The notes under the pieces: generated by a model
Databases searched by the model: none
What the model was told of the DNA's origin: nothing
The model's input: only the letters and a program-made list of their open reading frames with translations
Position numbers and translations under genes: made by a program
In this document: one piece after another, positions 1 through 10,674 of the stretch
Numbering within the stretch: position 1 is the stretch's first letter
How the letters are laid out: every line of letters starts with the position of its first letter
Source: Candidatus Absconditabacterales bacterium
Lineage (GTDB): Bacteria; Patescibacteria; JAEDAM01; Absconditabacterales; Absconditicoccaceae
Length of the DNA stretch: 10,674 nt
Assembly (NCBI GenBank): GCA_938010495.1
Contig: CALLUT010000170.1
Span: forward strand, 1-10,674
Direction: 5' to 3'

Positions 1-317
1 ACTAAGCGATCAAAAGGATTTCTTACAAAAGTAAAATAATAATAGTCTTTTGGAACAGTATTTGTAGGAATTCTATTCCATGACAAACGATGAACAGCAT
101 ACATCTTTTCTTTCTCACTTTGAAGTGCAAAATCTCATAAAACATCTTTTGAAAGTCACACCGTAAGGCAATTTTTTATCGAAGTATTTGCTACTTTACT
201 CAATGGTAAATAAGCAAGTTTTTTTTCTTCAAGCACTATAGCTTTTTCTTCGTAGTATGATGACGTAGAAAAAGTAGTTCTTATTATTTTAAACAAATCT
301 TTAGTAAGTCTATACAT
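1..317 (-). CDS. Sulfotransferase family 2-type protein, N-terminal 105 residues (cut by window edge)
   Basis: This is the beginning of a carbohydrate-type sulfotransferase (Sulfotransfer_2 fold), which would move sulfate from PAPS to a sugar hydroxyl. The visible part has L-S-K-V-A-N-T-S-I-K at about residues 39-48, the 5'-phosphosulfate loop, and F-T-F-V-R-N-P-F-D-R-L at about residues 95-105, the 3'-phosphate site. The protein runs off the window just after this motif. Glycines at about residues 54 and 61 are TGA. The ATG at 317 lies 4 bases after the TAA of the GT8-like gene, and an AT-rich leader without Shine-Dalgarno precedes it. The same motif order is found in the gene at 1223-1960, so the two are probably paralogues. 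The family call is firm; the acceptor is unknown. Confidence 0.9.
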
Positions 318-321
318 AATA

Positions 322-1230
322 TTATTTAAATAAATTTATTATTTTGGGTCGTACTATTTTTGAAAAATATGGATAAGATGTCACAATATGACTAAGCTCG
401 TATTCTTCAAATAATTTACCTAAATGTTCGTACTCATTAAATAATTTTTTTACAAGTGTTGATAATCTTTTTTGTCTCCAAATTCTATTGAACCTATGAT
501 AATGACAAAGTTTCATACTACTATTTCAAACTTTTTTAATATGTGCTGGAAAATTCAACTCTTCCGTAAGGGTATGTTTTTGTGCTTTTAACAAATCAAA
601 AACTACTGGCAATGCAATCTGGTCAAGCCATGGTCTTTTATTTTCAATACTCTCCTCTTTATCTATTTTTTTGCATACGGTATTCCACATTTTTCAGAAG
701 CGATAATCTGCAGAATAAATTACTCAAGCATTAAAATATTGAAGCATATCTTTTCATCAATATGTACTTTTCATTCGATTTTGAGAAACTGGTATATCAA
801 ATAATTTATAGACAGGATTTCGCATATGTTCATCTCCATTTGAAAAAGTTGGATTATCTGCTGGCTTTGCCATCACTCATGAATGAAACGTTTTGTATAT
901 ATCAAATGACTCCATAACAAGTATATCACTATCTAGTATTAATATTTCTTCATCTTCTTTGACCAATCAGGCCATCACTACTTTATTTCATATTTTATAT
1001 TCTGGATCTATATCGTTATGAACAGATAAACATTCTATATTAAGTTCTTTTATTAGGGTTTTTGAATATTGATTTAACTTATCAAATTCAGAATCAAGAT
1101 CTGGAATAGCAAATCTAATGTGTATTTCTTGTCATAAAAAATATCTAATTGAGCAAGCAAGCAAAAGAGATTTTGCTTCTAATTCTCAACTATGACAAAC
1201 AATATGTATAACTAGTTTTCTCTTACTCAT
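322..1230 (-). CDS. GT8-like glycosyltransferase (GT-A fold), 302 residues
   Basis: This is a putative nucleotide-sugar glycosyltransferase. The N-terminus M-S-K-R-K-L-V-I-H-I-V-C-H-S-G resembles the first Rossmann strand of GT-A enzymes. I-L-D-S-D-I-L-V with D100-S-D102 is the DxD metal and nucleotide-sugar site. Y-F-N-A-G-V-I-Y-S near residues 165-173 and W-L-D-Q-I-A-L-P around residue 200 match GT8-type enzymes. Ten of its twelve glycines are TGA, so a standard-code reading shows only the last 64 residues. Three CGA codons (residues 137, 152, 294) fit tryptophan, the first giving H-M-W-N-P-V-Y-K-L-F. The ATG at 1230 overlaps the stop of the upstream sulfotransferase gene by 8 bases. A GAAG lies upstream, one of only two weak ribosome-site candidates in the window. 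The sugar donor cannot be told. Confidence 0.85.
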
Positions 1231-1960
1231 GTATTTCTTCTGATATAAATTTATCTACTAATTTTTTATGTTGTTTAGTATATCAAAACACTTCAATATC
1301 TCTAGCATATCTTTTTGCTACTTTATCTACCATCTTTTTCGAAGTAAATCGTTTTGCATAATTGTCTCAGTTCTTAGATGTAACATTATATTGCCCCAAT
1401 GTTCATAAACCATGGTTTTCTTGAAAAGACATAAAATCATTATTGATTGATTCAAACTTTCCAACAAAATCAACAAGAGATTTTCAATGGGTATATACAC
1501 AAGAATACTGAGATTTAAAATGTCTATCAGCTAACCAGTCAGGTATATTACATACTTTATCAACAAAAGATTCAAAACTTTCATCCTTATTAAATATTCA
1601 AAAAAGATATTTTTCATATTCAAACTTCTTTCAAGGTATTTCTAAATCTTTTATAAATTTGCTTTTATATGCTGATACGAGACGGTCAAAAGGATTCCTC
1701 ACAAAAGTAAAAGTATATTTTGCATCATGAGGTTTAGATGTTGTAGTAATTATTCAAGATAAATTTTTTGAATGAATTGAATAATCATCCTTTACTTCTC
1801 ACTTTATAAACGTTTTCTTTATCGATGAGCACGCAACTTTTGATACAACCAAATAATATATTCACGGAAATTCTTTTGATCAAAAAAACTCTTTTGATTC
1901 CAAGGATCAAAATTTGAAGAGATTTTTTAAAAGGTATAGCATCCAAGACTTAATTTTCAT
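1223..1960 (-). CDS. Sulfotransferase family 2-type protein, 245 residues
   Basis: This is a complete PAPS-dependent carbohydrate sulfotransferase of the Sulfotransfer_2 type. V-S-K-V-A-C-S-S-I-K (K41) is the 5'-phosphosulfate loop, and F-V-R-N-P-F-D-R-L-V-S-A (R88) is the 3'-phosphate site. The C-terminal Y-A-R-D-I-E-V-F-G-Y is the typical end of the family. The length suits a small bacterial member. By hand count, eleven of fourteen glycines are TGA, while two tryptophans are TGG. One CGA at residue 204 gives Y-A-K-W-F-T-S-K-K if read as Trp, which fits relatives that often carry W just before this segment. The ATG at 1960 is 8 bases after the methyltransferase stop; an ATG at residue 7 is a possible alternative start. 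No signal peptide or membrane segment is seen, so it is probably cytosolic. The acceptor sugar is unknown. Confidence 0.93.
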
Positions 1961-1968
1961 AATAGTAT

Positions 1969-2895
1969 TTATTTTTTACTAATTACAAATGTTGCTTGAT
2001 CACTAGTTCATTCTTTGTTATATTCATCAGCAAGACGATCATAAAATTTTGGTATTTGTGGCTTATAGTTTCTTCACTCACGCAAAGGAATATCTTTTTG
2101 ATATAACTCACTAAAGAAAAACTGTTTAGAAGATCAGTTCCAAATAGTTTCTTTCAACTCAAATCAATTAAGTTCAAAAACCTTCTTAATTCACTCATAC
2201 GAATAAATAATTGTATGCCTAGGAGCATCAATTTGATATCGATTTTCTTGATATATATCAAAAATTTTACTTACAACTGGAACACTTACAATAATAATTC
2301 ACCTATCAGTCAGTTTTGATTGTAACGTTTCAAATACGTGGTTATGATCTACCATATGCTCCAAAACATGACTCAAATTGATAATATCGTATTTTGTATC
2401 ATTTTTCATATCAAATAGAGAACATGCATCAATTTTTATATTTCATTGATTGACACTACTATCCAAATATGGATCAACCCCATGTAAATTCTTATATCAA
2501 AATAGGTCCAACACCTTTAAAAATTTTCCATTCCCACATCACACATCCAATATTGCAATATCTTTCTTAGAAAGATTAGTAGATTTTATATAGTGTTGTA
2601 CTTGGTCTACTTGATCTGCCAAAAACGAATATTTAAATTTTGAATTTAGGTGAATTCAAAATATTTTTTTGATAGTATAGAGAAATGTAAACATATAATA
2701 GTATAGTTTACCGGTATTCATACTATAATAATTTTCATTCTGATAATATGTAGATATATCATCAATGTCAGTAACCAGAGAAAGTGTTGAACAGTCTCCA
2801 CAATGAAAATAGTCAAATTCTTTTCTCGTTCACATCATCATTTCCCTTACTAGGAAATTCTTTCAAGATGTTCAATTACATGATCTACAAGTCAT
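1969..2895 (-). CDS. Zinc-ribbon plus class I SAM methyltransferase, 308 residues
   Basis: This is a SAM-dependent methyltransferase, probably acting on a sugar or glycan. The N-terminus carries two CxxC pairs (C3/C6 and C32/C35) that look like a zinc ribbon. Then comes I-L-D-V-G-C-G-N-G-K-F, motif I at about residues 115-125, whose first glycine (119) is TGA and whose next two are GGG and GGA. N-L-S-H-V-L-E-H-M follows as motif II, then I-D-A-P-R-H-T. In this methyltransferase group a tryptophan usually precedes the D-x-P-R-H segment by several residues. Here that position, residue 219, is CGA, a key clue to the code. The ATG at 2895 is 21 bases after the glycosyltransferase stop, and the same TAA closes the frame upstream. 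The order zinc ribbon then methyltransferase recalls sugar C-methyltransferases, but the substrate is unproven. Confidence 0.9.
2239..2241 (-). other. CGA codon read as tryptophan (residue 219 of the methyltransferase)
   Basis: The codon sits in E-N-x-Y-Q-I-D-A-P-R-H. SAM methyltransferases with a D-x-P-R-H segment normally carry Trp at this place, so CGA=Trp fits better than Arg. The Arg of P-R-H itself is coded AGG, which shows that ordinary arginine codons are kept for true arginines. Confidence 0.7.
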
Positions 2896-2916
2896 TTTAA
2901 CAATTACAAATAAATA

Positions 2917-3798
2917 TTACTCTACTATGCCTTTAACAGCATCTGAAATACGTTTATTTTTTTCAAAAGTTTTTAAGTATTCTTGCTCTACATCATCTTT
3001 ATATCTTTTTTTCAAAAATTTGAAATGATAGTAAATATGTCCATATCGTTTCATTTCCATATGTTTAATTCTGAGATGTTCAAATCTATCTAACTTAAAA
3101 TACGTAGAATATTTATTTGGACGATAGAATCAATGATCTCATAAGAAACCCGGATACTTCAAATCTCATCTGAGTCAATATTCGTCTCATTTTTTAAGTA
3201 TATTATATCAAGAATACATCAAAAACACATCTTCTTTTATACCAAGTACTTTCTTTCTCAATTTTGCTTTCTTCACATCATCTAAAAATATAAAATCGTC
3301 ATCATCAATCTTAGTTACTATATTATAATTAGCTTTGGAAAAACTTCGATTATAATAATATGGTAATGAATGAAGAGAATATGCATACGTTGATCAATGC
3401 TTTCATCACTCATGACAATGTACTTCATATGGATAGTCAAAATATTTAATTTTATCTCAGTATTTCTCGATCAACTTATCAACGATCTCTACAGTATTAT
3501 CTGTTGAAAGATTATTTACAATTATCATCTCATCAACAATATCTATCCAGCTTTCAAGTACTAATTCCAAAAATTCTCAAGAATTATGAAGGCGTGCTAC
3601 TCAGGAAATACCTTCTTTTTTATTTGAATAATCTTGTTTGATATTCATTTCCTTTATTCATTCAATATTTTCTTGAATATCTCAAAAATCTTTTCTCTTT
3701 GTCTTTAAAAATCTTGATTTTAAAAATAAGAAAATTCTAATAAGAGTATGAAGCTTATGCTCTACTAACCATCATTGGAACCTTTTTGTTCTATTCAT
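2917..3798 (-). CDS. Glycosyltransferase family 2-like protein, 293 residues
   Basis: This is a GT-A fold glycosyltransferase. After a basic leader of about 60 residues comes G-V-A-R-L-H-N-S-G-E-F from residue 66, then M-I-I-V-N-N-L-S-T-D-N-T (N95), the nucleotide-binding region of family 2. K-I-D-D-D-D-F (D165-D168) is the DxD metal site. By hand count fifteen of twenty glycines are TGA, so no standard-code frame of useful length exists. CGA at residues 151 and 251 would be Trp; the first gives Y-Y-Y-N-W-S-F-S-K, matching the N-W common ahead of the DxD in related enzymes. The ATG at 3798 lies 3 bases after the sulfotransferase stop, so the two are surely co-transcribed. No transmembrane segment is evident. 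Donor and acceptor sugars are unknown. Confidence 0.88.
3346..3348 (-). other. CGA codon read as tryptophan (residue 151 of the GT2 protein)
   Basis: The context is Y-Y-Y-N-x-S-F-S-K, fourteen residues before the D-D-D-D metal site. Family 2 enzymes commonly have N-W at this place, so the codon supports CGA=Trp. Confidence 0.65.
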
Positions 3799-3801
3799 AT
3801 G

Positions 3802-4698
3802 TTATAGTGAATTTAAAAAGACATATTCATTTTTATATATTTTTTTAAGCATTTTTATTTCCGATTCTGGCACGACTGGTTTTGTTCATTTTGCAAAAAA
3901 TGATATTATTTTATTATATAAAGGTTTAATACTATCGTAAAATCGTGAAGGCAATATACTTGATATTTTTCAAATTTTCTTAATAATTTTTGAAACAATT
4001 CAATCAGAATAATACGTTACATTTGATTTAACTGAGACTAATTCTTCATACTCTACACCCAAATAGATTTGTATATCCTGCATAATTTTTTCAAAACTAT
4101 TCTTAAGATCAGTAGTACGCACGATCATGATATTATTTTTATCAAAATAGTCTGTATATCTTTTATAATTTTTTTGGTAATATGAAGAATCAAACAATAC
4201 TTTTTCTTGATACGTTAGTCAACCAACTTCAAATTCTTTTAAAAGTTGAGAAACCGATTTTTTTGTCATTCATAATCATTTTAACATCCAGTAATGAGAA
4301 ATCCACCTACGCACCGGATCACGAAAAAGGAATAGTATTTTTGTATTAGGATTGTTTTTAAAAATATTTGATGCTGCATCTTTAGAATGAAAATATCAAA
4401 TACTAGCGTCTCAAGTAATTTTTTTTGAATTTGATGAATACAATGTTTCGTATTTCTTTTTTTCTTCAATAATTCAAGCTCACACTACTTTTCAATTGTC
4501 AAAATGATTAGCAGTATTCTTCGCTAATAAAGCATAAAATCATGGGTCTTCTTTTTTTACTTCTTTATGAAAATCAGTATTAAAATAATTAATTTCTTTG
4601 ATTCATGGAAAGTAAATTTCTGAATGATTAATTAATATATCATATAAACTTGAGGATCAAGATTTTGCTACTCAAGCTATTACAAAATTTGGAAACAT
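3802..4698 (-). CDS. PAPS-dependent sulfotransferase (Sulfotransfer_1 type), 298 residues
   Basis: This is a cytosolic sulfotransferase of the heparan N-sulfotransferase-like group. The N-terminal F-V-I-A-G-V-A-K-S-G-S-S-S-L-Y (K12) is the 5'-phosphosulfate loop, followed by I-N-H-S-E-I-Y-F and K-E-I-N-Y-F. I-L-F-L-F-R-D-P-V-R-R-W-I-S-H-Y (R126, S134) is the 3'-phosphate site. Glycines in the loop are TGA, so a standard-code frame search breaks it into unrelated pieces. The ATG at 4698 shares one base with the TAA of the upstream SGNH-like gene (TAATG), which suggests translational coupling. One CGA, residue 252, lies in the C-terminal helix region L-P-S-x-F-Y-D, where R or W would both be possible. 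It shares its layout with the gene at 6443-7342, so both are probably paralogues acting on the same or related glycans. Confidence 0.94.
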
Positions 4699-5381
4699 TA
4701 AGTCACATTTAATTCTAAAAATTTTCTCAAAAATTTTGGGTTTACAATATGAACATGCCCATCACTATACTTATCATTAAGTAAGTTAATTTGATCCGCA
4801 TATTGATCAAAAACATCTACATAAATATATCCACTGCTCTTTGCTACAGCCTTTAATCTATCATTCATATAGGTAACATACTGTAAGCGTTCCTTATTTG
4901 AACCCAAAAAAGGATAGTTTGGATCATTGTATTTTCATTCGCTATTTGCAGGCGGGACAACGTTATATATACATACTTTAATATCTCAAAACGTTGAAAC
5001 ATTTTTTGATATTGTTTCCATATACTTATCAACCATAGCATTTATAACTTTTTTATATCACTTTTCTCTATGCTTATGAATATGACATCTGCAATCAATT
5101 TCTCAAAAACAAAAACATACTATATCTCAATTTTTTACTCAGTATTCAGGTTTAGATATATCTAGCAAATCTAATCAGTCTCTTCAAACACTATAAAGCA
5201 ACTTAGGTCATAATGTGTGTACAATTATATGTATTTTTTTAGAGATAATTCTATTCCATCAAAACTCTGCATGAGAATCTCAAAATGTATGAATAACAAC
5301 TCATCAAAATATAACTTTATAAACATGTTTTATGAGCCTGTACGTATAACCTCTTAAAAAATTATGTATTCTTGATATCAT
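4698..5381 (-). CDS. SGNH-hydrolase-like protein with GDSHA and GEIDC motifs, 227 residues
   Basis: This small protein belongs to a group seen in glycan loci with I-H-T-F-G-D-S-H-A near the start and F-G-E-I-D-C-R later. Here H-T-F-G-D-S-H-A carries the candidate nucleophile S36. F-G-E-I-D-C-R-C-H-I (G93-D96) stands where SGNH enzymes have G-x-N-D. D-G-H-V-H (D207, H209, H211) near the C-terminus could hold the Asp-His pair. SGNH proteins add or remove acyl groups on sugars, so deacetylation or acetylation of the glycan is the likely role, but no activity is shown. The ATG at 5381 overlaps the FkbM gene end by 20 bases. An AGAAG lies 3 bases before the start, weaker than a true Shine-Dalgarno. 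The C-terminal TAA shares one base with the next ATG. Confidence 0.82.
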
Positions 5382-6399
5382 TTACTTCTTTTGGATAAGC
5401 TAAAAGAACAACTCAAGCAAAAATATTAATTGGTTCAGATTGATATACTTCGAATGTGTATCATAAATTCCATGATTCTATCAATGGTTTTATACCAAAA
5501 AATTGTTGAGCATGATGATATATACTAATTACTAACACTGGCCTATCTTTTTCAATTACAGCCTTTGCTCATAAAAGACTTTCTTCTTCGTATCATTCAA
5601 CATCTCGTTTTATTAGTCACACTTTTTTTGATCAGTGATTTGCTATAACATAATGACCAATTGTTGTTATTTCAATCATGGCATCATTTTCTTTTTGATC
5701 TGTTCTTTGTCATGCGATTCTTACAGTTTCTCCTTCATCACCTCACATCATGTTTATAAATCAAGCAGATGATCACAATCACTTATTTACTTTATATACT
5801 TCTCATTGTGCATTATATTTTTGGAACCTCTTACAGAGCTTATTGTAATTCAATTCTACTGGTTCAAAAGCAACCACTCATCAGTGATTTGGTATATAAC
5901 GATCAAAAAATTCTGTCTCTTTTCAATCAAATGCTCAACAATCAAGAATAAGTTTATCTTTGCAATAGTCTAACACCCTATTATCATTTAAAACTTTATA
6001 TCATGTATGATGAAGTGAATTATGATTTTTATAATATATCATTCACTCATCATACATTTTTTTATATTTTTCTTGAGCCAAGACTATATCATTGTGAATA
6101 ATATTATTATCAGAAACTATTTTATATCTTGGTAAAATATCATTTATCAACTCAATACTGAATTGATCAAGACCAGCGATCAATCCTTCATAGTCTTGCT
6201 GATATGTATTTGATGCTTTGTGAGCGACAAATGAATCAGCAATTTCTTTTTCAAATGCAGATCTAACAAAATAATTTCACTTCTTTAAAGCAAAACGAAT
6301 AAACGAAGTGTTTTTTGATAACAAAAAACCTATCATAGCATATATAATACTACGAGGACGATTAACGATTACATTATATAATTTACTAAAAAAAGACAT
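5362..6399 (-). CDS. FkbM-type methyltransferase, 345 residues
   Basis: This is a SAM-dependent methyltransferase of the FkbM group, whose members O-methylate sugars or polyketide hydroxyls. A helical N-terminal part of about 140 residues precedes the core. The core has L-I-L-D-C-G-A-F-D-G-K-E-T (D153, motif I; both glycines are TGA), V-V-A-F-E-P-V-E-L-N (E-P, motif II) and D-V-E-G-Y-E (D266), the usual D-x-E-G-x-E signature. One CGA at residue 265 precedes the Asp and would be Trp, giving K-W-D-V-E-G. The start at 6399 is the first ATG after an in-frame TAG at 6448-6450. The 43-base gap to the upstream sulfotransferase is the widest in the window and very AT-rich, but I see no convincing promoter in it. 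Co-location with sulfotransferases suggests a glycan substrate. Confidence 0.9.
5605..5607 (-). other. CGA codon before the FkbM D-V-E-G motif (residue 265)
   Basis: The context is L-I-K-x-D-V-E-G-Y-E. Most FkbM proteins have a hydrophobic residue between K and D, so Trp fits better than Arg. This is weaker evidence than the other two codon sites near D-A-P-R-H and N-x-S-F-S-K. Confidence 0.5.
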
Positions 6400-6442
6400 A
6401 TAAGAATTGAATATATAAAAAATTGAAATACCATTTACGAAC

Positions 6443-7342
6443 TTATTCTATAATTTCTTTTAGTTTTAATTGATCTTCTTTATACAAATTAGATAGATAA
6501 TGCTCTTCATTCTTCGCTATTCACGCAGCCTTAGTAGTAAGTATTTTTTTGAAAAAGTCAATTGCTCTTCAAGAAAAGAGCTGCTTAAGAACTTTCTCTA
6601 ATCTCAATAAATTAATCAATTTCATGAATAATGGGAATCTAGGTAATCCTCCTGTATTTTTTCTTTCGAAATTTATATCGATATTTTTTTCAATATCTAG
6701 AAATGAGAATATTTGATCTAAAACTGATTTTGAATCTTCATAAAGACTCTTTGAATTTATTAGTAATATATTTTCTTTATCAAAGACTTCTAGATATCTC
6801 TTTACCTGCTCGTAGTACATTCAAAGTTCTACATACAAGTGTTTTTCTCCCCGGCCTCATTCTTTTTTATAATCTTCTTTTATTGCGGTAAGAAAATCTG
6901 CTCATGTGGTTCATCATCTTCTATCCATTTGCCAATGTGAATAAATTCTTTCAATTGGATCACGGAGTAAAATAATACACTTTGCATTTGGCAAGTTTTT
7001 TTTAATTTCTTTTGCCGCAACATTTGACCATAAATAACTCGTACTTGCTTCTCCCAACCAAGACACATCATCTCAATGATTTTCAAATAATTTTTCGTAA
7101 TGTTCTTGTTTTTTTACAAATGCGATATGCATTTCTTCCAACTCCTCTTTTGCAAAATACTCATCTAAGTTATGATCATTTTTAAATTTATATGTATCAT
7201 CAAATTTATTAGTATCAATGTCTTTAGAAAAAAAATTTGTTTCCTTAATTGGAGACATATAAATCTCAGGATGTTGATCCAAGTAATTATACAGTGAAGT
7301 GCTTCAGCTTTTTGCCGCTCATATTATGAAAAAATGTTTCAT
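6443..7342 (-). CDS. PAPS-dependent sulfotransferase (Sulfotransfer_1 type), 299 residues
   Basis: This is the clearest demonstration of the altered code in the window. The protein starts M-K-H-F-F-I-I-G-A-A-K-S-G-S-T-S-L-Y, the textbook 5'-phosphosulfate loop (K11), with both glycines coded TGA. D-Q-H-P-E-I-Y-M-S-P-I-K-E-T-N-F-F follows, then I-I-L-L-R-D-P-I-E-R-I-Y-S-H-W (R127, S135), the 3'-phosphate site, and E-L-G-M-Y-Y-E-Q-V-K-R-Y. It is a complete cytosolic sulfotransferase of normal length, using PAPS and probably a glycan acceptor. One CGG, residue 164, gives G-G-W-G-E-K-H if read as Trp. The ATG at 7342 is 7 bases past the stop of the GT4 gene, so both belong to one transcript. The acceptor is unknown. 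Confidence 0.96.
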
Positions 7343-7349
7343 GGGATTA

Positions 7350-8450
7350 TTAACTATAAATTTTTTCTATTTGAGTCTCTCGACTTAACACTGTATTTGC
7401 AAAATGTTTTCACTCTTTTCACATTTGTAATGATTTTTGTTTATCTGACAGCACTAATTTTATCATTTCCGCAAGGGCAGCAACATTTCATTTTTCAAAA
7501 ATATATCATGTTTGTCAATGAATTACAACGGTAGGCAGTTCTCAAACATCTGAAACAATTACTGTCCTCTCACATCAATACGAAATAGGAACTACTCAAG
7601 TAGCAGTAGCATCGTGATACGGCAGGATACAACACAATGATCTTGTGAAAATACTACTGAGTTCTTCATCAGGAATATGACGATTATCAACTTCTATATC
7701 TTTTCATAATAATTCGATAGATGATAAGTAAGGAGTAATATCTCATGATCATGCTATAAGTAACTTCACGTCAATATTATCTTTTTTAAGAATATCCATT
7801 GCTTGTAACAATACTTCCAATCACTTATAAGCAACTATTCTTCAAAAGAAAAGTATTGTGTTTTTTTCTGGATCTCTTTCCTGATAGTTATGAACTATAT
7901 CATTATAGTTTCAATGATGTATAGCTACTACCTTTTTTGAATCAGCACTAAACACAGCAATAACATCATTTCTTAATTTTTCTCAATGCACAATAACTTG
8001 ATTGGTAATTTTCACAAACCATTTTCTTATATATTTAAAAGGTTTCTTTAAAAGTCATACGTATTCTCACGAATGAGGAATGGGATCATGAAAAATCGTT
8101 CTATTTTTTATTTTACACGAATAGGTAATAAGAAGAAACACAAAAGATATAAGAGAATTTGAAGCAAACAACACTTCATCAATATTTCTTTTCTTTAAAT
8201 TTAGAAAAAAGGTTAGATAATTTTTCAAATTAACCAAATGATATAATGGTTTTTTTAAGCCAAAAATTCAATTTAATACAATATGGTTTTCATCTATAGA
8301 TGAAATGTTGGTAAACGAAGGCGTATATAAGTAAGTGTTTCACTTATTAACACCTTTCACTTTCATGTACATAGTCTTTCAATAATGTGCTCATCACCCA
8401 TCTACTGACAATGAAATAACACAAATATTTTTTTTCAAAACAAACGTCAT
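7350..8450 (-). CDS. GT4-type glycosyltransferase (GT-B fold), 366 residues
   Basis: This is a family 4 glycosyltransferase that would add a sugar from a nucleotide donor to the growing glycan on the cytosolic side. The C-terminal donor domain shows F-F-G-R-I-V-A-Y-K-G-L (R204, K209, G210), L-L-I-A-G-S-G-D (G234-D237) and Y-H-D-A-T-A-T-G-V-V-P (D280), then V-S-D-V-G-E-L-P and H-G-Q-T-G-Y-I-F. The usual E-x7-E is replaced by the D-A-T-x-T-G variant seen in one GT4 group. Glycines of F-F-G-R, A-G-S-G-D and Y-K-G are TGA. The final L-S-x-E-T-Q-I-E-K-I-Y has CGA at residue 357, where GT4 enzymes usually have Trp. The ATG at 8450 lies 8 bases after the membrane-protein stop. The sugar is not predictable. 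Confidence 0.92.
7380..7382 (-). other. CGA codon read as tryptophan (residue 357 of the GT4 protein)
   Basis: The context is L-S-x-E-T-Q-I-E-K-I-Y ten residues from the C-terminus. GT4 enzymes end with a helix that commonly begins F-S-W-E/D, so CGA=Trp restores the family pattern. Confidence 0.65.
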
Positions 8451-8458
8451 TACAAAAA

Positions 8459-10357
8459 TTATAATACAAAAACAACAAAACTATCGTTATCAATCAAAGT
8501 TCTATATCATGCATCGTACATAAATTCTAAAACTTCACTATTTCCTTCTTTCCATCAATTATTCCATGCATCTTTCTCTAAAATCATATACTCAGGACCA
8601 TAAGACAATACTATTTCATCTAATATATTTTTGTTTGGATTTTCAAAAAAACTTCGGGTTATTTCTGATCTAGTAACTGCATCAGTAAATCAAATCCTAT
8701 CAGATGATCTTAATTGAAACGTTCAAGATCAAATAGGCCTACGTTCACATTTATTTTGAGCCAAAGCGTTTAATCATATGGGATTAACTTGATAAAGATA
8801 AATCATAAACCTGTTAATCGTACCACATGGATGCAAGACGATTGTTTTATCAAAAAGAAGATCTCCTATTGAATGGAAATTTTCTCTATATTGAATCATT
8901 TTAGATTCTTGCCGATTTACTGTATCTTGTATAAAAGAGAATCTATCAATCACCAATCAAAAAAGACTAAACAACAATCATACAAAAATAATATTTAATC
9001 ACTTCCTTCATATATATTTAGAGATATACAATACTGCTAGTGGAACGATTGCAAACATATAAGAGAATTCTAAAAAATATCTATGAAAAAATCATCGCAT
9101 CCTTAGATAAAAAAATCAAATATTTGTAACCAATAAAAAAATAGCGAGAAAAAACAATCATTTTTTATGATTTTCTTTTATTATCAAAACTAATCATAGC
9201 AATCATGACACCCAAACGAAGAACGACCATATATAATTGACACGAATTGGAAATTCTGCAAAGAAAAATCTCACATCCTCAATAACATACCTTCATCAAA
9301 TTGCAAAGAAAAATACTATCAAACTAATAACAAAAAATAGCTTCACATGATTATTTCTAAGTCAGAAATTTATTTTAGATATATTATCAAATTTCAAGAA
9401 ATTACTCTTATACAAGATATGCAAGACTCACAAAAACACTCAAAAAACCACCATATGCAATCATAGCATAAAGTGTACTGATGCTAATCCAATAAATAGA
9501 AGTATTAATAATCCAGTTTTCTTTCGATCAAATCATTTTTTCACTTGATTATACCATAAAAGAATTATCAAGGTTTGAAAAATATAAGCATATGCTTTAG
9601 GGTCAGCATCATAATAAATTCATATAACTGGTATCACTGCCAACAATGCAATTAATCATCAATATTTACTCTCAGTTATCCTAGATCAAAGAACCCAAAA
9701 AATACTATAACTTGCTAATCAAAAAATCAATCTTGCTACATTATATGCTTCTATAGTATCTAGTTTGAAAAACAACTCTATACCATAGATTGCATAGTAT
9801 GGCAATGATGGATAATGCAATACAGAATTTGCATATATTGGATGTTGCATAAAAAAATTCCCAGATAATTTAACAAACTCTTCTAAAACAAAATAATGCA
9901 CCCAGGCATCAGGCGATGATCATGGACTTCAAAATCAAATATATAAAGATGCATAATTAATCAGAATCAAAAACAAAATTATTCATACTCAACATATTAT
10001 TACCAATTTATTGTTAGATTCTTTTTGATCTGTTTGAGAATAATGCTCTGCTCCAACAATATCCTTATCTTTTTTTAGAAAAAAGAAGGTATAGCATACA
10101 AATCAAAAGAAAAACCAAAATCATCAGTACAAGTAAAAATACACCACATATGCTGACAACTTAGGATCAATAAAGGTAAAAGAGAATATACAAACTAAAA
10201 GTAAACTAATCAAGTAAATTGAAAAAATCCTTCAAAAAGTCACTTTGCGGCTAGCAATAAATCCTCATATAAATATAGACAAAAACAACAATATATTAGA
10301 ATATAATTGGTTATTAATTGTTCTTGCAGGAATTGATTGTAAGATAAAGTTTAACAT
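8459..10357 (-). CDS. Multi-pass GT-C-like membrane glycosyltransferase, 632 residues
   Basis: This large membrane protein probably transfers a sugar from a lipid-linked donor on the outer face of the cytoplasmic membrane. About 470 residues are rich in hydrophobic segments (for example about 21-35, 43-62, 69-93 and 117-134), followed by a soluble tail of about 160 residues ending F-V-V-F-V-L. After the fourth segment comes G-S-S-P-D-A-W-V-H-Y-F with D150 and H154, resembling the acidic first-loop motif of GT-C enzymes; Y-D-A-D-P-K follows near residue 250. Four segments before that motif is unusual, since GT-C proteins normally have one. A standard-code search sees only two 60-residue fragments of it. 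CGA at residues 278, 421 and 568 and CGG at 482 would be Trp. The ATG at 10357 follows the upstream stop by 8 bases. The exact family is not identified. Confidence 0.8.
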
Positions 10358-10365
10358 ATGTTTTA

Positions 10366-10674
10366 TTAATGAGTAGAATTACCTAATAAATTTTCATTTA
10401 TAATAGCGTCATAAATATATTCTCAAATAATTTCGTGTCACTGGTGGTTCCAATGTCATTTTTTGTTTTGCACCCAACTATAAACATCTATGCCTTGATT
10501 TGAAGCTTCCGCAATACCTTTATACAATTGAATATAGTTTTTTTCTTTTTGATTTAACAATATTTCTAATCATGTTATTCATTGCCTTAAAACAAATACT
10601 ATATTATCACTAGATTCATAAAGGGTTTCTATTATTGTAACATGTTTATCAGACAAGTCATAATCAACTACATC
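10366..10674 (-). CDS. C-terminal 102 residues of an SGNH-hydrolase-like protein (5' end outside window)
   Basis: Only the end of this gene is present. It contains S-W-V-Q-N-K-K-G-H-W-N-H-Q-G-H-E-I-I, a pattern like the D/G-x-H-W-N-x-x-G-H block that holds the catalytic His in AlgJ/AlgX-like and other SGNH acyltransferases or esterases. Before it lie D-V-V-D-Y-D and helical segments. Several glycines, including both in G-H-W-N-H-Q-G-H, are TGA, while both Trp are TGG. Such proteins often modify glycans with acetyl groups and can sit beside an MBOAT membrane protein, which would have to lie upstream of the window. It stops 8 bases before the membrane glycosyltransferase starts, in line with one operon. 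The assignment rests on this single block. Confidence 0.6.

Follow-up and report, generated by a model that had tools for sequence, protein, structure and literature searches.

We consider it likely that the DNA analysed here, a whole stretch of 10,674 nucleotides that we call the window, belongs to an operon of Absconditabacteria which, as predicted from its genes, assembles a glycan for the cell surface and sulfates it at several sites. The twelve genes are co-directional and tightly packed, all on the minus strand, and the eleven gaps between them range from -20 to +43 bases. The four sulfotransferase genes claimed in the first-pass annotation are all present on that strand with Pfam matches over the curated cut-offs, and the Pfam annotation of the window genes, given below with match values, supports its description of the locus as a glycan operon.

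1..317, minus strand: sulfotransferase, Sulfotransfer_2 type, 105 aa visible, C-terminal part lost at the contig end (PF03567, 1.4e-8)
322..1230, minus strand: probable GT-A / GT8-like glycosyltransferase, a putative assignment from a DSD motif seen by eye
1223..1960, minus strand: sulfotransferase, Sulfotransfer_2 type, 245 aa, whole (PF03567, 4.2e-21)
1969..2895, minus strand: SAM-dependent methyltransferase, Methyltransf_23 (PF13489, 7.8e-19)
2917..3798, minus strand: glycosyltransferase family 2 (PF00535, 1.5e-7)
3802..4698, minus strand: sulfotransferase, Sulfotransfer_3/1 type, 298 aa (Sulfotransfer_3, 1.3e-10; Sulfotransfer_1, 7.9e-10)
4698..5381, minus strand: GDSL/SGNH-like hydrolase, weak (PF13472, 2.4e-4, below cut-off)
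5362..6399, minus strand: FkbM-family methyltransferase (PF05050, 7.6e-13; NCBIfam fkbM_fam, 1.4e-19, over cut-off)
6443..7342, minus strand: sulfotransferase, Sulfotransfer_3/1 type, 299 aa, whole (Sulfotransfer_3, 2.4e-17; Sulfotransfer_1, 5.7e-14)
7350..8450, minus strand: glycosyltransferase group 1, GT4 (PF00534, 5.5e-24)
8459..10357, minus strand: hydrophobic multi-span membrane protein, 632 aa (weak DUF6541, 0.037, below cut-off)
10366..10674, minus strand: C-terminal portion of another protein, truncated where the contig ends, unassigned (no Pfam match)

Glycosyltransferases do stand among the sulfotransferases, which is the arrangement that marks bacterial sulfated-polysaccharide clusters, but the interleaving is less pure than had been described, since the neighbours also include two methyltransferases, the weak GDSL-like protein, two proteins that match no Pfam family and the large membrane protein. 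The product of 322..1230 has neither a Pfam nor a PDB match, and shows 22% identity (296 columns, 5.7e-11) with a protein of 606 aa encoded at a sulfotransferase locus in another genome (G111). That of 4698..5381 matched lysophospholipase L1-like PDB entries at E 0.055 and 0.065. The 632-aa membrane protein is possibly a GT-C glycosyltransferase or a polymerase; it has no homologue in the 49 SR1-order genomes, which shows nothing by itself.

Both the genetic code and the codon usage bear out the proposed origin in Absconditabacteria. Only when TGA is read as glycine are the sulfotransferase frames open; under the organism's code three of them are whole and the fourth is cut by the contig end, and TGA makes up 172 of the 221 glycine codons across the twelve genes. 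With every TGA masked as X, each of the four sulfotransferases still exceeds the cut-off of its best family. UGA as glycine is reported to be common to Absconditabacteria and Gracilibacteria, and CGA and CGG as tryptophan to be the Absconditabacteria code (eLife.71402). Both signs of Absconditabacteria (SR1) were found, the second on the 2 of the window's 15 CGA/CGG codons that were scored on deep alignments: CGG164 of 6443-7342 is W in 39/49 homologues and F in 7/49, and CGA204 of 1223-1960 is Y in 38/49, F in 6/49, W in one and R in one, making that column Tyr and not Trp. Judged by these columns, the scored codons stand for an aromatic residue, most likely Trp. Recoding of TGA and of CGA/CGG would break or garble such genes in standard annotation, and may have left them unnoticed.

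Two of the enzymes (6443-7342 and 3802-4698) had been described as Sulfotransfer_1-type, and although that family is over its cut-off in both, their best Pfam family is Sulfotransfer_3 (PF13469). Against PDB sequences, 6443-7342 matched 3rnl at 8.6e-25 and NDST at 1.5e-9, and 3802-4698 matched 3rnl at 8e-13; a profile of the type matched NDST at 1.6e-24 and HS3ST at 4e-20, with cytosolic SULTs at 1.8e-6 at best. The predicted model of 6443-7342 (pLDDT 94.6) has 3rnl, NDST1 and HS3ST3 at the top of its Foldseek list. By sequence and predicted fold, then, the best characterised of this type's solved relatives are NDST and HS3ST, which act on glycans and rank above the small-molecule SULTs. This weakens a rather improbable alternative, that small molecules, lipids or protein tyrosines are the substrates of the four enzymes, which would lie in a glycan operon by chance; the names of PDB entries show that the families do include small-molecule enzymes, and further down the same Foldseek list come tyrosylprotein sulfotransferases and SULTs.

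The statement that all visible PAPS motifs are intact holds for the cofactor motifs. In the 5'-phosphosulfate loop of 6443-7342, G8 is kept by 47, K11 by 48 and G13 by 46 of its 49 homologues, both glycines being encoded by TGA; the R...S that binds the 3'-phosphate is equally well kept (R127 49/49, S135 48/49), and the corresponding loop Gly and Lys, Arg and Ser are all present in 3802-4698. It fails at two points. The fragment at 1-317 ends before its 3'-phosphate-binding serine, and 3802-4698 has Asp at a column that is Glu in each of the 49 homologues in alignment A1. In 6443-7342 this residue is E98, which aligns with the glutamate of the NDST 'EKS' and which we take to be the catalytic Glu of the NDST/3-OST kind. 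The 3802-4698 enzyme forms its own subfamily, for which, besides its own copy, two relatives were found, P0246 (57%) and P0247 (26%); P0246 shows Trp where Gly belongs, which is what translating a code-25 gene with TGA as Trp produces.

For the Sulfotransfer_2 type, the motifs reported in a review are a PSB lysine and PxxRxxS (PMC11625862), and 1223-1960 has both (K41, P90..R93..S96). In 1-317, K, S, H and FVRNPF.R are present up to the contig end, where P..R remains and the serine is lost. Sequence searches of the PDB with 1223-1960 gave no solved relative at E up to 1, and an alignment of the type gave a single unrelated entry at 0.097. Its AlphaFold model (pLDDT 92.6) matched HS6ST in Foldseek at E 0.0099 only, and by VIA Z the heparan sulfate 2-O/6-O enzymes are no closer than small-molecule sulfotransferases (Z 7 to 8.5), plant SOTs and SULTs matching as well as HS6ST. 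The predicted structures therefore do not decide between glycan and small-molecule enzymes as the acceptor class of this type, and here the alternative of small-molecule substrates draws some support. What argues against it is context, both the interleaving with glycosyltransferases in the window and the presence of these families close to flippase or glycosyltransferase genes in the three genomes described below (G207, G138 and G191), and we retain a glycan as the predicted acceptor.

Whether the four enzymes arose by duplication or by transfer had been posed as a check, which came out against recent duplication, with within-pair identities of 31% and 36%, and in favour of a grouping with other code-25 sequences in the trees. 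Both trees, for the Sulfotransfer_3 and Sulfotransfer_2 types, are quick searches with SH-aLRT only, the Sulfotransfer_2 clade at 93 being not starred, and 1-317 groups with a Sulfotransfer_2 protein of the genome G207 at SH-aLRT 83 on 35% of columns. Three rows (P0006, P0246, P0129) come from database translations that read Gly codons as Trp, and their branches are lengthened for that reason. A second Sulfotransfer_2 protein of G207 and the Sulfotransfer_3 protein of G191 fall outside these clades, on long branches. A viral origin was also considered; P0003 gave 9 pattern matches in viral contigs, none confirmed. On their sequences, the four sulfotransferases are not recent duplicates and are adapted to the code. 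It is very improbable that they are recent imports or decaying remnants without function: their rarity in the order, the Asp at the catalytic-base column of 3802-4698, and the fact that standard-code proteins are no more distant in plain identity than those of the lineage itself (1223-1960 is 47% identical to a Geobacillus protein) would suit such an origin, but the frames are whole, TGA is placed at conserved Gly positions (47/49 and 46/49 homologues at G8 and G13), the sequences group with others of code 25, and the Asp is common to the 57% relative.

The 10.7-kb contig carries none of the genes for PAPS synthesis (ATP sulfurylase, APS kinase, CysQ), and evidence on the pathway comes from relatives, draft genomes of unreported completeness on which all gene absences were counted. 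The expected scarcity of sulfotransferases was confirmed in the order, where Sulfotransfer_2 is over cut-off in 2/49 genomes (G207 and G138) and Sulfotransfer_3 in 1/49, leaving out sub-cut-off matches in G205 and G157 (PF03567) and G002 (PF13469); across 20 code-25 genomes, PF13469 gave the one G002 match (2.1e-4) and none over cut-off. APS kinase occurs in the same two of the 49 genomes as Sulfotransfer_2, and in those alone (Fisher 8.5e-4). In G207 (L088 8476-17097) a Sulfotransfer_3 gene adjoins a Sulfotransfer_2 gene, followed by a flippase, CysC, CysD, CysN and CysQ, the two sulfotransferases being 40.5% identical to 6443-7342 and 46-46.5% identical to 1223-1960. A 5.2-kb contig of G138 has a cut flippase gene, cysC, cysD, cysN and cysQ in the same order (CysD 83% and CysN 79% identical to those of G207), and another of its contigs has Sulfotransfer_2 beside an FkbM methyltransferase and a GT2. 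G207 thus has homologues of two window sulfotransferases together with cysCDNQ and a flippase gene, while in G138 the sulfotransferase and cysCDNQ lie on separate contigs. Outside the SR1 order, consecutive genes of the code-25 genome G191 encode Sulfotransfer_3, a flippase, APS kinase, a single-chain ATP sulfurylase and a CysQ-like protein.

In five genomes searched, the only matches to PAPS reductase (PAPS_reduct) were the CysD genes of two, G207 and G138, and sulfite reductase (NIR_SIR) gave no match. Since no assimilatory enzymes were found in G207 and G138, PAPS there most likely serves sulfation and not assimilation; together with the PAPS pathway beside homologous sulfotransferases, this upholds sulfation as the function. 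A SulP-type permease is over cut-off in both, and in 11/49 order genomes in all. The association extends to the class, where 17 of 192 genomes have a sulfotransferase over cut-off (sub-cut-off matches to PF13469 in six genomes and to PF03567 in three being left out), 18 have APS kinase and 13 have both (Fisher 3.6e-13). It is incomplete in both directions, as 4/17 genomes with a sulfotransferase lack an APS kinase match (10/17 a full-length one) and 5/18 with APS kinase lack a sulfotransferase over cut-off. Partial APS-kinase matches, covering about positions 4-97 of the 152 in the profile in 10 class genomes and 4-122 in G170, may be other P-loop kinases, and we accordingly also give the strict count, in which 7/7 genomes with a full-length match have a sulfotransferase (Fisher 1.1e-8). 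ORF calls on L112 and L113-L121 are mechanical, some in the wrong frame (GC-rich contigs), and were used for BLAST matches only.

We propose a model in which CysD/CysN (ATP sulfurylase) and CysC (APS kinase) would convert sulfate to PAPS, and each of the four sulfotransferases, acting at an acceptor position of its own, would pass the sulfuryl group of cytosolic PAPS to hydroxyls or amines on the sugars of a lipid-linked glycan under assembly by GT2, GT4 and other glycosyltransferases. The methyltransferases would add further caps, CysQ would remove the product PAP, and a Wzx-type flippase would export the glycan. We infer the PAPS genes in the window's own genome, the acceptor identity, sulfation before export, the surface location and the biological role; sulfotransferase family does not fix the acceptor. 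A narrower form of this model, which we regard as possible but not favoured, makes the acceptor a glycoprotein (an S-layer N- or O-glycan) rather than a capsule or lipid-anchored polysaccharide, on the precedent of Halobacterium, whose sulfotransferases are reported to modify an N-linked tetrasaccharide (PMC11980604). The window has no recognisable gene for capsule export, which suits the glycoprotein, but no oligosaccharyltransferase was recognised there either, and the Wzx-type flippase of the relatives' clusters fits both forms.

Known Absconditabacteria are small bacteria that live attached to other cells or prey on them. Genomes close to 1 Mb that have sulfate activation next to sulfotransferases, and in which assimilatory sulfate reduction is not seen, suggest that a sulfated coat is worth its cost there. 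We give an even chance to the stronger proposition that this doubly recoded lineage keeps cysCDNQ solely to attach sulfate esters of several kinds to a surface glycan, and that separate code-25 lineages, G207/G138 and G191 with its different ATP sulfurylase, assembled their islands independently; if so, the coat would be a selected part of host-cell contact or of protection from phages. The model of a sulfated surface glycan also gives Absconditabacteria a surface chemistry that is open to testing, and makes them a source of sulfotransferases for glycans.

Other bacteria are already known to have sulfated-glycan loci, and the present lineage appears to be a new addition to those that carry them. 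Six bacterial genera are reported to synthesise sulfated polysaccharides in a 2024 review (PMC11625862), and many cyanobacteria in a 2026 paper (PMC13125312); among the papers listed in our searches, judged by title and the start of the abstract, and with the spelling 'sulphotransferase' and subscription journals outside the scope, none deals with sulfotransferases of these bacteria. At the level of the enzymes, fold and cofactor motifs are common to the Sulfotransfer_3 type, the Alicyclobacillus protein 3rnl and the heparan sulfate NDST and 3-OST, but 3rnl and NDST1 are 27% and 18 to 19% identical to the model of 6443-7342, and the name of 3rnl is the generic 'Sulfotransferase'. Halobacterium salinarum likewise decorates a surface glycan by sulfotransferases, two in its case, on an archaeal N-linked tetrasaccharide shown by experiment (PMC11980604), and the cyanobacterial Synechan / xss is a bacterial sulfated exopolysaccharide made from one gene set, its product also shown (PMC13125312), whereas the window is known from genes alone. 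A close parallel in gene content is the sulfated capsular polysaccharide cluster reported for Cobetia marina (PMC11766843). What it has in common with the window and its relatives taken together is a set of glycosyltransferases with a sulfotransferase, together with cysN/cysC, cysD, cysQ and a sulfate permease, which in Cobetia are brought together at one surface-polysaccharide locus. That organism is marine, exports its capsule by KpsSC and an ABC transporter and has cysN and cysC fused, while the relatives here have separate cysC and cysN and a Wzx-type flippase, and the window has four sulfotransferases of two types, in a recoded lineage with draft genomes of 0.6 to 1.6 Mb.

The 10,674-base window seems to be the entire contig, since a database copy of its own 3802-4698 product gives that figure as the longest contig. 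It carries 12 genes when TGA is read as glycine, every one on the minus strand and with intergenic gaps of -20 to +43 bases; under the standard code the longest frame in the region, among the ORFs listed, is at most 83 amino acids. Four of the genes match sulfotransferase families in Pfam:

1-317 (cut by the contig end), minus strand, Sulfotransfer_2 (ST2)
1223-1960, minus strand, Sulfotransfer_2 (ST2)
3802-4698, minus strand, Sulfotransfer_3/1 (ST3)
6443-7342, minus strand, Sulfotransfer_3/1 (ST3)

With TGA masked as X all four still exceed the cut-off of their own best Pfam family, so their assignment is independent of the genetic code. The other genes include GT2, GT4, an FkbM methyltransferase, a class I methyltransferase, a large membrane protein, a GDSL-like protein (a weak match) and one further protein that has no family match and, by eye, resembles a GT-A glycosyltransferase.

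TGA supplies 172 of the 221 glycine codons in these genes, and the 15 CGA and CGG codons are most likely read as tryptophan in addition. Two of these 15 could be scored on deep alignments: CGG164 of 6443-7342 aligns with Trp in 39 of 49 homologues and with Phe in 7, and CGA204 of 1223-1960 aligns with Tyr in 38 of 49 and with Phe in 6. Another 15 were scored in G207 and G138, relatives within the SR1 order, using CysN and CysD (3 homologues each) and ST2 and ST3 (10 each); 8 stand at columns that are Trp in all homologues, 4 at Tyr/Phe or Tyr/Trp columns, 3 at others and none at a mainly Arg column. Shulgina and Eddy (eLife.71402) report this double reassignment, CGA and CGG to Trp plus TGA to Gly, for Absconditabacteria. 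NCBI table 25 by itself most likely mistranslates the contig. CGA makes up 11% of arginine codons in the window, whose arginine codon use is like that of G207, G138 and most other SR1-order loci and unlike that of most other code-25 loci, with exceptions that include four loci of unassigned order (L018, L021, L028 and L032). A locus titled Campylobacterales (L022, 1-4339) has the TGA-for-Gly translation-factor motif and open-frame codon use resembling code-25 loci, and is possibly a mis-binned Gracilibacteria contig.

Cofactor residues are conserved in alignments of the window sulfotransferases with their homologues. Against the PDB, the ST3 profile matches 3rnl (2.4e-79), NDST (1.6e-24) and 3-OST (4e-20), and cytosolic SULTs no better than 1.8e-6; the AlphaFold model of 6443-7342 (pLDDT 94.6) has 3rnl, NDST1 and HS3ST3 as its top Foldseek hits. 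For the model of 1223-1960 (pLDDT 92.6) the first Foldseek hit is heparan sulfate 6-O-sulfotransferase, though only at E 0.0099, and by VIA Z plant and animal small-molecule enzymes match this model equally well. The gene at 3802-4698 has Asp where all 49 homologues aligned to 6443-7342, and NDST, have Glu. It shares this with P0246 (57% identity), its only close relative in the protein search apart from its own copy, and may represent a subfamily in which Asp replaces the catalytic-base Glu.

The first-pass annotation had asked whether the four enzymes arose by duplication or transfer. They are not recent duplicates: the two ST3 enzymes are 31% identical to each other and the two ST2 enzymes 36%. 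They were probably acquired long ago and have by now become adapted to the code. In quick trees 6443-7342 clusters with the G207 ST3 and database protein P0006 (SH-aLRT 97), 3802-4698 with P0246 (99), while the two ST2 genes join those of G207 and G138 and P0129 (93). P0006 and P0246, and by eye P0129, have Trp at conserved Gly columns, a pattern suggesting code-25 genes translated with TGA as Trp. Standard-code proteins are equally close by plain identity (Geobacillus, 47% to 1223-1960; Desulfurobacterium, 46% to 6443-7342), which counts against purely vertical descent.

A DNA pattern with TGA within the GHVDHGK motif found 43 loci, of which 30 bear a Gracilibacteria, Absconditabacteria or SR1 title. 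The surveys started from genome G001 of SR1 record L042 and covered the 49 genomes of its order and, for its class, 192 genomes taken from a larger group. These relatives are drafts of unreported completeness, in which gene absences are weak evidence. Within the order, Sulfotransfer_2 exceeds the cut-off in two genomes (G207, with two copies, and G138), Sulfotransfer_3 in one (G207) and APS kinase in the same two, a co-occurrence with Fisher P of 8.5e-4; a SulP-type permease over cut-off is more widespread (11 of 49, G207 and G138 plus nine others). Across the class, a sulfotransferase exceeds the cut-off in 17 genomes and an APS kinase occurs in 18; 13 genomes have both, 4 the former without the latter and 5 the reverse; all seven genomes with full-length APS kinase matches (7/18) have a sulfotransferase.

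Homologues of the window's ST3 and ST2 enzymes stand next to each other in G207, followed by a Polysacc_synt flippase, CysC, CysD, CysN and CysQ, the cluster spanning 8.6 kb and all four cys genes exceeding NCBIfam cut-offs. A 5.2-kb contig of G138 keeps this order from a cut flippase gene through CysC, CysD, CysN and CysQ (75%, 83%, 79% and 50% identity to G207), and its ST2 lies on another contig beside an FkbM methyltransferase and GT2, a mix found in the window too. In five draft genomes PAPS_reduct had no match other than the G207 and G138 CysD genes, and NIR_SIR matched nothing; the named controls were matched in 14/14 and 11/14 cases respectively. G191, a code-25 genome that does not belong to the order, has a row (L091, 9688-14402) of ST3, flippase, APS kinase, single-chain ATP sulfurylase and a CysQ-like protein (TIGR01331 220.9 bits, below the 228.8 cut-off); the single-chain enzyme in place of CysD/CysN points to separate acquisition. 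G207 also has a second, divergent Sulfotransfer_2 (L089, 9715-10386; 28% to the window's) with conserved His63 changed to Ser, adjoining a methyltransferase, with nearby genes that by eye resemble murI and a Mur ligase. S-adenosylmethionine synthetase and adenosylhomocysteinase genes (L088, 539-3012) lie upstream of its sulfated-glycan region, which hints at a link between that region and the supply of methyl donor.

The most economical account would be that dedicated PAPS feeds the sulfation of a surface glycan, the PAPS genes having been seen in relatives. Known members of this lineage live attached to other bacteria or prey on them. Our literature search, judged by listings, returned no report of such sulfation loci for it, and as far as that search goes they are new here. 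The kind of system is already known, since Cobetia capsule loci (PMC11766843) have a similar make-up.
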